Shown here piece after piece: positions 1 through 58,295 of a DNA stretch of 58,295 nt. A program made the translations under genes and the position numbers. Origin of the DNA: an uncultured Bacteroidota bacterium (GTDB lineage: Bacteria > Bacteroidota > Bacteroidia > Chitinophagales > LD1). Under the pieces are notes generated by a model. The model was given only the letters and a program-made list of their open reading frames with translations. It searched no databases and was not told the origin of the DNA. Position 1 is the first letter of the stretch. Each line of letters opens with the position of its first letter. Where the stretch lies: NCBI GenBank assembly GCA_903861145.1, contig CAIOTH010000013.1:1-58295 (forward strand), written 5' to 3'.

Positions 1-1
1 G

Positions 2-1057
2 TTGATACACCTTGAAAAACCATGGAGGTACTTCTGGTCTAACATTTTAAATTTTGTTACAACTGTAATTTTTTCAATTGTAATTCTCAAAATGTACCCA
101 TTAACCCTGGAAGGCCCTTTATGGGGCAGGTTACTTTCGTGCTTTAGTATTTTCCTTTTATCCTTTTATGAAATAACATACAACTATGGTATTGCCTTTC
201 ACCAAAGATTTATTAGCCCCGTTTTAAAGTTTTCAATACCCCTTATTATAACTGCTGTTTTTCAGTGGGTGCTTAGCTACTCCGATCGCTATATTATCAA
301 ACCTCTTTTATTTAATAAAGAGGTTGCAGTGTTTGATTTAGCAGTACGATGCACACTTTTGGTGGGCTTTTTGCTGGATGGCCTTATAGGTGCCATGGCA
401 GCTAAAATTTATGCTTTGCTGCGTGAAGAGGATGGCAGCGAAAAGTATACCGCAGAAATAAACAAGTACTACAGCAGTTTTAATATTGTAATGCTGGTAC
501 TCATTCCATTTAACATACTGGTGCTTCCCATTATTCTGCCACTTTTTATTAGTGATGAAAGATACGTTATCGCGTTCCTTTACTTTGGAATTGTTTGTGC
601 GGGCTTCCTCACTAAATCGGTTCAAAATCTCTTTATTTTCCCCATGTATTTTTTCCGCAAAACCAAGATGTTCATTCCCATTAATGGTATAGCAGCTTTT
701 ATACAAGTTGCACTTGGCTACTTTATGGTCAAATATTTTAAACTATACGGTGCAGCTTACACGCTTAACGTGGTAAAGTTAATCCAGTTGTTGCTGTATT
801 TTTATTATTGCGGAGAGTTGGTGAGCAAAAAAATCAATAAACAAAAGCTAATTGTTCTTCCTATTGTTGCCCTAATAATTGCATGTATACCTGAGCCGTT
901 TATTCATAGTTACGGCGTGCAAATGCACCTTTTCCATTTAGCTGAACTAGTGGTAATTTTTGCAATTACTTACGTTGTTTATCGAAACGAGATATCAGGC
1001 CTTGTACAATGGGCTGTTAAAACGATAATGCCGAACAAGGCATCGCAAACAGATTAA
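2..1057 (+). CDS. Polysaccharide flippase (Wzx/MATE-like), C-terminal part, cut by window edge
   Basis: An open frame runs in from the left edge; the TTG at base 2 is simply the first codon visible, so the true start lies outside the window. The 351 visible residues are dominated by roughly nine hydrophobic segments with short charged loops, including the SYSDRYIIKPLL segment near residue 93 that resembles the conserved Asp-Arg region of polysaccharide and O-antigen flippases. Members of this superfamily move lipid-linked sugar units across the inner membrane during capsule or O-antigen assembly. The tail is short and hydrophilic (ends PNKASQTD). No other glycan gene is visible downstream, so any surface-polysaccharide cluster would lie to the left. 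The family call rests on topology and overall sequence feel; the substrate cannot be told. Confidence 0.7.
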   Translation: MIHLEKPWRYFWSNILNFVTTVIFSIVILKMYPLTLEGPLWGRLLSCFSIFLLSFYEITYNYGIAFHQRFISPVLKFSIPLIITAVFQWVLSYSDRYIIKPLLFNKEVAVFDLAVRCTLLVGFLLDGLIGAMAAKIYALLREEDGSEKYTAEINKYYSSFNIVMLVLIPFNILVLPIILPLFISDERYVIAFLYFGIVCAGFLTKSVQNLFIFPMYFFRKTKMFIPINGIAAFIQVALGYFMVKYFKLYGAAYTLNVVKLIQLLLYFYYCGELVSKKINKQKLIVLPIVALIIACIPEPFIHSYGVQMHLFHLAELVVIFAITYVVYRNEISGLVQWAVKTIMPNKASQTD

Positions 1058-1198
1058 ATTGTGTGTAGGTCATTAGTTTCCAACGGCGTCATTTATAAAT
1101 ATCGAGGTCACAAAAAAATTAACGGCTAACTCAATTATTTAAATGCCACTGCAATTGCGTATTTTAAAGGAACCATTTATATTTACAAAAAAAACATC

Positions 1199-2443
1199 AT
1201 GAAAAAAATTTACCTATTATCCCTGTTCTTATTTATAATGCTGGCATCGCAAGCGCAGTATAGTTGGGTTAACAAAAATCCTCTTACAGCAGGCGCAAGG
1301 TGCGCGGCAACAGCTTTTAGCAGCAACAATTTAGGATACCTTGTTGGTGGTTTTACTCAATACCCGGGAGTATGGGTTAACGAGGTTTGGGCATATAGCC
1401 CTTCAACCGATAGTTGGACACAAAAAAACAGCTTTCCCTATGCTAATGCAGGTGCGGCTTCGCTCAGTTTTGGCGATTCAACCTTTGTTATAGGTGGCTA
1501 CATTGGATCGGGAAATCTCTCCAACTCCAATCATGTTTATAATACGGCCAGCGATTCATGGACCCCGAAAGCCAGTTTCCCTGCAACAGGAATATCCGGA
1601 CCTTTCCAATTTGTGATTAATGGAATCGGATATTTAGGTGCAGGGGAACGTCAAGGAGCAAATACAAGTACAACAGTTTACTCCTACAACCCAACATTTG
1701 ATAGTTGGAACCAGGTAGCTAATTATCCTGAATCAGTTGAGGGTATGGTTGGTTTTGCCATTGATTCGTTGGGCTACGCAGGGTTAGGTGGCGATGGCAG
1801 CAATCACCTGTCATCTGGTTTTTACAAATATTCGCCTACCGCAAATACATGGACCGCTATTGCAGCTTTCCCCGGAGAGCTAAGAAACAGTGCATTAGCG
1901 TTCGTTCTAAACGGCAAAGCATATGTAGGTGGGGGCTGGACAACTATACCTAACAACATTAGCGTTATTTACGACCTGGGCGATTTTTATGAATATGATC
2001 CGGCTAGTGATACATGGGCCCCTGTACCGGGATTTCCCGGACGCGCTCGTCAAGACTTTTCAGCTTTTACTGTTAATGGAGGTGCATACGTTATAGGGGG
2101 CTATAACGATAACCTTGGCGGCACGGTAAGTACCGTTAACGAATTTGGCACTTGTTCGATACTTACCGGTATACTCCCAATCTCCGGAGGAAACAACAAA
2201 GCCGGTATCGAAATTTACCCCAACCCTTCAACTAATGATGTGAACGTTAAAATACTTACTGATGTAACTTCAGAAATGAAATATGAAGTAGTATCGGTTG
2301 ACGGCAAGTTGATTAAAAAAGGAACTACCCGTCAAAGCAATTTCGGTTTCAACGCCAATAATTTTGCCGATGGCGTTTACATACTTACTATAACCGATGG
2401 TAACGGCACCCAAGGCGCCGAGCGTTTTGAAGTAATGCATTAA
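1199..2443 (+). CDS. Secreted Kelch-repeat protein with T9SS sorting tail
   Basis: A 414-residue protein that begins with a clear signal peptide (MKKIYLLSLFLFIMLASQAQ). Five blade-like repeats carry the D-[ST]-W signature (DSWTQKNSFP, DSWTPKASFP, DSWNQVANYP, NTWTAIAAFP, DTWAPVPGFP) with preceding Gly-Gly-Tyr strands, which is the Kelch/galactose-oxidase type beta-propeller pattern. From about residue 335 the tail IEIYPNPS followed by short beta-strands, ending in ILTITDGNGTQGAERFEVMH, is a type A T9SS sorting domain, so the protein is probably exported through the type IX system and released or anchored at the cell surface. The ATG at 1199 is the only sensible start for the signal peptide. 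A weak promoter-like TATATTTA lies at 1178-1185. A strong hairpin terminator follows. The ligand or partner of the propeller is unknown. Confidence 0.85.
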   Translation: MKKIYLLSLFLFIMLASQAQYSWVNKNPLTAGARCAATAFSSNNLGYLVGGFTQYPGVWVNEVWAYSPSTDSWTQKNSFPYANAGAASLSFGDSTFVIGGYIGSGNLSNSNHVYNTASDSWTPKASFPATGISGPFQFVINGIGYLGAGERQGANTSTTVYSYNPTFDSWNQVANYPESVEGMVGFAIDSLGYAGLGGDGSNHLSSGFYKYSPTANTWTAIAAFPGELRNSALAFVLNGKAYVGGGWTTIPNNISVIYDLGDFYEYDPASDTWAPVPGFPGRARQDFSAFTVNGGAYVIGGYNDNLGGTVSTVNEFGTCSILTGILPISGGNNKAGIEIYPNPSTNDVNVKILTDVTSEMKYEVVSVDGKLIKKGTTRQSNFGFNANNFADGVYILTITDGNGTQGAERFEVMH

Positions 2444-2462
2444 ACCATTATAAAGCCATATG

Positions 2463-2500
2463 AAAAAGGCCGCTGGTTAAAACCAACGGCCTTTTTTATT
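2463..2500. terminator. Bidirectional hairpin terminator
   Basis: Arms of 16 bases (2463-2478 and 2481-2496, core GGCCGCTGGTT / AACCAACGGCC with one G-T wobble) are flanked by A-rich and T-rich runs. It lies between the convergent Kelch gene (+) and aldehyde dehydrogenase gene (-) and can serve both. Confidence 0.85.
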
Positions 2501-2517
2501 TAGTCTCCCTCTGTGAA

Positions 2518-4044
2518 TTACAATTCAAACTTAATGCCCTGTGCCAAAGGCAATTCACTACCGTAGTTGATGGTATTGGTTTGACGACGCATGTAATTTT
2601 TCCAGGCATCGCTACCACTTTCGCGTCCGCCACCGGTTTCTTTTTCGCCACCAAAAGCACCACCTATTTCGGCACCGCTGGTGCCTATATTTACGTTGGC
2701 AATACCGCAATCGCTACCGTTAGCGCTTAGGAACGCTTCGGCCTCGCGTAAGTTAGTAGTCATAATAGATGATGACAGCCCTTGCACAACACCATTTTGC
2801 AAAGCAATAGCCTCATCCATGGTTTTGTATTTCATGATGTAAAGAATAGGGGCAAAAGTTTCATGCTGAACTATACTCATTTCATTTTGGGCTTCAATTA
2901 CGCAAGGCTTTACATAACAGCCGCTCTCATAACCTTTACCGGTTAAAACACCGCCTTCAACCAGCACTTTACCGCCCTCCTTTTTGGCTGCGGCCATCGC
3001 ATCTTCATACATCTTTACTGCATGCTTATCAATAAGTGGGCCTACATGATTCTTCTGGTCCAATGGGTCACCTATTTTTAACTGGCCGTAGGCTTTTTTA
3101 ATCTTCTTCTTCAAATCATCATAACGCGATTCGTGAATAATTAATCTGCGTGTAGTGGTACAACGCTGTCCTGCTGTTCCAACAGCGCCAAAAACCACTG
3201 CTACCATAGCAATATTCAAATCTGCGTCCGGTGTAATGATAATTGCATTGTTGCCGCCCAGCTCTAATAAACTTCTTCCCAGGCGCGCACCCAGGGCAGC
3301 TCCTACAGCTTTACCCATACGTGTTGAACCGGTAGCTGAAACCAATGGTATGCGGCCATCATGCGACATCAACTCACCTATTTTTGCATCGCCAATTACC
3401 AGGTTCGAAATACCTTCAGGTAGATTATTTTTTTTGAAAACTTTGGCAGCTATGTTCTGGCAAGCAACACCACATAAAGGCGTTTTTTCAGAAGGCTTCC
3501 AAATACATACATCACCGCACACCCAGGCCAGCATACTGTTCCAGCTCCAAACCGCTACCGGGAAATTGAAAGCCGAAATAATACCCACAATACCCATAGG
3601 GTGCCATTGTTCGTACATTCTGTGCCGGGCACGTTCGCTGTGCATAGTCAATCCATGTAACTGCCGCGAAAGGCCAACTGCAAAATCGCAGATGTCAATC
3701 ATTTCCTGCACTTCACCTAAACCCTCTTGCAGGCTCTTACCCATTTCATAAGAAACAAGTTTACCCAAAGGATCTTTAAACTTGCGCAATTCCTCGCCTA
3801 TTTGCCTTACAATTTCACCTCTTTTAGGTGCAGGCATATTGCGCCAAACCTTAAAAGCTTCAGAAGCCGTATTCACAACTTCATGATATTCCTTTTCGGT
3901 AGATGACGTAACCGAGGCAATAAGCTTGCCATCAACCGGCGAATGGGATTGTATAACGGCACCCTTGCTCTTTATCCATTTGTTACCGGTTGAAACGCCG
4001 GCATTATTTGCACTAATGCCAAGTTGTTTAAGTATTTTTTTCAT
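2518..4044 (-). CDS. Aldehyde dehydrogenase, ALDH7 / L-aminoadipate-semialdehyde dehydrogenase type
   Basis: A full-length (508 residues) NAD-dependent aldehyde dehydrogenase. The catalytic cysteine is C295 in [12 protein letters not shown], and the general base is E261 in [11 protein letters not shown]; both contexts are those of the ALDH7 (antiquitin, L-piperidine-6-carboxylate dehydrogenase) branch. The Rossmann motif region with [14 protein letters not shown] near residue 157 also fits. This branch usually oxidises alpha-aminoadipate semialdehyde (in equilibrium with piperideine-6-carboxylate) in lysine breakdown, but no other lysine-degradation gene is visible here, so the substrate is inferred from family only. 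The ATG at 4044 gives the N-terminus [10 protein letters not shown]. The gene stands alone, convergent with the Kelch gene; the next gene upstream (M1 peptidase) lies on the same strand 57 bases away and could be co-transcribed. Confidence 0.9.
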
Positions 4045-4101
4045 TGATTTAATTGATTTTCGGACGCAATGTTAGTGTTTTATAAAGAAATGCGCTTTGC
4101 C

Positions 4102-7100
4102 TTATAAACCTGAAACCTGCCTTATCAATCCGAGTGGCTTAATTACAGGCAATTTCAAGGTAAAAGTTATTCTTTGGTACCACTTATTAATACCGATTTG
4201 TTGCTGGCCTTGCTTAATGTTATCGGTGGTAACCAGCGGTAAATGAATTTCAATCAGGTCTTTTACAACAACCAACGAGATACCGAATTCAGCCACGGGT
4301 TGAATTTTATTAAGCCCATCAACAAAAACCGCTACCGAAGCAAAAGGCCTGAATGGGATGTACTTGTATATGCTTGAAGTAACGTTAACCGAGCTCATAA
4401 ATTTATTGCTGGCGCCAAAATATCCTGTCATTGAGCGAAATCCACCACCGCTAATAGCAACTTGTCTGCCCAGGTAATTATCGCGTCCGTTTCTGTCAAT
4501 AAAATTCTCATCAAACATGTAGTCTTTCTGCAACCAATAGGTTAAGTTATTTGTGGTAGAATTACTGAGGTACATATTGGGCAAAACAGCCGTAATATCT
4601 GCTCCGCTTTTACCATAATAAGGAAACCCACCGGCAAACACGCGGATGAATAATCCCTGGTTTTTAAGAGGGTAACTTATTTTAAAATGCGCCTCAGCCG
4701 AAAGCCCGACAAATTGTTTACCCTGTTGCAAAGTTACGTCAAGGTTAAAAGGGTGCAGGGTCGTATTGTGTTCCAGGTGATACTTAGCTTCATTCACATA
4801 ATAAAACTGGGTTGCCACAGTGTTATTGTTATAATCTGTTTGGTTGGTTGGGTCAATCCATTGTTCAAAAACCAGCGCCGAACGCAGATTTATGCTTTGC
4901 TCAATGGGGCTTGGCGCACGTTTTTTCTTTAAATCAAAATGCAGGTATGGTTCAATTTTATTAAGCGTTAAATCTTTAGGAAACAACAAATAACTATAGC
5001 GCTTGGCTTTTAACCCCAACGTTATTTTCTGCACTTTATCCGTAAAAAAATTGTAGTTGATTCTGCCAAAACCAATAAACTGTTTAGAACCGGTGCCTAT
5101 AGCGGGCATCAATAAATACTCAAACTTACGGGTAGGAATAAACGGACTATAAAATGCCAATCCCACCTGCGTTTTATCGTAGTTGTTCCAGGCCACATAA
5201 GGGGCAAAGAAAACCTGCGACCGGTTTTGATTTTCAAGTCCACCCAAAAATTGGAACTTCAATTTTTCGAATTTATGCGCCACCTTTTTGAATATGTATG
5301 TATTGTTTCTACGGTCCACTTCCGGCATTAATAGCGCCGGGTCTATTTGAACCCTATCAGCGTTCAGTTTGGGAAGGGTAATAGTATCTGTTCCTTTAAA
5401 TCCATCAACCCAGGTGGTATAAACAACCGAGTCTTTTTTCATTAATGAAACCGTAACAGGCGAGGCCACCGAATTAATATTTTTGATAGTTACATGCAGG
5501 CTATCCATTGGTTCGCTTTGCTCCACTTTTTTATCGGTATGATGCCCGTTTTTACCAAAGGCTTTTACACCGGTTATTTTGTAGTCAAGCTTTTTAGTGG
5601 TTTTCATCAGGTCATCAAACAGCCAACTTAGATTTTTGCCTGTTTCAGTCTCAAAAATCTGCCTCACGTCTTCGGGTTGAGGGTGTTTGTACTTCCAGTT
5701 ATCAAAATACTTGTGCATTATTTTATCAAATACCTCAGTACCCAAATATGCCTCCAGGTAATTAAAAACCAACGGCGTTTTTCCATAAACAACCACACCG
5801 TAATTAATTTCGGTAAACTCACCTGAGGTTAATTCAATAGGCTGGTCAACGTTGTCGCGGGCCATAAATTGATATCCCAGGTCTATAAGGTATTTATGCT
5901 TGTATTGGTCGGCACCCAAAAAACTTGTAAGAACCTCAGGCAAGCCAGGTAGCATTTTTTCGTTGGGATACTTGGTGTTAATATACCGGCCTTCATAATA
6001 CGAGTTAATCCCCTCATCCATCCAGGCATGGTCTCGCTCATTACTTCCAAGCATGCCGTAAAACCAGTTATGCCCCACCTCGTGCGTTATAACATCATCC
6101 AGCGAAAACGCACTACCCTCCTCACCTATCACCGTAACATTGGGGTATTCCATCCCGCTTCCGGCACTAATGGTTCCATCAACTGCGGTTACCTGCTTGT
6201 AAGGATAGTCACCCACCCAAAGACTGTAATAATAAATTGCGTCGTGCAGATATTCCGGCGCTTTAGCCCATAACTTAGCCTGGTTGTTAGTGAAAAGTGC
6301 CCAAGTGGTAACCTTGTTTTTGCTATGCGGCAGCTCCACCTCGCCTTTTAAAACATGGTATCGCTTGTCGGCAAACCAGCCAAAGTCGTGTATGTTGGTT
6401 TGCTTGTAATGCAAGGTTTTTGTTTGCTTATCCGATGCAGGGAAATGCAAATCGGTCAGTCCGCTCCAACCGGTAATTTTGCCATCTGCATCAGCTTTGG
6501 TGTTCATCCAGTTTATCTCACTTGTATCCTGTAAATCACCTGTGGCACCAACCACGTAATTTTTGGGCAACGTTATACTCACATCAAAACTTCCGAACTC
6601 AGAATAAAACTCTCCCTGGTCTAAATAAGGTATTGGATGCCAGCCATTTTTATCATAAACCGCCGGCTTGGGGTACCACTGCGTAATTTGATATGATTGC
6701 CCAATATGCCCCATGCGCGAAAATGTTTCGGGTAGCTTGACCCTGAATGGAGTTGATATGCGCACATGTCCACCTGGCTTTAGAGGTTCGTTCAAAAGCA
6801 CCTTACAAATTTCATCATCGGCGCTACTAAGCTGCCACTTACAAGCCTCCGCATTCACTTTAAAGCTCAGGCCATCCATATAACCCCGCTGCTTTTCCTT
6901 GCTATACCAAAAAGTAGTTTTGCCATTTTCCAACATCTGCTGCGCCAAAGGTGTGCTTTGATTGCGATAAGCATTAGGCCATAAATGCAGATAGATAAAA
7001 TCAAGTGTTTGAGGCGAATTGTTGGTATAATCAATGGTTATAAAAGCATCAAGTTGATGGGCCGTATCATTCAACGACACTTCAATTTTATAATCAACCT

Positions 7101-7206
7101 GCTGTTGCCAGTAGTCGCTTTTTGCTTGTTGGGCATAGCCGCGGAAGTAACAAAAAACAAGAAAAACCTGCGCAAAAATTACTCTGTTGAAATGGCCTTT
7201 ATTCAT
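4102..7206 (-). CDS. Secreted M1-family zinc metallopeptidase
   Basis: A 1034-residue protein with an N-terminal hydrophobic export segment (VIFAQVFLVFCYFRGYAQ). The zinc site is seen as H375-E376-V-G-H379 in ITHEVGHNWFYG, with the third ligand E398 in HAWMDEGINSYYEGR, exactly the spacing of gluzincin M1 aminopeptidases. An N-terminal beta-domain of the M1 type (residues about 35-330) precedes the catalytic region. After about residue 650 there is a long region rich in aromatic, alternating beta strands (for example KYSYLL, FEYLLMPAIG), which looks like an outer-membrane beta-barrel or large beta-structure rather than the usual M1 C-terminal helical domain; Bacteroidota have such long M1 proteins. 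It would act in the periplasm or at the outer membrane, trimming peptides. Substrate specificity is not visible. Confidence 0.88.
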   Translation of the reverse strand: MNKGHFNRVIFAQVFLVFCYFRGYAQQAKSDYWQQQVDYKIEVSLNDTAHQLDAFITIDYTNNSPQTLDFIYLHLWPNAYRNQSTPLAQQMLENGKTTFWYSKEKQRGYMDGLSFKVNAEACKWQLSSADDEICKVLLNEPLKPGGHVRISTPFRVKLPETFSRMGHIGQSYQITQWYPKPAVYDKNGWHPIPYLDQGEFYSEFGSFDVSITLPKNYVVGATGDLQDTSEINWMNTKADADGKITGWSGLTDLHFPASDKQTKTLHYKQTNIHDFGWFADKRYHVLKGEVELPHSKNKVTTWALFTNNQAKLWAKAPEYLHDAIYYYSLWVGDYPYKQVTAVDGTISAGSGMEYPNVTVIGEEGSAFSLDDVITHEVGHNWFYGMLGSNERDHAWMDEGINSYYEGRYINTKYPNEKMLPGLPEVLTSFLGADQYKHKYLIDLGYQFMARDNVDQPIELTSGEFTEINYGVVVYGKTPLVFNYLEAYLGTEVFDKIMHKYFDNWKYKHPQPEDVRQIFETETGKNLSWLFDDLMKTTKKLDYKITGVKAFGKNGHHTDKKVEQSEPMDSLHVTIKNINSVASPVTVSLMKKDSVVYTTWVDGFKGTDTITLPKLNADRVQIDPALLMPEVDRRNNTYIFKKVAHKFEKLKFQFLGGLENQNRSQVFFAPYVAWNNYDKTQVGLAFYSPFIPTRKFEYLLMPAIGTGSKQFIGFGRINYNFFTDKVQKITLGLKAKRYSYLLFPKDLTLNKIEPYLHFDLKKKRAPSPIEQSINLRSALVFEQWIDPTNQTDYNNNTVATQFYYVNEAKYHLEHNTTLHPFNLDVTLQQGKQFVGLSAEAHFKISYPLKNQGLFIRVFAGGFPYYGKSGADITAVLPNMYLSNSTTNNLTYWLQKDYMFDENFIDRNGRDNYLGRQVAISGGGFRSMTGYFGASNKFMSSVNVTSSIYKYIPFRPFASVAVFVDGLNKIQPVAEFGISLVVVKDLIEIHLPLVTTDNIKQGQQQIGINKWYQRITFTLKLPVIKPLGLIRQVSGL

Positions 7207-7322
7207 AGCTGATGTAAACGAAAATAAAAGAATAAGGGGAAAATGAATGCCCGATTACAAAATCAGGTACGGAACTTGCATTCCACTACAACAGCCAATT
7301 TGTTACTATCATGTTACTAATG

Positions 7323-7354
7323 TTGAAACTTAACCTAAAGTAACGCTATATTTG
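7323..7354 (+). promoter_or_regulatory. Bacteroidota-type promoter (TTG ... TATATTTG)
   Basis: TATATTTG at 7347-7354 matches the -7 element TAnnTTTG exactly, with TTG at 7323-7325 about 21 bases upstream as the -33 element. It covers the in-frame GTG at 7354, so transcription would start near 7361, which favours the downstream ATG at 7420 as the real start of the following gene. Confidence 0.6.
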
Positions 7355-7419
7355 TGTTGCGTTTCAAAAATTGTATTATTGGTATATGGTTGAGGTGTTT
7401 CAAAAATTTAACCCGTAAA

Positions 7420-7782
7420 ATGATGACCTCCAAAATATATACACTAGTGATTTGCGGTCTATTAGGCAGCATGTCGCACATTTATGCAGGCAACGGAACA
7501 ACGCAACCTACGTTCGAGGCAATTATTTTATTTCAAAGTGCCCCGAACCCAACCACCGATAAATGCCTTATAAGAACTTATTTACCCGATAACGACCCCA
7601 ACGCCAGCATACGTATTTTATATAAAGACAGTACCTTGTTTAAGGAAATACCTCTTAGCGGCGAAGTTGGCATATGCAGCACGCCGCTTTATGTAACCGA
7701 TTGGAAGGCCGATACCTACCTATATCAGTTATTTTACCACGGCGAAACAAGGTCAACCTTATCTTTTGTTGTAAAGCATTAA
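7420..7782 (+). CDS. Small exported protein consisting mainly of a T9SS-tail-like domain
   Basis: From the ATG at 7420 the product is about 120 residues: a signal peptide (MMTSKIYTLVICGLLGSMSHIYAG) followed almost directly by SAPNPTTDKCLIRTYLPDND and a run of short beta strands ending STLSFVVKH. That block has the order of a type A Por/T9SS sorting domain (APNPTTD, then a mid-domain strand pair, then a final strand), but there is no cargo domain in front of it. An upstream in-frame GTG at 7354 would add 22 residues, but the promoter overlaps it. It might be a remnant of a longer surface protein, a decoy, or a small adhesin-like protein; no function can be assigned. The gene lies alone between divergently and co-directionally oriented neighbours. 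Confidence 0.6.
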   Translation: MMTSKIYTLVICGLLGSMSHIYAGNGTTQPTFEAIILFQSAPNPTTDKCLIRTYLPDNDPNASIRILYKDSTLFKEIPLSGEVGICSTPLYVTDWKADTYLYQLFYHGETRSTLSFVVKH

Positions 7783-7866
7783 TTGCTTCCCTGCAAATAA
7801 GTCCGACCACATCATAAAAGCGATAAAAACGGCTCTTTTAGCTTATTATGTATGTTCCATGGGTAT

Positions 7867-7896
7867 TTTATACCAGCTTCAAATGTCGTATCTTTG
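7867..7896 (+). promoter_or_regulatory. Bacteroidota-type promoter (TATCTTTG)
   Basis: TATCTTTG at 7889-7896 is a perfect TAnnTTTG -7 element, with TTTA at 7867-7870 about 18 bases upstream as a weak -33 element. Transcription would begin near 7903, some 20 bases before the ATG at 7923. Confidence 0.7.
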
Positions 7897-7922
7897 CGCC
7901 TCGCAAAAACAAACCATAATTA

Positions 7923-9818
7923 ATGAAAAAGTTTCTGGTTCTTTCCCTTCTGGCATTTGTTATCAGTTTTCAGCAGTTAAATGCCCAATGCTCAACTTGT
8001 ACGCCTGCGTTTGTTACCTGCCCTGTGGCGGGCGGCTTATGTAATAAGCTTGATACTGCGTATGCAAATCATCCATACAATAAGGTGATAAACTTTTACA
8101 TGCCTAAAGTACTTACTGATCCTTCTATCCTATCACAATGTTCATGTAATACTGTTGACCTGCAGCATATTACAGTTACCGGGGTTAGCGGTTTACCAAC
8201 AGGTATTACTTACCTGGTAAGCAACAATGGGTACTTTGATGTAGCCAATAACGATACGCTGGGTTGTGCAACATTTTGTGGCACACCGTTATTAGCCGGT
8301 GTATATGTTGTAAATGTATACCTAAGTGCAGATGTTGTAGCTATTGGCACCCCAATAGGCAATGTAACACAAAATAATAACCCTCAACATTATACCGATA
8401 CCCTGTGGGTGCTGCCCGATACCACTGCTGGTGTTTCATCTTTCACTTATGGAAACAACGGCTTCTCCGCTTGCGATTCAATTACCGTATCACTTAATGC
8501 ATTATACTCAGCCCCGCAACCTAACCTTACCCGTTATTTTTGGAACATAAACGGGCAAACCTCACAATTACAATCGCCGGGTACTTTTACTTTCACCAAT
8601 CACTCTTTTGTTCCTGATACTTTCCCTATTACATTAACCACGGTGTTTTATAATTACATTGTTAAAAACGTTCATATTGCCGATATAACCGGTGGTTATT
8701 GTGGTGATATTGAGGAGTTAACCTGTTCATGCATATCTAGTGCAGATTCGCCAGATCCATATATTCAATTCCCACTTCTTGGTTTTAATAACTCCTCTAA
8801 TTACGTGAGCAACCAATGTCACAACGTTAACTTTAGCAATCTTGGTCAATCTATTCCATTAGGAACGCAAACGCTTTCAATGCAGATTTGGGATAAGGAT
8901 AACGGCCCTCCTTTTGGCTCTGCCGACGATTTGATTGGCACTTATAGCCTGAATGTTTTTTTAGGCCAATACAACTATGCTGATAATAACGCCGACGGTT
9001 ATGTTGAGTTTGATACCATTGCAGGTACTGCGGTTACCGAAACTTTGAACGTAATAGTTAATCCTACTCCACGTCTTCCTTACGTTGTTTCCAGCCGCGA
9101 TACCTTTTGCTCCGGTGACTCGGTTTTTGTTTCTATTGATACCGCCTCGTACTACAATGGTTGTACCTTTGCCTGGTATCACGACACTGTATTTTTAACT
9201 GCTCAAAGCGATACCGGCTTTTATACTACCCTACCCGGCAAATACAAGGTTATTATAACCAATGCGGCCACAGGCTGTAGCAACGTATCTGCCTTTAAAA
9301 CTATTCATGAAGGCCAATCGCCTAACAGCAGTGCTGATATAGTATTTACAGGCACGCAAGAGTATATTAACCCGCTGCCGTCAGGATTCGCTGCTAATTG
9401 GTACTATAACGGTAACCTGGTAACAGGCCATGATGGTGCCGTACTTCCGTTTTTGGGTAATGGCTTTTACCAGGCCGAGACCTACAATATCAATTACCCC
9501 GGCTGCAGATTTATGTTAGCTGGTGATAGCATTACCGGCGTAGGCATTAACGATATTCAAAATACAGTTTACAACATTAATATTCTGCCGAATCCAAACA
9601 ATGGTAACTTTACATTGAAGTTTTCTTCACCGGTTACGCAGCAACTAAATATTGCCATCCGTAACGTAATTGGCGAAGTGGTTTATACCAAAGCCATGGA
9701 AGGTTTTGTTGGCGATTTTAATGAAGAAATAAACCTTAGCCCGTTAAGTAAAGGGATATATGTTGTAACCATTGAATCAGCATCCGGAACTGTGAATCGC
9801 AAAATTGTGATTCAATAA
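7923..9818 (+). CDS. Large secreted protein with T9SS sorting tail
   Basis: A 631-residue protein with signal peptide (MKKFLVLSLLAFVISFQQLNAQ) and a cysteine-rich start to the mature part (CSTCTPAFVTCP). The middle consists of beta-rich, low-helix sequence with Ig- or PKD-like stretches (for example the segment around residue 385-470, with CSGDSVFVSIDT and NAATGCSN typical of Bacteroidota gliding and adhesin-like repeats). The C-terminus from about residue 550, NINILPNPNNGNFTLKF to GTVNRKIVIQ, is a type A T9SS sorting domain. It is thus probably exported by the type IX system to the cell surface or outside. No catalytic motif was seen; an adhesin or structural role is inference. A perfect TAnnTTTG promoter sits directly upstream. 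The preceding small gene carries a similar tail. Confidence 0.8.
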   Translation: MKKFLVLSLLAFVISFQQLNAQCSTCTPAFVTCPVAGGLCNKLDTAYANHPYNKVINFYMPKVLTDPSILSQCSCNTVDLQHITVTGVSGLPTGITYLVSNNGYFDVANNDTLGCATFCGTPLLAGVYVVNVYLSADVVAIGTPIGNVTQNNNPQHYTDTLWVLPDTTAGVSSFTYGNNGFSACDSITVSLNALYSAPQPNLTRYFWNINGQTSQLQSPGTFTFTNHSFVPDTFPITLTTVFYNYIVKNVHIADITGGYCGDIEELTCSCISSADSPDPYIQFPLLGFNNSSNYVSNQCHNVNFSNLGQSIPLGTQTLSMQIWDKDNGPPFGSADDLIGTYSLNVFLGQYNYADNNADGYVEFDTIAGTAVTETLNVIVNPTPRLPYVVSSRDTFCSGDSVFVSIDTASYYNGCTFAWYHDTVFLTAQSDTGFYTTLPGKYKVIITNAATGCSNVSAFKTIHEGQSPNSSADIVFTGTQEYINPLPSGFAANWYYNGNLVTGHDGAVLPFLGNGFYQAETYNINYPGCRFMLAGDSITGVGINDIQNTVYNINILPNPNNGNFTLKFSSPVTQQLNIAIRNVIGEVVYTKAMEGFVGDFNEEINLSPLSKGIYVVTIESASGTVNRKIVIQ

Positions 9819-9986
9819 TTTCGGGGCTTTCATTCGCCGCTTTTGCTCCTATACATGTCGTTTTACTGTATGGGTAACTAACCACAGGTTTGTGCCTAAC
9901 GCCAACGGCATTTCAACGCTCAATACTTGCTTTCAAAAACATGTTATCTTGCAATCCTGTTTAGCCGGCTACCATAAATCAGGCAA

Positions 9987-12900
9987 ATGAATTCTAAACC
10001 CGCGTTCAGCTTTGCAAAAAGACCCTTTATTGTAGGGGTGCTGGTTTTTTCGGGCTTATTGGTGCTTACGCAACTCATTTCTTACCAGGATTATTTACTT
10101 CTAAAGTCGTCAAAATACAAAGAGCAAATTAATGCTGCCGATCTTGCCAAAGAAAAATTGGAGAAAGCATTAGCCAATAGTCTATCTGCAACTCAAACAT
10201 TAAGCTTTATAGTCAAAAAATACGGCATTAATGAAGATTTCGAGGTGGTAGGAAAACAGATCCTGGAGTCAAATCATTACGTAGATGCTGTTGAATTATT
10301 AAAAGGTGGAGTTATAACTAATGTATATCCGCTAAAGGGAAATGAATCGGTTATTGGCTACGATATTCTTAAAGATACAACAAGAAACATAGAGGCTTTA
10401 AAGGCCATAGAAAAGAGGGATTTATTTTTTGCAGGGCCATTCCACCTAAAGCAAGGTGGGGTTTCAATCGTTGGGCGGCTCCCAATTTTTATTGACGGCA
10501 AATTTTGGGGGTTTGCAGTAACCCTGGTTAAGCTATCAACTTTAATTAATGCTGCCGGTCTTGATACTGCCGGTGATGGTGACTTTGCATTTCAGCTCTC
10601 AAAAATAAACCCCGAAACCCGCAAAGAGGAATTCTTTATGCCCGATTCCCAGCGATTCAACAAAAGTATTGCTGCATCCGTATTCGTGCCATCCGGTGAG
10701 TGGAGGATTTATGTAATGCCCAAGCACTCGCAAACCTGGCTGTCATTTTTGCCATTCTCGCTATTAGGATTTTTATTGTCTGTTACAGGCGGCATGTTTG
10801 CATTCTTTATTACGCGAAAACCAATTAGGCTTAAAAAGCTGGTAGACAAACAAAGCCTTGCGATAAGAAAAAATGAAGAAAATTACCGCAATACATTAAA
10901 CCGTGTAAGCGATGCTTTTGCTTCTATCGACGAAAACTGGCGTATATCATATATGAATCAAAAGGCCCGGGATATTTTCAAACGCGACCCAAGCCAGGTT
11001 ATCGGAAAAAATATTTGGGAAGAATTTGAGATCACCACCGATAAGCAGATGTATAGGACCTTCCATAAAGCGATGGAAGAGCAGAAGTACATTTATGAAG
11101 ACAGGTTTATAGAGCGCCTTAACTCGTGGGTTGAAATATTTGTGTATCCCTCGCCAAACGGTTTGTCGGTTTTCTTCCGCGATATTTCAAACAGAAAAAG
11201 TGCCGAAATGGCGCTTAAAGAAAGCGAGCATCGCTACAAGCAATTAATTGAAGAAATGCCCGAAGCCATTTTTACATGCGATGCCGACGGCATGGTTATT
11301 CTTTATAATAAAGCCGCTGAGCAACTTTTAGGAACCCCACCGAAACATAGTACCGAGCCCCTGGGGGTGCAAGCCAAAATTTATGATAATAAGGGAAGGC
11401 GTTTGACACCTAAAGAATATCCCACCGCTGTATGCTTAAGAGAGGGCAAACAGATTTTTGCCATGGAGGTAACCATCGAACGTATTGATGGTGTTAAGCG
11501 CGATGTGCTCGCACATCCTTCGCCAATTTTTAACGAGGCCGGTAAATTGAGTGGCGCGGTTAACATTATTATTGATATTACTGAGCGCAAGGCCGCTGAA
11601 GAAAAAGCGGATAGGGAAAAAAATCTGTCGGATGCTATTATCAATAGCTTGCCGGGCGTTTTCTACCTGTATAATAAAGAAGGTAAATTCTTGCGTTGGA
11701 ACAAAAACTTCGAAATTATATCAGGCTATACTTCCGAAGAAATTAGCAGCATGCACCCGCTCGATTTTTTTGACAATGATGAGAAAGAACTGGTGCAGCA
11801 AAGAATAGGAGAAGTTTTTATCACCGGTATGTCTGACGTTGAGGCCAATTTGTATACCAAAAACAAAGAAAAAATTCCATTCTACTTTAATGGTTACACT
11901 GCCAATTTTGAAGGCGAAGAGTGCTTAATTGGAATGGGGATAGATATAACCAAACGAAAAATTGCCGAGCAGGGAATAAAGGAGTCGGAAGAAAAATACC
12001 GGTATCTGTTTAACAACAACCCCGCACTCATCTTCATTTGGTGCCTCGAGGATCTGAGTATTATGGAATTGAATCAAACGGCGCTGGAAGAATACGGTTA
12101 TAACCGTGATGAAATTTTTAAACTTACGGTATTAGACCTCCGTCCCGCTGAGGACTATCAAAAAATAAGAGAGTTTGCGGCGAATTTGCTTAACAATAAT
12201 GTTCCCCAGGTAAGGGCTACATGGAGACATATTAAGAAGAACGGCGAATTGATGATGATGGACATTACCTCGCACCGCATTACATACAACCACAAACCAG
12301 CGGTTTTATCAATAGCCGAAAACGTAACACAAAAATTATTGACAGAAGAACAGTTAAAGAAATCTTATGAGGACATACGTTTGCTAAACACCCACCTCCA
12401 AACAATCAGGGAGGAAGAAAGAGCCGGTATTGCCCGCGAAATTCACGATGAATTGGGTCAGCAACTTACTGCTTTAAAAATGGATGTTTCATGGATAAAT
12501 AAAAAAATACATACTGATAACGCCGAAGTACAAGAGAGGATTAGCGGTATGTTGTTGCTGATTGATCAAACAGTAAAAATTGTGCGCCGGATCGCGTCAG
12601 ACTTGCGGCCTGGTATTCTGGATGACCTTGGACTTATCGCCGCTTTAGAATGGCAACTAGGAGAGTTTGAAAAAAGAATGGGTATTAAAACAACCTTCCA
12701 TTCGCAAATACATAATCTCGACTTGGAGAAAAAAATAACCATCGGCCTTTTCCGTGTTTACCAGGAAGCCCTTACAAATATTGCCCGTCACTCTGAAGCC
12801 ACTAGTATTGAAGTTATTGTAGATCAGGTAGATGATACACTTTGCCTTACAATTCGCGACAATGGAAAGGGTTTTGAGGCTGAACAAATTAAGTTTAAAA

Positions 12901-13025
12901 ACACGCTTGGCTTATTGGGTATGACTGAGCGGGTGCGCATGTTAAACGGTGAGTTGAATATTGAAAGCAACCCCGGAAAAGGCACTTCGGTAATTATTAA
13001 AGTGCCAATAAAAGTATTTGCTTAA
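9987..13025 (+). CDS. Multi-PAS sensor histidine kinase with CHASE-like sensor (HisKA_3 type)
   Basis: A 1012-residue membrane sensor kinase. Order: transmembrane helix about residues 14-32; a periplasmic CHASE-like sensor domain about 60-245; second membrane helix about 252-276; four PAS/PAC units about 295-405, 415-540, 547-660 and 668-790; a HisKA_3 dimerisation domain with the phospho-acceptor H820 in AREIHDELGQQL; and a HATPase domain with N-box EALTNIARHSEA and the G-box DNGKGF. This is the NarX/DegS class, whose partners are NarL/FixJ regulators, and such a regulator follows 62 bases downstream. The ligand is unknown. A promoter-like TTATCTTG lies at about 9945-9952 but lacks one T of the consensus. 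The kinase is read through to its usual end; no truncation was seen. Confidence 0.9.
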   Translation: MNSKPAFSFAKRPFIVGVLVFSGLLVLTQLISYQDYLLLKSSKYKEQINAADLAKEKLEKALANSLSATQTLSFIVKKYGINEDFEVVGKQILESNHYVDAVELLKGGVITNVYPLKGNESVIGYDILKDTTRNIEALKAIEKRDLFFAGPFHLKQGGVSIVGRLPIFIDGKFWGFAVTLVKLSTLINAAGLDTAGDGDFAFQLSKINPETRKEEFFMPDSQRFNKSIAASVFVPSGEWRIYVMPKHSQTWLSFLPFSLLGFLLSVTGGMFAFFITRKPIRLKKLVDKQSLAIRKNEENYRNTLNRVSDAFASIDENWRISYMNQKARDIFKRDPSQVIGKNIWEEFEITTDKQMYRTFHKAMEEQKYIYEDRFIERLNSWVEIFVYPSPNGLSVFFRDISNRKSAEMALKESEHRYKQLIEEMPEAIFTCDADGMVILYNKAAEQLLGTPPKHSTEPLGVQAKIYDNKGRRLTPKEYPTAVCLREGKQIFAMEVTIERIDGVKRDVLAHPSPIFNEAGKLSGAVNIIIDITERKAAEEKADREKNLSDAIINSLPGVFYLYNKEGKFLRWNKNFEIISGYTSEEISSMHPLDFFDNDEKELVQQRIGEVFITGMSDVEANLYTKNKEKIPFYFNGYTANFEGEECLIGMGIDITKRKIAEQGIKESEEKYRYLFNNNPALIFIWCLEDLSIMELNQTALEEYGYNRDEIFKLTVLDLRPAEDYQKIREFAANLLNNNVPQVRATWRHIKKNGELMMMDITSHRITYNHKPAVLSIAENVTQKLLTEEQLKKSYEDIRLLNTHLQTIREEERAGIAREIHDELGQQLTALKMDVSWINKKIHTDNAEVQERISGMLLLIDQTVKIVRRIASDLRPGILDDLGLIAALEWQLGEFEKRMGIKTTFHSQIHNLDLEKKITIGLFRVYQEALTNIARHSEATSIEVIVDQVDDTLCLTIRDNGKGFEAEQIKFKNTLGLLGMTERVRMLNGELNIESNPGKGTSVIIKVPIKVFA

Positions 13026-13087
13026 CTTAACGTTGCAATAGCTTAAATTTACATATTCAATTAGCAAATAATTCCCCCTATCCTAAC

Positions 13088-13714
13088 ATGAAATTCCTAA
13101 TCATAGATGATCATGCGATAGTCCGAAAAGGCCTGGCTCAACTATTGAAAGAGGAGTTCCCTGATGCCGAAATTGCACTTGCAGCAAACGATAGTGAGGT
13201 ATACGAAAAAACCCGTAACAAAATCTGGGATGTGATACTATTGGATATTTCGATGCCCGGCCGTAACGGTATGGATATTTTAAAGCAATTAAGGGCAGAT
13301 AATGTTAAAGCGCCTATCCTGGTTTTGAGCATGCACCAGGAAGAGGTTTATGGACCAAGAGTACTAAAGGCCGGGGCCAATGGTTTTTTAAATAAAGAAA
13401 GTGCAACCGAAGAATTAATAATTGCCGTTCAAAGGGTGCTATCGGGCCGTAAATATATATCAGGCACCCTTGCCGAAAAGCTGGCCGAGGGTATTGGTGA
13501 ACACTCGGACAAGCAAGCGCATGAACTGCTCTCCGATCGCGAAATGCAGGTATTGCAAATGCTTGCCTCAGGTAAAACTGTTTCCGACATAGCCGCCGAG
13601 CTTTCGTTAAGCGTAAACACCATAAGCACTTACCGCAATCGCATCCTCGAAAAGCTATTGCTACATAACAATGCCGAGCTTACCCGTTACGCCATGGATC
13701 ATAGCCTGGTTTAG
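13088..13714 (+). CDS. NarL/FixJ-type response regulator
   Basis: A 208-residue regulator with an N-terminal receiver (acidic pair D7-D8, phosphorylation site D53 in VILLDISMPGRNG, conserved Lys region in GFLNKES) and a C-terminal LuxR-type helix-turn-helix (SDREMQVLQMLASGKTVSDI, then SVNTISTYRNRILEKL). It follows the HisKA_3 kinase gene with 62 bases between them, so the two form a two-component system in which phosphorylated regulator binds DNA as a dimer. The target promoters cannot be read from this window. The start ATG at 13088 gives the standard receiver N-terminus MKFLIIDDHAIVRKG. Confidence 0.95.
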   Translation: MKFLIIDDHAIVRKGLAQLLKEEFPDAEIALAANDSEVYEKTRNKIWDVILLDISMPGRNGMDILKQLRADNVKAPILVLSMHQEEVYGPRVLKAGANGFLNKESATEELIIAVQRVLSGRKYISGTLAEKLAEGIGEHSDKQAHELLSDREMQVLQMLASGKTVSDIAAELSLSVNTISTYRNRILEKLLLHNNAELTRYAMDHSLV

Positions 13715-13814
13715 GCATCCCCTTGTAGTGCAAACCGCTACACCATTTTCATGGTTTCTCCTATTTGTTGCTTCTTTTAAAAGCGGCTGCTTTGTGTAGC
13801 AAAAGCGGCATGCC

Positions 13815-14252
13815 TTGATAGCAAACCATACACCACGGCTTACTAAAGTATTGATAGTAGATGATTCAACTTTAATTGGATCAAGGTTGAGGCAACAAAT
13901 TGGAAGCGTTCCTGAAGTTGAAATATCAGGTATTGCTACCGACATACCCTCGGCGCTGAATGTAGTAGAGGCGCAAAGTCCGGATGTTATAATACTTGAT
14001 ATCTATTTAAATGAAGATGCCCCCGCAAATAGTGGTATTACGTTATTAACCATGTTGCGCAAAAGCCACCAAAACTTGCAAATAATAATGCTTACTAACT
14101 TATCGGGGCCAGAGTATCAAGGAAAGTGCATGGAACTGGGTGCCAACTATTTTTTAGATAAGTCGAGCGAGTTTGAAAGAATACCTGAGTTGCTTTTACA
14201 AATTCATCAAACAATAAACAGTCCCTGGCCATGGGAAAAAGATTTAAAATGA
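13815..14252 (+). CDS. Receiver-only response regulator (CheY-like), TTG start
   Basis: A 145-residue single-domain protein: beta-strand KVLIVDDSTL with acidic pair at D16-D17, phosphorylation site D62 in VIILDIYLNEDAP, the Thr switch in IIMLTNLSG and the Lys in NYFLDKSSE. It has no DNA-binding or enzymatic output domain. No ATG is available in frame; the upstream stop is at 13797, so TTG at 13815 is the best start and includes the full first strand. It follows the NarL-type regulator by about 100 bases on the same strand and is likely part of the same signalling unit, where it could act as a phosphate sink, a protein-interaction output or a second target of the multi-PAS kinase. The exact partner is inference. 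Confidence 0.8.
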   Translation: MIANHTPRLTKVLIVDDSTLIGSRLRQQIGSVPEVEISGIATDIPSALNVVEAQSPDVIILDIYLNEDAPANSGITLLTMLRKSHQNLQIIMLTNLSGPEYQGKCMELGANYFLDKSSEFERIPELLLQIHQTINSPWPWEKDLK

Positions 14253-14274
14253 AACATTTCATCATATAATTTTG
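14243..14274 (+). promoter_or_regulatory. Bacteroidota-type promoter (TTTA ... TAATTTTG)
   Basis: TAATTTTG at 14267-14274 fits TAnnTTTG exactly; TTTA at 14243-14246 is a 3-of-4 match to the -33 element with 20 bases between. It overlaps the end of the receiver-only gene. It points toward a short region that ends in an intrinsic terminator. Confidence 0.5.
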
Positions 14275-14319
14275 TGTCAGCAAAATCTGTGTCAGCATTG
14301 ACCGATGTGGGTTTGTGAG

Positions 14320-14350
14320 GGGCAAGTCTGAGGACTTGCCCTATTTTTTT
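14320..14350 (+). terminator. Intrinsic terminator with U-tract
   Basis: A hairpin with perfect 9-base arms GGGCAAGTC (14320-14328) and GACTTGCCC (14333-14341), loop TGAG, is followed by TATTTTTTT. It stands between the receiver-only gene and the HEAT-repeat gene and would isolate the latter. Confidence 0.85.
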
Positions 14351-14382
14351 GCCCATTTACACCCAATCACTAGTTTAGCCTA

Positions 14383-15147
14383 ATGAAACCCTTCTATGAT
14401 TTACCACAACGCGAGCGGGATGAACTGGTTGCAACTATACAGCACGATATATTCAACGAGCTTAAAACCGGCCAGCACAAAAAGACAATTGCCTATTTCT
14501 CTGACGCCGATACATACATCCGTAAATCGGCCTATTTAGGTGTTGGCCGAATTTACTTCGCGCACAAAACCCTTCAAACCAAAGTCATTCAACTGCTCGA
14601 TGAACTATTACCCTATGATGACTTTAAGGTACGTCAAACCGTAATTAACGCAGCAGGCGAAATAGGTAAAAGCGATTTTAAGGTAGTGCAACACTTCTTC
14701 GATACGGGCCTGTTAGATGAACATCATTCACCTCGTAACGCAGTAATCGGCTCTATCAAAAAAATGGGCGAGGTAAACCCCAAACCGGTACTGGCCTGGG
14801 CTAAAAAATACCTGCACCACGAGGATAAAGAGATACGCCGCGAAATATGCCATGGCATTGAACTGCGTGGCCGCAAACACCCTTTGGATATTCTACCCCT
14901 ATTGCAAGAACTGCAGTTTGATAAAACGGCCCGGGTTCGAAACACCCTGGTGCACGTGTTAGGTCAAATAGCTTACAAAAAGGGCTGCCTGCAAATTGTG
15001 GTTGAGCATCTAAAAACATGGGACAACAAACAACTGGTAGCCGATGCTTTAGAAGAAATTATTGATGTGCATCACCGGTATCGCAACTTCTCTGCGCTTA
15101 CACAGGAGGAAGCCCGAAAATATATTAAATTAAACTACAATATATAA
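14383..15147 (+). CDS. HEAT-repeat protein (AlkD-like family possible)
   Basis: A 254-residue all-helical protein without signal peptide or membrane segment. Paired helices in several tandem HEAT-type units can be seen (for example ADTYIRKSAYLGVGRIYF, DDFKVRQTVINAAGEIG, EDKEIRREICHGIELRGR, KTARVRNTLVHVLGQIAYKK), each with the D-x-[VI]-R pattern at the start of the second helix. This arrangement recalls DNA alkylation repair proteins of the AlkD kind, which grip damaged DNA in a HEAT solenoid, and also general HEAT scaffolds; I cannot tell which. It follows a terminator, so it probably has its own short leader, and it ends against a bidirectional terminator facing tsf. Confidence 0.7.
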   Translation: MKPFYDLPQRERDELVATIQHDIFNELKTGQHKKTIAYFSDADTYIRKSAYLGVGRIYFAHKTLQTKVIQLLDELLPYDDFKVRQTVINAAGEIGKSDFKVVQHFFDTGLLDEHHSPRNAVIGSIKKMGEVNPKPVLAWAKKYLHHEDKEIRREICHGIELRGRKHPLDILPLLQELQFDKTARVRNTLVHVLGQIAYKKGCLQIVVEHLKTWDNKQLVADALEEIIDVHHRYRNFSALTQEEARKYIKLNYNI

Positions 15148-15155
15148 ATTCAAAA

Positions 15156-15190
15156 AAATCGCGGTTCGTTTCCCAACCGCGATTTCATTT
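15156..15190. terminator. Bidirectional hairpin terminator
   Basis: Perfect 11-base arms AAATCGCGGTT (15156-15166) and AACCGCGATTT (15175-15185) with an 8-base loop, A-rich before and T-rich after. It separates the convergent HEAT-repeat gene (+) and tsf (-). Confidence 0.8.
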
Positions 15191-15206
15191 TAACTATCCC
15201 AATTAC

Positions 15207-16055
15207 TTATTTGCCTGCGCCTTTTTCTACTCTCTTAAAAGCTGTAACGGTTAATCCGTTTTCAGCCGAGCCTAACACTTGCTGAACGGTTTTGCTACCA
15301 TCTTTTACAAATGCCTGGGTAAGCAGGGTATTTTCTTTTACAAATGTATTAGCAGCACCTTCGGCTATTTTATCTAAAATGTTAGCCGGTTTGCCTGCAG
15401 CAACTGCCTTTTCGCGGGCAACTGCTTTTTCTCTTTCCAATACATCGGCACCAACACCATTTGCATCAACTGCAATAGGGTTCATAGCTGCAATTTGCAT
15501 TGCTACATCTTTAGCTACTGCGCTAATTGCATCATTCAATGGTTTGTTAACGGCAACCAATACGCCAATTTTATTGCCCATGTGGTTGTAAGCTACAACG
15601 CCTTCGCCGGTTACTGTTTCGTAAGCCGAAACGGTAATCAATTCGCCAATAGCCGAAACCTTAGCCTGCAAATGAGCATTTACGCTCGAGCCATTCAGGT
15701 CTAATGCCAATAATTCTTCAGTTGTTTTAGGGCCTTTAGCAAGGGCTAAATCAGCAATAGAGTTTGCAAACTTTACAAAGTCTTCGTTTTTAGCAACAAA
15801 GTCAGTTTCGCAGCTTACATATACTACTACACCACTTTTGTTATCAGCCGATGGCTTTGCAATTACAACGCCTTCGCCTGCTGCTCGGCCTGCACGTAAT
15901 TCGGCAACTTTAGCGCCTTTTTTACGCAGGTAGTCAATAGCTGCCTGTACATCGCCGTTAGCTTCGGTCAAAGCCTTTTTGCAATCCATTAAACCTGCAC
16001 CTGTCAGGTTTCTTAATTCGTTTACTTGTGCTGCTGTTACAGTTACTGTTGTCAT
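15207..16055 (-). CDS. tsf: Translation elongation factor Ts
   Basis: A 282-residue protein starting MTTVTVTAAQVNELRNLTGAG, the conserved UBA-like N-terminus with the family motif LRNLTGAGLMDCKKALTEANGD split over the first 40 residues, followed by the dimer/core domains with TDFVAKNEDFVKFAN. EF-Ts exchanges GDP for GTP on EF-Tu in the cytoplasm. It is the last gene of the leftward rplM-rpsI-rpsB-tsf cluster, 184 bases after rpsB. A hairpin with a U-tract lies in that gap, so tsf expression may depend on read-through or on a separate start. I did not find a convincing TAnnTTTG promoter in the gap. Confidence 0.97.
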   Translation of the reverse strand: MTTVTVTAAQVNELRNLTGAGLMDCKKALTEANGDVQAAIDYLRKKGAKVAELRAGRAAGEGVVIAKPSADNKSGVVVYVSCETDFVAKNEDFVKFANSIADLALAKGPKTTEELLALDLNGSSVNAHLQAKVSAIGELITVSAYETVTGEGVVAYNHMGNKIGVLVAVNKPLNDAISAVAKDVAMQIAAMNPIAVDANGVGADVLEREKAVAREKAVAAGKPANILDKIAEGAANTFVKENTLLTQAFVKDGSKTVQQVLGSAENGLTVTAFKRVEKGAGK

Positions 16056-16165
16056 GATATTTTTTGTTTTTGCTTTTAGATTTTTTTGAAGCCGGGGCCG
16101 GGTTCTTTAAATCTTAGCCCTTAAACACCTGCTTCACTACTTTTGTTTAAATCCTGTTTTATTTC

Positions 16166-16207
16166 AAAAAAAAATGAGATGCTGACTTAAGCAAGTCTCA
16201 CATCTCA
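16166..16207 (-). terminator. Terminator/attenuator between rpsB and tsf
   Basis: Read on the minus strand, outer arms TGAGATG/CATCTCA (16175-16181 and 16201-16207) enclose an inner GACTT-AAGC-AAGTC stem and are followed by nine U residues (A-run 16166-16174 on the plus strand). It lies 33 bases past the rpsB stop codon. Confidence 0.75.
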
Positions 16208-16239
16208 CGATTTCATTCTTGTCTTAAGTTTAAAATTTA

Positions 16240-17187
16240 TTAAGGCTTCTTAAATCCACCTGTTCCGGTTTTAGGCCTGCTACCAGCACCGCTTCCGCCA
16301 CGGTTACCGCCGCCATGGCCGCTACCGCCGCCCGGGCGCTTTTTAGCTAAACCATTACCACCACGGTCTTTGTTATCTTTCTTATCGCCTAAACCACCTC
16401 TGCCACGTCCGCCACCATCTTCTTCAAGTTCGGCTTCGTAACGGTTTCTTTCTGCAATTTCCTCGTCAGTTTCAGCACCGTCAACACCTTCTTGTCCGGC
16501 TGCACGCTCTGCCAAACCTTCTGCAATTGCATCAGCAATGTAGTTGGTAAGTATAGAGATTGATTTTGCAGCATCGTCATTACCCGGTATTGCAAAGTCA
16601 ACTTTAGTAGGGTCGCTGTTAGTATCAACTATGCCTATAGTATTAACATTTAAACGGGTTGCTTCTTTCAAGGCAATGTTTTCATGCGTAATATCTACTA
16701 AGAACAGAGCTGCAGGCACACGGTTCATTCCCGCTACACCACCTAACACTTTTTCCATCTTTTCTTTCTCGCGTGTTAAAACCAATTTCTCTTTCTTGGT
16801 TACGCTTTCCATAGTTCCATCCTGCAACATCTTTTCAATGTTCTGCATTTTTTTGATAGACTTACGTATAGTAGTAAAGTTGGTTAACATACCACCTAAC
16901 CACCTTTCGGTAACAAAAGGCATGTTTACGCGCTTTGCAGCTTCCTTCACCACTTCTTTAGCTTGCTTTTTAGTAGCTACAAACAAAATTTTGCGGCCGC
17001 TTTTTGCAATGCTCTTTACTGCCTGGGCAGCATCTTCAAGCTTATCGTTGGTCCTGTTAAGGTCAATGATATGGATGCCTTTCTTCTCACCAAAAATATA
17101 TGGTAACATTTTTGGGTTCCACTTTCTTTTAAGGTGGCCAAAGTGAACTTGTGCTTCCAACAGTGCTTTATGATCAATTCTTTCCAT
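16240..17187 (-). CDS. rpsB: 30S ribosomal protein S2 with a long Gly-rich C-terminal tail
   Basis: The first roughly 235 residues are canonical S2 (ALLEAQVHFGHLKRKWNPKM at the start, RWLGGMLTNFTTIRKSI and NTIGIVDTNSDPTKVDF in the core). S2 binds late to the 30S head-body junction near S1. The remaining roughly 80 residues are unusual: an acidic linker (EEIAERNRYEAELEED) and then a low-complexity region of Gly, Arg, Lys and Ser (GGRGRGGLGDKKDNKDRGG, GGGSGHGGGNRGGSG). Typical S2 proteins are about 230-260 residues, so this is an extension. Its RGG-like composition suggests RNA contact, which is inference. The gene follows rpsI with 33 bases between and is followed by a hairpin terminator. Confidence 0.95.
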   Translation of the reverse strand: MERIDHKALLEAQVHFGHLKRKWNPKMLPYIFGEKKGIHIIDLNRTNDKLEDAAQAVKSIAKSGRKILFVATKKQAKEVVKEAAKRVNMPFVTERWLGGMLTNFTTIRKSIKKMQNIEKMLQDGTMESVTKKEKLVLTREKEKMEKVLGGVAGMNRVPAALFLVDITHENIALKEATRLNVNTIGIVDTNSDPTKVDFAIPGNDDAAKSISILTNYIADAIAEGLAERAAGQEGVDGAETDEEIAERNRYEAELEEDGGGRGRGGLGDKKDNKDRGGNGLAKKRPGGGSGHGGGNRGGSGAGSRPKTGTGGFKKP

Positions 17188-17220
17188 TGTATTTTTTTGA
17201 TTGATTGAGTTAAACCATGA

Positions 17221-17604
17221 TTAACGCTTAGAGAACTGCTCTTGCTTACGGGCTTTGCGAAGGCCGGTTTTCTTACGCTCCACTTTACGTGCATCGCGAC
17301 GAAGCAATTTCGCTTTTTTCAAAGGAGGCCTCTTTTCAGGATTATCGATTATAAGCGCCCTTGCAATTGCTAAAGAGATAGCCTCAGCTTGTCCCTTAGT
17401 ACCACCGCCAAAAACGTTAACCGAAATATCGAATTTGCCCATGCTATCCGAAGTTTTGAGAGGAGCCTCTACTTTATTTTGTAGATACTCTTCGGCAAAA
17501 TACTTCTTGTATTCTTTACCGTTGATGGTAATTTCACCGGCTCCGGCTCTGATAAAGGCGCGGGCAACTGATGCTTTTCTTCTTCCTACTGTAAGTGTAT
17601 CCAT
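17221..17604 (-). CDS. rpsI: 30S ribosomal protein S9
   Basis: A 127-residue protein with the conserved start MDTLTVGRRKASVARAF, the GTKGQAEAISLAIARAL core, and the basic C-terminal tail ending RKQEQFSKR, whose terminal Ser-Lys-Arg reaches the P-site tRNA anticodon loop in known ribosomes. It sits 24 bases after rplM in the same leftward operon, the order found widely in bacteria. Nothing unusual was seen. Confidence 0.97.
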   Translation of the reverse strand: MDTLTVGRRKASVARAFIRAGAGEITINGKEYKKYFAEEYLQNKVEAPLKTSDSMGKFDISVNVFGGGTKGQAEAISLAIARALIIDNPEKRPPLKKAKLLRRDARKVERKKTGLRKARKQEQFSKR

Positions 17605-17628
17605 ATTAGGGATTTGCTATTTTATAGT

Positions 17629-18069
17629 TTAAACTAGTTCTTTAGGTTTTTGAGCCTGGTGTGGATGCTCAGCCGTGTCATAAACAAACAACTTGCCGAA
17701 CAATTTGTCGCCCAAACTGCTTTTTGGAAGCATACCTTTTACAGCGTGCTCAATAAGCTTGTTAGGGTTCTTGTCAATTACTTCGCCTAAAGTTGTGTGG
17801 CGCTGTCCACCCGGGTGGCCTGTGTAACGAACTAACGAACGGTCAGTCAATTTTTTGCCTGTAACGCGGATTTTACCCGAGTTGATAACGATTACGTAAT
17901 CGCCACAATCAGTGTTAGGGGTAAAAGTTGCTTTGTGTTTGCCGCGTAATACAGAAGCGATTTTGCTGGTAATACGACCAAGCGTTTTGCCGTCTGCATC
18001 TACCACAAACCACTCGCGCTTTACGTCTTTTTCAGCCACTGTTACAGTGCTATAGCTGCGTGATTTCAT
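17629..18069 (-). CDS. rplM: 50S ribosomal protein L13
   Basis: A 146-residue protein with the conserved blocks WFVVDADGKTLGRITSKIAS, GDYVIVINSGKIRVTGKK, YTGHPGGQRHTTLGEV and AVKGMLPKSSLG. L13 is an early assembly protein of the 50S subunit. It is the first gene of the operon, with a good promoter 35 bases upstream. The leader between promoter and start is short (about 30 bases), and I could not recognise an L13-binding autoregulatory structure in it. Confidence 0.97.
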   Translation of the reverse strand: MKSRSYSTVTVAEKDVKREWFVVDADGKTLGRITSKIASVLRGKHKATFTPNTDCGDYVIVINSGKIRVTGKKLTDRSLVRYTGHPGGQRHTTLGEVIDKNPNKLIEHAVKGMLPKSSLGDKLFGKLFVYDTAEHPHQAQKPKELV

Positions 18070-18103
18070 TTGTATCTTAGTTTTCTGTTTTCTAAAAGGG
18101 ACG

Positions 18104-18134
18104 CAAATATAACCGTAGCCTATTTAGTTTCCAA
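18104..18134 (-). promoter_or_regulatory. Promoter of the rplM-rpsI-rpsB operon
   Basis: On the minus strand TATATTTG (18111 to 18104) is a perfect TAnnTTTG -7 element, preceded by TTG (18134-18132) after 20 bases. Transcription would start near 18097, 28 bases before the rplM ATG. Confidence 0.75.
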
Positions 18135-18264
18135 GTATTTGGGTAGAATAATTTTAGGTAGGCGTTGTAAGTGATTGATAATGAGGGTTTGGGTGGACGA
18201 AATATTTTTATGGAGGGAATTGTTGGAATTGGGATTTGGGATGAAAGGCTGGATTTTTATTACT

Positions 18265-18330
18265 CGTAGCCTGGAGGCTACGGGCATAGTCGAGCGAAGC
18301 GGGGAGGCTTCGCTCAGTTGCAGGCTACGC
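18265..18330. repeat. Nested inverted-repeat element
   Basis: A 66-base palindromic cluster in the otherwise empty 312-base gap between rplM and the next gene. CGTAGCC (18265-18271) pairs with GGCTACG (18276-18282); GAGCGAAGC (18292-18300) pairs with GCTTCGCTC (18307-18315); and a third GGCTACG-like arm (18323-18329) could pair with the first. It looks like a REP-type extragenic element or a small MITE remnant. The rest of the gap shows nothing recognisable. Confidence 0.65.
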
Positions 18331-18381
18331 CGAAACGGGTTATCCATCAAGGTTCTTAAGGCTATGCTCAAATGGGTTTGG

Positions 18382-18693
18382 TCAAAAATCCACTTCCACA
18401 TCTATAATATCAACGCATGTTTGTGCTCTTGAGTGATTACTGGCGGATTGCCATGCACCAGAAACCAATTTGACGTTTGTTAGCCGCGCAATTGGTATAC
18501 ACCTCCAGTTTTGTATTGGGTTAGCAGATAGCCCGCTTTTTGACTGGCCCCCAAATTGATAAAACAAGCATTGATCCGCTCCGTTTTTTGTGCCAAGAAC
18601 GTGAGGACACATTTCTCTATGATATCCATCATAAGTAGCGTGAATTTGCTGTTTTGTGACGATAGCTTGTCTTATCAAATCGTAGTTAGCCAT
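18382..18693 (-). CDS. Small conserved hypothetical protein, possibly WYL-like
   Basis: A 103-residue soluble protein starting MANYDLIRQAIVTKQQIHAT. The core, with QIHATYDGYHREMCPHVLG, CLFYQFGGQS and NWRCIPIARLTN, has the strand-Tyr-Arg-Pro order seen in a family of small stand-alone bacterial proteins that I recall from other genomes; the start, an Arg/Tyr-rich beta strand then a PHxLG turn, is reminiscent of a minimal WYL ligand-binding fold, but no HTH is attached. The call is by memory and pattern only. It lies between the L13 promoter region and a divergent two-gene operon, in a stretch that looks accessory. Confidence 0.6.
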   Translation of the reverse strand: MANYDLIRQAIVTKQQIHATYDGYHREMCPHVLGTKNGADQCLFYQFGGQSKSGLSANPIQNWRCIPIARLTNVKLVSGAWQSASNHSRAQTCVDIIDVEVDF

Positions 18694-18791
18694 TACAAGG
18701 AATTTTGATAGTTATAAAACTAACGAGGTGAAGTTTCGGGGCTCACCTCCCTCTACTAATAAAAATAATAAATAATGTACATAAAAATAAA

Positions 18792-18822
18792 TTTGAACAG
18801 CATAAATCTATTTATAGCTTTG
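18792..18822 (+). promoter_or_regulatory. Consensus Bacteroidota promoter (TTTG-N19-TAGCTTTG)
   Basis: TTTG at 18792-18795 and TAGCTTTG at 18815-18822 are separated by exactly 19 bases, a textbook match. The expected start near 18829 lies 24 bases before the GTG at 18853. An imperfect hairpin (GAGGTGA 18725-18731 / TCACCTC 18743-18749) sits further upstream. Confidence 0.85.
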
Positions 18823-18852
18823 ATTAACTTTAAAAAGTAAATTATATTACCA

Positions 18853-19233
18853 GTGGAAGATCAGGCATTTTGGATAAAATCAATGTTAGAGTCTGGTGGC
18901 AGATACCGCTCCAATATCCTAGTGCCTCTGAATTGGCTTATTGGTATTACGATAACGGGCCTTATTGGTACTCTTCATTTTGAGGCACCAATATGGTTGA
19001 CTATTGGCATGTTTTTTATGCTTTTGGTTGAGTTTATCGTTTACATGGGTGTTTATTTATATTCTTACACTCATGACAAAGACGATTTAAGAAGTGATTG
19101 GCTTGTAGCACATAAAAAAGCCATTGAAAAAGTGTATGGCGATAACACCGTGGGGAAAATTATCGCAACTGATATTGCCACTGGAGATAAAAAAGTAATG
19201 TTAGGCCAACAAGGAAGTAAAGAAAATGGGTAA
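18853..19233 (+). CDS. Small two-helix membrane protein, GTG start
   Basis: A 126-residue protein that I cannot assign to a named family. After a short N-terminal segment (MEDQAFWIKSMLESGGRYRS) come two membrane helices, about residues 23-45 (LVPLNWLIGITITGLIGTLHF) and 48-72 (IWLTIGMFFMLLVEFIVYMGV), then a soluble tail of about 50 residues with charged helix and a strand (DKKVMLGQQGSKENG). The GTG start is fixed by the promoter, whose expected transcription start lies 24 bases upstream, and by the absence of an ATG. Its stop overlaps the start of the next gene (ATGGGTAA, 19226-19233), so the two are translationally coupled. The tail is probably cytoplasmic by the positive-inside rule, a weak inference. 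Confidence 0.7.
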   Translation: MEDQAFWIKSMLESGGRYRSNILVPLNWLIGITITGLIGTLHFEAPIWLTIGMFFMLLVEFIVYMGVYLYSYTHDKDDLRSDWLVAHKKAIEKVYGDNTVGKIIATDIATGDKKVMLGQQGSKENG

Positions 19234-19537
19234 AAAGAGATTTATAGTTTCTTTAAACGAGGCAACCGAAGCGCAGCAAAGTGCCTTTATAAAATATCTT
19301 GATGCTAACAATCTTAACTGGTGGCATTGGATAAATAATACGTGGTATATAATTGATAATACCGGGCGAAGAAATTCCAAAGATATTGGTGCCATGGTAC
19401 TACCTATTTTTCCGAATGTTTTCTTTATAGTAAGCGATGTGCCTCAAGGGGATTACTGGTGGGGATATGGCCCAAATAACGAGGTTGATCCTAAGCAAAA
19501 TATGTTTAAATGGTTGTGGGAGAGCTGGGACAAATAG
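19226..19537 (+). CDS. Small Trp-rich protein, SinR/Cas2-like fold suspected
   Basis: A 103-residue soluble protein beginning MGKKRFIVSLNEATEAQQSA, a strand followed by a helix, then LNWWHWINNTWYIIDN (strand), DIGAMVLPIFPNVFFIVSDV (helix and strand), and the C-terminal KWLWESWDK. The strand-helix-strand-strand-helix-strand order and the WHWI...TWYII motif resemble small ferredoxin-fold proteins sometimes annotated as SinR-like; no catalytic or metal-binding residues are evident. It overlaps the membrane-protein gene by 8 bases and shares its promoter, so the pair probably acts together, with the membrane protein as anchor. Function unknown; eight tryptophans in 103 residues is notable. Confidence 0.65.
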   Translation: MGKKRFIVSLNEATEAQQSAFIKYLDANNLNWWHWINNTWYIIDNTGRRNSKDIGAMVLPIFPNVFFIVSDVPQGDYWWGYGPNNEVDPKQNMFKWLWESWDK

Positions 19538-19600
19538 ACTATGGTTAAGGGATAGTCACTTTGCATTGTAATCCTTCACTTTATAGAAGGCTGGAAGCAC

Positions 19601-20272
19601 CTATTCTGTTTTTAATAATTCTTTTAAGGAATCTAGTTCTCGACTTTTATCCGAAGTGTAACCATATATAACCACTGATTTGCTAATTGAATCAATATCA
19701 AGCACCGCAAATATCCCACCCCCATTGTGTATAGGTACGTATGAATATCCTTTTGTTATAAATGCATTGTGGGATTTCTTAGCAACATTGTCATACCAGT
19801 AAAACTCTATTTTATCAGAATAAATTTTTTCAATCGTTATTAAAGCCTTCCACGTGGGTAGGTTATTAGTAATTTCAGTGTAACGATATGCTGGGCCCGT
19901 CCCCTGACCTTGTTGCTTACTCGTAAGAAACCGCAATAGATCATAATTATCTTTTATTTTTTTATAAGATTTGATGGTTTCTGATGTTTCATAAATAATA
20001 TCTTTTTTGACGATAGTATCTTTTATATCAATTGGTTGAAGTGCATAGACGCCATTCATTGTCCTTGTTTCACATTGGGACTTTTTAGGACAAAAGTTAG
20101 AATATATTACAAATGACAATACCACCAAAATATTGAAACCAATTATGTAAATAACAATTACCCGAAGAAGACGATCGCGACTTGCTTTTTCTTTTGTATT
20201 ATGATCAGCAAAATCCTTTGCTAACTTAGATGTAATGGATTCAAATTTTGGATTTTCCGGTGATTCATTCAT
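19601..20272 (-). CDS. Unknown single-pass membrane protein
   Basis: A 223-residue protein with a charged, helical N-terminal part (residues 1-37, SITSKLAKDFADHNTKEKAS), one membrane helix about 39-62 (VIVIYIIGFNILVVLSFVIY) and a roughly 160-residue C-terminal domain that should be outside the cytoplasm. That domain is beta-rich with KIEFYWYDNV, FITKGYSYVPIHNGGGIFAV and KSVVIYGYTSDKS. I do not recognise a family. Its start ATG overlaps the stop of the upstream gene (ATGA at 20269-20272), so the two are co-translated. The gene is AT-richer than its neighbours. It converges on the small Trp-rich gene with 63 bases between and no clear terminator. Confidence 0.65.
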   Translation of the reverse strand: MNESPENPKFESITSKLAKDFADHNTKEKASRDRLLRVIVIYIIGFNILVVLSFVIYSNFCPKKSQCETRTMNGVYALQPIDIKDTIVKKDIIYETSETIKSYKKIKDNYDLLRFLTSKQQGQGTGPAYRYTEITNNLPTWKALITIEKIYSDKIEFYWYDNVAKKSHNAFITKGYSYVPIHNGGGIFAVLDIDSISKSVVIYGYTSDKSRELDSLKELLKTE

Positions 20273-20658
20273 GCTAGAAACTTTTCAACCTTCTCAAAGC
20301 ATTCATCTCTAAGATTAGTATCGTTATAGAATTTATTAACACTCCAAATAGCGACATCAACCAGTTGAATCTTCTGCATAGTAATGGAAACTTGTTCGCT
20401 ATAATATTTGTAAAGAGAAGAAAAAATAGCTCCGGTTAGCCCGAAGCACCCAGCTATTAATGCGGCTAGAACGTACGGACTAGCGCTAAAGGCCATACCA
20501 ATAATTGCAATAAATAAAACAATTCCGAGGCCAATTAATAATGTTTCCTTTTTGCCTTCAAACTCTCTGACACGAACTTCCAATTCATTGCGGATAATAA
20601 TTAACTTACCATGCATTTCTGCAGTTCTTGTTACGGTTAGTGAATCCGGTTGAGCCAT
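20269..20658 (-). CDS. Small membrane protein with two helices, coupled to the gene downstream
   Basis: A 129-residue protein from the ATG at 20658 (an in-frame GTG two codons earlier is possible). An N-terminal helical segment of about 40 residues with heptad-like spacing (RNELEVRVREFEGKKE) is followed by two membrane helices, about 43-60 (LLIGLGIVLFIAIIGMAF) and 63-84 (VLAALIAGCFGLTGAIFSSLYK), and a helical tail (SEQVSITMQKIQLVDVAIW). This helix-TM-TM-helix plan resembles TRADD-N-associated and other small effector-type membrane domains found in bacterial conflict systems, but the resemblance is only architectural. It is the first gene of a two-gene unit coupled by an ATGA overlap. Function unknown. 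Confidence 0.6.
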   Translation of the reverse strand: MAQPDSLTVTRTAEMHGKLIIIRNELEVRVREFEGKKETLLIGLGIVLFIAIIGMAFSASPYVLAALIAGCFGLTGAIFSSLYKYYSEQVSITMQKIQLVDVAIWSVNKFYNDTNLRDECFEKVEKFLA

Positions 20659-20811
20659 TTGCACACTTTAAATTGTTTTACAAACAAATTAAAACCATCC
20701 ATTTCTTCTGCCTAATCTCCTTTGCGTAGATAAAGCTCATTCAATATACGTCTTTGATCAAAATATCTTCCAGGCTTCACAAATCAAACACATTAAATCC
20801 ACACCACCTAT

Positions 20812-20880
20812 AACGGAAAACCGTTGTTTTTGGGGGCTGGGCGACCCTCTAACTCCGCAAAGGGGAGAACCGCTACCCAG
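20812..20880. repeat. Compact multi-hairpin element, structured RNA or repeat remnant
   Basis: Three possible stems in 69 bases: AACGG-AAAA-CCGTT (20812-20825); an outer CTGGG/CCCAG stem (20837-20841 with 20876-20880); and inside it CTCC/GGAG (20853-20856 with 20864-20867). It is markedly more GC-rich than the surrounding AT-rich sequence. I could not match it to a riboswitch consensus that I know. A dispersed intergenic repeat is as likely as an RNA. Confidence 0.45.
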
Positions 20881-21189
20881 TAACGCAAACAGCCAAATTT
20901 GTCTGAACTGTGATTTTGATGGTTAAGTGCGTGATTAAAACATCTGCCTCGAAAAATCTTCAATCCATAAACTCATAACTTTCTCTTAACACAAAATTTT
21001 CTGAAAAGTGTAAAGTTTGTAAACCCAAATAAAAATAAAAGCGTATAAAAATATAATAACCAATAAGTTATACAAATAATCATAAAACATAACTTGTACT
21101 ATTCGCAATACACCACTTAACATTCAGCCTTCCAATTTTCATCAATTTGCATAAACAACGAGTCCTTCTTATAGCGAAGATAGCTATTC

Positions 21190-21212
21190 ACTACGCAGCC
21201 TATTTGCGTAGT
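21190..21212. repeat. Short perfect inverted repeat
   Basis: ACTACGCA (21190-21197) and TGCGTAGT (21205-21212) are exact reverse complements with a 7-base loop. It is the first of three inverted repeats within about 100 bases. Confidence 0.6.
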
Positions 21213-21229
21213 TGTCGGTCCCTTGGGCA

Positions 21230-21260
21230 GAATTGACAACTTTTAAAAAGTTGTCAATTC
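21230..21260. repeat. Perfect 31-base palindrome
   Basis: Two 15-base arms, GAATTGACAACTTTT and its exact reverse complement, meet around a single central A at 21245. The core TTGACAAC/GTTGTCAA could be an operator for a dimeric regulator or a cruciform/terminator hairpin; there is no U-tract on either strand to make a standard terminator. Confidence 0.7.
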
Positions 21261-21270
21261 TTATCCCGTC

Positions 21271-21292
21271 GAGACGCAAAGCATCGCGTCTC
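21271..21292. repeat. GAGACGC...GCGTCTC inverted repeat
   Basis: GAGACGC (21271-21277) and GCGTCTC (21286-21292) flank AAAGCATC. Short GAGACGC/GCGTCTC palindromes of this kind are scattered in intergenic DNA of Bacteroidota and cyanobacteria, as far as I recall, so it is probably a REP-like element. Confidence 0.55.
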
Positions 21293-21352
21293 TTAATTAT
21301 TCCCCACTACCCCACAAACAATTCCGCCCCATCAATTATGCACAATTAATTA

Positions 21353-21384
21353 TTTTAAAAAACGTATTGCAATTAGTAAGTTTG
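21353..21384 (+). promoter_or_regulatory. Bacteroidota-type promoter (TAAGTTTG)
   Basis: TAAGTTTG at 21377-21384 is a perfect -7 element; TTTT at 21353-21356, 20 bases upstream, is a 3-of-4 -33 element. The expected start is about 17 bases before the ATG at 21408. Confidence 0.7.
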
Positions 21385-21407
21385 TTTCGAACCAAAACTT
21401 ATACCCT

Positions 21408-22106
21408 ATGGATTCAATGTCGATAAACCCTGCAAAGGAGCAAATTGCGCAGGCAGGCTTTGTAAATAAAGTATATGCCTGGATGTGCGGTGCGCTAATG
21501 CTAACCGGCCTAGTGGCTTTTCTTACAGCAGCTACACCCGGCATTATTGAAACGGCAGTAGGTAATCGCCTCGTTTTTTACGCGCTCCTGTTTTCGGAAC
21601 TGGGATTGGTTTGGTACGTTAGTTCGCGCATTGATAGTCTTTCGGGTTCAACAGCTACTTTCCTGTTTTTGTTATATGCTTTGCTAAATGGCCTTACGCT
21701 ATCGGTTATATTTTTAGCCTATACAGCCAGTTCCATCGGTTCAACTTTTTTTGTAACCGCCGGTACCTTTGGCGCCATGAGTTTATATGGTTACACCACC
21801 AAGCGCGACCTAACCAGCATGGGTAACTTACTTATAATGGCGTTAATTGGCCTTATCATAGCCTCGGTGGTAAACATATTTTTGGGTAGCGAAACCATTT
21901 ACTGGATTACCACTTACGCCGGTGTGCTGATATTTGTTGGCCTTACCGCTTACGATACTCAAAAAATAAAACTAATGGCCCGTGCCGATTTTCAGACTAC
22001 CGAGAACATGCAGAAGGGAGCACTAATGGGGGCATTAACTTTATACCTCGACTTTATTAACCTGTTCTTGTTCCTGCTTCGCATTTTTGGCGGAAGAAGG
22101 AGATAA
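21408..22106 (+). CDS. Bax inhibitor-1 / YccA family membrane protein
   Basis: A 232-residue integral membrane protein with seven hydrophobic segments and the family features: FVNKVYAWMCGALMLTGLVAF at the start, GATFGAMSLYGYTTKRDL-type mid-region (seen as TFGAMSLYGYTTKRDLTSMG), and the conserved acidic pair around GLTAYDTQKIK near residue 185. The family includes calcium-leak channels (YetJ) and modulators of the FtsH protease (YccA); which role applies here cannot be decided from sequence. Start at the first of two Mets (MDSMSINPAKE). The gene has its own promoter and a very strong bidirectional terminator just after its stop. Confidence 0.93.
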   Translation: MDSMSINPAKEQIAQAGFVNKVYAWMCGALMLTGLVAFLTAATPGIIETAVGNRLVFYALLFSELGLVWYVSSRIDSLSGSTATFLFLLYALLNGLTLSVIFLAYTASSIGSTFFVTAGTFGAMSLYGYTTKRDLTSMGNLLIMALIGLIIASVVNIFLGSETIYWITTYAGVLIFVGLTAYDTQKIKLMARADFQTTENMQKGALMGALTLYLDFINLFLFLLRIFGGRRR

Positions 22107-22118
22107 TTTTTTGTTGAA

Positions 22119-22172
22119 CGTCAAAATAAAGAGGGCCTTTGTTTGGTAACAAAGGCCCTCTTTATTTTGACG
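22119..22172. terminator. Very long perfect hairpin, bidirectional terminator
   Basis: Two 25-base arms (22119-22143 and 22148-22172) are exact reverse complements around a four-base loop TGGT. The GC core AGAGGGCCTTTG is flanked by A/T-rich stretches so that each strand ends in a U-rich run. It lies between the Bax-inhibitor gene (+) and the 22219-22668 gene (-). Confidence 0.9.
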
Positions 22173-22218
22173 GTTATGGATGCTACTTCTTTTTCTTCTT
22201 TGGTGAGGCTTTTGCCTT

Positions 22219-22668
22219 TTAAATATAAATGTCAAAACCGGGTTTCTTTAATCGAATTTGCCGTTGAAGTTCCTTTAGGACATTCTCGCTATCATAAGAG
22301 TCATCCGAAAAAGACTCTACAACCCAAAAACGGATAGATTGCAATCTATTGTTTTCATGAATATAGTTTACCCTCGCCCTTCTACCGTGTCGACTGGTCT
22401 TAACTGTGATTTCTTCAATATTCTCAAGTGGCATGCTATATTTTCCCTCTTTACCCCAATATAAATAATTATCATCAAAAAATACGGGGTGTGTTACACT
22501 GAAAACATACCAAATAAAATATCCCCAAAAAGGCCAAAGCGCAAGGAATATCAGTCCAGACCCTCCTCTTCCAATCAGCTCGTATGAGAATAAAAGCAGA
22601 ACAATAGAAAAGAATATTGCAAAGAATTTTAAAACCCACTCCCGCTGAGAAATTAATTTAGGATCCAT
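22219..22668 (-). CDS. Hypothetical two-TM protein with PH-like domain
   Basis: A 149-residue protein. Two membrane helices close together (about residues 13-28 and 37-58, LLFSYELIGRGGSGLIFLAL to WPFWGYFIWYVFSV) precede a soluble beta-rich region: FFDDNYLYWGKEGKYSMPLE, IEEITVKTSRHGRR, ARVNYIHENNRLQSIRFWV. The pattern of strands and the phrase on the plane of a membrane-proximal sheet recall bacterial PH-domain (YdbS/PH_9-like) proteins, an inference from shape only. It ends FDIYI. It is convergent with the Bax-inhibitor gene across the long terminator; the gap of 128 bases to the next upstream gene shows no clear signal apart from a TTACTTTG-like box near its start. Confidence 0.55.
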   Translation of the reverse strand: MDPKLISQREWVLKFFAIFFSIVLLLFSYELIGRGGSGLIFLALWPFWGYFIWYVFSVTHPVFFDDNYLYWGKEGKYSMPLENIEEITVKTSRHGRRARVNYIHENNRLQSIRFWVVESFSDDSYDSENVLKELQRQIRLKKPGFDIYI

Positions 22669-22796
22669 TGAAAGTTAATTACAATGCAAAGTAACATTTG
22701 CCATCCTCACTACATACGCTATCCAAAAATAAAACTCATTCGTAGGCAGCTTTCCGCAAAGCAGAAAACCGCTCTAAGGTAACGTTACATATACAT

Positions 22797-23336
22797 CTAC
22801 AAACAAGCATCGCGCAACATTTTCATATAACCTGTTCCCTTATCGCGTGCAAAATCAATATTGTTTTCAGGTATGCTTTCTGGGTTTTTATATCGTAATA
22901 AGGCCGCCTCTATACTTGCTTCGCGCAGTATGTGCAACATGGGGTAAACAGAACGGTTGGTATAATTGGCAGCGTCATCAAGCGCTGTGCCCGCAAATTG
23001 GTATAGGGGGTGAAAACCGGCTACCTGGTAAACGCCTTCGTAGCCATTCTTTTTAAGTAATTTCTCGGCAAGGGCAACAAGGTCAAGGTAGTCGTCAAAT
23101 GCCGCAAAGCCATCGGGTAATATCAATATAGTTGTTTCGGTTTGGGGGTCGTTATCCAGGTTAATACATTCCTGTAAAAATGCAGCAAGGCACGCTTTGG
23201 TATCGGTGCCATAATCAACCTGGTAACGAATGGTTTTTTGTTTAACCTCTTTGGCTGCGAAGGGGCAAAAGTTGCAGCCAATTACAACATCGGTAATCCA
23301 CTTTTCGGTTTGGGCAATAATCTGCGTCGAGCTCAT
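22797..23336 (-). CDS. DUF1415 family protein
   Basis: About 179 residues from the ATG at 23336, giving MSSTQIIAQTEKWITDVVIG. The conserved block NFCPFAAKEVKQKTIRYQV carries the family Cys-Pro-Phe-Ala motif, followed by ILILPDGFAAFDDYLDLV and YQVAGFHPLYQFAG, all typical of DUF1415. The frame stays open upstream to 23378, but using that start would overlap the gene before it by 31 bases and add a poor N-terminus, so 23336 is preferred. The family is soluble and uncharacterised. It lies 11 bases after the CBM9-like gene and is probably co-transcribed with it. Confidence 0.85.
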   Translation of the reverse strand: MSSTQIIAQTEKWITDVVIGCNFCPFAAKEVKQKTIRYQVDYGTDTKACLAAFLQECINLDNDPQTETTILILPDGFAAFDDYLDLVALAEKLLKKNGYEGVYQVAGFHPLYQFAGTALDDAANYTNRSVYPMLHILREASIEAALLRYKNPESIPENNIDFARDKGTGYMKMLRDACL

Positions 23337-23347
23337 ACCCAATAATT

Positions 23348-24235
23348 TTACTGTGTACTCAACACAACTTTCGACCATACTTTCTGTTCCTGGTTGGCGG
23401 GGTTCATAGTTGGCATACTGCCACGGTTCATGCCGCCGCCGCTCATTCCACCTCTTCCGCCCATACCGTTGTTCATACCTCCCATGCCATTATTCATACC
23501 CCGGTTCATACCGTTATTTTGTTGGCTGCTTGGCCCGGTAATACTGTTATCCTCGTCCTGGGGCAGTTTAATACTCTCAACTGCCGGTTCAATAAAGGCA
23601 ACGCTAATAGGCTTTAAGGTATCGGCGGAAGTAAGCCTATGCCCGAGTACCAGCGCTATCGGAAACTTATACTCAATGCTCAAAATATTCAGGCTATCCC
23701 AGTTAAATGATACGTTAATCCCAAAGTCATTTTTTAGCGGAAGCACCTGCTCAGGCACTCCATTAAATCCCTTTACGCGCAGTGTAGTTTGGGTTAAAAA
23801 TGCGTGTTGCTTTAAACGTAAAGCATCTGTGCGTTGTGTTTTAAGGTCCTCTCCTGTTTCATCCTGGCTTTGGTGTTTACGTTTAGCCTCACCGGTGCCC
23901 GGTGCCTTATCACCTTTTATAGGAAAACTAATTCCAACAGCTTCTTTCTTCTTGCCTTTAGGGTCAATCCAAATGCCAAGCCCGCCATTAAAAAGGCGCA
24001 TTTGCGTTGGGTCGTCGGTTATTTTAAGGCATATATACAAATTGGCAGTATCGTTGGCAAAGGCAAATTGCAATTTAGTGTTGCCATCATAATAATTAAA
24101 TGGCTGTGGCCATTCATCCGGTTTGCCATCAACATTAATTGGAGTGGGTTCCCAAATACAATGTATAATCTGCGCGCTTAAATCATTGGCAGCGGCTAAA
24201 ACCGTAATACATAAAAATAAAACCAATCGCCTCAT
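23348..24235 (-). CDS. Secreted CBM9-like protein with Met/Gly-rich C-terminus
   Basis: Starting at the ATG at 24235 the product is about 295 residues with a signal peptide (MRRLVLFLCITVLAAANDLSAQ). The next 170 residues, with IDVDGKPDEW-type opening (seen as NVDGKPDEWPQPFNYYDGN), FAFANDTANLYICLKITDD and GGLGIWIDPKGKK, match the carbohydrate-binding family 9-like beta-sandwich. A KRKHQSQDETGEDLKTQ linker region interrupts it. The end is low-complexity, made of Gly-Met-Asn-Arg repeats (GMNRGMNNGMGGMNNGMGG). An in-frame ATG at 24286 would put 17 residues before the signal peptide and is rejected. It may bind a glycan or metal outside the inner membrane; the Met-rich end is suggestive of metal contact but that is inference. 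Confidence 0.75.
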   Translation of the reverse strand: MRRLVLFLCITVLAAANDLSAQIIHCIWEPTPINVDGKPDEWPQPFNYYDGNTKLQFAFANDTANLYICLKITDDPTQMRLFNGGLGIWIDPKGKKKEAVGISFPIKGDKAPGTGEAKRKHQSQDETGEDLKTQRTDALRLKQHAFLTQTTLRVKGFNGVPEQVLPLKNDFGINVSFNWDSLNILSIEYKFPIALVLGHRLTSADTLKPISVAFIEPAVESIKLPQDEDNSITGPSSQQNNGMNRGMNNGMGGMNNGMGGRGGMSGGGMNRGSMPTMNPANQEQKVWSKVVLSTQ

Positions 24236-24340
24236 ATCCGTTTGAAAAATTTCGTTACCAAAGTTCGAATTTAATACCGTGCGCAAAGCTAACAGGTTAA
24301 ATAACTTTTTTAAACGAATACATCTCCTAACACCCTATCA

Positions 24341-25039
24341 TTAACCCTTCTCGCCCAGTATCTTAAAAAAGCTATCGGCATAACTATCGCCTACGGGTAT
24401 AATTTTGTAATCAATTTTTATGCGCTTGTTCCTTACACTTTCAATGCGGTTAAGCGGCACTATAAACGAACGGTGCACCCTTACAAACTTGCTGACCGGT
24501 AGCTTCTTCAATATGTCCTTCATGGGTATATTGGTGAGTACCATTTTTTCGTTTGTAAAAATCTTTACGTAGTCGTCCATGCCTTCAATCAGCTTAATAT
24601 CATCTACGTTAATCTTTACAATCTGGTAATCCGATTTTACAAAAATGAAACCAAAGCTTTCGCTTATGTAAGGCTTATCCTTATAGTTTAAATACTCAGA
24701 TGCCTTGTTTACCGATTTTAAAAAGCGATCAAATTCAAAAGGCTTTAGTAAGAAGTCAATGGCATCCAGGTTAAAGCCTTCCACCGCGTAATTACTATAG
24801 GCCGTAGTAAAAATAACCAGTGGTGGCTTCGGTAACGATTTCAGCAATTGTATGCCCGTTATTTGCGGCATTCTTATATCCAGAAAAAGTAAACCCACCT
24901 CCTCGCGCTTTAAATACTCCAGCGCTGCAAAGGCATCGGTAAAACTCTTCTTCAACTCAAGGGTTGGCACCTTGCTAATGTAATCCTGCAATACAACAAG
25001 CGCCAGCGGCTCGTCATCTATGGCCACACAACTTATCAT
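24341..25039 (-). CDS. LytTR-type response regulator
   Basis: A 232-residue protein with a receiver domain (acidic pair D8-D9, phosphorylation site D54 in LLFLDIRMPQITG, K107 region FLLKPFEFD) and a C-terminal LytTR DNA-binding domain from about residue 130 (FIFVKSDYQIVKI, EGMDDYVKIFT, RVHRSFIVPLNRIESV). It overlaps the start of the upstream sensor gene by four bases (ATGA at 25036-25039), so kinase and regulator are translationally coupled. This is the usual Bacteroidota pairing. Targets are not visible. Confidence 0.95.
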   Translation of the reverse strand: MISCVAIDDEPLALVVLQDYISKVPTLELKKSFTDAFAALEYLKREEVGLLFLDIRMPQITGIQLLKSLPKPPLVIFTTAYSNYAVEGFNLDAIDFLLKPFEFDRFLKSVNKASEYLNYKDKPYISESFGFIFVKSDYQIVKINVDDIKLIEGMDDYVKIFTNEKMVLTNIPMKDILKKLPVSKFVRVHRSFIVPLNRIESVRNKRIKIDYKIIPVGDSYADSFFKILGEKG

Positions 25040-26100
25040 GTATATTGTATTATTAGTTTAATAAAATAAGTATCCGGTTTGTCTTGTATTTCCAATTCGT
25101 GTTTATCGTGATATAGTAATGCTAACCTGCGTTTTACATTGTTGATGCCAATTCCTGTAGAGTCAGTTTCGCCCTGTTCAAACTTGCGGTTGCTAACGGT
25201 AAATACAAGGCCCGATGGTGTTCTTTCCAGCAAAATGTCAATCGGCGAGGGTTCGTGGTTGCTAATTCCATATTTAAAAGCATTCTCAACAAAAGGCAAA
25301 AGCAACAAAGGCGCAATTTGTGTGGAAGCAATATTACCCACCACATTAAAGTTGACGGTAAGGGAAGACGTGCTTCTAAGCTTTTGCAGCTCAATATAAT
25401 TGTTCAGGTAATTCACCTCTTGCTCCAGTGGCACGCTCTCGCGGTTAGCATCATCAATAACATACCGTAAAAGGTGAGAAAGCTTTAACACTGCAGTAGG
25501 CGCAACATCTGATTTTTTAAGTGCCAAACTGTAAATGGTGTTCAGCGAATTGAATAAGAAGTGTGGGTTAATTTGGGCATGCAAAAACGAAAGCTCGGTT
25601 CGCAATTGGGCGTTTTCTATTTCTCGGGCGCGTTGTTCGGTTTGTCTTAATTGGGCTAAAAGTTTTATCCCAAAGCTTATAAAAATAACAAGCAAATACC
25701 AGGTAATAGCCCTTACAAAATCTCTGAAATTGGCGTGATGCAACATAAACGGCATTTGCTCAAACACCACGTGCTTAAATAACCTTGAGGCATAAAATAT
25801 AATTAAAAAGCACACCACCAGCGTTACCACATAGGCCAGGTATCGCTCTTTCACAACAAACCTGTCGAACAAAATATATTGGTGCAGATAGAAAAATATA
25901 ATGAGGCAAATATTAAAACCCAATGAACTTAAAAACATGTTCATCGCCATATCAGCCGGCGGCGAGGCGTGCCTTATAAAGTTATCTATACTACCCTCCT
26001 CTCCATAATGCGGCACCATAAAGTACGGCAGCAATATAAAGGCCACCCAGAGTGCAGCCTGTAACACCACTAAAAATATTTTCCGCCTTTCAGTAAACAC
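25036..26100 (-). CDS. LytS-type sensor histidine kinase, GTG start
   Basis: A 354-residue kinase with four membrane helices in the first 150 residues (for example AALWVAFILLPYFM, GFNICLIIFFYLHQ, YVVTLVVCFLIIFY, AITWYLLVIFISFG), a short coiled-coil, then the His_kinase domain with the phosphoacceptor H180 in AQINPHFLFNSLNTIYSL, and an HATPase domain near residues 255-350 (LLLPFVENAFKYG, GIGINNVKRRL). No periplasmic sensor domain is present. The codon at 26100 is GTG and there is no ATG close by; the preceding stop is at 26110-26112, so the GTG is accepted. The gene is the first of a two-gene operon with the LytTR regulator. Confidence 0.93.
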   Translation of the reverse strand: MFTERRKIFLVVLQAALWVAFILLPYFMVPHYGEEGSIDNFIRHASPPADMAMNMFLSSLGFNICLIIFFYLHQYILFDRFVVKERYLAYVVTLVVCFLIIFYASRLFKHVVFEQMPFMLHHANFRDFVRAITWYLLVIFISFGIKLLAQLRQTEQRAREIENAQLRTELSFLHAQINPHFLFNSLNTIYSLALKKSDVAPTAVLKLSHLLRYVIDDANRESVPLEQEVNYLNNYIELQKLRSTSSLTVNFNVVGNIASTQIAPLLLLPFVENAFKYGISNHEPSPIDILLERTPSGLVFTVSNRKFEQGETDSTGIGINNVKRRLALLYHDKHELEIQDKPDTYFIKLIIQYT

Positions 26101-26244
26101 ATACCGAAATTACCAATTGCACCGTTTTGCCACCCTAAAATTCGGTTATCCGCCATATTTGGTCGGTTAAACAGCCGATATTGTTCTTAAGGTCTTCCTC
26201 CAAATAATCAGAGTCCTGTATATTGCATTTCAAAATCCACATTT

Positions 26245-26928
26245 ATGAGCAGTCTGAACCAGGAAACAGAAAAGCCATCGTTGTTTGCAATACTACTCGG
26301 CTGCACGCCAAAGGGCCGAAATATTGAGCAGCACGACGTAATGTTTGGTGTTGCTAAAACCCTGGATGAATTAACCGATACCATGAAAGGATTTTGGCAC
26401 AAACCACTCACTACCGAGCTTCTTGCCGGCGTAATAAAGCTTTATCCCGATACAGACATTAAGCTACTCGAAAAAGAACTACTTAACCCCCTTTTGCGTC
26501 GCGATAAAGTGCATGTTGACGGATGGGTGCAGGTTAGCTATGCCGATGGCTACAGGATAGATATTTTACCTAAACATGCTGCGGGTGGCAATAACGGACT
26601 TCGGCTTTACTTTATTAATCTCGGGGGCTACAAAGCCGGGGAGTTTGAAGAATTTCATAAAAAATTCTTCCTGGTAGCGTCAAACATGAACGAGGTTTTG
26701 GCCAAAATAAAACAGCATGAATTTATGAAAGAATATTGCGCCGATTTGCCGGGCAATGCCGGTGTTGCCCATTTAGACGACCAACACAAAATGGATTTTG
26801 AGGCAGATGATATTATCTGCGTGTCGGATAAACTGGATGATAGTTACGTATTGCAACTTGTGCAGGTAGATGAACACCCCGAAAACGAATTGATTATTGG
26901 TTATAAAAAGCTAAACTACGCTGAGTAA
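26245..26928 (+). CDS. DUF1543 family protein
   Basis: A 227-residue soluble protein. The family signature is seen twice: LLGCTPKGRNIEQHDVMFGVAKTL and later, in degenerate form, LGGYKAGEFEEFHKKFFLVASNMNEV, consistent with an internal duplication; each half continues with an H-x-D-x-W/x-x-V block (HVDGWVQVSYADGYRI; DADDIICVSDKL). No signal peptide or membrane segment. DUF1543 has no assigned function. Its stop overlaps the next start (TAATG, 26926-26930), so it is coupled to the pentapeptide-repeat gene. Confidence 0.8.
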   Translation: MSSLNQETEKPSLFAILLGCTPKGRNIEQHDVMFGVAKTLDELTDTMKGFWHKPLTTELLAGVIKLYPDTDIKLLEKELLNPLLRRDKVHVDGWVQVSYADGYRIDILPKHAAGGNNGLRLYFINLGGYKAGEFEEFHKKFFLVASNMNEVLAKIKQHEFMKEYCADLPGNAGVAHLDDQHKMDFEADDIICVSDKLDDSYVLQLVQVDEHPENELIIGYKKLNYAE

Positions 26929-27503
26929 TGAAAGAACAGGAGGTAGAACACGAAGGCAAGCTTTTTGAAAAAATTCAGTTCCAGGAAAAAACAGTAACCG
27001 GTAGAAAGTTTATTGATTGCACCTTCAAAAACTGCCAGCTAAACAGTCTTGGTTTTGTTGATTGCACTTTTATAGATTGCATCTTTGAGAACTGTGATTT
27101 ATCGCTCCTAAAAGTAAAGGGCAGTTTCTTTAACCGCATCCAAATAACAGGCTGCAAAGCCATTGGCATTCACTGGTTCGATACCGGAAGCCCCTTTGCC
27201 ATTAACTTTACCGACTCAAATATCAGTTACTCAAGTTTCTTCGCTAAAAATTTAAAAAAGGCTAAGATTAAAAATTGTATGGCTAAAGAAGTTGATTTTT
27301 CCGAAGCCAACTTAACCGACGCCGACTTTACCGGTACCGATTTAGAAAACTCCCGCTTTTCAAATTGCGACCTATCTCATGTCAATTTTAAGGAAGCCAG
27401 AAATTATAATATCGATCTTCAATACAACAAAGTGCATAAAACAAAATTCAGCATGCCCGAGGCACTCTCATTGCTCAATCCTTTCGATATTATTATTGAT
27501 TAG
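26928..27503 (+). CDS. Pentapeptide-repeat protein
   Basis: A 191-residue protein with the A(N/D)LxX-type repeats of the right-handed quadrilateral beta-helix: FIDCTFKNCQLNSLGFVDC, FIDCIFENCDLSLLKVKGS, FINFTDSNISYSSFFAKNLK, VDFSEANLTDADFTGTDLEN, RFSNCDLSHVNFKEARNYN. Cysteines at the repeat centre position are frequent. Such proteins include Qnr-type gyrase protectors and membrane-associated scaffolds, but the family name alone does not give a role. It is translationally coupled to the DUF1543 gene. No signal peptide. Most likely cytoplasmic. Confidence 0.85.
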   Translation: MKEQEVEHEGKLFEKIQFQEKTVTGRKFIDCTFKNCQLNSLGFVDCTFIDCIFENCDLSLLKVKGSFFNRIQITGCKAIGIHWFDTGSPFAINFTDSNISYSSFFAKNLKKAKIKNCMAKEVDFSEANLTDADFTGTDLENSRFSNCDLSHVNFKEARNYNIDLQYNKVHKTKFSMPEALSLLNPFDIIID

Positions 27504-27507
27504 TTCT

Positions 27508-28035
27508 TTAATCCTTCCGTTTCTTCTTATAAATCAAACTATCGGCCGGGTTATTGGCTTTTATAGTTGCCCCAACTCCATCAGCCCAGCTAATAAGCGT
27601 TGCACTTTGCTCAGGGCTCAGTTTTGCATAGGTATGAATAAGCGTGTATGATGACAACGGCATTTCACCCTCCTTTACCGTTTTACTTATTCCTTGTACA
27701 ATATGATACTGGCGATTAACGCGATAAGCCGAAAATTTAGAAAAATTAAGGTGCTCTTTTCCCTCATGAACATGGTTGGCGAGCCATGCTGCAACCGGTT
27801 CAATATTTGCATACCATGGGTAAATAGTGTTGTTACTATGGCAATCGTAGCACGAAGCTTTTAAAATAGTTTCTACCGAATCCGGTAGTGCATACTTTTT
27901 GCTAATGGCATTTGTATTGTCCCCTGAGTTGTTACGTGCCGGCCTGTAAAACTGTATAAGTGCTAATATTACCAGCAAAGCAATTCCAACCTTCTTTAAT
28001 ATGCTTTTCATTTTTTCCATAGCCATAATTTCCAT
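27508..28035 (-). CDS. Membrane-anchored haem-binding domain protein (Haem_bd)
   Basis: A 175-residue protein with an N-terminal membrane helix about residues 15-30 (VGIALLVILALIQFY) and a c-type haem motif C62-Y-D-C65-H66 in ASCYDCHSNNTIYPWYANIEP, followed by the family block HVHEGKEHLNFSKF and the C-terminal GEMPLSSYTLIHTYAKLSPEQ. This matches the Haem_bd family of short cytochrome-like proteins, which should reside on the periplasmic side. The redox partner is unknown. Several in-frame ATG codons lie at its start (MEIMAMEKMKS); the third or fourth may be the true one. It is convergent with the pentapeptide gene (4 bases between). Confidence 0.85.
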   Translation of the reverse strand: MEIMAMEKMKSILKKVGIALLVILALIQFYRPARNNSGDNTNAISKKYALPDSVETILKASCYDCHSNNTIYPWYANIEPVAAWLANHVHEGKEHLNFSKFSAYRVNRQYHIVQGISKTVKEGEMPLSSYTLIHTYAKLSPEQSATLISWADGVGATIKANNPADSLIYKKKRKD

Positions 28036-28216
28036 TTTAATGCGGCTAAAATAACTTATTACTACAAATCAAAAGACGGCTACGTTTGTTACGTTGCGGG
28101 GGATGGGGTTGTTTTCTTTAACTTTCCTTTAACCCACCTATAGATATTATTTCGTCCACGCGCGTATAAAAGCCCACATAAAATACCTAACCTCGCACTC
28201 ACAAATAACAACTTAT

Positions 28217-30250
28217 ATGCTCAAAAAAATATGCCTGGCAGCAGCTGCCGCACTTATTTTATCGGCTTGTAACCATCCTCAACCTAAAGCCACAACCGAG
28301 GATGTGCTTACTTCCCACTTGGATACCACGGTTCAACCCAACCAGGATTTTTTCCATTTCGCCAACGGCGGTTGGATGAAAAAGAATCCTATCCCCAATG
28401 ATGAAACCCGCTGGGGCATTGGCTCGCTGGTGCAGGAAGAACTATACAGCCGCTTAAGGCATATCAATGATGAGGCAGTAAAAAAAGCTGCCAAAACCGG
28501 TGTCGACCAACAAATAGGCGACTTCTGGTTTAGCGGCATGGATACTACATCTATTCAGCAAAAAGGAATTGAACCTTTGCGCGATGAACTAAGTGCAATT
28601 AACGCGTTAAAAACCTCAAAGGACGTAATGAACGAGGCTGCTAAAATGCATGCGTACGGCGCTAACGTATTTTTTGGAGAAGGTGTACAGCAAGATGCCA
28701 AAAACAGTGATGTAATGGCTTATGGTTTGGGCCAGGGTGGTATCGGCCTGCCTGAGCGAGATTATTATTTCAATACCGACCCGAGAACTACCGCTATCAG
28801 AAATGCTTATCCTAAATACATAGCTACTATACTTACCTTGACCGGTATTGATAGTAACGAAGCTGCCAAAAAAGCAAAGGATATTGTTGCCCTTGAAACC
28901 CGTTTGGCAAAAGCGTCACGCAAGCTGGAAGACCTTCGCGACCCTTATGCCAACTACAACAAAATGGCAATAAGCGATTTGAAAAAATTATCGCCGGGCA
29001 TTGATTGGCCAGCAACTTTGAAACAGATTGGGGTAACACAAGTTGACAGCGTCATTGTTGGCCAACCGGAATTTTTAAAAGGCTTAGACCAGGTATTAGC
29101 CACAGAAAAAATACAGACGATAAAAGATTATCTGACTTTGAACTTAGTAAGAACCTTTGCCAGCGATTTGAGCAAGTCTTTCGAGCAGGCAAATTTTGAT
29201 TTTTATGGCAAAATTTTACGCGGGGCCAAAGAGGAGCGTCCGCGTTGGAAAAGAGTTTTGGATGCTGAAGAAGGAACCATGGGTGAAGCCCTGGGCCAGT
29301 TATTTGTGCGCGAGTATTTTAACGAAACCGCCAAAAAGCGCTACACCACTATGGTTGAGGGCATACGTACTGCTTTTAAAGCGCGTATTACCAAGCTTGA
29401 TTGGATGAGCGACAGCACTAAACAAAAAGCGTTACACAAACTAAGCACCGTGCGCCCAAAAGTTGGTTATCCTGATAAATGGAAAGATTTCTCAGCACTT
29501 AAAATTGACCGCGGCCCTTTTGTTTTGAATGTTATGCGCGGTAATGTATGGTGGAACCAGTACTACTTAAACAAACTTGGCAAACCGGTTGATAGAGATG
29601 AATGGGATATGACCCCACAAACCTATAATGCATATTACAATCCTTCTAACAACGAGATTGTTTTACCCGCAGGCCAGTTTACGGTACCGGGTAAACGCGA
29701 TGAGGAATTGGATGACGCGCTGGTATACGGATATACAGCAGCTTCAACTATTGGCCATGAAATTACCCACGGCTTTGATGATGAAGGACGCCAGTTTGAT
29801 GAAAAAGGAAATTTGAAAAACTGGTGGAGTAAGGATGATGCAACGCAATTTAACAAGCGCGCCCAGTTATTGATTAACCAGTTCAACAGCATGGTGGTGG
29901 TAGATACGCTGCATATTAACGGCAAAGCAAGCCTTGGCGAAAACCTTGCCGATTTAGGTGGAATATTAATAGGCCTTGATGCCTTTAAGCAAACCGAAAC
30001 CTACAAGAAGGGAGAGAAGATAAACGGTTATACCCCTCTGCAGCGTTTCTTTCAAGGCTACGCGTTAGGTTGGATGTTAGAGATACGCCAGGAACAATTA
30101 GCAGCACAATTAATGAGCGACGTGCATGCTCCTGCGCAATATCGCGTAAACGGCCCTTTCCCTAACGTGCCCGAATTTTACGAAGCCTATAATGTTAAGC
30201 CCGGCGATAAAATGTATTTAGCAGATAGCTTAAGAGTGCATTTGTGGTAG
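28217..30250 (+). CDS. M13-family zinc metallopeptidase (neprilysin/PepO-like) lipoprotein
   Basis: A 677-residue protein with a lipoprotein signal (MLKKICLAAAAALILSACNH) and the M13 N-terminal domain beginning DTTVQPNQDFFHFANGGWMKKN. The active site reads H514-E515-I-T-H518 in STIGHEITHGFDDEGR, and the third zinc ligand E575 lies in GKASLGENLADLGG, the ENxAD motif of this family. The C-terminal NGPFPNVPEFYEAYNVKPGD block is also conserved. Family members hydrolyse short peptides; this one would be anchored in an envelope membrane on the periplasmic side. A strong hairpin terminator follows. Confidence 0.95.
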   Translation: MLKKICLAAAAALILSACNHPQPKATTEDVLTSHLDTTVQPNQDFFHFANGGWMKKNPIPNDETRWGIGSLVQEELYSRLRHINDEAVKKAAKTGVDQQIGDFWFSGMDTTSIQQKGIEPLRDELSAINALKTSKDVMNEAAKMHAYGANVFFGEGVQQDAKNSDVMAYGLGQGGIGLPERDYYFNTDPRTTAIRNAYPKYIATILTLTGIDSNEAAKKAKDIVALETRLAKASRKLEDLRDPYANYNKMAISDLKKLSPGIDWPATLKQIGVTQVDSVIVGQPEFLKGLDQVLATEKIQTIKDYLTLNLVRTFASDLSKSFEQANFDFYGKILRGAKEERPRWKRVLDAEEGTMGEALGQLFVREYFNETAKKRYTTMVEGIRTAFKARITKLDWMSDSTKQKALHKLSTVRPKVGYPDKWKDFSALKIDRGPFVLNVMRGNVWWNQYYLNKLGKPVDRDEWDMTPQTYNAYYNPSNNEIVLPAGQFTVPGKRDEELDDALVYGYTAASTIGHEITHGFDDEGRQFDEKGNLKNWWSKDDATQFNKRAQLLINQFNSMVVVDTLHINGKASLGENLADLGGILIGLDAFKQTETYKKGEKINGYTPLQRFFQGYALGWMLEIRQEQLAAQLMSDVHAPAQYRVNGPFPNVPEFYEAYNVKPGDKMYLADSLRVHLW

Positions 30251-30271
30251 ATATCTTTTCAGTCAAATAAG

Positions 30272-30312
30272 CAAAGAGGGCAAAGAATAAATTCTTTGCC
30301 CTCTTTGTTTTA
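30272..30312 (+). terminator. Intrinsic terminator
   Basis: Perfect 16-base arms (CAAAGAGGGCAAAGAA, 30272-30287, and its complement, 30292-30307) with a TAAA loop and a following TTTT. It is 21 bases past the M13 stop. Confidence 0.85.
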
Positions 30313-30368
30313 ACAGCCCCTGAAAAATGAAATCATTTTACCGATAATTATTTAATGCTATTTTGGCA

Positions 30369-32327
30369 ATGAAATTAATACGCATTATGAGCAGAGGCAC
30401 TTTATTTAAAGTATTATTTGCATCGCTTGCATTTGTTATTCCCTTTGGCATGTTTTGGTATACCCATTCCGACTCATTAGGCTTTGCCGATGCGGGTGAA
30501 TTTGCTCTTGTAACCAAACTGGCTTCGGTAGCGCACGGTCCCGGCACGCCATCATACGTATACCTGGGCTGGTTGTGGTCAACTATACTTTCTTTGTTCT
30601 CGCATTCTCATTTCACCAATATCATGCTTTTTTCCATCGTCTCGGTGGCAGCGGCGTGCAGCTTACTTTACCTCACTGCTTTTAATTTCTTAAAGCGCAC
30701 CTATCCCAATTACGACGACGTATACCTGCATCTTGTCGCACTGTTCACTCCACTTGCTTTTGCATCCGGCTTTACAGCCTGGTATTGGGCTAATAATGTT
30801 GAAGTTTACCCTTTTCATGTATTCACTTTTGCCCTTATGGTTTATGGGGCCATTCAATTCAATGGTAGCCGTAAAACCAGCGATTTGGTTATTGGTGCAA
30901 TAGGCCTGGCCCTTGGTTTGGCTAATCACCACCTTACTACAATTTTGTTCATTCCTTTTCTTTTTCTTTTCGCTGGCCGCGATGTTTTTACAGCACCGGT
31001 AGTGGCCAAAGCAACACCTGCTAAAAAGAAAAAGGCTGATAAGAAGTCTTCCGAAATAACTATTCTTTCCTTTATCCGCTCCCGCCAGTTTGTGATTTTT
31101 GCAGCTACTACATTTGTAGTTACTACCTTTTTTTACGGGGTAATGATGATACGCGCCTCGGTTGATTTGCCATTTAAATTTGGCCAACCCGACAACTTCG
31201 ACCGGTTCCTTTTCCACGTAAGCGGGGGTGCCTGGGCCGATAAAATGGCGGCACAAACCGAAGGTATTATAGGCATGCGTTTTCCTTATTTCAGCTGGTT
31301 GCTAATGCATCAATACGGACTATTCCTGTTGCTAATTGTTGCCGGTGTAGTCGAGCTTTTCAGAAAAGGATGGAGCCGTATGGCATATGCAATTGTAGGG
31401 TATTTTCTCGTCCTTCAGTTTTACCAGATACGCCTTGACCAAACGGGCGATAGTGATGCCTATATGCTGTTGCCCTATTTCGCATTGGCTTTGGCAATTC
31501 CTTTTGGCGCAGCATGGTTAATGCAACGTAGCAAACAGGCCGTAATAATATTGCCGTTGTTTGTAATTGCACAAATGCTATGGAATTTTCCACTGGCTGA
31601 TAAGCGCGACCTTAACCTCAGCAAAAGCCTCATGAAATCTTTTGATGAGTCGGCTCCTAAAAACAGCGTGATACTCATATCCGATTGGACGCTTGTTTCG
31701 CAATATTATTACTATCGCATTGCCGAAAATTTCAGGCCCGATCTTGTAGTTATCAATTACGATTTTAAGTTTACCAATTACAAAATAATGCCCATTATGT
31801 ACCCGGCATTTTATAAACTGATACAACCCGAGTACGATAACTTTATTAAGGAATTAGGTGCGGTTCATCCCGAACAGATTTATAACACCGGCTGCGATTT
31901 AAGCACTCCGGCTTTAAGTAAAGCTTATACCGATTTGCTGCATAAAACCATTGCAGTGTGTAACGAAAAGCAATACCCAATGCTGTACGACCCGCATGCT
32001 TTTGTTTACATGATGCAGAACAAATTGGTTTCGCCAAACATATTCGTGTCCGGCTGTTTTGTTTCGCAAAATAAAACACCGGTGGTTAATTCGTTTGCCA
32101 AACTGCCGTTTAAGTGGTTAGACCAACCGGTAATACCTCATGAACCCGGTGCAGCGGATAAAATTGTAGATATACAGGCCATGCTCGATTTTAATCATCG
32201 GTACTTCGATGTGCTTGGTGATACTGCTGATAGCAGAATAACCCAGCAGTCGTACGAAAAAATCATCAACCTTCAAAAAGAGATGAAGGAAAATATACCA
32301 TACTTATACAGGCAGAAGGGTATTTAA
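30369..32327 (+). CDS. DUF2723 membrane protein (protein O-mannosyltransferase-like)
   Basis: A polytopic protein of about 652 residues with some twelve hydrophobic segments. The first luminal loop holds SLGFADAGEFALVTKLASVAHG followed by PGTPSYVYLG, the conserved acidic/Pro signature of DUF2723, a GT-C glycosyltransferase-like family related to vertebrate TMEM260. The C-terminal 200 residues form a soluble domain (from about residue 415). The TTG at 30363 is two codons upstream of ATG 30369; the ATG is preferred. The protein probably transfers a lipid-linked sugar to proteins on the outer side of the inner membrane, as O-glycosylation is common in Bacteroidota; this is family inference. It ends one base before the convergent TIM44-like gene. 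Confidence 0.85.
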   Translation: MKLIRIMSRGTLFKVLFASLAFVIPFGMFWYTHSDSLGFADAGEFALVTKLASVAHGPGTPSYVYLGWLWSTILSLFSHSHFTNIMLFSIVSVAAACSLLYLTAFNFLKRTYPNYDDVYLHLVALFTPLAFASGFTAWYWANNVEVYPFHVFTFALMVYGAIQFNGSRKTSDLVIGAIGLALGLANHHLTTILFIPFLFLFAGRDVFTAPVVAKATPAKKKKADKKSSEITILSFIRSRQFVIFAATTFVVTTFFYGVMMIRASVDLPFKFGQPDNFDRFLFHVSGGAWADKMAAQTEGIIGMRFPYFSWLLMHQYGLFLLLIVAGVVELFRKGWSRMAYAIVGYFLVLQFYQIRLDQTGDSDAYMLLPYFALALAIPFGAAWLMQRSKQAVIILPLFVIAQMLWNFPLADKRDLNLSKSLMKSFDESAPKNSVILISDWTLVSQYYYYRIAENFRPDLVVINYDFKFTNYKIMPIMYPAFYKLIQPEYDNFIKELGAVHPEQIYNTGCDLSTPALSKAYTDLLHKTIAVCNEKQYPMLYDPHAFVYMMQNKLVSPNIFVSGCFVSQNKTPVVNSFAKLPFKWLDQPVIPHEPGAADKIVDIQAMLDFNHRYFDVLGDTADSRITQQSYEKIINLQKEMKENIPYLYRQKGI

Positions 32328-32328
32328 A

Positions 32329-33747
32329 TCACATTTTAAACTCAGTAAGTACCCAGTTGCGATTAAAGTCTATTACCGCAGTTTGGCAATAAGGGCAAAC
32401 ATCGTTGGTGGTATCGTCAAACGGCGCACCGCAATTAGCACACTCGTAGCTATATACCGTTTCCTTAGCTGCGGTTTGCAAACCCTTCAGGTTTTTCGAA
32501 AGCACCATCGAGAAATTCTCACTCACCATTTCAGGGTCAATTAAAGTAAGCGTTTGGCCGGCTCTAACCCGTTGGTAAGTGGCCGTTAAACTGAATACCA
32601 GGTTCAATCTTTCAGGGGTAGTATTAAAACTACCAAGCGTAACATCATTCAAATAAAGGCGGTCAAAAACAATGCTGCCAATCGCTGCCTTTTGTTTCAG
32701 TATAGAAGCCACCGTAGCGGGCTCGGCAAAGCGCGCAAGCTTTTTGTCGCTCTCTCCGGTCATCACTTCCATAATCTGCATAAACACGTTCGAAGCAATA
32801 TCTTCTACTCTCTGCACAGAGAAAAGGCTATCATTTTTGGTCATCTCATGCAATTCAACATTCTCTTCCATGCCACTTCCTCCATTATAATCATCGGCCT
32901 GGGTAATTTCACTTAGCACCCAATCGTAAGTGGCATTATTGGTCAGGGTGCCACACTGGCCGCAGCGGCTTATTTCTCCCATTTTTATTTCAAGTGGCGC
33001 ACCACAATTAGGACAGTTATTATTATCGTAAAGGTTTTTATTTCCGGTGGCATCCTGGCGTTTAATGAATGTCCAAAATTCGGTGTCACTATCGCCAATA
33101 AAGCGCTCATTAAATGATGGGTACTTTTCACTCAAAAATTCATCGTCCATGGTAAAGCTAACAGCCACGTCTGCCGTTTGGTATTTGCCATCCACACCCG
33201 TTTTTGCCAGTTTAATGCCGTTAATCTGGATGTTGCTTAACTTATTTACCTGCGACAGTTTGTTCATCATCTGAAACTGTGCCGTATAGCGCTGGTATAC
33301 TCCGTCCGAAATCCATTTTCTTACCACCGTCAAATCCTTCTTCTGCCATGCGTTTTGTATTTCGATAAATGAAGTTTGAACTTTCAATTTATCAAGCCCC
33401 TCAGGAAAAGGTTGATTCGGCATATCGGCAGTTACATCTCCACCACCACTTTGCTCACCACCGCCCGTCCGGCCTTTCACAATAATATAAATCACTACTA
33501 TAATAATTATCAAAACCACAATGCCGGGGCTCATTCCGCCACCACCGCCGCCACCACCGTAGTAGTGATAACTGCCGCCGCTGCTATGCCCGCCGCTACT
33601 GTGGCCACCGCCGCCGCCATGTCCACCACCACCACCGGCGCGAGCCACCACTTCATTACAAAGTGCAAAGCAACAAGCCACGGTCGAAAAAAAATATCTA
33701 AAGGCCAAATGCCCTGTTATTTCTTTAATGCGGTTAAAGGTTTTCAT
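32329..33747 (-). CDS. TIM44-like domain protein with two zinc ribbons
   Basis: A 472-residue protein. Signal-like segment about 15-35 (RYFFSTVACCFALC); Gly/His/Ser-rich low-complexity region about 37-72 (GGGGGHGGGGGHSSGG); membrane helix about 74-90 (SPGIVVLIIIIVVIYIIV); a TIM44-like domain about 115-235 (KVQTSFIEIQNAWQKKDLTV); a zinc ribbon with C245, C248, C262, C265; a second TIM44-like region about 290-425; and a C-terminal ribbon with C436, C439, C451, C454. TIM44-like domains are usually inner-membrane lipid or translocase associated; the ribbons probably structure the protein. Role unknown. Convergent to DUF2723. Confidence 0.8.
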   Translation of the reverse strand: MKTFNRIKEITGHLAFRYFFSTVACCFALCNEVVARAGGGGGHGGGGGHSSGGHSSGGSYHYYGGGGGGGGMSPGIVVLIIIIVVIYIIVKGRTGGGEQSGGGDVTADMPNQPFPEGLDKLKVQTSFIEIQNAWQKKDLTVVRKWISDGVYQRYTAQFQMMNKLSQVNKLSNIQINGIKLAKTGVDGKYQTADVAVSFTMDDEFLSEKYPSFNERFIGDSDTEFWTFIKRQDATGNKNLYDNNNCPNCGAPLEIKMGEISRCGQCGTLTNNATYDWVLSEITQADDYNGGSGMEENVELHEMTKNDSLFSVQRVEDIASNVFMQIMEVMTGESDKKLARFAEPATVASILKQKAAIGSIVFDRLYLNDVTLGSFNTTPERLNLVFSLTATYQRVRAGQTLTLIDPEMVSENFSMVLSKNLKGLQTAAKETVYSYECANCGAPFDDTTNDVCPYCQTAVIDFNRNWVLTEFKM

Positions 33748-33850
33748 CCAATTATGTTTTTGTGCTATGATTAGGAATATAAGTCAGTAGTGAAAATAGC
33801 TTTTTGCAAATAATATCACACATGCCCTCAAACAGATTAAATTTAAACAC

Positions 33851-33894
33851 AAAGGCACCAAAGCGCAAAGTTATCTTGGCGGCCCGGTGCCTTT
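33851..33894 (-). terminator. Hairpin downstream of the large T9SS gene
   Basis: Arms AAAGGCACC (33851-33859) and GGTGCCTTT (33886-33894) are exact complements with a 26-base loop; on the minus strand the stem is followed by GTGTTTAAAT. It lies 21 bases past the stop of the 33915-36284 gene. The long loop and weak U-run lower the confidence. Confidence 0.5.
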
Positions 33895-33914
33895 ATCGTC
33901 AACAACACAAATTC

Positions 33915-36284
33915 TTATTCCTTAATAATTTTGGTGTTGTACACCTTGTTATTGCCTTGAACAATATTTAACAGGTAAACGCCTGATGGCAACTCGTGTA
34001 AACTAAGGATAGTTTTACCCATTGCAGTTTTAACGCCAAAAGGCTGGCTAAGCAATAACCTTCCTAACATATCATACAGGTTAACCATGCAGTTTTCATT
34101 GGTGGTTGTGCCTTCTATCGTTAAATAATCATGCGTTGGGTTCGGCATTACGCTGAACATTGAGGCAGAAGATTCTTCAATGCCAAGTGTACTATCGCAT
34201 TCCAAAGTGTGGGCATATTCATACCTCGCCTTGAAGCATCCGTTCGAATCAACAAAGTTGTAATAAATGGTATCCTTGCCAATAGGCGCCACGGATGGAA
34301 CAAATAACGAATCATCAACAATCCCTTGCCCGGTATAATAACCACCAGCAGGTGAGCCACCGCTCATAACAATAGTAGCGGCATTATTGCAAACAGTATC
34401 AAAGGTAAGATACAGTGTAGTGTGCGGTAACGGGTTAACAGTAAGTTGTAAATAGATAATGCTATCGCACCCGTTTGATGCTATAACAGTATCGGCATAA
34501 TTGCCGCTGGTTGTATGGCCCATGAAGGTATCTCGCTGGCAAATAGACCTGGTAATAGCTATGCTGGGTTGAGGAAGAACTATCAGCGTAAGGTTCACTA
34601 TACTATCGCAACCATTACCATTGCTAAGCGTATCGCTAAAGTTACCTGCCACCGTGTGACCATTATAGCTGGCGCCATTACAAATAGTTTGTGTGCTGCT
34701 GGCGCCGGTTATAGCCGGCAAAACCGTAAGGGTAAGCGTTACAATGCTATCGCAGCCACCTACTGCTGAAAGCGTATCACTATAAGTACCGCCTGTGTTA
34801 TGCCCCGCAAAAGATTGCCCAGAACAAATCGTTTGGCTGGCATTTGTAACTGTTGCAGGAAGCACTGTAAGTGTAAGTGTTCTGATACTATCACAACTTC
34901 CTACCGATGGAATCGTGTCGATATAAGTTCCGGCAGTAGTATGCCCATAATACGAAAGCCCCTGGCATATTTGGGCTGTAATCGAACTCGTTACAGCTGC
35001 TGATACATTTACCGACGAAGCTCCCGTTGCCGAACAGTTGTTAGCATCAGTTCCTGTAACCAGGTAAGTTGCATTTGATACCGGTTGAACGGTGATTGTA
35101 GTGGTTGTCTCGTTATCGCTCCATACATAATTTAATGCCCCGTTTGCAGTTATGGTAGTTTGCATACCCGCGCAAATGTTAGCATTGGTTATATTGAAAA
35201 AGATAGACGGTGCAGTGTTGATGATAACTGATACAGATGCCGAAGCCGAACATGTATTTGAATTTGTAACCGTAACGGTTACTGTACTAGTACTACCAAC
35301 AGCATTAGTTTGCGCCGTGCTGTTATCGCTCCATAAATAGGTGCTTCCCGCATTTCCGGCATCAAGCGTAACAAATCCTCCGCACTGCGCAGGCGGCGTG
35401 GCAATATTAATGGTAGGAACGGCATTGATAACCACGGTAGCACTGCCTGTCATGATAGCCGTATCCAAATTACTGTTCTTGGTACCTACAACGGTATATG
35501 TACCGGCAGCGGTTTGCAACCCAAAGGTTATGGCCGAACCCGTACCGGCAACCGCATTTCCCATATTTGAATAACTGCTGTTTTTAAGCTGATAGGTAAC
35601 TCCGGTATCTGAACTTGCCAGTCCAATAGCGACACCATTGCTTCCCGGGCAATATCCTCCACCACCCGTTACACCATATAGGTTTAACCCGCTGGTACTG
35701 ATAACAGTTCCGTCAACCACAAAATCATCAAGCCTGAAGGTACCAGCCGTACTTGTGGCACCCGTTAAAGTCATTACCAAAGTAAAAGTGCCGGTAAGGT
35801 TGGTAAAGCTGTTAACCGGCGTTAGTGCCCCGGTATTGCCCCCTGTAGTTCCGGCAAGTGTAAGATTGTTTACAGCCGCAGTTCCGTTAATAGTAATATT
35901 GGCTGTAGTAGGGCCAGTGCCACTTTCCTTATCCCAAAAAGAAAGGTCAGTAACACTCAACGAATAACCGGAATTAACAGTAAAGGTCAATGTATAGGTG
36001 GTAGACGCCGGGTAATCATTATGGCTTATAGATAAAGCCTGGCAAGCGGTAGTGCCGCATGAACCTGAGTAACTGATAAAACCGCCGCTATAATTGGTTG
36101 CCCATGATGAAGCACTCAATCCCGCCGCTAAAACATCCGGGGTTCCTGTCCAGGGGCTGGCAGTTGTAGTATTGTTACCGGGAAGATTCTCAAAGCCGTA
36201 TTGGTAAACCACAGCCGCGTGGGCTGTAATGGCAATGATTAATAAAACGGCAAAAGCCAAAATGGTTTTAAAGTGAAGTTTCAT
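33915..36284 (-). CDS. Large modular T9SS cargo protein with Cys-paired repeats
   Basis: A 789-residue protein with signal peptide (MKLHFKTILAFAVLLIIAITAHA). The first 200 residues form a beta-sandwich with FENLPGNNTTTASPWTGTP and FRLDDFVVDGTV, resembling exported lectin- or choice-of-anchor-like domains. Around residues 255-430 come Ig-like or PKD-like units (TYLWSDNSTAQTNAVGS, LNYVWSDNETTTTITVQPV). Four tandem modules of about 45 residues follow (about 435-625), each with QTIC-G-SF-GH-T-GTY-DTL and ending GCDSIVTLTLTVLP, that is a Cys near each end. The C-terminus (PNPTHDYLTIEGTT to VYNTKIIKE) is a type A T9SS sorting tail. A surface adhesin or matrix role is likely but inferred. Confidence 0.85.
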   Translation of the reverse strand: MKLHFKTILAFAVLLIIAITAHAAVVYQYGFENLPGNNTTTASPWTGTPDVLAAGLSASSWATNYSGGFISYSGSCGTTACQALSISHNDYPASTTYTLTFTVNSGYSLSVTDLSFWDKESGTGPTTANITINGTAAVNNLTLAGTTGGNTGALTPVNSFTNLTGTFTLVMTLTGATSTAGTFRLDDFVVDGTVISTSGLNLYGVTGGGGYCPGSNGVAIGLASSDTGVTYQLKNSSYSNMGNAVAGTGSAITFGLQTAAGTYTVVGTKNSNLDTAIMTGSATVVINAVPTINIATPPAQCGGFVTLDAGNAGSTYLWSDNSTAQTNAVGSTSTVTVTVTNSNTCSASASVSVIINTAPSIFFNITNANICAGMQTTITANGALNYVWSDNETTTTITVQPVSNATYLVTGTDANNCSATGASSVNVSAAVTSSITAQICQGLSYYGHTTAGTYIDTIPSVGSCDSIRTLTLTVLPATVTNASQTICSGQSFAGHNTGGTYSDTLSAVGGCDSIVTLTLTVLPAITGASSTQTICNGASYNGHTVAGNFSDTLSNGNGCDSIVNLTLIVLPQPSIAITRSICQRDTFMGHTTSGNYADTVIASNGCDSIIYLQLTVNPLPHTTLYLTFDTVCNNAATIVMSGGSPAGGYYTGQGIVDDSLFVPSVAPIGKDTIYYNFVDSNGCFKARYEYAHTLECDSTLGIEESSASMFSVMPNPTHDYLTIEGTTTNENCMVNLYDMLGRLLLSQPFGVKTAMGKTILSLHELPSGVYLLNIVQGNNKVYNTKIIKE

Positions 36285-36326
36285 GTGTCGTAAAATTTAA
36301 CTATTAAGTGTGTCAAAAATGGACTG

Positions 36327-36356
36327 CGAAATTAGTTTTTGTCCCTTTCCGCGCAA
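36327..36356 (-). promoter_or_regulatory. Promoter of the large T9SS gene (TTG-N19-TAATTTCG)
   Basis: On the minus strand TTG (36356-36354), 19 bases, then TAATTTCG (36334-36327), a one-base variant of TAnnTTTG. The expected start is about 35 bases before the ATG at 36284. Confidence 0.5.
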
Positions 36357-36502
36357 TAGCCCCGGGTTATCATTGCGTTAAATCAACATTTTAGGGATAT
36401 AAGGGGCTTAAAATGATGTCTTTCTGAGCAAATACTAATTACCAACACAGCCTTGCGAAGTCTCTTTTGTTATTTTCGCATCGCTCAAAACACAACTTCG
36501 GC

Positions 36503-39184
36503 GTGATAAGAAATGTGCTCCTCTTTCATATTATTTTGACTCTAATTGCTTGTAGCGCTGGTTGTAAATCAGTGTACATTGGCAAAGGACAAACCACAGC
36601 ATTAAGTTATCACAGCAATTATGACGACACCACCGTTATGACCATTGCCGGGCCTATTTTACTGCCATACAACCGCTTTATCGACCCGGCGGGTAGCGTG
36701 GTTCACTTCGGCGACCCTGACCGGGAAAATCATAGCCTCGACTGCATTATTCTGCCCGATGGAAAAACCCTGGCGGTTGAAGACCGTTATGGTATAACCA
36801 TTATTAGTATCACAACTAAGCAGGTGCTTTACGAGTTTCAATATAAAAATGATAAAAGCACTAAGGGATTGATGAGCACTTATTCAGGCATCAAGACTTT
36901 GGAATTAAACGGGAAGGTTCATATTTTTTGGAGCGCGGCTAATAACAACAAAGCCACCTCAGTTGTTTTAGACGGAACCTGGGATGGAAAAACAATAAAG
37001 ATTGAAGGCACCTTCGATTTTGCACCTATAGCGCCTTCGCCGTTAGCACTACCAAATGATATAGCCATTAATAAAGAAGAGGGCGATTACTACATGTATG
37101 TAGCGCTAAACGGGAACAGCACTTTAGACAAAATACGGTTAAGCGATAAAAAAACTATTTGGTCGCACACCACAGGTATGGCCCCATTTGGCATTGCTCT
37201 GTCAAATAATAGAGCTTATGTAACCAATTGGGCTGGCCCACAAACCACTGATTCTTCACTCGAAACCGCAGGCGTGCCTTATGGCAGTGTTTATATCAAT
37301 CACCGCACCGGTGGCACTTTGCGCGGTACAGTTTCTGTATTCGATTTGAAAACCGGTAACGTAACCAATGAGATAAATGTGGGACTTCACCCCAATGCCA
37401 TTATCACCAGCCCCGACCAAAAATTTGTTTATGTATCAAACGGTAATAGCGATAATGTTTATGTAATTAACACAATTACAAACCTGGTAACTGATTCAAT
37501 ACCCGTGCGAATAAGTTTAAAGGATAATCCCTTTATTGGTAGTTCGCCCAACGCATTGGCCATTAACCGTACCGGCACCAGGCTTTATGTAGCCAACGGC
37601 ATGGACAATGCTTTAGCTGTAATTGAATTGGGCTCAAAATCTTCAATCAACAAAGGCAACGACAAGTTACTGGGATATATTCCTACCGAAGCATATCCTG
37701 CAGGTATTGCATTGGATGATAGCAGTCTTTATGTCTGCAATCTTGAGGGCGAAGGCTCGCGCATACCTGGCCCAAAGGGATACACGGCGCACCATGAACA
37801 GGCAACGGTTTCCATTATCCCCATTCCGGGCGGTAAAGAATTTCCGGCATTAACGCAAAGGGTTGAAAATGCCAATTTGTTATTCCGCACAAAGCTTTCG
37901 CAATTACTGCCGCGTAAAAATGTTGCCGCTAAACCGTTGCCCGAAAGAATAGGCGAGCCATCACTCATTAAGCATGTGGTTTACATCATAAAAGAGAATA
38001 GAACGTACGACCAGGTGTTAGGCGATATAAAAGCCGGCGATGGCCAAAGTTCTCTTTGCATTTTTGGCGATAGTGTTACACCCAATCAACATGAGCTGGC
38101 CAACAATTTTATGTTGCTGGATAACTACTATGCCTCAGGGAAATCATCTGCCGAAGGGCATCAGTGGACGGATGCCGCTATGACCAGCGATTACGTTGAG
38201 AAAAATGTGCGCGCCTGGTTCAGAAGCTACCCGCACGTACAAAACGATGCGCTGGTTTATAATAAAGAGGGCTTTATATGGAACAACGCACTCGACCACG
38301 GCAAAAGTGTTCGCATTTTCGGCGAGGCCTGCGACCCTGAGTGGGACCGGTCGTTAAAATGGAAAGACATTTACAGCTTGTACAAACAGGGCAAGCATAT
38401 TGATTTTAAGAATAATACTACCATCTCGCGTGTAAGGCCCATTCTCGATACCACCTGCCCCTGCGCCGATACGCACGATTTTATGGATGTAATGCGCGCC
38501 GATGCCTTTATTGGCTACATGAAACTAGCCGAACAAAAGGACAGCGATACATGGCCGCAACTAATGATTGTTTCATTATCGGACGACCACACTGCAGGAA
38601 CCCGTCCCGGCATCCCAACCCCACGCGCTATGGTGGCAGATAACGATTTGGCCGTAGGTAAAATTGTTGACGCCATTTCGCACAGTAAATATTGGCAAAA
38701 CACCGCCATTTTTATTACTGAAGATGATTCGCAGGATGGATGGGATCATGTATCGGCTTATCGTACTACCGGTTTTGTTGTCAGTCCTTATTCCGGACTG
38801 CGAAAAACGGTGCACACCAATTACAACCAAACCTGCATGGTACGTACTATTGAACAAATTTTAGGGCTGCCGCCTATGAATGTAATTGATGCAACCGCAT
38901 TACCTATGTTCGATTGTTTCAGTGCCGCATTAGATACTACTAATACAAAATATAGGCTTCGCAACAACATTATTCCTTTAGATGAAATGAATAAGGATGA
39001 ATCGTACTTACGTGGTAAGGAATTGAATTACGCAATCCTATCATCAGGACATCAATATGACAAAGTAGATGGAGGCGATGATAATTTACTTAACCATATT
39101 CTTTGGTTTTCAGCAAAAGGAAATAAACCATATCCAAGTGCAAAAACTTTGAAGAAGAAAGATAAAGATGATGATGGTGATTGA
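36503..39184 (+). CDS. YncE-like beta-propeller fused to a phosphoesterase domain, lipoprotein
   Basis: About 893 residues from the GTG at 36503; the TTG at 36467 would add 12 residues and has no support. The N-terminus VIRNVLLFHIILTLIACSAGC has a lipobox-like end (ACSAGC). Residues about 60-450 form repeated propeller blades (SPDQKFVYVSNGNSDNVYVIN, NRTGTRLYVANGMDNALAVIE, LDDSSLYVCNLEG) of the YncE/YVTN kind. From about 490 comes a phosphoesterase of the phospholipase C/acid phosphatase type: KHVVYIIKENRTYDQVLGDI, NNFMLLDNYYASGKSSAEGHQWTDA, SLSDDHTAGTRP, AIFITEDDSQDG, with conserved Glu-Asn and Asp-His pairs. Likely a surface or periplasmic phosphoesterase; substrate unknown. The C-terminus is Lys/Asp-rich. 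Confidence 0.85.
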   Translation: MIRNVLLFHIILTLIACSAGCKSVYIGKGQTTALSYHSNYDDTTVMTIAGPILLPYNRFIDPAGSVVHFGDPDRENHSLDCIILPDGKTLAVEDRYGITIISITTKQVLYEFQYKNDKSTKGLMSTYSGIKTLELNGKVHIFWSAANNNKATSVVLDGTWDGKTIKIEGTFDFAPIAPSPLALPNDIAINKEEGDYYMYVALNGNSTLDKIRLSDKKTIWSHTTGMAPFGIALSNNRAYVTNWAGPQTTDSSLETAGVPYGSVYINHRTGGTLRGTVSVFDLKTGNVTNEINVGLHPNAIITSPDQKFVYVSNGNSDNVYVINTITNLVTDSIPVRISLKDNPFIGSSPNALAINRTGTRLYVANGMDNALAVIELGSKSSINKGNDKLLGYIPTEAYPAGIALDDSSLYVCNLEGEGSRIPGPKGYTAHHEQATVSIIPIPGGKEFPALTQRVENANLLFRTKLSQLLPRKNVAAKPLPERIGEPSLIKHVVYIIKENRTYDQVLGDIKAGDGQSSLCIFGDSVTPNQHELANNFMLLDNYYASGKSSAEGHQWTDAAMTSDYVEKNVRAWFRSYPHVQNDALVYNKEGFIWNNALDHGKSVRIFGEACDPEWDRSLKWKDIYSLYKQGKHIDFKNNTTISRVRPILDTTCPCADTHDFMDVMRADAFIGYMKLAEQKDSDTWPQLMIVSLSDDHTAGTRPGIPTPRAMVADNDLAVGKIVDAISHSKYWQNTAIFITEDDSQDGWDHVSAYRTTGFVVSPYSGLRKTVHTNYNQTCMVRTIEQILGLPPMNVIDATALPMFDCFSAALDTTNTKYRLRNNIIPLDEMNKDESYLRGKELNYAILSSGHQYDKVDGGDDNLLNHILWFSAKGNKPYPSAKTLKKKDKDDDGD

Positions 39185-39217
39185 AATGATTATGCTTACC
39201 GATAAACAAAACCAGTT

Positions 39218-40135
39218 TTGATAAATTTTATTCTGATAGGATTTTGCATCGCAGTTGGCTTTTTATTAAAGGCTTTTAAGCTGGTACCCGACAATGCACA
39301 TAAAGGAATCAACACCTGGATTATCTATATGGCCATACCGGCTGTGGCCTTAAAATATATACCTGCAATTACATGGAGTAACGATTTGTTGCTACCTGCT
39401 TATATGCCGGTAATTGTTTGGAGTGGTAGTTGGCTGCTTTTTAAAGTGTATTCACTTAGGTTCAACATCTCTCCTACTACACGCGCGGCACTAACCCTTA
39501 CCTGTGGCTTGGGTAATACTTCATTTGTAGGATTTCCGCTTGTACAGGCTTACTATGGCGAACATGCTATAAGCATAGCTGTAATCAGCGACCAAGTAAC
39601 GTTTGTGCTTATGGCAACCGTAGGCGCCATGATGGCCATGAATGCATCCAACCATAAAGGCCTCGATTTAAAAACCGTTCCCTTAAAATTGATTCAATTT
39701 CCACCTTTCGTAGCTTCCATACTGGCATTAATTCTTCCGCGCTTTGTTGACCTAACACCTCTTAACCCCATCTTCGATAAAATAGCCGTTACCCTGGTTC
39801 CGTTAGCGCTATTTACGGTTGGCTTGCAACTAAACTTTACGGGTTGGCAAAGCGAAATAAAATTGCTCACCATCGGCCTTAGCTACAAACTTATTTTAGC
39901 ACCGGTAATGATTATTGGCGTAGCACTTATTTTGCATTTAAAAGGGATAGTTCCGCAAATTGCAGTTTTTGAAGCAGCGGTGGCACCCATGATAACGGCT
40001 GCGGTACTGGCAGACCAATACAACCTCAATTCTAAACTTGCCAACCTGATGGTGGGCACCGGCATTTTGCTTTCGTTAATTACCACCGGCGTGTGGTATA
40101 TAGTTTTGCAGCATTTAGCCGCGCCGGGCAGCTAA
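39218..40135 (+). CDS. AEC-family (auxin efflux carrier-like) transporter, TTG start
   Basis: A 305-residue protein with ten hydrophobic helices arranged as two five-helix halves, the AEC plan. The start fits family N-termini (INFILIGFCIAVGFLLKAFK) and includes PDNAHKGINTWIIYMAIPAVALKY; the second half carries IPQIAVFEAAVAPMITAAVLA. In known members the family exports small organic anions. TTG at 39218 is accepted because the in-frame stop at 39203 leaves no ATG, and it overlaps the stop of a 12-codon frame (39187-39221, ATG ATT ATG to TGA). It follows the phosphoesterase gene by 33 bases and its 3 prime end overlaps folA by 21 bases. Confidence 0.85.
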   Translation: MINFILIGFCIAVGFLLKAFKLVPDNAHKGINTWIIYMAIPAVALKYIPAITWSNDLLLPAYMPVIVWSGSWLLFKVYSLRFNISPTTRAALTLTCGLGNTSFVGFPLVQAYYGEHAISIAVISDQVTFVLMATVGAMMAMNASNHKGLDLKTVPLKLIQFPPFVASILALILPRFVDLTPLNPIFDKIAVTLVPLALFTVGLQLNFTGWQSEIKLLTIGLSYKLILAPVMIIGVALILHLKGIVPQIAVFEAAVAPMITAAVLADQYNLNSKLANLMVGTGILLSLITTGVWYIVLQHLAAPGS

Positions 40136-40621
40136 TTTCCTTCCGTATTTTATAAACGAATAATCGTACGGATTAAAATCATCGGCCTTAAAATCAGCTT
40201 CGTTTATTACACTCCAAATATCAGTGTCAATTTCCGGAAAAAATGCATCACCAATAAATTTGGCATGCACCAGCGTGATGTAAAGGTTATCGGCCCGCTC
40301 AATGGCCTGTTTAAATATTTCGGCGCCGCCTAATACAAAAACCTCATGCTCTCCGCGTAATTTCTCAATGGCCTGTTGAAGGCTTATAGCGGTAACGTCA
40401 CCTCCGGCAACTTTATAATCGTGTTGCCTGGTTATAACCACATTCCCCGCATCCGAACAAAGCTTATCTGCCGCCTCGTACGATTTACGGCCCATAATAA
40501 ATTTCTTCCCCTTGGTAATTTTTTTGAAGTTCTGGAGGTCGGCCGGTAAATGCCAGGGCAAACGGTTTTGCACCCCTATAACCCTGTTTTCGCTTATGGC
40601 CGCAATAAGTGATACAATCAT
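40115..40621 (-). CDS. folA: Dihydrofolate reductase
   Basis: A 168-residue protein starting MIVSLIAAISENRVIGVQNR, then LPWHLPADLQNFKKITKGK with the invariant substrate-binding Trp and Asp, and VLGGAEIFKQAI in the NADPH-binding half. DHFR reduces dihydrofolate to tetrahydrofolate in the cytoplasm. No thyA is beside it. The gene overlaps the 3 prime end of the AEC gene on the other strand by 21 bases. The acyl-CoA dehydrogenase gene lies 34 bases downstream on the same strand. Confidence 0.95.
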   Translation of the reverse strand: MIVSLIAAISENRVIGVQNRLPWHLPADLQNFKKITKGKKFIMGRKSYEAADKLCSDAGNVVITRQHDYKVAGGDVTAISLQQAIEKLRGEHEVFVLGGAEIFKQAIERADNLYITLVHAKFIGDAFFPEIDTDIWSVINEADFKADDFNPYDYSFIKYGRKLAARRG

Positions 40622-40655
40622 GAATAAGTTTTTGAAGTTAAACTACTATAACACA

Positions 40656-42368
40656 TCAAAACTCCCAGCCAATCAACCCGTTTACCTCCGCAACCGATAA
40701 GGGTATTACTTCCTGCAAACCGGTTGGCGCATATTTCTCTTTCAGATAGGCCAGCGCAGGCAAAATCCACTCTTTGCTTTCATCATTCAGCGCATCAATC
40801 AACAACGAAATCTGGTATAATGAAGTTAGTTTTTCAAAAAACAATTTTGCCGATGATTCCATTTCATCCTGCGGCATCGCTTTTAATTTTTCAGAAAACA
40901 AAACAAGACTTGCTAATTCAGCTTGCATAAAACCGCCATAAGCGGCATTGCTTTTTGCAACCAGGGTTATTTCATCGCACATTACCTCAAATCCTTTCGA
41001 TTTCACCATGGCCCTTAGCATATCCAAAATAATAACATTACCCGAGCCTTCCCAAATTGGCAGTACCATCACATCGCGCATCACTTTAGGCATAACGCCA
41101 TCCTCAATGTAACCCAGCCCACCCATCAACTCCATGCTTTCGCGGGTAATATAAACACCCATCTCTGCCGACCATTTTTTTGTCATGGGGTTAACCAGCC
41201 TGAAAAGTTGCGCTTCTTTCTCATGGCCTGCATCGGCAAGATCCAGCAATTCAATCGCCTTCCATACCATGTAAAAGTTAGCAACGTTCAAGGCTCCCAA
41301 CTCAGTAAGTTTCGTGCGTATCAAAGCATGCTCCAATACAATTTTTCCGAAAGACTTCCGGTGCGATAAAAACTGGTATGCTTCAATTAAAGCGCGCCTT
41401 GAAGCTGAAAGCGCCGCCACCGAATTATACAACCTTGATAGGCTTATCATCTCTACCATCACCTTAAAGCCTTCAAATTCGTTTCCTACCAAAGTGCCCT
41501 GCGTATCGGTTAACATACATTCCGCACTTGCCATACTACGCACACCCAGTTTGTCTTTCAAACGAATTACATCCATCATGTTTTTCTCACCTGTAGGCAA
41601 ATTCTTTTCAATTAAAAAGATGGAAAGGCCGCGTGTTCCTTTTATTCCTTCGTCGGTTCTTGCCAATGCAAAAATTAATTCAGCGTTAGCATTACTGCAA
41701 AACCATTTCTCGCCATTTAGCAGGTAGGTTTTGTTTTCTTTATGTGTAGCGGTGGTAATATTTGCTCCTACATCCGAGCCACCGGTTTTCTCAGTCAAAA
41801 ACATGGCACCGGTGTATAAATCCTCCGCCTTATCGGTATAAATATGCGGCATCAATCGGGCCTTATCTTCATCATCGCAAAACAAATCAATCAGCCGGGC
41901 AACTCCGTCAGTCATACAAAGGGGGCAATACTGGCCGCTTTCGCTCATAGCGTATAAATAGCCCGAGGCAAAACCCAGTCGTTGCTTTTCGTTGGTAAAT
42001 TTTTTATTCAGCGAAGGTTCCCACTTAACCCTGAACATTTCTGACTTAACTGCTACTTTCATCAACTCCCAATATGAGGGGTGGAAACGTATATCATTCA
42101 AAGTTTGTCCCAAAAAATTTCGTTTAACCAATTCCGGCCCGTGCTTATCGGCTTGTAGCGATAGGTCATTCATCGGCCCGGCAGCCTGTGCGCCGGTCCA
42201 TTGCAGCTTGTCCTGCATATATGCAAAACCACCAGGCGATACTGCACGCTTTAAATGGTTCCTGAAAATTTTATCGCTTTGGTAAAAATTTTTGCTGGCG
42301 TGAAAGTTTTCGTCCAGCACCCGGTTTTTTTCCTGGGGATAACGTGAGGTTGCGGTAATGGTATCCAT
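40656..42368 (-). CDS. Acyl-CoA dehydrogenase (AidB-like)
   Basis: A 570-residue FAD protein. Conserved pieces: MYAMSESGQYCPLCMTDGV near residue 135, TGAMFLTEKTGGSDVGANIT (FAD/substrate loop), YLLNGEKWFCSNANAE, FKVMVEMISLSRLYNSV and YITRESMELMGGLGYIEDG, then the C-terminal helical region. The N-terminal extension and the G-G-x-G-Y signature place it with AidB-like acyl-CoA dehydrogenases rather than the 380-residue short-chain kind. AidB-like proteins may act on acyl-CoAs or in alkylation response; the sequence does not decide. Start ATG at 42368 gives MDTITATSRYPQEKN. It is divergent from the immunity-like gene. Confidence 0.9.
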   Translation of the reverse strand: MDTITATSRYPQEKNRVLDENFHASKNFYQSDKIFRNHLKRAVSPGGFAYMQDKLQWTGAQAAGPMNDLSLQADKHGPELVKRNFLGQTLNDIRFHPSYWELMKVAVKSEMFRVKWEPSLNKKFTNEKQRLGFASGYLYAMSESGQYCPLCMTDGVARLIDLFCDDEDKARLMPHIYTDKAEDLYTGAMFLTEKTGGSDVGANITTATHKENKTYLLNGEKWFCSNANAELIFALARTDEGIKGTRGLSIFLIEKNLPTGEKNMMDVIRLKDKLGVRSMASAECMLTDTQGTLVGNEFEGFKVMVEMISLSRLYNSVAALSASRRALIEAYQFLSHRKSFGKIVLEHALIRTKLTELGALNVANFYMVWKAIELLDLADAGHEKEAQLFRLVNPMTKKWSAEMGVYITRESMELMGGLGYIEDGVMPKVMRDVMVLPIWEGSGNVIILDMLRAMVKSKGFEVMCDEITLVAKSNAAYGGFMQAELASLVLFSEKLKAMPQDEMESSAKLFFEKLTSLYQISLLIDALNDESKEWILPALAYLKEKYAPTGLQEVIPLSVAEVNGLIGWEF

Positions 42369-42463
42369 AAATCTATTGGTCTTTATATAGTGAAGATAGT
42401 GGGAATTTTGAGGGTTTGATACGCCGGAATGATTATCTTAACATGAAATTTATCATTGGGTAA

Positions 42464-42877
42464 ATGCAGAATACTATAGAAGAGATTGAGCAAGAATTTT
42501 GGGGAGCCCCTCTTAAGGATGCATCGTATTTAATCACCACTTGCCATAACCTCAGGAGAAAAAATATTGATGCGTTTACTATAGAGGATTTCCGAATACT
42601 TATTGGGCAAAATATTGGCCTAGAAATATTAATATCCAAGGCCATTCAAATCCTTAATAAGGATATTTTGGCCGAGGGTGATTTTTACGAAGGCGACCTG
42701 CTTAAAAGCGTTTTGACTAGCCGGAAAGATTTTTGGAAAGTCCATCCTGACTTGAAAAATGAAATGACCAGAATTTATGAGGAAAATATCGGGAGCCTGG
42801 ACGAGCTCGACACGACGGATCAGGTAAGAGAAGGTATAAAAGAAGCTTACGAGGAATTTAAAAAAGAAATTACCTAA
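42464..42877 (+). CDS. CdiI-type immunity protein (orphan)
   Basis: A 137-residue soluble acidic protein starting MQNTIEEIEQEFWGAPLKDA. The blocks YLITTCHNLRRKNIDAFTIEDFRILIGQNIGLEILI and DILAEGDFYEGDLLKSVLTS, in pieces, match the contact-dependent growth inhibition immunity family (CdiI_3-like) as I recall it, with L-R-x-x-x-I-D-x-F-T-I-E-D-x-R-I-x-I-G-Q-N the clearest signature. Such proteins neutralise the toxin tip of a neighbour-delivered CDI or T6SS effector. No toxin gene with a recognisable C-terminal toxin lies beside it, so it looks orphaned. It overlaps the 3 prime end of panC by four bases on the opposite strand. Confidence 0.7.
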   Translation: MQNTIEEIEQEFWGAPLKDASYLITTCHNLRRKNIDAFTIEDFRILIGQNIGLEILISKAIQILNKDILAEGDFYEGDLLKSVLTSRKDFWKVHPDLKNEMTRIYEENIGSLDELDTTDQVREGIKEAYEEFKKEIT

Positions 42878-43722
42878 TTCATCTCCATATTATCAATCAA
42901 TCTCACCCCTCCAATTTTTACCGCAGCTAAGGCAATCAGCTTTTCGGTTTTGCGTTTTGGCACTTCAAGCGTTTTGGCATTTCTTATTTCAAAATATTCG
43001 GGTTCAATACCCGGCAAGCCCTTTAATCGAGTAAATGCTTTTTCCTGAATAGCTCCTAATTCGGCCTTTGGGTTACGTAATTGTGTTTTGGCGCTTTTAA
43101 GCGTTTTCGAAATTTCAACCGCCAGTTTTAAAGAGGCTGCATCTAACCGTGTGTTTCTTGAGCTCATAGCCAGGCCGCTTTTTTCTCTAACCGTGGGAAC
43201 CATGGCCAACCTGGTTTTAATTTTCATCTTTTTAAGGAGCTGCCCTACAATAAGCTGTTGTTGGTAGTCCTTTTGGCCCATAAAAAGGGTATCTGGCTTC
43301 ACTATCTTAAGCAGCCTTTCCACCACCTGGGCCATTCCGTTAAAATGCCCGGGCCTGAATGCGCCCTCCAAAATAGTGGCAATAAAGCCAAAATTGAGGG
43401 GTTTTTTGTGTTCCAAGCCGTTTGGATAGATCTCTTTAACACTTGGCAGAAATAGCACATCGCAACCCGCCTGACTTAACATTTTGATATCATTGTCTAT
43501 AGTAACGGGGTAATTATCGAAATCGTTTTTGTCGTTAAACTGGGTAGGATTTACAAAAATACTGCAAACGGTTAATTTACAGCGCTTTACAGATTCGCTA
43601 ATAAGGGTTATATGTCCCTTATGCAGGGCGCCCATAGTAGGCACAAAGCCCACCTTTAAGCCCTGTTTTTTGGCTGTTTTTATATGATTTTCAAGGTCTT
43701 TTATTTGTTTCAAAATCAGCAT
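42874..43722 (-). CDS. panC: Pantoate--beta-alanine ligase
   Basis: A 282-residue enzyme that condenses pantoate and beta-alanine with ATP to make pantothenate. The nucleotide-binding motif is GFVPTMGALHKGHITLI (HxGH), with SIFVNPTQFNDKNDFDNYP, FLPSVKEIYPNG, TLFMGQKDYQQQ and the MSSRNTRL (KMSKS-like) loop following. The ATG at 43722 gives MLILKQIKDLENH. The gene is divergent from the glycogen-synthase-like gene, a neighbourhood I recall from other Bacteroidota. A promoter for the other direction lies at 43758-43791. Confidence 0.95.
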   Translation of the reverse strand: MLILKQIKDLENHIKTAKKQGLKVGFVPTMGALHKGHITLISESVKRCKLTVCSIFVNPTQFNDKNDFDNYPVTIDNDIKMLSQAGCDVLFLPSVKEIYPNGLEHKKPLNFGFIATILEGAFRPGHFNGMAQVVERLLKIVKPDTLFMGQKDYQQQLIVGQLLKKMKIKTRLAMVPTVREKSGLAMSSRNTRLDAASLKLAVEISKTLKSAKTQLRNPKAELGAIQEKAFTRLKGLPGIEPEYFEIRNAKTLEVPKRKTEKLIALAAVKIGGVRLIDNMEMN

Positions 43723-43757
43723 AAATACGATGGCTTAACAGTTTAGAACATCAAAAC

Positions 43758-43791
43758 TTTGTGATTATTCGAAAATTTGTTATTATCTTTG
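43758..43791 (+). promoter_or_regulatory. Bacteroidota-type promoter (TTTG ... TATCTTTG)
   Basis: TATCTTTG at 43784-43791 is a perfect -7 element, with TTTG at 43758-43761 22 bases upstream. It would start transcription near 43798, 46 bases before the ATG at 43844. Confidence 0.7.
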
Positions 43792-43843
43792 CAGTCCAAT
43801 TCGAACGATTCCTTTCACTCACTTACTCAAACCAAACAATAAT

Positions 43844-44659
43844 ATGGAAAAAAAGAGAATTCTTATCGTGACTCAGGAAATGGACCCTTATTTAGCCCTT
43901 ACCGAAGCCTCGAAAATAGCGAATGAACTTCCGAAGTATATGCAGGATAATGGAATGGAGATTAGGGTTTTAATGCCGAAGTTTGGAACAATAAATGAAA
44001 GAAGACACAGATTGCACGAAGTAGTACGCCTCTCAGGTATCAATGTAATTATAAACGACGAAGATTATCCATTAGTAATAAAAGTAGCCTCTTTACCAGG
44101 CGCCCGCCTGCAGGTTTACTTCCTCGATAATGAAGACTTTTTCAAAAGAAAACTGGTATTCCACGACGAAAACAACAAGTTTTTTGAAGATAACTCAGAC
44201 AGAATGATTTTCTTCTGCAAAGGAGCTTTGGAAACCGTTCGTAAATTCGGCTGGGCACCAGATATCATCCATTGCTTTGGCTGGATGACCAGTTTAATAC
44301 CAATGTATCTTAAAACTACTTATAAAGACGATCCTATTTTCACCAATACCAAGGTTGTTTATTCAGTTTTCAAAAACGAGTTTAACGATAAGTTAAAGAA
44401 CGACTTTACTACCAAATTGGCTATTAGCGAAGATATTTCGAAGAAACACCTTGAATACTTCAAGGCCGGCGATAATACCAGCTTGCTAATTGGCGGTTCG
44501 GAATTTGCCGATGGCCTGGTTGTGGGTGAGGCTTTGGACGAAAAGGTTTCGAGCTTTGTTAAAAAAGCAAAAGGTAAGCAAGTGTTGAAAATGGCTAGCA
44601 GCGAGGCAAACCCTTTAACCCTGTTAAACGAGTTCTACCAAAATATTCTTGCCAACTAA
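43844..44659 (+). CDS. Glycogen/starch synthase-like protein, N-terminal GT5 domain only
   Basis: A 271-residue protein whose first 220 residues resemble the N-terminal Rossmann domain of glycogen synthase (RILIVTQEMDPYLALTEASK, NELPKYMQDNGMEIRVLMPKFG, DIIHCFGWMTSLIPMYL). Normal bacterial GlgA is about 480 residues and begins K-x-G-G-L; here the corresponding motif is LALTEASKIAN, so the ADP-glucose-binding Lys-Thr-Gly-Gly is not seen, and the entire second GT-B domain is absent. The protein thus cannot work as a classical synthase alone. It could be a regulatory or scaffold relative. It is divergent from panC and followed by the DUF4270 and glmS genes. Confidence 0.8.
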   Translation: MEKKRILIVTQEMDPYLALTEASKIANELPKYMQDNGMEIRVLMPKFGTINERRHRLHEVVRLSGINVIINDEDYPLVIKVASLPGARLQVYFLDNEDFFKRKLVFHDENNKFFEDNSDRMIFFCKGALETVRKFGWAPDIIHCFGWMTSLIPMYLKTTYKDDPIFTNTKVVYSVFKNEFNDKLKNDFTTKLAISEDISKKHLEYFKAGDNTSLLIGGSEFADGLVVGEALDEKVSSFVKKAKGKQVLKMASSEANPLTLLNEFYQNILAN

Positions 44660-44703
44660 GCGTTTCTTGCTTTATTTGCGCAAAAATAACACCGCACCTT
44701 ATC

Positions 44704-46011
44704 TTGAAAAATAAACTCATCTATTATATAGCACCGGCAATATTATGTTGCTGGTGTTTCTTTTCTATACAAAGCTGTAAGGATCCCATCATTCAGTCTA
44801 AAAACCTGTTGACCAAAAGCGATACCCTTAACTTAAAGAAAGATACACTGGGCATTACCATAACCACAGTTGCCCAAACACTGCAAAACTCAACCGGCAT
44901 TATTGATGGTATGCTGGGTAGTATGAGCGACCGTAACTTTGGTATTACCTACGGCAGTTTTTATGCGCAATGTGCGTTGCTGGTAGCGTCGCCTTCGTTT
45001 GGCGCCAACCCTATTGTTGACTCAATTGTTTTGAGCCTTGCGTTTGACTTGCCTTATGGCCCTTGCACTAAACCAGTAAACATTTCGGTGTACGAATTGA
45101 ACCAGGATATGTTGGCTACCAGTACTTATTATACCAGTTCATCTTTCCAGGTTAAAACACCACCCATAGGTTATTTGCGAAACTATATTCCCAATTTGGC
45201 CGATAGCACTTATGTTTATGCCGAAGGCGGATATGAAGCACCGCAGCTACGAATAAACCTTACCAAAGCATTTGGCTATAAACTTTTAAATGCTGACTCC
45301 ACCATTCTTTCAAACGATTCAGCTTTTCTAAGTTATTTTAAGGGTATTTATGTTACTACCAGTGGCCCGGTGGGCAATGGTATGATGTTGTGTAACCTCT
45401 CGTCATCCCTTTCAAAAATCACAGTTTTCTACCGTACTTCCGATAGCGGCGACTCCATTGAAAACCCTTTCAATTTTCCCATTGCCGGCATTACGGTTAA
45501 CCATTTTGATAATAGCTACAACGGCACACCGGTTAACAGCGCTTTGCAAAACCCCAATACCAATAACCAAAAGGTATTTTTACAAGGTGGTTGCGGAACA
45601 GAAGCCAAAATTCTTATCAACCTCGATAGCCTACCCAAAAACATAGGCATCAACAAGGCGGAACTAATTCTCGCCGAATCACAACCCGATTCTCAATACA
45701 CAGTACCGATTTCGTTAAGCTTGTTACGCATTGATGATGCAGGGATAGGCCAAAATGTGGATGATGTTTCATCAAGCAATTTCGGTGGCTATTTGCAGGC
45801 CGATACAGTTGGTGGGGTGGTGGTTAACCGCTATCATTTTAATATAAGCCTGTATATGCAAAAGCTTGTGCAGGGTATTTACAATAATAAAGGCTTATAT
45901 TTGGCTATACCAAGTCCTAACTCCACCCCGGCCAGGGTTGTATTAGCTAATCCTCCCGTTGCTAATAAAACTTACCGTACCTATTTGACAGTAACCTACA
46001 CCAAATTATAA
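44704..46011 (+). CDS. DUF4270 family lipoprotein, TTG start
   Basis: A 435-residue exported protein. The N-terminus (MKNKLIYYIAPAILCCWCFFSIQSCKDP) is a lipoprotein signal with Cys in SIQSC. The rest is beta-rich, with LLVASPSFGANPIVDSIVLSL and KAELILAESQPDSQYTVPISL typical of DUF4270, a Bacteroidota outer-membrane lipoprotein family of unknown function. There is no ATG in frame upstream, so TTG at 44704 is used. A TTTATTTG box at 44671-44678 could be a -7 element variant. It is four bases from glmS, a neighbourhood conserved in Bacteroidota as far as I know. Confidence 0.88.
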   Translation: MKNKLIYYIAPAILCCWCFFSIQSCKDPIIQSKNLLTKSDTLNLKKDTLGITITTVAQTLQNSTGIIDGMLGSMSDRNFGITYGSFYAQCALLVASPSFGANPIVDSIVLSLAFDLPYGPCTKPVNISVYELNQDMLATSTYYTSSSFQVKTPPIGYLRNYIPNLADSTYVYAEGGYEAPQLRINLTKAFGYKLLNADSTILSNDSAFLSYFKGIYVTTSGPVGNGMMLCNLSSSLSKITVFYRTSDSGDSIENPFNFPIAGITVNHFDNSYNGTPVNSALQNPNTNNQKVFLQGGCGTEAKILINLDSLPKNIGINKAELILAESQPDSQYTVPISLSLLRIDDAGIGQNVDDVSSSNFGGYLQADTVGGVVVNRYHFNISLYMQKLVQGIYNNKGLYLAIPSPNSTPARVVLANPPVANKTYRTYLTVTYTKL

Positions 46012-46015
46012 TATT

Positions 46016-47851
46016 ATGTGTGGAATAGTAGCTTACATAGGCCATAGAGAGGCTTACCCCATTTTAATTAAAGGTTTAAAGCGATTAGAATACCGCGGCT
46101 ACGATAGCGCCGGTGTTGCCTTATTGCATGGCGACCTGAATATTTACAAATGCAAAGGCAAAGTTGCCGACCTTGAAAATGCCGCCAAAGGCAAAGATAC
46201 GGTTGGCCAGCTAGGCATGGGCCACACACGTTGGGCCACGCACGGCGAACCGAATGATATAAACTCTCATCCGCATTTATCCGAGTCGGGCGATATTGCG
46301 ATTATACATAATGGCATTATTGAAAACTATGCAACGCTTAAAGAGGAGCTTACCAAACGGGGTCACCATTTTGTAAGCGATACTGACACTGAAATACTGG
46401 TCCACCTGATTGAGGACATCAAACAAAACACGCATGTTGAACTGGACGAAGCAGTGCGTTTGGCTTTACATGAAGTGATTGGCGCTTACGCCATAGTTAT
46501 TATTTCGAAAAACGACCCTACCAAATTAATTGGTGCGCGCAAAGGCTCACCGCTTGTAGTTGGTATTGGCGATGGCGAATTTTTTATGGCTAGTGATGCC
46601 ACGCCTATTATTGAGTATACCCGTAACGTTACTTATTTAAAGGACGGCGAAATTGCCTCAATAAAAGATGGTAAACTAAGTATAAAGACTACCGAAAACG
46701 TAGAGCAGATACCCTACATACAAACCCTGGAAATGAATCTTGAGGCAATTGAAAAAGGTGGTTACACCCACTTTATGCTGAAAGAAATTCATGAACAACC
46801 GCGCTCTATTTACGATTCATTGCGTGGCAGGTTTGATCCTGTTACTGGCATGTTTGCCATGCGTAGCTTAAAAGAGTATGAGGGAAAAATAAAGAACCTT
46901 AAACGCATTATCATCATCGGTTGTGGCACTTCATGGCACGCTGGTTTAGTAGGCGAATATTTATTTGAAGATATTGCCCGCATACCGGTTGAAGTTGAAT
47001 ATGCTTCCGAATTCCGTTATCGTAACCCGGTATTGGGGCCCGATGATTTGGTGATTGCAGTTTCACAATCGGGCGAAACTGCCGATACGTTGGCAGCTAT
47101 AGAGCTTGCTAAAGAGAAGGGCGCGACCATTTTGGGCTTGTGTAATGTAGTTGGCTCATCTATACCACGTGCATCGCACGCGGGCGCTTATACACACGCA
47201 GGGCCCGAAATTGGGGTAGCCTCGACCAAGGCATTTACTGCACAGGTTGCAGTACTTACGCTTTGGGCATTTGGCTTTGCCGAAATACGCGGCACTGCTA
47301 CCAAACAAGATTTGCGCGACGCCTTTGCCGAATTGGAAACAATACCCGCCAAAGTTGAGAGAACCTTACAATGCGAAGACCAGGTTATCGAAATTGCCCG
47401 CATATTTAAAGATGTAACGAATGCCCTATACCTGGGCCGTGGTTACGGTTTCCCGGTAGCACTGGAAGGCGCATTGAAGCTGAAAGAAATCTCTTACATC
47501 CACGCCGAAGGTTATCCTGCTGCTGAAATGAAGCACGGGCCCATTGCCTTGATTGATGAAGAAATGCCGGTGGTTGTAATTGCGACAAAAAGCTACATCT
47601 ACGAAAAAGTTATCAGCAACATACAGGAAGTAAAAGCCCGCAAAGGAAAAATTATTGCCATAGTAACTGAGGGTGATGACAAAGTGCGCAAAATGGCCGA
47701 TTACGTTATCGAAATACCTGAAACGAAAGAGTACCTTGAACCGCTTTTAGCTACTATACCGCTACAATTACTTTCGTACCACATAGCCGTTATGCGCGGC
47801 TGTAATGTTGACCAGCCAAGAAATTTGGCTAAGAGTGTTACGGTGGAGTAA
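46016..47851 (+). CDS. glmS: Glutamine--fructose-6-phosphate aminotransferase (isomerizing)
   Basis: A 611-residue enzyme making glucosamine-6-phosphate for cell-wall and LPS precursors. The N-terminal glutaminase domain begins MCGIVAYIGHR with the catalytic Cys2; HTRWATHGEPNDINSHPH is the family signature. Two SIS domains follow (GCGTSWHAGLVGEY, SQSGETADTLAA; GRGYGFPVALEGALKLKEISY), ending PRNLAKSVTVE. It starts four bases after the DUF4270 stop, so they are probably co-transcribed. No glmS ribozyme was seen upstream, as expected outside Firmicutes. Confidence 0.97.
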   Translation: MCGIVAYIGHREAYPILIKGLKRLEYRGYDSAGVALLHGDLNIYKCKGKVADLENAAKGKDTVGQLGMGHTRWATHGEPNDINSHPHLSESGDIAIIHNGIIENYATLKEELTKRGHHFVSDTDTEILVHLIEDIKQNTHVELDEAVRLALHEVIGAYAIVIISKNDPTKLIGARKGSPLVVGIGDGEFFMASDATPIIEYTRNVTYLKDGEIASIKDGKLSIKTTENVEQIPYIQTLEMNLEAIEKGGYTHFMLKEIHEQPRSIYDSLRGRFDPVTGMFAMRSLKEYEGKIKNLKRIIIIGCGTSWHAGLVGEYLFEDIARIPVEVEYASEFRYRNPVLGPDDLVIAVSQSGETADTLAAIELAKEKGATILGLCNVVGSSIPRASHAGAYTHAGPEIGVASTKAFTAQVAVLTLWAFGFAEIRGTATKQDLRDAFAELETIPAKVERTLQCEDQVIEIARIFKDVTNALYLGRGYGFPVALEGALKLKEISYIHAEGYPAAEMKHGPIALIDEEMPVVVIATKSYIYEKVISNIQEVKARKGKIIAIVTEGDDKVRKMADYVIEIPETKEYLEPLLATIPLQLLSYHIAVMRGCNVDQPRNLAKSVTVE

Positions 47852-47857
47852 TTGCTA

Positions 47858-50689
47858 TTACCCCTTCTTATAATACTTCAAAGTATAGGTAGCTGTAAGC
47901 AATAGGTACCGTTTAATTACCTGGGTCCTGTCGTCTTCAACATAGGTGCCGGTTACGGTACGGCTGATGCCGCTGTTTTGATTGAGGATATCGTTTACAC
48001 TAGCACGTATTTCCAGCGATTTATCTTTTAAGAATTTATAGCCCAGCGCGGCGTTCCAAATAAAAATATCCTGGTTAAAGCCTTGTGCTACGCCCTCGTA
48101 TAAAGTGTTTTGCAAGGAAGTATTAAATACAAACCCTTTATAAAACAACCAATTGAATTTTACCGAGGCGGTGTGGTTAAAGTAATTGTTGTTGCCGGTT
48201 TGTTGCAGGGTATTGTTTACAATGTTGTAGCTGCCCGAATACTGAATGGTAAAATCAATTTTCTCGCTGATGTTACTACCTAATACAAAACCGCCATTTA
48301 CGTTGTACGTGCTGCTCCAGTTGGTAAGGTTATTAATTAACCCCGGTGAGTGGTTATAACTAACACCACCGGTGAGGTTCATGTTGCACTTCATCTTCTC
48401 AATCGGGAAACCATAATTTACAAAGGCGTTGCCGTTTATTGCCCCGTTTAAATTAACCGGCGAGGTAAGTTGCGAGCCTTTATGCAACATTACCGAGTTG
48501 TTAAGCATAGTATCGTTCGCCGCAATCAACGTTGAGCTGCCTACATAATTTTGGGTGTATGTAGCTGTTAAAAATGCAAAGAGAGAATTGGCTGTTTTCT
48601 TTTTAGTTAACCCATACCTTATTAAAAGTGAATGCGAGTACGATTGCTTTAGCAATGGGTTACCGGTTGTAAGCAACAGTGGATTGCTATTATTAATTAC
48701 GCTCTGCAATTGCGATATTGATGGTGGGCTGGTGGAGGTGCGATAGAAGATGCGCAAACTCGTTCCGCTATCCGTTTTAAACGTAAACATGGCATTAGGC
48801 AATACGTTGATAAATGTGCGGCTGGTATTATAATCCGTAGGGAAAACCTCCGTGCCGGTCAACAATGCGTATTGCCCGTTAACACCGGCTGAAAAGTTGA
48901 TACCTTTGCCGGCAAACCGGTATGTTACACCCGCCTTTTGGGTCATGTAAATATCGGTGTATTTATTGCTGAACGCAGTATCAAGTACGCTATAAGCTTC
49001 AAGCAGCGAATCGTAATTTTTGGTGGTTTGGTTGGAGTTGTTCCATTGGTTAGAAGGGGTGTAATTAAATTGAAGCATCCCTGTTTTGCCAACCGGTTCG
49101 GTATAAGCAAGGTTAGCGCCTAGTGTGTAACTGTTGCTATATGTTGGCGAGGTTTGATTTAACCAAACAGAATCGTTGTTTTCGGAATAGTAGTTTAACG
49201 ATTGCAGCATGGCATGGGCCACTTTATTGTTGTAGGTTGATGAGAAGTCAATAGAAATAGTGCGCCTGCGCTTTTTAAATTTATGTTGAAACAGGATATC
49301 GCCTGAAAGGTTATAAGCAAAGTTATTTGAGGAGGAATTAGTTTGCGATTGGCTTAATGGTTCAATTTGTGCAATAGTGGTTTGCCCGAATTGATTAAGT
49401 ATTTGGTTGTTTTGTTGCAGGTTTAGTTTGGGGGTGAAAATGAACTTGTTCATCGTATCAATGGCATACTCTATTCGGATATTTACCCGGTGGTTAATGT
49501 TGCGACCTTGTGTTTGGTCGGTTTCTTTATAATAATCCGAGCTATCTCCCGAGTTAAAATACTGGCGTGTAAGCGAAGTTGAGTTGCTATTGTTGGTGAT
49601 ATTAAAAAAGTAACTGGCCGCAACTTTTACCTTTTTCTGCTTGCCCCATACATCAACATAATTAAGGCCCGCCGAACCGGTTGTTGATACACCGGGCGTT
49701 TGCCCGATTAAAAAATTGCCTGCACTGGCCGCACCGCCGCCGCCACCCTGGCCGCCACCTCCTCCTCCACCGCCTCTTCCTCCACCAAAACCATTGCCTT
49801 GCCTTTGTGTTGAAGTGCCGATTACACCCAATATATCCTGCGTTGAAAAATTTTGTTGGTTAATGTTATTGCCCATGCCTATCAACGAAAGACGCCTGTC
49901 GCCATTAAACCAATTGAGTGAACCACCAACCGAGTAAGTGCTGTTGGTTAAATAACCGTAGCCTGCGTATAGCTTTCCAAAAACACCATTACGGCGGTTC
50001 TTCTTGGTTACTATGTTAATGGCCTTTTGCGAGTTGCCATCATCAAAACCTGTAAACTGCGACTGGTCACTTGCTTTATCAAATACCTGCACTTTGTCTA
50101 TCACATCGGCAGGCAGGTTTTTTAAAGCCAGTGTGGCATCTTGCCCGAAAAACTCCTTGCCGTCAATATATACCTGCTGTACGGTTTCGCCATGCGCCGT
50201 AACCGTGCCGTTGTTTGATGTAATACCCGGCATTTTCGCAACAAGGTCCTCGGCATTAGCATCGGGGTTTACTTTAAAGGCATTGGCATTATACTCGCTG
50301 GTATCGTCTTTTTGTTTTACGCGGTCCTCTTTGGCAACAATTTGCACATCCTTAAAAGTGGTAGGGTTTTTAACCAATAAAATATTGCCCATGTGCTTAT
50401 CGGCACCGCTTATTTTTGGTCGTAGCTGTATCGTTTTGTAGCCCAGGTATTTTATTTCGAGCACATAAGCTGCTGAAGGAAGATTCGGAAAAGAAAACCT
50501 GCCACCAGTATCGCTCTCCATACCGGTGTATTTTGTGCTATCAGCCTGGTACGTCAATTTAATATAGGCCCCAGGCATTGTGGTGTGGTCCTCGGCATCA
50601 CTAACTACTCCGTCTAATTTAAACATTTGAGCCGAGGCGGTGCCCGTAATTACAAACAGTAAGAATAAAATACGGGCTAAAGATTTCAT
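47858..50689 (-). CDS. Outer-membrane beta-barrel protein with CarboxypepD_reg-like N-terminus and plug
   Basis: About 943 residues from the ATG at 50689, with signal peptide MKSLARILFLLFVITGTASA; the frame opens further upstream but the longer start would precede the signal by 13 residues. An N-terminal CarboxypepD_reg-like region (FKLDGVVSDAEDHTTMPGAY, YVLEIKYLGYKTIQL) is followed by a TonB-plug-like segment (DANAEDLVAKMPGITSNNGT, VQQVYIDGKEFFGQDATLAL), a Gly-rich loop of about 25 residues near residue 300 and a long OMP_b-brl_3-type barrel with alternating aromatic strands. It may be a TonB-dependent or TonB-independent outer-membrane protein; the substrate is unknown. It runs against glmS with 6 bases between. 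Confidence 0.85.
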   Translation of the reverse strand: MKSLARILFLLFVITGTASAQMFKLDGVVSDAEDHTTMPGAYIKLTYQADSTKYTGMESDTGGRFSFPNLPSAAYVLEIKYLGYKTIQLRPKISGADKHMGNILLVKNPTTFKDVQIVAKEDRVKQKDDTSEYNANAFKVNPDANAEDLVAKMPGITSNNGTVTAHGETVQQVYIDGKEFFGQDATLALKNLPADVIDKVQVFDKASDQSQFTGFDDGNSQKAINIVTKKNRRNGVFGKLYAGYGYLTNSTYSVGGSLNWFNGDRRLSLIGMGNNINQQNFSTQDILGVIGTSTQRQGNGFGGGRGGGGGGGGQGGGGGAASAGNFLIGQTPGVSTTGSAGLNYVDVWGKQKKVKVAASYFFNITNNSNSTSLTRQYFNSGDSSDYYKETDQTQGRNINHRVNIRIEYAIDTMNKFIFTPKLNLQQNNQILNQFGQTTIAQIEPLSQSQTNSSSNNFAYNLSGDILFQHKFKKRRRTISIDFSSTYNNKVAHAMLQSLNYYSENNDSVWLNQTSPTYSNSYTLGANLAYTEPVGKTGMLQFNYTPSNQWNNSNQTTKNYDSLLEAYSVLDTAFSNKYTDIYMTQKAGVTYRFAGKGINFSAGVNGQYALLTGTEVFPTDYNTSRTFINVLPNAMFTFKTDSGTSLRIFYRTSTSPPSISQLQSVINNSNPLLLTTGNPLLKQSYSHSLLIRYGLTKKKTANSLFAFLTATYTQNYVGSSTLIAANDTMLNNSVMLHKGSQLTSPVNLNGAINGNAFVNYGFPIEKMKCNMNLTGGVSYNHSPGLINNLTNWSSTYNVNGGFVLGSNISEKIDFTIQYSGSYNIVNNTLQQTGNNNYFNHTASVKFNWLFYKGFVFNTSLQNTLYEGVAQGFNQDIFIWNAALGYKFLKDKSLEIRASVNDILNQNSGISRTVTGTYVEDDRTQVIKRYLLLTATYTLKYYKKG

Positions 50690-50804
50690 CTTTTGAAATA
50701 ACAGGCATTTAAAGGCCAATACCGGCAAATCTGCGGTATGTTATTCAATTAATTGCAAATAATTCGGAGAAACGCGGTTTTACCTCGGCTAGTTCAAATC
50801 TGAC

Positions 50805-51614
50805 CTATGGTATCACTAAGCTGGCGGTGCGCACAGTATGAGCAGAAAAATAACCCAAGGCCCCACCAAGAATATTAGTCGGTGGGTTTTGAGGAGTTGC
50901 TGTCGAAACCGGATTCGAAGCGCCAGTGATACTCTTAACTACCGAAAAGTATTTGTAAGTATTAGCATCAATACACATCAAAACCACCTTCACCGAATCA
51001 TTAGTGCTTGGATTAGCCATACGCAACCTTATCCCCTGGGGCAACCCATTGGTGTATTTATCTTCATCCAAAGCTATATCGCCGGTGCTATCCTGCAACA
51101 CATTATTAACGTAGGCTTCTACCTTATAAAAATTAGTATATGCAACGGGGTCTATAAAATAGCAGTGTACGTGGTAATTTGTATCCGGCGCATTACCCAC
51201 CTCATTCGAAGTTATGCTGTCTATATTAACCGGTAAGGGCATAGTTGAAACAGCATCGTATTCTTTGCCTAAAACCGTTGCCTTCATGGTATATGTTCTT
51301 CCCGGTATACCGGTTAAATGGGTGGCCGCATATTTGCCGCTATCAACCTGTATAAAAGTATCGGTTACTCCCATATTATCGGTTACAATAATTGTGGCGC
51401 CATTAACCCTTGCGAAATTGCCCGGCGTAAAATAACTACCCGTTTGAGTAATTAAAACAGTATCAACCAAAGGCTGGTCGGTAACATAAGCCTCAATCAC
51501 CAATTGCTTACCCGAAGAATTTAAGTCAATATGAATAACCCTTTCGCACGAACCAAAAATGAGTGCCGCTGCAACAAGAAAGCCAAGCCTGATTATATTT
51601 TTTCTGCGCCTCAT
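50805..51614 (-). CDS. DUF4249 family lipoprotein
   Basis: A 269-residue lipoprotein (MRRRKNIIRLGFLVAAALIFGSC, Cys in GSC) of the DUF4249 family: CERVIHIDLNSSGKQLVIEAY and TVLITQTGSYFTPGN-type Ig-like strands, GKYAATHLTGIPGRTYTM. DUF4249 genes typically sit next to a SusC-like receptor in Bacteroidota and the encoded protein is presumably a surface partner; here the receptor gene precedes it with only one base between stop and start. The outer-membrane transport role is inferred from that pairing. Confidence 0.88.
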   Translation of the reverse strand: MRRRKNIIRLGFLVAAALIFGSCERVIHIDLNSSGKQLVIEAYVTDQPLVDTVLITQTGSYFTPGNFARVNGATIIVTDNMGVTDTFIQVDSGKYAATHLTGIPGRTYTMKATVLGKEYDAVSTMPLPVNIDSITSNEVGNAPDTNYHVHCYFIDPVAYTNFYKVEAYVNNVLQDSTGDIALDEDKYTNGLPQGIRLRMANPSTNDSVKVVLMCIDANTYKYFSVVKSITGASNPVSTATPQNPPTNILGGALGYFSAHTVRTASLVIP

Positions 51615-51615
51615 G

Positions 51616-53949
51616 TTACAAAAATTTAAAGTTGTAAGTAATTGATGGCACCCACCTGAATAAAGTTAACTGCACCGCCTGGTTTTGCCCCGGGTTATTG
51701 GGGTCTTGCTGAAAGTTTATGGCGTAAGCGTTTCGCCGGCCATAAACATTGTAAAGCGAGAGGTTAAGGTTGTGGTCCCACTTTTTGTGCTTTTTCAACT
51801 GCACGGTTGCACCTATATCTAACCGGTGGTAATCGGGCATACGATAACCATTACGCTCGGTATATTGAGGCACGGTAACATTGCCAATCTGGTAGCTTCC
51901 GCTAGGCCAGGTAACGGCATTACCGGTATAGAAAACCCATACGGCTGAAACACTCCATTTTGCATTAATATCATAAATAGCCACCAGCGATATTTCGTGC
52001 GTGCGGTCTTGCTTGGCATAGTAAGGCACGGCATTATCAATATCCGGAAACTTGCGTTGGCTACGACTCCAGGTATATGCAGCCCAGCCATGTATTTTCC
52101 AAATATCAAACTTCATCATTGTTTCAACGCCGTAACTCCACCCGATACCATACACCAACTGCGACTCAACATAACGGTTCAAAATCAAATCGGCCCCACT
52201 GGCATAGTCAATCTGGTTTTGCATGTATTTATAATAAACCTCCACCGATGGCTGCAATCCGCCCTTCAAAAAATTACCGAAATAACCGATAGCACCCTGG
52301 TCCGAAATTTCCGGCTTCACCAGTTTACTTGTAGGTACCCATAAGTCGGTTGGATTAGTTGAAGTAGTGTTGCTTAACTGGTGCATGTACTGGCTATTAC
52401 GGTCGTACGATAGCTTGATAGAGTTATGCTCGTTAATTATAAAATTCATGCACAATCTTGGTTCCAAATCCCAATAAGTAACAATGGGCTGGGCTGCTTT
52501 ATATACTGTTGAATCAGTAGGGAAATTAGTCTCTGGATCGTATTTGTTGTAAGTGGTTTGCGAACCAAGCGCCGTAAAAACCGATAAGCGCACACCATAT
52601 ATCATTTTAAAAAACGGTGCAATAGTTTGTTCGTTGCCGGCATAAACTGCGTTCTCTAAAGCATGTGTTTTACTTTGGTTGAGCGATACAAGTTTATTCA
52701 TACCAATGGCCGTAACCTCACCGGGTATAAAGGTGTGGTATATCATATTGAAGCCAAAGTGCAGTTTATTTTTACTGTTGGGATAATATTGAAAATCTTC
52801 TTTCAAATTAATATCCTGTATGCCCGATAAAATGGTTGCCTGGGCACTATCTTGTCCCACCAGTATTTTGTAATTATAATTATTGAAAATGAACGAGGTG
52901 TTTGAGAAAAGTTTTTCATTAAAAATATGGTTCCAGCGGGCTGTAGCGGTAATGTTACCCCAGTTTAAAGCAAAGCGGTTATCGAAGCTAAACACATCGC
53001 GGCCGATATATCCCGAAACAAAAACCCGGTCATGGTCGCCCAGGCTATAGTTGGCTTTTAAATTTACATCATAAAAATACAATATGCTTTTATTTACCCT
53101 GCTGTTACTCGAAAGCTTGGCAAACAAGCCAGGATAAGCAAAGCGCCCCGAAGCCATAAACGAGCCTTTGTGCTTTTTAATAGGCCCTTCAACTGTTAAA
53201 CGCGAGGTAATAAGCCCAATACCCCCCGAAAAACTATAATCCTGATCATTCCCATCTTTCATTTTAACATCTACTACTGAGGCCAAGCGGCCGCCATATT
53301 CAGCAGGCATACCTCCCTTATAAAGCGTAACATCTTTAATGGCGTCTGAATTGAAAGTGCTGAAAAAACCCAGCAGGTGTCCCGAATTGTAAACCGGCGC
53401 CTCATCCAAAAGCACCAGGTTCTGGTCGGCCCCGCCGCCTCTTACATAAAATCCGGCATTCCCCTCACCGGCCGATTTTACACCGGGAAGTAACTGAAGG
53501 GTCTTCATAATATCTTTTTCGCCAAAAAACACCGGTATCTTGTCAATTTCCTTGGTGGTCATGGTTTCTGCGCCCATTTGAGCCGAGGTAACATTTTTAT
53601 TGCCTTTATCGGCTTTCACTACCACTTCCTGCATGGTTTTAATCTCTTCACCCATCGAAAAATTGATGGTGGTATCGCGGGTAAGATTTAGTATAAATAC
53701 CTTTTTGTTGTAGCCAACGTATTGCGCCAAAATGGTGTCTTTACCCGGGTGAACAGTAAGTGAATAGAAACCGTATGCGTTAACACTGGCGCCGTTTTGA
53801 GCATCGGATATGGAATAGATAACAGCCCCGGTCATTACCTCGCCGTTTTTGGCATCTTTTACGGTGCCACTTATCGTCACTTTCTTTTGTGCCTGCAAGC
53901 CGGTCAATAACAGACACAGGGATAACAACAATAAAAAGGCTTTGGGCAT
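51616..53949 (-). CDS. TonB-dependent receptor
   Basis: A 777-residue receptor: signal peptide MPKAFLLLLSLCLLLTGLQA; a CarboxypepD_reg-like domain (KVTISGTVKDAKNGEVMTG, YSLTVHPGKDTILAQYVGY); a plug domain (EIDKIPVFFGEKDIMKTLQL, GNAGFYVRGGGADQNLVLLD, GHLLGFFSTFNSDAIKDVTL, GGMPAEYGGRLASVVDVKM); and the C-terminal barrel to SITYNFKFL. Receptors of this kind import a siderophore, metal complex, vitamin or sugar using TonB energy. A DUF4249 lipoprotein gene follows directly. The upstream gene pair on the other strand encodes MbnP and MbnH, hinting at a metal-related substrate (inference). Confidence 0.92.
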   Translation of the reverse strand: MPKAFLLLLSLCLLLTGLQAQKKVTISGTVKDAKNGEVMTGAVIYSISDAQNGASVNAYGFYSLTVHPGKDTILAQYVGYNKKVFILNLTRDTTINFSMGEEIKTMQEVVVKADKGNKNVTSAQMGAETMTTKEIDKIPVFFGEKDIMKTLQLLPGVKSAGEGNAGFYVRGGGADQNLVLLDEAPVYNSGHLLGFFSTFNSDAIKDVTLYKGGMPAEYGGRLASVVDVKMKDGNDQDYSFSGGIGLITSRLTVEGPIKKHKGSFMASGRFAYPGLFAKLSSNSRVNKSILYFYDVNLKANYSLGDHDRVFVSGYIGRDVFSFDNRFALNWGNITATARWNHIFNEKLFSNTSFIFNNYNYKILVGQDSAQATILSGIQDINLKEDFQYYPNSKNKLHFGFNMIYHTFIPGEVTAIGMNKLVSLNQSKTHALENAVYAGNEQTIAPFFKMIYGVRLSVFTALGSQTTYNKYDPETNFPTDSTVYKAAQPIVTYWDLEPRLCMNFIINEHNSIKLSYDRNSQYMHQLSNTTSTNPTDLWVPTSKLVKPEISDQGAIGYFGNFLKGGLQPSVEVYYKYMQNQIDYASGADLILNRYVESQLVYGIGWSYGVETMMKFDIWKIHGWAAYTWSRSQRKFPDIDNAVPYYAKQDRTHEISLVAIYDINAKWSVSAVWVFYTGNAVTWPSGSYQIGNVTVPQYTERNGYRMPDYHRLDIGATVQLKKHKKWDHNLNLSLYNVYGRRNAYAINFQQDPNNPGQNQAVQLTLFRWVPSITYNFKFL

Positions 53950-54130
53950 GGGTGTTAATTAAACGGACGCAAATAAACGAAGTCTATTGTTAATTATTGC
54001 CGGCTTGCACTTATGTTAAAATTATTTCTGAAATATTAATAAAACATGGGGGTGATTGGTTGTTAATAGCCACTGGTTATTTAATAAAAGTTGTTTTTTA
54101 GTTTACCTTCGAAACCGTCAAAAATAAAAC

Positions 54131-54859
54131 ATGAGAATTCAAAACATTTATATAGTTGTATTCTTGAGTGGGCTACTTGCTTTATCATCATGCAAAAAAA
54201 ACGGGGCTACTTTTTCTTTACAGTTAAAAGCAAAATACGGCACCCAAAATTTCAGGCTTAACTCCACTTACACCGATCCAGCAGGAAGATATGTAAACCT
54301 GGCTACTTTAAAATTTTACTTGTCGCATATTAATCTTATTAAAAGTAATGGTAGCCTCGTAAAAGTAGCAGACATAGCTATTTTTGATTTTAGTGATACA
54401 ACAGCACTTTCTGTATCTGTACCAAATATGGACGGCACCTTTACCGGGATTAGTTTTGCATGCGGCCTCGATTCAGTTACTAATACTTCGGACCCACTGA
54501 ACTACTCCGTTCCAAATCCTCTGGCGGGCGATTATAACATGTACTGGTCAATGCTAAAATATCAGTTTGAAGTATTGGAGGGAAAATGGGATACACAAGA
54601 CACTGCTTTTTTGCATAATCCGCTGGCTTATCATATTGGCACCAATGCAGCTTACCGCCAAACGCAGCTGAATAAATCCTTTTCAATTTCCAGTAGCAAT
54701 TATACCATGGTGGTGTATTTAGATGTTGAGCAAATATTTAATAATACAACAACCGGCGAAACCATCAACATTGTTACTGAGTTTTCTTCCATGTCAACAG
54801 ATAATCAACCTGTGATGGTAAAGTTTGCCGATAATTTTTCAAAGGCATTTTCATTGTAA
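54131..54859 (+). CDS. MbnP-family copper-associated lipoprotein
   Basis: A 242-residue lipoprotein (lipobox LLALSSC, Cys21). Family blocks: FSLQLKAKYGTQNFRLNSTY, LATLKFYLSHINLIKSNG, ISFACGLDSVTNTSDPL, GDYNMYWSMLKYQFEVLEGK. MbnP-type proteins are known from methanobactin loci, where the partner diheme enzyme MbnH oxidises a conserved Trp of MbnP to kynurenine and MbnP binds copper. Here W139 and W153 stand in the right block, and H66, H162 and H168 could be ligands. The MbnH-like gene starts 9 bases after its stop, supporting the pair. A TACCTTCG box at 54104-54111 is a weak promoter candidate. There is no methanobactin gene nearby. Confidence 0.75.
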   Translation: MRIQNIYIVVFLSGLLALSSCKKNGATFSLQLKAKYGTQNFRLNSTYTDPAGRYVNLATLKFYLSHINLIKSNGSLVKVADIAIFDFSDTTALSVSVPNMDGTFTGISFACGLDSVTNTSDPLNYSVPNPLAGDYNMYWSMLKYQFEVLEGKWDTQDTAFLHNPLAYHIGTNAAYRQTQLNKSFSISSSNYTMVVYLDVEQIFNNTTTGETINIVTEFSSMSTDNQPVMVKFADNFSKAFSL

Positions 54860-54868
54860 AAGGAATTC

Positions 54869-56002
54869 ATGAAAGCCAAAATTCTATTTCTCTTATCATT
54901 GGTTATTGTTTTGCTTTCATTAGAGAATTGCAAGCCCGACCCTAAAACACAAACTACGTCCACCGACCCCGATAGCCTGTACCGGGGTACAAAATATATC
55001 ATCCAAATACCATTCGGATTTCCGAGCCTTACCAATCCCTATAAAGATTCGCTAACAGTTGAGGGCATTCAGTTAGGCAGAAGGCTTTTTTATGATAAAA
55101 GACTTTCATCTACCGGGTTATTGGCCTGCGCTTCGTGCCATATGCTGCAACATGGTTTTGCAGATAGTATTGTGTTAGCAACTAACGTTTCGGGGCTTAA
55201 CAAACGGAACGCGCCTACTATACAAAATTTGGCCTGGGCACCTATTATGTTTTGGGATGGAAGGCAGCCTACCTTAGCCGCACAGGCCCAGGATGCCGGG
55301 CATAACGAATTGGGCTTGTTACCAGCCAGTGCAGTGCCCATGTTGCAGGCCGATAGTGTATATGCACGCCTTTTCAGAAAAGCATTTGGCAGGCCTGGCA
55401 AGGTTACCGAAAGTGAAATCTACCTGGCAATTCAAGAATTTGAAATGAGCGCCATATCAGCCAATTCCAGGTTCGATAGCTTGCAGCGCGGTCAAGCGCA
55501 ATACACGCCAGAGGAATCGGATGCCTTCTTCACTATTTTTACTCAAAACACCGGAGAGTGTTTTCATTGCCATGCTGAGGGCAATGATTTGTTAATGGTA
55601 AACCGCACAAGTGGGTTTACTTTTCGTAACAACGGCTTACAGGTTGCTAATACCATTAATGATTTTGCCGACGCAGGCAGGGGAGCAATTACTGGTTTAA
55701 GCACTGATTATGGTTTATTTAAAAACCCTACTCTTCGCAATATTGCTGTAAGCGGGCCCTATATGCACGATGGGCGATATAAAACGCTTGAGCAGGTAAT
55801 TAATTTTTACAGCGATAGCCTGCACCTAACGCCTAATGCCGACCCAAATATTGCCCTGCATATGGATACAGCTAATGGCGAACATTTATTAACAGGTGGC
55901 ATGCATTTTACAGCTCAGCAAAAGGCGGATTTACTAATTCTGCTAAATGATATGACCGATACTTCGTTTTTAAATAACCCGAACCTGAAAAGCCCTTTTT
56001 AA
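54869..56002 (+). CDS. Diheme cytochrome c peroxidase/MauG-family enzyme (MbnH-like)
   Basis: A 377-residue lipoprotein (LSLENC, Cys21) with two c-type haem motifs, C87-A-S-C90-H91 and C231-F-H-C234-H235. Blocks GRRLFYDKRLSSTGLLACAS, LNKRNAPTIQNLAWAPIMF, WDGRQPTLAAQAQDAGHNE and VSGPYMHDGRYKTLEQVIN place it in the bacterial CCP/MauG family. Its position 9 bases after an MbnP gene makes an MbnH role likely: Trp oxidation of the partner rather than peroxide removal. It faces the convergent agmatine deiminase gene with 4 bases of overlap. Confidence 0.85.
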   Translation: MKAKILFLLSLVIVLLSLENCKPDPKTQTTSTDPDSLYRGTKYIIQIPFGFPSLTNPYKDSLTVEGIQLGRRLFYDKRLSSTGLLACASCHMLQHGFADSIVLATNVSGLNKRNAPTIQNLAWAPIMFWDGRQPTLAAQAQDAGHNELGLLPASAVPMLQADSVYARLFRKAFGRPGKVTESEIYLAIQEFEMSAISANSRFDSLQRGQAQYTPEESDAFFTIFTQNTGECFHCHAEGNDLLMVNRTSGFTFRNNGLQVANTINDFADAGRGAITGLSTDYGLFKNPTLRNIAVSGPYMHDGRYKTLEQVINFYSDSLHLTPNADPNIALHMDTANGEHLLTGGMHFTAQQKADLLILLNDMTDTSFLNNPNLKSPF

Positions 56003-57039
56003 ACTTCGGGTTCTTGTTGAGAGAGGCAGTGAAAACTGCCTAACCCCCAGATTAAATCGGTAGAGTCCAGCCCAACCACCTTTCTATCCTTAAAGCAATC
56101 CTGGAGAATATCTAATGCCCGTTGGTCGTTTTTGTCATCTCTAAAAACAGGCACTACCACATACTCATTAGCAATATAAAAATTGGCGTACGATGCAGGC
56201 AGGCGTTGATCTTCGTAAACAACATTATGTGGCATTGGCAATTCAACAATATTTATTTGCTGGCCATTTTCGAGTCGCATTTTTTTCAGCTCCATCAAAT
56301 TTTCCTGAAGCGGTTCGTAATTCTGGTCTGCCCTGTTTTCTTCAATAACCGTAATTACGGTATCGGCATTTACAAAGCGGGTAATGTCATCAATGTGGCC
56401 ATCGGTATCATCACCGGCTATACCATCGCCCAGCCATAAAATATTTTGCACGCCATAATAATCTACAAGATACTGCTCAATTTGTTTTTGCGAAAGCAGC
56501 GGATTGCGGTTTTTATTTAGCAGACAGGCCGTTGTGGTAATCAGAGTTCCCTTACCATTAAAATCAACTGAGCCTCCCTCCATAATAATGTTGGGATAGA
56601 ACACAGGTAATTTTAATTTCTCGCCAATCAAGGTAGGTATAACATCATCCAAATCGTAGGGCGGATATTTATCGCCCCAGGCATTGTAGGCCCAGTCAAC
56701 AATCGCCTTTTCCCTTGTGGTTCTGTTTATCACAAAGGCAGGGCCATGATCGCGGCACCATGCATCGTTAGTTGGATGAAAATAAAACTCAACATTAGCC
56801 AAATTGCATTTTGCCATTTGCAAATGCCCCGAGGCAAATTGCTTCATAGCATCATTTGCTACGTTGATACAAACCTTTTGCCCCTCGGCTACCAGTTTAA
56901 TGAACTGTGCATATACAGGGAAAATGGTGTCAATCTTTCCGGGCCACGATGCCTCTTTATGTGGCCACGATAACCACATGGCATGTTGCTTTTCAAACTC
57001 AGCAGGGAAAAAAAATCCCAATTCGCGAGGTGTTTTCAT
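55999..57039 (-). CDS. aguA: Agmatine deiminase
   Basis: A 346-residue enzyme that converts agmatine to N-carbamoylputrescine plus ammonia. The catalytic Cys is C338 in GLGSFHCLSQQEPEV, with the typical DTDGHIDDITRF site (His near residue 215) and MEGGSVDFNGKGT. Blocks WLSWPHKEASWPGK and FHPTNDAWCRDHGP, the guanidinium-binding half, are also there. The gene overlaps aguB by one base (TAATG on the minus strand), so the two enzymes of the agmatine route to putrescine are translationally coupled. Length is normal. Confidence 0.95.
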   Translation of the reverse strand: MKTPRELGFFFPAEFEKQHAMWLSWPHKEASWPGKIDTIFPVYAQFIKLVAEGQKVCINVANDAMKQFASGHLQMAKCNLANVEFYFHPTNDAWCRDHGPAFVINRTTREKAIVDWAYNAWGDKYPPYDLDDVIPTLIGEKLKLPVFYPNIIMEGGSVDFNGKGTLITTTACLLNKNRNPLLSQKQIEQYLVDYYGVQNILWLGDGIAGDDTDGHIDDITRFVNADTVITVIEENRADQNYEPLQENLMELKKMRLENGQQINIVELPMPHNVVYEDQRLPASYANFYIANEYVVVPVFRDDKNDQRALDILQDCFKDRKVVGLDSTDLIWGLGSFHCLSQQEPEV

Positions 57040-57914
57040 TAGTCTTCGTCGATAAATCTTTTGGTAATGGGTTGGTACGAGTCAATTCTTCTATCGCGCA
57101 TAAAAGGCCAGTGGGTTCGATAGAAATCAGTTTTCTGCGTGTCTATTTCAACCACAGCGTTTTCTTCTTTATCGTGCGATGCCAGGTAAAGCAATTTACC
57201 AAATGGGTTTGATACAAAACTTCCACCCCAAAATTTCATCCTGCCCTCTTGCTCAAAGCCCACACGGTTTACACTTACCACATGTACCCCATTGGCCACC
57301 GAATGCGAACGCTGAATGGTTTGCCATGCATTATACTGCTCCTGATTGGTAGCTTCATCCTGATTAGTGGCCCAACCTATTGCCGTTGGGTAGAAAATAA
57401 TTTCAGCGCCCATCATGGCTGTAATACGGGCAGCTTCGGGGTACCATTGGTCCCAACAAATAAGCACGCCCAGTTTGGCGTATTTGGTATTAAATACTTT
57501 GTAACCTAAATCGCCGGGAGTGAAATAAAATTTTTCGTAAAACGCGGGGTCATCCGGAATATGCATTTTGCGGTATTTGCCTAAATACTTACCATCGGCA
57601 TCAATAACCGCTGTAGTATTATGATAAAGCCCCTGGGCACGCTTTTCAAACAAAGAAGCTATGATAACTACATTCAGTTCAGCGGCCACCTCGCTTAACA
57701 CATCGGTTGATGGGCCGGGAATAGTTTCAGCCAGCTTAAAGTTTTCGTAATCTTCCACATCGCAAAAATACAAGGATGTAAAAAGCTCCTGCAGACAAAT
57801 AATTTGGGCACCTTTAGCAGCTGCATCGCGTATTCCATCAATAGCTTTTTGCAGGTTGGGCTGCACATCTTTAACGCAACTCATTTGCACTAAACCCACT
57901 TTTACTTTGGCCAT
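57039..57914 (-). CDS. aguB: N-carbamoylputrescine amidase
   Basis: A 291-residue nitrilase-superfamily enzyme with the triad E43 (LQELFTSLYF), K116 (KYRKMHIPD) and C153 (LICWDQWYPE), which releases carbon dioxide and ammonia from N-carbamoylputrescine to give putrescine. It is first in the unit, with aguA following by a one-base overlap. A promoter-like TTG-N20-TATTTTCG lies upstream. Confidence 0.95.
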   Translation of the reverse strand: MAKVKVGLVQMSCVKDVQPNLQKAIDGIRDAAAKGAQIICLQELFTSLYFCDVEDYENFKLAETIPGPSTDVLSEVAAELNVVIIASLFEKRAQGLYHNTTAVIDADGKYLGKYRKMHIPDDPAFYEKFYFTPGDLGYKVFNTKYAKLGVLICWDQWYPEAARITAMMGAEIIFYPTAIGWATNQDEATNQEQYNAWQTIQRSHSVANGVHVVSVNRVGFEQEGRMKFWGGSFVSNPFGKLLYLASHDKEENAVVEIDTQKTDFYRTHWPFMRDRRIDSYQPITKRFIDED

Positions 57915-57934
57915 AGCTTAAAATTTTAAGTGCG

Positions 57935-57965
57935 CGAAAATAAGATTATTAGAAACAAGATTCAA
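57935..57965 (-). promoter_or_regulatory. Promoter of aguB-aguA (TTG-N20-TATTTTCG)
   Basis: On the minus strand TTG (57965-57963), 20 bases, then TATTTTCG (57942-57935), a one-base variant of TAnnTTTG. It is 21 bases before the aguB start codon, so the leader would be short. Confidence 0.5.
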
Positions 57966-57995
57966 GAATCGGGACACAAGCAACATTTTGAAAAA

Positions 57996-58295
57996 CTAAT
58001 GTCCCTGTATAAGCTTTGCAAGCAGGAAAGCAACACCAGCGGCTAAGGCACCAATAAAAGTAGTTTTAATAGCTCCTGTCCAGGTCGGTTGGCCAATGGC
58101 TTTGGCCTTCAAAAATCCAAAAATAAAAAGTGCTATCAACGTTACCCCAACCGAAACCAGCAACGCCTGGTGCGAATCTTTAATAAAAAGATAGGGCGAA
58201 AGTGGTACAAGCCCACCAACAATATAGGCCACACCAATATTGAATGCACTTTTGCGGGCACGCTGTGCATCGGGCATTTCTAAACCCAATTCAAA
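57996..58295 (-). CDS. VIT-family (CCC1/VIT1) metal transporter, C-terminal part, cut by window edge
   Basis: The frame is open to the right edge, so only the last 99 residues are visible (from Phe-Glu-Leu at 58295). Three hydrophobic stretches (FNIGVAYIVGGLVPLSPYLF, ALLVSVGVTLIALFIFGFLK, AIKTTFIGALAAGVAFLLAK) and the motif AFNIGVAYIVGGLVPLSPY match the C-terminus of VIT1/CCC1-type Fe/Mn transporters. The N-terminal part lies outside the window. It is upstream of aguB on the same strand with 81 bases between them. Confidence 0.8.
   Translation of the reverse strand, partial: FELGLEMPDAQRARKSAFNIGVAYIVGGLVPLSPYLFIKDSHQALLVSVGVTLIALFIFGFLKAKAIGQPTWTGAIKTTFIGALAAGVAFLLAKLIQGH

Follow-up and report, generated by a model that had tools for sequence, protein, structure and literature searches.

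A probable methanobactin-independent copper pair of MbnP and an MbnH-like enzyme, with a TonB receptor as neighbour, in an uncultured Bacteroidota bacterium

The MbnP of Methylosinus trichosporium OB3b is a copper protein, which reportedly carries a kynurenine made from the first tryptophan of its WxW motif and binds Cu(I), with His and Met ligands. MbnP/MbnH pairs outside methanobactin operons have already been published, and an excerpt of that report places isolated pairs near MbnT-like receptors in methanotrophs (PMC3621798); in Methylocystis SB2, mbnPH lies upstream of mbnT, according to an excerpt of a second report (PMC9601215). A further excerpt describes CruR, a copper-sensing upstream ORF or arrest peptide that heads operons mixing TonB receptors and MbnPH-like genes (PMC9426467).

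The pair described here belongs to this known MbnP/MbnH kind. It is encoded near one end of a 58,295-nucleotide stretch of DNA (the window, by which the whole analysed stretch is meant), with the following features:

47858..50728, minus strand: outer-membrane beta-barrel protein (PF14905, by Pfam)
50805..51614, minus strand: DUF4249 protein, the receptor's partner (PF14054, 82.6 bits; cut-off 28.5)
51616..53949, minus strand: TonB-dependent receptor (Plug and CarbopepD_reg_2, by Pfam), judged from distribution and tree to be a neighbour outside the pair
53950..54130, no strand: divergent intergenic region (by-eye alignments and six-frame reading)
54131..54859, plus strand: MbnP (PF20243), a likely lipoprotein (C21), with W139-S-M141 and Y167-H168-x-G170
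54545..54547, plus strand: codon of W139, the predicted kynurenine site, which lines up with the leading W of the 7l6g WxW motif
54632..54634, plus strand: codon of H168, a candidate copper ligand, opposite the 'VHVG' His in the 7l6g alignment
54869..56002, plus strand: MbnH-like diheme enzyme (PF03150), with CxxCH at residues 87 and 231 and PYMHDG at 297
55999..57039, minus strand: agmatine deiminase-like AguA, convergent with MbnH (PF04371, 394.4 bits; NCBIfam agmatine deiminase models below cut-off)
57039..57914, minus strand: N-carbamoylputrescine amidase-like AguB (PF00795, 199.7 bits; TIGR03381, 311.7 of 410.25)
57996..58295, minus strand: VIT-family (PF01988) transporter, partial at the window end (its homolog L047:12548-13249 matches PF01988 at 239.2 bits)

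The spacing given in the preliminary description is accurate, with 9 bases between MbnP and MbnH (54860-54868) and 181 between receptor and MbnP (53950-54130). DUF4249 follows the receptor immediately, one base away and just outside the 51616-56002 span of that description, and its PF14054 match makes the two a receptor-DUF4249 unit. A search for related loci in a collection of genome contigs returned one relative.

MbnP is assigned by sequence and by predicted fold. Its PF20243 score of 97.6 bits lies far above the curated Pfam cut-off of 27, and the structure model (pLDDT 92.3) matches six chains of 7l6g and nothing else in the PDB by Foldseek at E<=0.001; VIA-align superposes model and 7l6g with Z 17.4 and rmsd 2.7 over 199 aligned residues, the rows below it (Z 5.1 or less) being disregarded. 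A profile is needed to see this relationship from sequence, phmmer with the MbnP sequence alone finding no PDB match up to E 1. In the alignment with 7l6g, W139 corresponds to the first tryptophan of the WxW motif, reportedly the one that becomes kynurenine in the OB3b protein, whereas the second is replaced by M141; the resulting WxM lacks one of the two tryptophans of the NCBIfam equivalog TIGR04052 (MbnP_like_WxW), against which the protein scores 30.9 bits of 140, below the cut-off. The adjacent enzyme has the two CxxCH heme motifs of an MbnH/MauG diheme protein, scores 141.7 bits against CCP_MauG PF03150 (Pfam cut-off 25.6) and has as its best PDB match 6e1c, a 'Di-heme enzyme' (E 3.4e-45) which we take to be OB3b MbnH. 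Since it reaches 202.9 of the 362.85 bits of the NCBIfam MbnH model TIGR04039, it is labelled MbnH-like. That such a pair occurs here without methanobactin genes, as first proposed, has held up: the draft genome (98.65% complete) yielded no match to the MbnB family (PF05114) at E<=0.001 in a search that found matches in 2 of 14 control genomes.

The pairing of the two genes is not chance, because an MbnH ORF lies on the same strand within 400 bp of 79 of the 106 MbnPs of relatives and of all 37 of a phylum-wide sample. (The 106 are what is left of 112 hits after removal of six that scored low or were gapped at the Trp site, two of which had N and F there; 122-148-aa lipoproteins that share the loose MbnP label in locus listings were likewise kept out of the MbnP counts.) Where MbnH is this close, the tryptophan at the W139 site is retained in 115 of 116 proteins (79/79 in relatives, 36/37 in the phylum sample), the exception being the MbnP of one phylum-sample genome (G144), which has F. 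It is lost in 17 of the 27 relatives' MbnPs without MbnH within 400 bp, and of the ten such proteins that retain it three lie at contig edges and three have MbnH at 400-3000 bp. A paralog in the same genome, on contig C7, repeats the pattern with W changed to R and no MbnH beside it, at 57% identity. A Fisher test among the relatives gives p 4e-13, a value that overstates independence because the tree shows just three changes of the tryptophan, with 15 of the 17 Trp-less rows in one clade; the independent-pairs test is not significant. The preliminary description had named W139 and W153 as places to look for kynurenine, of which W139 stands as the predicted site, and W153 was rejected, with W in just 7 of 71 MbnPs.

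Other positions change with the tryptophan. Among relatives, H168 is H in 77 of 79 MbnH-adjacent proteins and in 6 of 17 Trp-less ones (37/37 in the phylum sample), E150 is kept in 71/79 vs 7/17 and N235 in 66/79 vs 9/17, whereas G112, F109, G151 and F240 are retained in 17/17 Trp-less MbnPs. By this alignment the residues lost along with the Trp are specific, and the naturally occurring MbnPs that lack both the Trp and a nearby MbnH thereby suggest that H168, E150 and N235 belong to an MbnH-dependent site. M137 is not specific to it, as it persists in 16 of the 17 Trp-less proteins.

Our preferred reading, to which we give a probability of about 0.7, is that MbnP together with MbnH makes up a copper module of the cell envelope that is complete in itself and independent of methanobactin, and that the receptor and DUF4249 are a separate uptake system. 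MbnP would be made as a lipoprotein, and MbnH, as a MauG-type diheme enzyme, would oxidise W139 to kynurenine; Kyn139 and H168, perhaps with M137, would then hold one Cu(I). A kynurenine-dependent Cu(I) site of this sort is likely, and the pair resembles a functional copper-binding protein together with the enzyme that makes its metal site ready. As to location and physiological role, we infer that the pair most likely buffers copper outside the cytoplasm or delivers it there, cuproenzymes being one possible recipient. The receptor-DUF4249 unit would have been placed beside it a single time, in the common ancestor of three of this genus's genomes.

The preliminary description had instead cast the receptor as an uptake gate, with receptor and DUF4249 importing a copper complex and passing the copper to MbnP, so that all four genes make up one uptake system. 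This is unlikely. The divergent receptor-DUF4249 neighbourhood recurs beyond the window in two genomes only, G006 and G011, and its persistence there, although their MbnPs are only 51-53% identical to that of the window, speaks for a functional bond; the genes flanking both sides of the locus are kept there too, however, apart from a few insertions of genes, which makes the closeness of receptor and MbnP unspecific. The proposal had been made to depend on the receptor's closest relatives lying beside MbnP/MbnH elsewhere, and two of the four do (G006, G011), while the other two (G012, G013) are on contigs lacking an MbnP match; this check does not refute the proposal outright. The three MbnP-adjacent receptors are one clade (support 100/99) and DUF4249 is present at 3 of 132 MbnP loci, and the link is therefore weak; moreover, a receptor of the wider family is present in each of 60 genomes, of which 10 lack an MbnP match. 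Such a receptor also lies 14-24 kb from MbnPH in three genomes of the genus g4 (G020, G025, G027), but on the tree these group with the paralog on contig C17 of the window's own genome and not with the window type. Further proximity is seen in receptor-like ORFs: loose seeds, the PF14905 barrel among them, place such ORFs within 4 kb of 12 of the 106 MbnPs (a homolog of that barrel is no more than 6 kb from MbnP in 4 of 78 genomes), and in two phylum-sample genomes (G071, G092) the distance to MbnP is 1.1-1.2 kb; the profiles were seeded from few receptors and undercount other TonB receptors. In methanotrophs, too, MbnPH is found near TonB receptors, by the excerpts cited above (PMC3621798, PMC9601215). 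Shared regulation of receptor and MbnP was considered and rejected: aligned by eye, a block on the receptor-start side is conserved upstream of the receptor genes of G012 and G013, where MbnP is absent, and a TAnnTTcG-like box on the MbnP side, akin to the Bacteroidota consensus, is repeated at several MbnPs without this receptor (by eye, no statistics); the two elements look separate. Scanning 53800-54200 for sigma-70 promoters gave a single site where 1.8 were expected, which is uninformative. The DUF4249 model (pLDDT 77.3) gave six fold matches at E<=0.001, two-domain Ig-like or similar (TMq 0.18-0.26), which were not used. The copper pair thus remains credible, and the receptor next to it is probably only a neighbour.

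Two further alternatives keep the pair together and change its purpose. MbnH might oxidise the MbnP tryptophan for a non-copper end, for instance a different metal or the removal of peroxide, given that the whole of the copper assignment comes from sequence, fold and gene context and that the VIT family, encoded close by, is generally associated with iron or manganese. We hold this to be improbable: H168 is mostly lost together with the Trp, the fold is that of a copper protein, and in four g4 genomes the MbnP-MbnH pair is followed by VIT, a CcoI-like heavy-metal P-type ATPase and CcoN/FixO. The same four loci, with VIT on the opposite strand, could suggest that the pair supplies copper specifically for assembly of the cbb3 oxidase, VIT being a third member, and 10 of 78 genomes, across g1 and g4, do have a VIT homolog no more than 6 kb from MbnP. 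Yet g4 amounts to a single genus, VIT and MbnP lie on opposite strands in 10/10 cases, and the phylum set shows CcoI-like ATPases near MbnP in 3 genomes and neither VIT nor CcoN, which makes this role very unlikely.

Comparison of MbnPH loci across the phylum reveals two families, both unnamed, which lead these operons or are members of them: a barrel, 'a', and a protein of ~125 aa, 'k', both widely recurring partners. Protein k is the first gene in most gene orders that contain it, exceptions being two loci with an ATPase before it and two with k on the other strand. All 43 k proteins, gathered by similarity to one of them, carry CxGxC (not CxxC) and a terminal PP, spaced by 63-69 in 41 and by 71 and 74 in the remaining two. 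A translational copper sensor is built in this way, and k looks like a seemingly undescribed copper-sensing switch. It is possible, and we put it forward tentatively, that k is a second, separately built arrest peptide of the CruR kind that runs many Bacteroidota MbnP/MbnH operons: the nascent chain would bind Cu(I) through its invariant cysteines, a ribosome stall at the terminal PP would decide expression of the downstream 'a', MbnP and MbnH, and at the outer membrane the usual partner would be the barrel 'a' in place of a TonB receptor. The window pair has neither k nor 'a', and six-frame reading of 53950..54130 shows no k-type small ORF; it would then be an offshoot missing both.

Among described systems, the receptor-DUF4249 unit resembles the BT2172/BT2173 operon, in which a TonB receptor likewise neighbours DUF4249 (excerpt of PMC11003636), a likeness drawn from gene order. 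MopE/SACCP and CorA/CorB of methanotrophs share with the pair a kynurenine Cu(I) site, predicted in our case, and a diheme peroxidase partner (excerpt of PMC3912023); CorA differs in having two His ligands, and neither it nor MopE/SACCP is among the PDB matches listed for the MbnP profile and fold searches. The OB3b MbnP (7l6g) and MbnH (6e1c) are alike in fold, first WxW Trp, conserved His and neighbouring diheme enzyme, whereas the window proteins fall under the NCBIfam equivalog cut-offs, have WxM for WxW and come from a genome in which no MbnB-family gene was found. CruR (DUF2946) compares with k and not with the window pair: both are small, with a hydrophobic N-terminus, a Cys motif, a terminal PP at near-fixed spacing and usually the first place in the operon (excerpt of PMC9426467), but k has CxGxC, its spacing is mostly 63-69 against 45 in CruR, and four of the 43 k proteins, searched with the DUF2946 profile, gave no match up to E 10. 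Protein k offers a directly testable lead.

The genes considered here were found with the open reading frames, strands and gaps of the preliminary description, and Pfam upheld all four of its family assignments (MbnP, MbnH/CCP_MauG, receptor and DUF4249):

54131-54859, + strand: MbnP
54869-56002, + strand: MbnH-like diheme enzyme
51616-53949, - strand: TonB receptor
50805-51614, - strand: DUF4249 protein
47858-50728, - strand: PF14905 barrel protein, which contains a long glycine-rich run

That MbnP and MbnH form a copper pair is credible. Both score below the cut-offs of the NCBIfam equivalog models, which places the window pair outside those strict groups. The best PDB match of the window MbnH is 6e1c, and the enzyme carries two CxxCH motifs and a PYMHDG motif. 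In the MbnH tree it forms one clade with the enzymes of two compared genomes, G006 and G011 (support 100). The own genome (4.7 Mb in 174 contigs, 98.65% complete) encodes six MbnPs and five CCP_MauG proteins, and no match to the MbnB family was found in this draft. The nearest own-genome relative of the window MbnH, at 55%, lies on contig C136 and stands near MbnPs with phenylalanine at the Trp site; this cluster (L013) holds three MbnPs, all with W changed to F, and between them and the MbnH stands an M1 peptidase that carries a T9SS sorting domain. The window MbnP has its closest paralog (57%) on contig C7 (L014:650-1405), an orphan copy with arginine in place of W and no MbnH beside it.

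In OB3b MbnP, MbnH oxidises the first Trp of a WxW motif to kynurenine, and Cu(I) binding depends on this residue. A profile built from 26 MbnPs found OB3b MbnP in the PDB (7l6g, E 1.5e-5), and the alignment places W139 of the window MbnP on the first Trp of WxW and H168 on a 7l6g histidine. The model of the window MbnP (mean pLDDT 92.3) retrieved six 7l6g chains and no other match with Foldseek at E<=0.001, and VIA-align superposed it on 7l6g over 199 residues (Z 17.4, rmsd 2.7). The window MbnP is inferred to bind copper and to carry kynurenine at W139. For CorA a site similar to that of OB3b MbnP is described, with Kyn62 and two histidines (PMC3912023).

The predicted kynurenine site appears to track the enzyme. 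Of 60 genomes, counting the own one, 50 have an MbnP, and stretches around those places gave 112 matches, of which 106 were retained for counting. The Trp is kept in 79/79 MbnPs that have an MbnH on their own strand no more than 400 bp away, and in 10 of the remaining 27, namely 4/19 with no MbnH near, 3/4 with MbnH at 400-3000 bp and 3/4 at contig edges. In a phylum sample (MbnP in 31 of 118 genomes, own included; 35 stretches read, at places not already covered) MbnH lies within 400 bp of all 37 MbnPs and 36 keep the Trp, the sole exception being G144, with F at the site despite its adjacent MbnH (L229:8349-9119). H168, the candidate copper ligand, follows the Trp (77/79 in MbnH-adjacent MbnPs vs 6/17 in Trp-less ones), and two further residues conserved beside MbnH do so less strongly, Trp-less MbnPs keeping them in 7/17 and 9/17 cases, respectively:

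54578-54580: MbnP E150 codon
54833-54835: MbnP N235 codon

G112, F109, G151 and F240 are retained in Trp-less MbnPs. On a quick tree under a simple model the Trp changes only three times (in one clade of 15, in G018 and in the own C7 paralog), each time in rows without adjacent MbnH; the association is thus consistent but rests on few events, and an independent-pairs test cannot reach significance.

The proposed link of the receptor to the pair is weak. The divergent arrangement does recur, in G006 and G011 only, and both keep a wider run of barrel, DUF4249, receptor, MbnP, MbnH, AguA, AguB and VIT (with a DUF5723 gene missing from the window and, in G011, two more inserted genes), so the proximity of receptor and MbnP is not specific. 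The nearest receptors are those of G011 (81%), G006 (79%), G012 (79%) and G013 (76%), further ones among the matches listed reaching 55% or less, and when 16 receptors were placed on a tree, those of the window, G011 and G006 formed a single clade (100/99). Against the link, the receptor contigs of G012 and G013 gave no MbnP match, nor did the stretches read around these receptors (11.9 kb in G012, where the contig ends inside DUF4249), and a profile of 12 sequences found DUF4249 in 3/132 MbnP loci from 78 genomes. Other TonB receptors do, however, lie near some MbnPs. DUF4249 and its receptor subfamily form a known conserved operon (PMC11003636).

Within 6 kb of MbnP (132 loci, 78 genomes) the VIT family occurs in 10/78 genomes, on the opposite strand every time. 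In four genomes of genus g4 (L055, L056, L059, L060) MbnP-MbnH and this opposite-strand VIT are followed by a CcoI-like ATPase and then by a protein in which CcoN and FixO are fused. Several genomes have VIT together with AguB and AguA, and in G013 the Agu place is taken by another gene, of 341 aa and agmatinase-like by eye (window 55999-58295 and L052:5684-7489). Two unnamed proteins recur more widely:

L049:9555-10493 and L013:17778-18719: Cys-rich barrel-like protein 'a'
L013:18788-19156 (own contig C136): small protein 'k' of ~125 aa, one of 43 k proteins from MbnP loci

The first is found in 31/132 loci (31/78 genomes), on the same strand in 31/31, and k in 39/132, where 40 of its 42 copies share the strand of MbnP. 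Gene orders include k, a, MbnP, MbnH (8 loci), k, MbnP, MbnH (9 loci) and plain MbnP, MbnH (56 loci). In NCBIfam two examples of each matched nothing at E values up to 0.1, none of the k proteins tried matched Pfam over cut-off, and one 'a' homolog fell just under that of Phenol_MetA_deg (20.6 vs 22).

The most interesting result stands outside the window. All 43 k proteins, homologs gathered with one query and so not independent, contain CxGxC and a PP 1-5 residues before the C-terminal end, 63-69 residues apart in 41 and 71 and 74 in the other two, despite a hardly conserved middle region; 39/1756 other genes, and 24/356 small ones, encode a PP among their last 12 residues. Invariant columns (24 rows) are I34, C39, C49, G51, C53, P119 and P120. 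Among the own genome and its relatives k occurs in 30/40, two of the weaker matches holding an internal stop, and 30 short k loci, which overlap the 43, all have CxGxC and terminal PP (spacing 59-73). There, k is followed by 'a' (17), a full-size MbnP-family protein (5), a lipoprotein and then a TonB receptor (3, two of the lipoproteins YtkA-like) or something else or the contig end (5). The single own-genome k, on C136, heads 'a' and a Trp-less MbnP, and a six-frame reading of the region found none at the window pair.

Two small His/Cys-rich ORFs, L080:12115-12522 (G013) and L014:3783-4160, have RGPP within a few residues of their end and precede a TonB receptor by 82 and 76 bp, respectively. 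The former matches DUF2946/CruR (31.3 bits vs cut-off 23.7), so that the genus has such a protein ahead of a receptor, and the latter does not; no DUF2946 was found in the own genome.

In Bordetella, CruR is a copper-sensing upstream ORF with a CXXC motif and, a fixed distance from it, a RAPP arrest motif at the end, and its homologs head operons with TonB receptors and MbnPH-like genes (PMC9426467, whose main text nowhere contains the stem 'bacteroid'). By analogy k looks like a copper-sensing arrest peptide and may itself arrest the ribosome: it shares with CruR a Cys motif (CxGxC in k, CXXC in CruR), the terminal PP, the near-fixed spacing and a place at the operon head, k being usually the first gene of MbnPH operons.
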